Shown one piece after another: positions 1-7,176 of a stretch of DNA of 7,176 bases. The stretch is from Methylocystaceae bacterium (lineage in GTDB: Bacteria > Pseudomonadota > Alphaproteobacteria > Rhizobiales > Beijerinckiaceae), in assembly GCA_003152255.1 (NCBI GenBank), contig PLZT01000438.1, positions 1 to 7,176 of the forward strand, in the 5' to 3' direction. The first letter of the stretch is position 1. Every line of letters begins with the position of its first letter. The position numbers and the translations under genes are program-made. The notes under the pieces were generated by a model that did no database searches, was not told the origin of the DNA, and saw only the letters and a list, made by a program, of their open reading frames with translations.

Positions 1-768
<768 letters not shown>

Positions 769-781
769 GGATCGGCCAATT

Positions 782-807
782 CCCTCTCCCCGCTTGCGGG
801 GAGAGGG
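782..807. repeat. Palindromic hairpin repeat, copy 1
   Basis: This is a perfect inverted repeat: the 12-base arm CCCTCTCCCCGC at 782-793 pairs with GCGGGGAGAGGG at 796-807, leaving only TT between them (in practice a slightly larger loop). It starts 13 bases after the dnaK stop codon and is followed by TGAGGGGCGGG. That extended form resembles a widespread intergenic palindrome in Hyphomicrobiales genomes; this is from memory and was not searched. No T-run follows, so a classical intrinsic terminator is unlikely, but so strong a stem could stabilise the dnaK mRNA 3' end or attenuate read-through. A degenerate relative lies at 1115-1140. Confidence 0.85.
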
Positions 808-835
808 TGAGGGGCGGGAGTTGTTGCCCGGTAAT

Positions 836-858
836 TTTCAAAAATGAAATATTTTTCA
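836..858. promoter_or_regulatory. AT-rich dyad cluster, possible operator or promoter
   Basis: An AT-rich spot in a GC-rich region contains TTTCA (836-840), four bases, TGAAA (845-849), four bases, TTTCA (854-858). This gives two overlapping inverted repeats with 4-base centres. It covers the ATG at 844 and ends just before the ATG at 862. Such spacing could suit a small dimeric repressor or a promoter melting region, but no convincing -35/-10 pair stands out (TTGCCC at 824-829 with AAATAT at 847-852 is weak). If functional, it favours 862 as the start of the small ORF. This is inference only. Confidence 0.25.
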
Positions 859-1086
859 ATGATTAACGAACCAACGACGAGGCCTACAACGATCGACGAA
901 GCGTTCCAAGCGGGGCTCGATGATCACGACTTCGGGCGCGGGCCGGCTGCGGCGCCTGGTCCGGAGACCGCGACAGACGACGATTTGGCGCTGTACGAGG
1001 CGCGTCGGGAAGCTTATGGTTCGCGCTCCGACCTTGACGAGGAAGGCGAGGTTGTTGACAACGATCAGCAGAGGCGCCGATCGTAG
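844..1086 (+). CDS. Small acidic hypothetical protein (80 aa, or 74 aa from the second ATG)
   Basis: I do not recognise a family. The ORF encodes 80 residues from the ATG at 844, or 74 from the in-frame ATG at 862. Codons from 862 onward have the GC-rich third positions usual here, while the first six (ATG AAA TAT TTT TCA ATG) are AT-rich and could be non-coding, so 862 may be the true start. Neither start has a recognisable Shine-Dalgarno sequence. The protein is acidic, with about 19 Asp/Glu against about 9 Arg/Lys. It has a Thr/Pro-rich start, an Ala/Pro/Gly-rich middle (near residues 34-43), a helix-like DDDLALYEARREAYGS segment and an Asp/Glu-rich C-terminus ending in Arg residues. There is no signal peptide or membrane segment. 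It lies between two hairpin repeats and upstream of mntA-hepT. It could be a real accessory gene, a decayed remnant or a chance ORF. Confidence 0.45.
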   Translation: MKYFSMINEPTTRPTTIDEAFQAGLDDHDFGRGPAAAPGPETATDDDLALYEARREAYGSRSDLDEEGEVVDNDQQRRRS

Positions 1087-1114
1087 CGGGCACGCGACCC
1101 GGCCCGTTACCTCG

Positions 1115-1140
1115 CCCTCTCCGTGTAAATGAGGAGAGGG
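1115..1140. repeat. Palindromic hairpin repeat, copy 2 (degenerate loop)
   Basis: An inverted repeat has 8-base arms, CCCTCTCC at 1115-1122 and GGAGAGGG at 1133-1140, around the loop GTGTAAATGA. The outer arm sequence is identical to that of the 782-807 repeat, but the centre differs. On the opposite strand it reads CCCTCTCC..GGAGAGGGCGAGG, which matches the flank of copy 1 (GAGAGGGTGAGG), so the two copies are probably in opposite orientation. It lies between the small ORF and mntA. There is no T-run. Confidence 0.7.
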
Positions 1141-1178
1141 AGGTTGTTCGCGGCAGCCGAGAAATCGGAGAGCTTTCG

Positions 1179-1469
1179 ATGAAGCCATCCCTTGCCCTCG
1201 ACGCCAATCGCGAAGGCGTGCGGGCGGCGGTGAGCCGCTGCCGCGCGGCCAATCCGCGTGTGTTCGGCTCCGCGCTGCGCGGCGATGACCGAGAAGGCAG
1301 CGACATCGATATTCTGGTGGACGCGCTTCCGGGGGCGACGCTCTTCGATCTCGGCGGCTTGCAGGTGGAACTCGAAGAAATCCTGGGCGTGCGCGTCGAT
1401 CTCCTGACGCCAGGAGACCTGTCTCGCCATCTTCGCGAGCGCGTGTTGGCGGAGGCCGGCCCTGTATGA
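1179..1469 (+). CDS. mntA: MntA-type minimal nucleotidyltransferase, antitoxin of a type VII (HEPN/MNT) toxin-antitoxin system
   Basis: This 96-residue protein is a minimal nucleotidyltransferase of the pol-beta superfamily. The diagnostic GSX10DXD motif is exact: G30-S31, then ten residues, then D42-I43-D44 within GSDIDILVD. The third catalytic acid is probably D74 in VRVDLLT. In characterised systems MntA uses ATP to transfer AMP units to a tyrosine of the cognate HepT, inactivating the toxin RNase. The length fits the short MNT proteins paired with DUF86/HEPN partners. The ATG at 1179 is supported by GGAGAG at 1167-1172, six bases upstream. The stop overlaps the next gene's start (ATGA at 1466-1469), the usual arrangement for such a pair. 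Membership of the family is firm from the motif and the partner; activity is inferred. Confidence 0.92.
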   Translation: MKPSLALDANREGVRAAVSRCRAANPRVFGSALRGDDREGSDIDILVDALPGATLFDLGGLQVELEEILGVRVDLLTPGDLSRHLRERVLAEAGPV

Positions 1470-1861
1470 ATGCCAAGAGTCCTCTCGCGCCCGTCGAACA
1501 TATGCTCGATTGCGCCAAGCTGGCGATTTCTTACGTAGAGGGCTTGGAAAAAGGCGATTTCCCGAGGGATACGCGCACTCAGCAGGCCGTTATCATGAAT
1601 CTCCTAACTGTCGGCGAGATGGCTTCGCGGCTCGCGCAGGAGCATCCTGACTTCACAAAGAATCATCCCGAGACGCCCTGGCGGGGCATGACGGCGATGC
1701 GTAACCGTATAGCGCATGGATATTTTGAGCTGGATTTGGATATTGTGTGGGACACGGTGCTGACAGCGCTGCCCGAACTGGTATACCGCCTGCAACCGAT
1801 CCGCGACGAGATCGCCGCGCCCGGCGGCCCGCGCGAAAGTTCACCGAGCGACGAAATCTGA
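1466..1861 (+). CDS. hepT: HepT-type HEPN (DUF86) ribonuclease toxin
   Basis: This 131-residue protein is predicted to be all-helical. It carries the HEPN signature RX4HXY as R79-N80-R81-I82-A83-H84-G85-Y86, preceded by PWRGMTAM as in the DUF86/HepT family. R79 and H84 would form the RNase site in a HEPN dimer, and Y86 corresponds to the tyrosine AMPylated by MntA in studied type VII systems. The central [14 protein letters not shown] helix also matches the family. The ATG at 1466 overlaps the mntA stop by four bases, and GGAGG lies at 1451-1455. The gene looks richer in A+T than dnaK and dnaJ (for example around 1720-1750), consistent with acquisition by transfer. The last ~20 residues (after RDEIAAPGG) are Pro/Ser/Asp-rich and extend past the usual HEPN core, possibly sequence recruited from the original dnaJ leader. 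The stop is one base before dnaJ. The RNA target cannot be judged from sequence. Confidence 0.92.
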
Positions 1862-1862
1862 C

Positions 1863-2990
1863 ATGGCCAAGCGCGACTATTACGAAATTCTCGGAGTCTC
1901 CCGGACCGCGACCGAGGTCGAGATGAAGATCGCCTTCCGCAAGTCGGCGATGGAATGCCATCCCGACCGAAATCCCGGCGACAAGGCGGCCGAGGCGCAG
2001 TTCAAGGAGCTGAACGAGGCTTATCAGGCGCTGTCGGACCCGCAAAAGCGCGCCGCCTACGACCGTTTGGGCCATGCCGCCTTCGAGCAGGGCGGCGGCG
2101 CGGGCGGCTTTGGCGGCGAAGGCTTCGGCGCCTCGATGGCCGATATTTTCGAGGATCTCTTCGGCGACGTCATGGGGCGGCGCGGCGGGCGCTCTGGCGG
2201 CAATGGCCGCGAGCGCGGCTCCGATCTGCGCTACAATATGGAGATTACGCTCGAAGAGGCCTACACCGGCAAGGCGGCGACGCTGAAGCTGCCGACCTCG
2301 GCCACCTGCGAGGCCTGCGCCGGAAGCGGCGCCAAGAAGGGCTCCAGGCCAAAGGTGTGCGCCACCTGCGCCGGCCAGGGACGCGTGCGCGCGCAGCAGG
2401 GATTTTTCGCGATCGAGCGAACGTGCCCAACCTGCCAGGGGCGCGGCGAGATCATCGAAAATCCCTGTCCTTCATGCGCCGGCTCCGGCCGCAAAACGCT
2501 GGAGCGCACGCTCTCCGTCAATGTGCCGGCGGGGGTCGAGGACGGCACCCGAATCCGCCTCGCGGGCGAGGGCGAGGCCGGCTTGCGGGGCGGCCCGCCC
2601 GGCGACTTATATATTTTCCTGTCGGTCAAGCCGCACGCCTTCTTCCAGCGCGACGGCGCCGATCTTTACTGCCGCGTGCCGATCTCGATGGTGCGCGCGG
2701 CCATCGGCGGCGAGATAACCGTCCACGCCATCGATAGCTCGGAATGCAAGCTGAAAGTGCCGGAGGGCACGCAATCGGGCCGTCAGTTGAAGGTGAAGGG
2801 CAAGGGAATGCCGGTGCTGCGCGGGCGCGACCAGGGCGATTTGCATGTCCAGATCAGCGTCGAGACGCCGCAAAATCTCACCAAGCGCCAACGCGAACTG
2901 CTCCATGAATTCGAGCAGGAGTCCTCGCACCACACCCATCCCGAATCGACCGGCTTTTTCGCGCGGATGAAAGAGCTGTTCGGAAAGTAG
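1863..2990 (+). CDS. dnaJ: Chaperone protein DnaJ (Hsp40, type I)
   Basis: DnaJ delivers unfolded substrates to DnaK and stimulates its ATPase. All domains of a class A J-protein are present in 375 residues, the usual length. The J domain (about 1-70) contains HPD at 33-35, and a Gly/Phe-rich linker follows at about 77-120. The zinc domain has four intact CXXCXGXG repeats (cysteines 149/152, 166/169, 188/191 and 202/205). The C-terminal substrate-binding domains include [13 protein letters not shown] and [19 protein letters not shown]. The ATG at 1863 follows the hepT stop by one base, and I see no strong Shine-Dalgarno sequence in the preceding bases, which are hepT codons. Translation is therefore probably coupled to hepT. 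Transcription could come from dnaK read-through across the insert or from a promoter within it. Confidence 0.98.
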
Positions 2991-3154
2991 CGCGCCAATC
3001 CGTCCGACGACGCGGGTATTATCAAAACCGCGCGGGAAGGCTAAAGGGTAGAGGTGACGCCAAGGGAGCGCGTCGCCGCGCGTCGTGTCGAACGAGCGTC
3101 GGAGTGTAGTTCCAAGCGGGGGACCAACCCGCCAACCAAAAAGGCGATCATTCC
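2991..3154. other. dnaJ-pmtA intergenic region, no clear element
   Basis: This 164-base spacer holds only weak structures: a 5-bp CGCGG/CCGCG pair (3011-3015 with 3028-3032, 12-base loop), a GCGGG/CCCGC pair (3116-3120 with 3128-3132), and two CGCGTCG direct copies near 3069-3086. None has a T-run or promoter-like spacing. The end contains a likely ribosome binding site for pmtA. Confidence 0.5.
3141..3144 (+). promoter_or_regulatory. Ribosome binding site supporting the TTG start of pmtA
   Basis: AAGG in an A-rich context lies ten bases before the TTG at 3155. The frame is open upstream only to a TAG at 3107-3109, with no ATG or GTG between. The first in-frame ATG downstream is at about codon 43, inside the conserved domain. 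The TTG is therefore the best available start. Confidence 0.55.
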
Positions 3155-3784
3155 TTGCCGCACCGCCAGCAGCCCAAAAAAACCACTCTCGCTGATAGCG
3201 CGCGATTCCTGAGCCAATGGTTCCAGAATCCCGGCGTTGTCGGCGCGGTCGCGCCCTCCGGGCCGGCGCTCGCCAAGACGATGGCCAGCTACGTCGATCT
3301 TGCGCGCGAAGGGCCGATCGTCGAACTTGGCCCCGGCACCGGCCCGGTCACCAAGGCGCTGCTGGCGCGGGGGATTCCGGCGGATCGCCTGTTGCTCGTC
3401 GAATACGAGACGAGATTCTGCCGCATGCTGGCCGAACGTTATCCCGGCGTCAAAATCGTGCAAGGCGACGCCTATGGCCTCAAGGCGACGCTGGCCGGTC
3501 ACGTCAATGGAGAGGTGGCGACCGTCATCTCCAGCCTGCCGCTGCTGAATCGTCCCGAGCGCGACCGCGTCGAGTTGCTGCATCAGGCATTCGACCTGAT
3601 GGGGCCGGACGGCCTCTTCATCCAGTTCACTTACGGGCTGGCGATCTCGCCGATGCCCGTCCACGCCCATGGCCTGGCGGGAGCCTTTGTCGGCAAGGGT
3701 TCGGCGCCGGTTCTGCTGAACATACCGCCGGCGCGGGTCTGGCGCTATCGCCGCGCCGGTCATTCCGGCGGCCCGGCCAAGTGA
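3155..3784 (+). CDS. pmtA: Phospholipid N-methyltransferase PmtA-like, class I SAM-dependent
   Basis: This 209-residue protein resembles the rhizobial PmtA family, which uses S-adenosylmethionine to methylate phosphatidylethanolamine stepwise to phosphatidylcholine at the inner membrane face. An N-terminal segment, [20 protein letters not shown] (about 16-35), is typical of this family. SAM motif I is ELGPGTG (57-63), the acidic end of the second strand is E83 in LLLVEY, motif II-like GDAYGL starts at 104, and SSLPLLN (127-132) marks the usual post-strand-4 loop. The C-terminus has the family's [15 protein letters not shown]. There is no signal peptide or transmembrane helix, as expected for a peripheral enzyme. 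The start is TTG. The stop overlaps the pyrF start (GTGA, 3781-3784). The related rRNA-adenine dimethyltransferase fold is an alternative, but the termini and neighbours favour PmtA. Confidence 0.85.
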
Positions 3785-4488
3785 GCACGAGCGAAGCGAA
3801 GACGCGCGACCGGCTGATCGTCGCGCTCGACGTGGAGAGCGTCGAGGCCGCGCGGGCCCTGATTTCGAAGCTCGGCGACAGCGTGTCCTTTTACAAAATA
3901 GGACTGGAGCTCGCCTACGCCGGCGGGCTTGGTCTCGCCAGCGAGCTGAAACTGGCGGACAAGCGCGTTTTCCTCGATCTTAAGTTGCACGACATCGGCG
4001 CCACCGTGGAGCGCGCGACGCGGCAAATCGCGAGGCTTGGCGTCGATTTTTTGACGATCCACGGCTTTACGCAAACAATGCGCGCGGCCCGCGCCGGCGC
4101 GGGCGACGGCGGTTTGCGGTTGCTCGCCGTCACGGTGATGACCTCCTACGACGACGCCGATTTGCGCGAGGCCGGCTATGCGCTCGGCGTGGCGGAGTTG
4201 GCGGCGCTCCGGGCGAGGCAGGCGAGGGAACTCGGCGTCGACGGGCTGATTCTCTCGCCGCTTGAACTGGCGCCGATCCGCGCGCTGGTTGGCCCGAAAA
4301 TGTTGCTCGTCACACCCGGCGTGCGCCCCGCCGGGGCCGAGGCCAATGATCAGAAGCGCGTGATGACACCGGGGCAGGCGATCCAGGCCGGGGCCGATCA
4401 CCTCGTGATCGGACGCCCGATCACCCGCGCGGCGGACCCAAGGGCGGCCGCGGAGGGTATCGTCGCGGAAATCGCCGGCGCCGCGTAG
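3781..4488 (+). CDS. pyrF: Orotidine 5'-phosphate decarboxylase
   Basis: PyrF converts orotidine 5'-phosphate to UMP, the last step of de novo pyrimidine synthesis, in the cytosol. The 235-residue length fits the bacterial TIM-barrel enzyme. LIVALD with D17 opens the barrel, K39 lies in FYKIGLE, and the catalytic signature [13 protein letters not shown] gives D66, K68 and D71. VTPGVRP (177-183) and IGRPI with R212 form the phosphate-binding end. The GTG at 3781 is chosen because it is in frame just before the first conserved strand and overlaps the pmtA stop by four bases, implying translational coupling. The frame is open upstream to 3217, but that part runs over pmtA in another frame and encodes nothing family-like. 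Confidence 0.97.
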
Positions 4489-4515
4489 CCCCGCGCATAT
4501 TGGAGAAGCCGAGCT

Positions 4516-5295
4516 ATGCGCATCGCCAACTGGAACGTCAATTCGGTGCGCCAAAGACTTGCGCCCCTGCTCGACTATCTGCGCGATGTCGCGCCCGACG
4601 TGCTGTGTCTGCAAGAACTCAAATGCCAGGACGAAGCCTTTCCGCGCGCCGAGGTCGAGGACGCCGGCTATATCGTCGAAACCTTTGGCCAAAAGACTTT
4701 TAACGGCGTCGCGCTGCTCTCCAAAACTCCGCTGGAGGATGTTTCGCGCGGATTGCCGGGTTTCGAGGACGCCCAGGCGCGCTACATCGAGGGCGTGGTC
4801 GGCGACGGCGCCGGCGGAGTTTACCGCGTCGCCTCGATTTATCTGCCCAACGGCAATCCGCCGGACAGCGAGAAATACGGCTATAAGCTCGCCTTCATGG
4901 ACGCGCTGACCGAGCGGGCGCGCGCGCTGCTCGCTCTGGAGGAGCGGGTTGTGCTGGCCGGAGATTATAATGTCATTCCGGCGCCCGAGGATGTTTACGA
5001 TCCCGTGGGCTGGGCCGGCGACGCATTGTTCAAGCCCGAAACCCGCGCGAAGTTCCGCCAGTTGCTCAACCTCGGCTACACGGAGGCGCTGCGCGCCGTC
5101 ACGGACGCGCCTGCCATTTACACATTCTGGGATTATCAGGCCGGCGCCTGGCAAAAGAATAACGGCCTGCGCATCGACCATCTGTTGCTGTCGCCGCCTG
5201 CCGCCGATCGCTTGAAGAGCGTCGAGATCGACAAGGCGCCGCGCGGGCGCGAAAAGCCGTCCGATCACGTTCCGATTCGCGCGGATTTCATCTAG
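4516..5295 (+). CDS. xthA: Exodeoxyribonuclease III (AP endonuclease)
   Basis: XthA cleaves DNA 5' to abasic sites and removes blocked 3' ends in base excision repair; it also has 3'-5' exonuclease and RNase H activities in characterised homologues. The 259-residue protein belongs to the exonuclease-endonuclease-phosphatase fold. The catalytic set is complete: N7 in NWNVNS, E34 in LQELK, Y109 in SIYLPNG, D150 and N152 in GDYNV, D221-H222 in RIDH, and the final D250-H251 in SDHVP. These match E. coli Xth closely in position. The ATG at 4516 has GGAGAA at 4502-4507, eight bases upstream. The 27-base gap from pyrF suggests the same transcript. I see no LexA-like or other operator in that gap. 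Confidence 0.97.
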   Translation: MRIANWNVNSVRQRLAPLLDYLRDVAPDVLCLQELKCQDEAFPRAEVEDAGYIVETFGQKTFNGVALLSKTPLEDVSRGLPGFEDAQARYIEGVVGDGAGGVYRVASIYLPNGNPPDSEKYGYKLAFMDALTERARALLALEERVVLAGDYNVIPAPEDVYDPVGWAGDALFKPETRAKFRQLLNLGYTEALRAVTDAPAIYTFWDYQAGAWQKNNGLRIDHLLLSPPAADRLKSVEIDKAPRGREKPSDHVPIRADFI

Positions 5296-5414
5296 GCGGA
5301 AACACTCGCGGCGGCGGCGCGCGAAAAATCCAGCGGAGTTCGGCGGATTGGCGCAAAACGCATCGCGGTTTTCGCTTGGCTGTTTTAGACTTCAGGGTAA
5401 CAGGAGAGCCCTTC
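5296..5414. other. xthA-dipeptidase intergenic region
   Basis: This 119-base spacer is GC-rich at first (GCGGCGGCGGCGCGCG) and more mixed toward the next gene. No T-tailed hairpin or convincing -35/-10 pair is visible; TTGGCG at 5348 has no matching -10 at 16-18 bases. A promoter or weak terminator here is possible but not supported. Confidence 0.4.
5401..5407 (+). promoter_or_regulatory. Ribosome binding site choosing the dipeptidase start
   Basis: CAGGAGA lies seven bases before the ATG at 5415. It is a strong Shine-Dalgarno match, and it rules against the longer in-frame start at 5376 (TTG), which would put this motif inside the coding region and add 13 residues with no family likeness. 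Confidence 0.8.
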
Positions 5415-6800
5415 ATGGCCACGCTCGACGCCGTTCTCGCCACCATCGACAAGAATATCGACGCCTCCACGCAAAGGCTGTTCGATTTATTGCGAATTCC
5501 TTCCGTCTCGACCGACCCGGCCTACACCAAGGAATGCGAGCGCGCCGCCGACTGGCTCGTGAGGGAACTCCAGGGACTCGGCTACAGCGCCGAATCGCGG
5601 CCGACTCCCGGCCATCCCATCGTGGTCGGCCATGCGAACGCCAAGCGCAAGGACGCGCCGCATTTGCTGTTCTATGGCCATTACGACGTGCAGCCGCCCG
5701 ATCCGCTGGAATTGTGGAAAACCGAGCCCTTCGCGCCGCGTCTGCAACAGGGCGAGGGGACGCAGGAGATCGTCGCGCGCGGCGCCTCCGACGACAAGGG
5801 TCAGCTCATGACTTTCGTCGAGGCCTGCCGCGCCTTCGAGGCCAATGGCGGACTGCCGTGCAACGTGACTTTCCTGTTCGAGGGCGAGGAAGAGACCGGC
5901 TCCCCGTCGCTGCCGGAATTTCTCGCCGCCAACAAGGCTGAGTTGTCGGAGCCGGCGCTGGCCCTCGTCTGCGACACCGGCATGTGGAACGCGACCACGC
6001 CGGGCATAACCATCATGCTGCGCGGACTGGTGCAGGAGGAACTGATCCTGAGGGGCGCCAGCCACGATCTGCATTCCGGCATGTTCGGCGGTCCCGTCGT
6101 CAATCCGATCCATGTGCTCGCGAAAATCATCGGCGAGCTTCACGCGGATGACGGCAAGGTGGCGCTGCCGGGCTTTTACGACGGCGTGCCGGAATTGCCC
6201 GAGGACATAGCGGCGCAATGGCGCGAACTCGATTTCGACGAGGCGGCGTTTTTGCAGGGCATTGGCCTTAGCCAGGTCGGCGGCGAGGCCGGGCGCGGCG
6301 TCATCGAGCAGATTTGGGCGCGGCCGACTTGCGACGTGAACGGCATTGTCGGCGGTTATACTGGCAAGGGCTCGAAAACCGTGCTGCCGGCGCAGGCCAG
6401 CGCGAAATTCTCGTTCCGCTTGGTCGGGACGCAAAGCCCCAAGAAAATCGTCGAGACATTCCACGCCTTCGTGCGCGAGCGCCTGCCGGTGGACGTGAAG
6501 GCGGAGTTTATTTCGCATGGGGCGTCCGGGGCGCTCAATCTTCCCTTCGGCTCCGAGGCGCTGAAGCGGGCGCGGCGGGCGCTGGCCGACGAATGGGGCG
6601 TCGAGGCGGCGCTGACCGGCTGCGGCGGCTCGATTCCGATTGTCGGCGCCTTCAAGCGCGATCTCGGCATGGACGCGCTGATGATCGGCTTCGCGCTGGA
6701 GGACGACCGCATCCACTCGCCGAACGAGAAATATTCGCTCACCTCGTTCCACAAGGGAACCCGCTCGTGGGCGCGTGTGCTGGCGGCGCTGGCGGCGTGA
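5415..6800 (+). CDS. M20-family dinuclear metallopeptidase (dipeptidase)
   Basis: This is a 461-residue cytosolic M20 peptidase of the carnosinase-like/CNDP branch, expected to hydrolyse dipeptides or small peptides with two zinc or manganese ions. The metal site is complete: H89 with D91 in YGHYDVQPPD, bridging D126 in GASDDKG, general base E159 and ligand E160 in EGEEETGS, D187 in CDTGMW, and H434 in IHSPNEKYS. The lid/dimer domain lies at about 200-330 and contains SHDLHSGMFGG, whose H220 is the conserved substrate-binding histidine of the family. The C-terminal half of the catalytic domain carries GCGGSIPIV. There is no signal peptide. Substrate cannot be told from sequence; ArgE/DapE-type deacylases are related, but the long lid and the DVQPPD motif favour a dipeptidase. 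It is separated from xthA by 119 bases and may have its own promoter. Confidence 0.93.
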   Translation: MATLDAVLATIDKNIDASTQRLFDLLRIPSVSTDPAYTKECERAADWLVRELQGLGYSAESRPTPGHPIVVGHANAKRKDAPHLLFYGHYDVQPPDPLELWKTEPFAPRLQQGEGTQEIVARGASDDKGQLMTFVEACRAFEANGGLPCNVTFLFEGEEETGSPSLPEFLAANKAELSEPALALVCDTGMWNATTPGITIMLRGLVQEELILRGASHDLHSGMFGGPVVNPIHVLAKIIGELHADDGKVALPGFYDGVPELPEDIAAQWRELDFDEAAFLQGIGLSQVGGEAGRGVIEQIWARPTCDVNGIVGGYTGKGSKTVLPAQASAKFSFRLVGTQSPKKIVETFHAFVRERLPVDVKAEFISHGASGALNLPFGSEALKRARRALADEWGVEAALTGCGGSIPIVGAFKRDLGMDALMIGFALEDDRIHSPNEKYSLTSFHKGTRSWARVLAALAA

Positions 6801-6815
6801 GGAAAGGGGGCCGCC

Positions 6816-6831
6816 GCGAATTTCTATTCGC
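6816..6831. repeat. Small hairpin after the dipeptidase gene
   Basis: GCGAAT (6816-6821) and ATTCGC (6826-6831) form a perfect 6-bp inverted repeat around TTCT, 15 bases after the stop codon. It could help end transcription, but the stem is short and no T-run follows. Confidence 0.3.
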
Positions 6832-6951
6832 CATCCGCGACGATCCGCCACTCGCGTTGTCGTTCCTTTTCGGCTATGTAAGGTTCCGTACAGAGTTCGG
6901 CGGTCCGGGGAGGGGAGCCCGGGGCTGCGGGTAGCGCGAATGGCGCGCTGA
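6832..6951 (+). promoter_or_regulatory. hemA upstream region, possible promoter
   Basis: The spacer before hemA probably holds its promoter, since the dipeptidase is functionally unrelated. The best candidate is TTGTCG (6857-6862), 16 bases, then TAAGGT (6879-6884), a weak sigma-70-type match. I looked for an FNR/FixK half-site pair (TTGAT-N4-ATCAA), known upstream of hemA in some relatives, and saw none. The segment near 6901-6930 is very G-rich. Confidence 0.25.
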
Positions 6952-6953
6952 AT

Positions 6954-6959
6954 GAAGGG
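6954..6959 (+). promoter_or_regulatory. Ribosome binding site of hemA
   Basis: GAAGGG lies seven bases before the ATG at 6967. An in-frame ATG at 6952 has no such site and would add five residues; the ATG at 6940 meets a stop after three codons. The site supports 6967. Confidence 0.7.
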
Positions 6960-6966
6960 CTTCGGC

Positions 6967-7176
6967 ATGGTTTATCGGCGCTACTTCGAGGCAGCTGTCT
7001 TCCGTCTTCGTTCGGAACGGCGCTATCGGGTCTTCGCCCATATCGAGCGCGATGTGGAGAGTTTCCCCGAGGCGGTTTGGCATCGTCCGGACGGCAAAAC
7101 CCAGGATGTCACCATCTGGTGCTCCAACGATTATCTCGGCATGGGCCAGCACCCCGAGGTGATCGCCGCCATGGTC
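6967..7176 (+). CDS. hemA: 5-aminolevulinate synthase, N-terminal part, 3' end outside window
   Basis: HemA condenses glycine with succinyl-CoA using pyridoxal phosphate, the first step of the C4 (Shemin) tetrapyrrole route typical of alphaproteobacteria. The first 70 residues are here, out of roughly 400 in the family. They include the family's N-terminal [11 protein letters not shown], then [19 protein letters not shown]. With the start at 6967, R21 and N54 fall at the numbers of the substrate-contacting arginine and asparagine described for the Rhodobacter capsulatus enzyme (recalled), which independently supports this start. The frame stays open to the window edge. KBL/BioF-type alpha-oxoamine synthases share the fold, but this N-terminus is specific to ALAS. 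Confidence 0.95.

Follow-up and report, generated by a model that had tools for sequence, protein, structure and literature searches.

A probable type VII-like toxin–antitoxin lineage resident in an exchangeable dnaK–dnaJ slot of Methylocystis-like bacteria

How does a toxin–antitoxin (TA) pair come to lie between dnaK and dnaJ, and what keeps it there? The question is raised by the window analysed here, a 7,176-nucleotide stretch of DNA from a Methylocystis-like bacterium whose DnaJ, compared with 80 loci, comes closest among named organisms to that of M. silviterrae (84%). The dnaK–dnaJ interval of the window contains three ORFs on one strand: orf80, a minimal nucleotidyltransferase (MNT) and a HEPN protein. 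The features are as follows.

1..768, + strand: 3' part of dnaK, the left border of the slot (PF00012, E 2e-83; NCBIfam dnaK models)
782..807, no strand: perfect 12-bp inverted repeat CCCTCTCCCCGC/GCGGGGAGAGGG, directly 3' of dnaK and without a T-run (sequence reading)
844..1086, + strand: orf80, a small, nearly orphan ORF (ORF call; few homologues)
1115..1140, no strand: second inverted repeat CCCTCTCC...GGAGAGGG, between orf80 and mntA (sequence reading)
1179..1469, + strand: mntA-like gene for the putative antitoxin, a minimal nucleotidyltransferase of 96 aa (PF01909; PADLOC PDC-S09; folds)
1266..1310, + strand: predicted GSX10DXD catalytic motif, MNT residues 30–44 (alignment)
1466..1861, + strand: hepT-like putative toxin gene, HEPN RNase, 131 aa (PF01934; folds)
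1700..1723, + strand: RX4HXY motif, HEPN residues 79–86, RNRIAHGY (alignment)
1863..2990, + strand: dnaJ, the right border of the slot (NF008035, E 3e-167; TIGR02349, E 8e-128)

The mntA-like and hepT-like frames overlap by 4 nt (ATGA), and a single nucleotide separates the end of the hepT stop at 1861 from the dnaJ ATG at 1863. The MNT matches PF01909 (NTP_transf_2, E 4e-11) and the PADLOC candidate PDC-S09 (E 7e-28); the HEPN protein matches PF01934 (HepT-like, E 8e-24). Alignment of 23 MNT sequences, including the window, finds the G, S, D and D of GSX10DXD invariant, with a further Asp at residue 74 of the window MNT. The R, H and Y of RX4HXY (R79, H84 and Y86 in the window) are invariant across 34 sequences, again including the window, and Y86 is the presumed AMPylation site. 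Both motifs are defined for type VII systems in the accessible portion of PMC7641770. Predicted folds have a mean pLDDT of 87.7 (MNT) and 93.7 (HEPN). Foldseek matches the MNT to 1wot, 7bxo and 8xeo (best E 2e-8), and the top PDB matches of the HEPN fold are two entries of Shewanella HepT, 5yep (E 0.004) and 6m6u (E 0.008), at a TM of ~0.6, with 7ae6 as a further match; no HEPN fold match in the PDB reaches E ≤0.001, and the HEPN sequence has no PDB match at E 1e-3. The marks of type VII are all present: adjacent MNT and HEPN genes with the MNT first, both motifs, and HEPN and pol-β MNT folds. The NCBIfam equivalog models of MntA and HepT (NF047752 and NF047751) give 34.8 and 36.9 bits, under the 60-bit cut-off of each, and we therefore file the pair only in the broader MNT/HEPN type. 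The family E-values and predicted folds, together with the purifying selection described below, place the pair beyond chance. A preliminary description of this DNA had read an intact GSX10DXD nucleotidyltransferase overlapping an RX4HXY HEPN protein between dnaK and dnaJ, and had called the module MntA/HepT; coordinates, motifs and Pfam matches bear out the first statement, and Pfam pair, motifs and folds the second. On these sequence criteria an intact MntA/HepT-type module between dnaK and dnaJ is confirmed.

Comparison with known systems places the pair more closely. Shewanella oneidensis HepT/MntA (SO_3166/SO_3165, type VII) has the same PF01934 and PF01909 families in the same MNT-then-HEPN order, with GSX10DXD, RX4HXY and fold in common, at ~20% identity in the fold match. 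The window MNT, at 96 aa, is shorter than Shewanella MntA and cannot reach its helix α4 (98–113), which is required for full activity according to the available text of PMC7641770. Unlike the Shewanella pair, that of the window lies in dnaK–dnaJ, has its stop at the dnaJ start and falls under the equivalog cut-offs. The closest solved MNT is 1wot, a putative minimal nucleotidyltransferase (46% identity over 96 columns, TM 0.89). A solved HEPN/MNT pair (7ae2, 7ae6, 7ae8 and 7ae9), which we take to come from Aphanizomenon, agrees with the window in fold and in the pairing given in the PDB titles, although its fold similarity to the window HEPN is lower than that of 5yep. In toxin–antitoxin–chaperone (TAC) systems, TA genes are linked to a gene for a SecB-like chaperone, and this chaperone controls how stable the antitoxin is. 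The window locus, too, links TA genes to a chaperone gene, a likeness of gene linkage; it differs in that the chaperones are the housekeeping DnaK and DnaJ and the TA pair is type VII-like.

We surveyed 139 dnaJ loci: the window, 38 from the 39 genomes of the genus group (that of M. silviterrae; 38 yielded a dnaJ locus) and 100 from wider-family genomes picked by DnaJ similarity out of 397 searched; the sample leans to close relatives. MNT and HEPN genes occupy the slot in 25 of the 139, across several genera, with the HEPN frame broken in three. Twelve of these loci come from the 38 of the genus group, G168 and G166 among them with an interrupted HEPN frame, and 12 from the 100 of the wider family, among them G242 with the same defect. 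Two wider-family loci retain part of the module, namely an intact 96-aa MNT frame with no recognisable HEPN in G027 (L275) and an MNT stub with its stop 1 nt before dnaJ in G256. Short intervals of 85–300 bp are found in many relatives, including 21 of the 38 genus-group genomes (<300 bp) and M. silviterrae itself (122 bp), as the preliminary description had anticipated. Other genus-group occupants are a Phd/VapB antitoxin with a PIN toxin in two genomes (G154 and G181; L160 and L162), a P-loop kinase in one (G163) and a GT90-like gene in one (G161), while in G151 dnaJ has been relocated and the MNT–HEPN pair still stands beside dnaK (L180, L178). Modules also stack: VapBC with MNT–HEPN in G172 (L181, 2808–3796) and kinase with MNT–HEPN in G207, the kinase occurring alone or 5' of MNT–HEPN at L176 (G163), L185 (G207) and L191 (G231). 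None of 80 DnaJ loci matched orf80, MNT or HEPN by tblastn (1e-4), and none matched five HMMs searched on the dnaJ strand (E 1e-2). A more even draw of 149 family genomes gave a HEPN match in 49, and 7 of the 29 HEPN loci fetched from it adjoin dnaK and dnaJ; in an order search of 397 genomes, neither gene flanked any of 25 newly fetched HEPN loci, among the matches listed. A gene between dnaK and dnaJ was also seen in Aurantimonas and Jiella (L012, L017 and L059), presumably of an acyltransferase-like family.

The slot modules tested group together. A tree built from 108 HEPN proteins (a quick tree from few columns, with three of the 25 slot HEPNs omitted as broken or short) unites all 22 tested slot HEPNs in a starred clade (SH-aLRT 98), which has 43 rows. 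Its remaining rows are 20 database proteins of unknown context, P0006 among them, plus G151; 19 of the 20 family HEPNs sampled from other places do not belong to it. A tree of concatenated MNT and HEPN sequences likewise sets 23 slot-linked rows apart from four non-slot family modules (support 99/96). Across nine pairs, dN/dS is 0.08–0.25 for MNT and 0.10–0.26 for HEPN, ratios by which both genes are under purifying selection. This suggests that the slot modules form a locus-specific lineage, an old and swappable resident rather than a recent stray insertion. The comparison of intervals across relatives, proposed in the preliminary description as a check on insertion, gave a mixed answer: short intervals exist and only some relatives have the module, but the modules belong to one lineage and not to a one-off event.

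Elsewhere the same slot is taken by VapBC, a kinase or other genes, or is empty, and occupants differ even between genomes whose flanks are 97–98% identical. G154 (VapBC) and G155 (MNT–HEPN) encode identical DnaJ proteins; their DNA shows 98.3% identity through the second nucleotide beyond the dnaK stop, is unrelated from there on, and can be aligned once more starting 11 nt before dnaJ. By DnaJ, the nearest relative of the window is G163 (99%), whose slot is not empty but holds the P-loop kinase (AAA_33); its flanks are 97–98% identical to those of the window, and the DNA between is unrelated except for the last 10 nt before dnaJ. Three further pairs (G183/G001, G219/G044 and G174/G177) lose alignment at the dnaK stop or ≤2 nt from it and regain it at the dnaJ start or 1 nt before. 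The stretch from dnaK stop to dnaJ start behaves as an exchangeable cassette, filled by MNT–HEPN, VapBC, a kinase or nothing. In this a core heat-shock operon acts as a cassette slot for different toxin–antitoxin systems.

Trees of module and chaperone conflict. Mapped on a 58-row DnaJ tree (remnants scored as carriers, G151 as a non-carrier, non-genus rows mostly chosen for having cargo), the module label needs 16 changes, nine of them forced by starred branches. DnaJ groups the window with G163, G151, G161 and G091 (SH-aLRT 91 only), whereas the window module is nearest G219, G207 and G151 in the MNT+HEPN tree, and an AU test rejects the window, G151 and G091 as one module clade (p 6e-51). 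A database HEPN of unknown context from Methylocystis sp. (P0006) is a mosaic relative to the window, with identity at 54 of 96 positions in its left part and at 34 of 35 in its right part, a contrast that none of 2,000 shuffles matched. From the tree conflict and this mosaic we infer exchange in place, with homologous recombination across the conserved dnaK and dnaJ flanks as the probable route; old tandem copies, differently lost, could also cause the DnaJ conflict. No rise in flank divergence was found beside the slot, and imported tracts were therefore not seen. P0006 and P0010 both pair a window-like C-terminal end with a different N-terminal part. The idea that essential neighbours lock the module in place, raised in the preliminary description, is contradicted by this turnover of occupants and is set aside. 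Integration hotspots between core genes similarly show changing cargo at one site and rapid gene turnover, in the available sections of PMC5635113; the dnaK–dnaJ slot differs in being a single intergenic gap within an operon and in having a single TA lineage for its main occupant.

The junction with dnaJ is a recurrent feature of the lineage. The hepT stop lies 1–3 nt ahead of the dnaJ start in 19 of the 25 slot modules, 11–18 nt away in four and far away in two (G207 and G195). By a somewhat different measure, the next ORF (at least 100 aa) starts within −4 to +3 nt in 3 of 31 non-slot modules. VapBC pairs in the slot lack this junction: their ends do not coincide with the dnaJ start. With the hepT stop directly against dnaJ, the geometry suits termination–reinitiation, and HepT and DnaJ are probably translated together from one mRNA; geometric coupling of the TA lineage to dnaJ is our best reading of these coordinates. 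In G195 (L189) an ORF of 353 aa, flagellin-like as judged by reading the sequence, stands between hepT and dnaJ. In five other genomes (G115, G018, G003, G090 and G058; L192, L224, L236, L210 and L269) the gene for a secreted-looking protein, alike among them by eye, runs 1 nt into the dnaJ start.

Expression signals were also scanned. No sigma-70-like promoter was found at 600–2000 of the window, and a stricter terminator scan of the first 120 nt 3' of dnaK found none there; a looser scan gave one candidate at 812–829. Terminator-like hairpins in the 120 nt that follow the dnaK stop are no commoner where the interval is longer or holds cargo or remnants (16 of 54 loci) than where it is short (17 of 78; p 0.32), and we therefore make no claim of a terminator separating dnaK from the cargo. 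The median dnaJ Shine–Dalgarno value is −2.1 with the module (n = 23) versus −3.1 at short intervals (n = 79; p 0.07), but −1.5 (n = 13) versus 0.2 (n = 21; p 0.014) in the genus group only; as the two sets point in opposite directions, we rejected this strength as a gauge of dnaJ dependence on hepT. High dnaK and dnaJ expression is given for Methylosinus sporium 5 in the accessible text of PMC12403871.

Both motifs are widely retained, GSX10DXD in 26 of 27 slot loci with an MNT or remnant and RX4HXY in 20 of 22 slot HEPNs with a usable frame. The exceptions among HEPNs are G176 (catalytic H to N) and G334 (acceptor Y to H). In G168, two small deletions in the middle of the HEPN jointly keep the frame, whose end is still 1 nt before dnaJ, and in G166 and G242 the HEPN matches are split over two frames. 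Judged by these changes, the toxin is often lost, as expected for a module of intermittent benefit. A database protein (P0004, context unknown) resembles an in-frame HEPN deletion.

We therefore consider it probable that the window carries a working type VII-like TA pair, of a lineage that resides in the dnaK–dnaJ slot of Methylocystis-like bacteria and of some relatives in the wider family. In this reading MntA would use ATP to AMPylate HepT at Tyr86 and thereby switch off its RNase, activities that we infer from the motifs, the fold and the Shewanella precedent. The cassette between dnaK stop and dnaJ start would change occupants by recombination in the flanking genes, and translation of HepT and DnaJ from one mRNA would tie the toxin pair to the co-chaperone. 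Quite possibly, the same anatomy instead belongs to a module for addiction or phage defence that is a mere hitch-hiker on its conserved flanks and unconnected with the heat-shock response; the two readings differ only in the purpose of the position, and our confidences in them overlap. Hitch-hiking would accord with the turnover and decay seen in G168, G166, G242, G176, G334, G027 and G256, with the other TA cargo of the slot and with the PADLOC candidate PDC-S09 matched by the MNT, but the persistent position and the stop–start junction, which slot VapBC pairs lack, exceed what it requires.

Three further readings fare less well. That hepT persists chiefly as a leader cistron setting dnaJ translation, with toxin activity secondary, seems unlikely: the frame-keeping deletions of G168, the apparent in-frame deletion of P0004 and the secreted-looking gene that overlaps dnaJ in five other genomes all lean its way, but the retention of both motifs points to selection on catalysis, and short-interval genomes have dnaJ without hepT. 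Repeated, independent insertions of unrelated MNT–HEPN modules into a hot site would make sense of a slot that accepts unrelated cargo (VapBC, kinase, glycosyltransferase) and of the stacks in G172 and G207, yet we hold them very unlikely, as the tested slot modules group in a single clade to which most of the family's other modules do not belong, and 19 of 25 have the stop–start junction with dnaJ in common. That a mobile TA module inserted once, and recently, in this strain, the private event suggested by the preliminary description, had in its favour the short intervals of many relatives and the lack of the pair in G163, but is highly improbable and largely refuted by the survey and the HEPN clade, since 24 other surveyed loci across genera have MNT and HEPN in the same slot, all 21 of them whose HEPN is usable belong to one lineage, dN/dS speaks for long purifying selection and the G163 slot holds a different occupant rather than an empty site.

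For the resident type VII-like lineage that we favour, a heat-shock role is a hypothesis in line with the available part of PMC3710099. This 2013 survey of the HEPN superfamily proposes there that MNT–HEPN pairs arrest translation, buying time for chaperones, and describes sacsin as joining a DnaJ domain and a HEPN domain in one protein. Rather doubtfully, the slot lineage may have been recruited as a translation-arrest arm of the heat-shock response: MntA and HepT would be made with DnaJ from one transcript, proteotoxic stress would unmask HepT through MntA misfolding, ATP loss or occupancy of DnaK/DnaJ, and the unmasked HepT would cut RNA until chaperones catch up. If true, nature would here supply an instance of what was proposed in 2013. 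An MNT–HEPN lineage between dnaK and dnaJ, its toxin gene directly against dnaJ, opens that idea to a test by simple genetics, and close relatives with and without the pair are natural controls. No TA pair in dnaK–dnaJ is reported, by title or abstract start, in the open-licence literature searched, so that the location may indeed be undescribed, as the preliminary description supposed; the Methylocystis SC2 genome paper names hicAB, mazEF, yoeB-yefM and relBE systems in its available text (PMC3794950).

Neither orf80 nor the junction between hepT stop and dnaJ start figured in that description. orf80 has no Pfam, NCBIfam or PADLOC match, and its homologues are two proteins in a database of 5.8 billion. 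Within the genus group it occurs in one of 39 genomes (G091), in the same place, and the two copies differ by a dN of 0.30 and a dS of 1.66 (dN/dS ~0.18). The ORF is flanked by two CCCTCTCC/GGAGAGGG inverted repeats (782–807 and 1115–1140), by impression extragenic palindromes.
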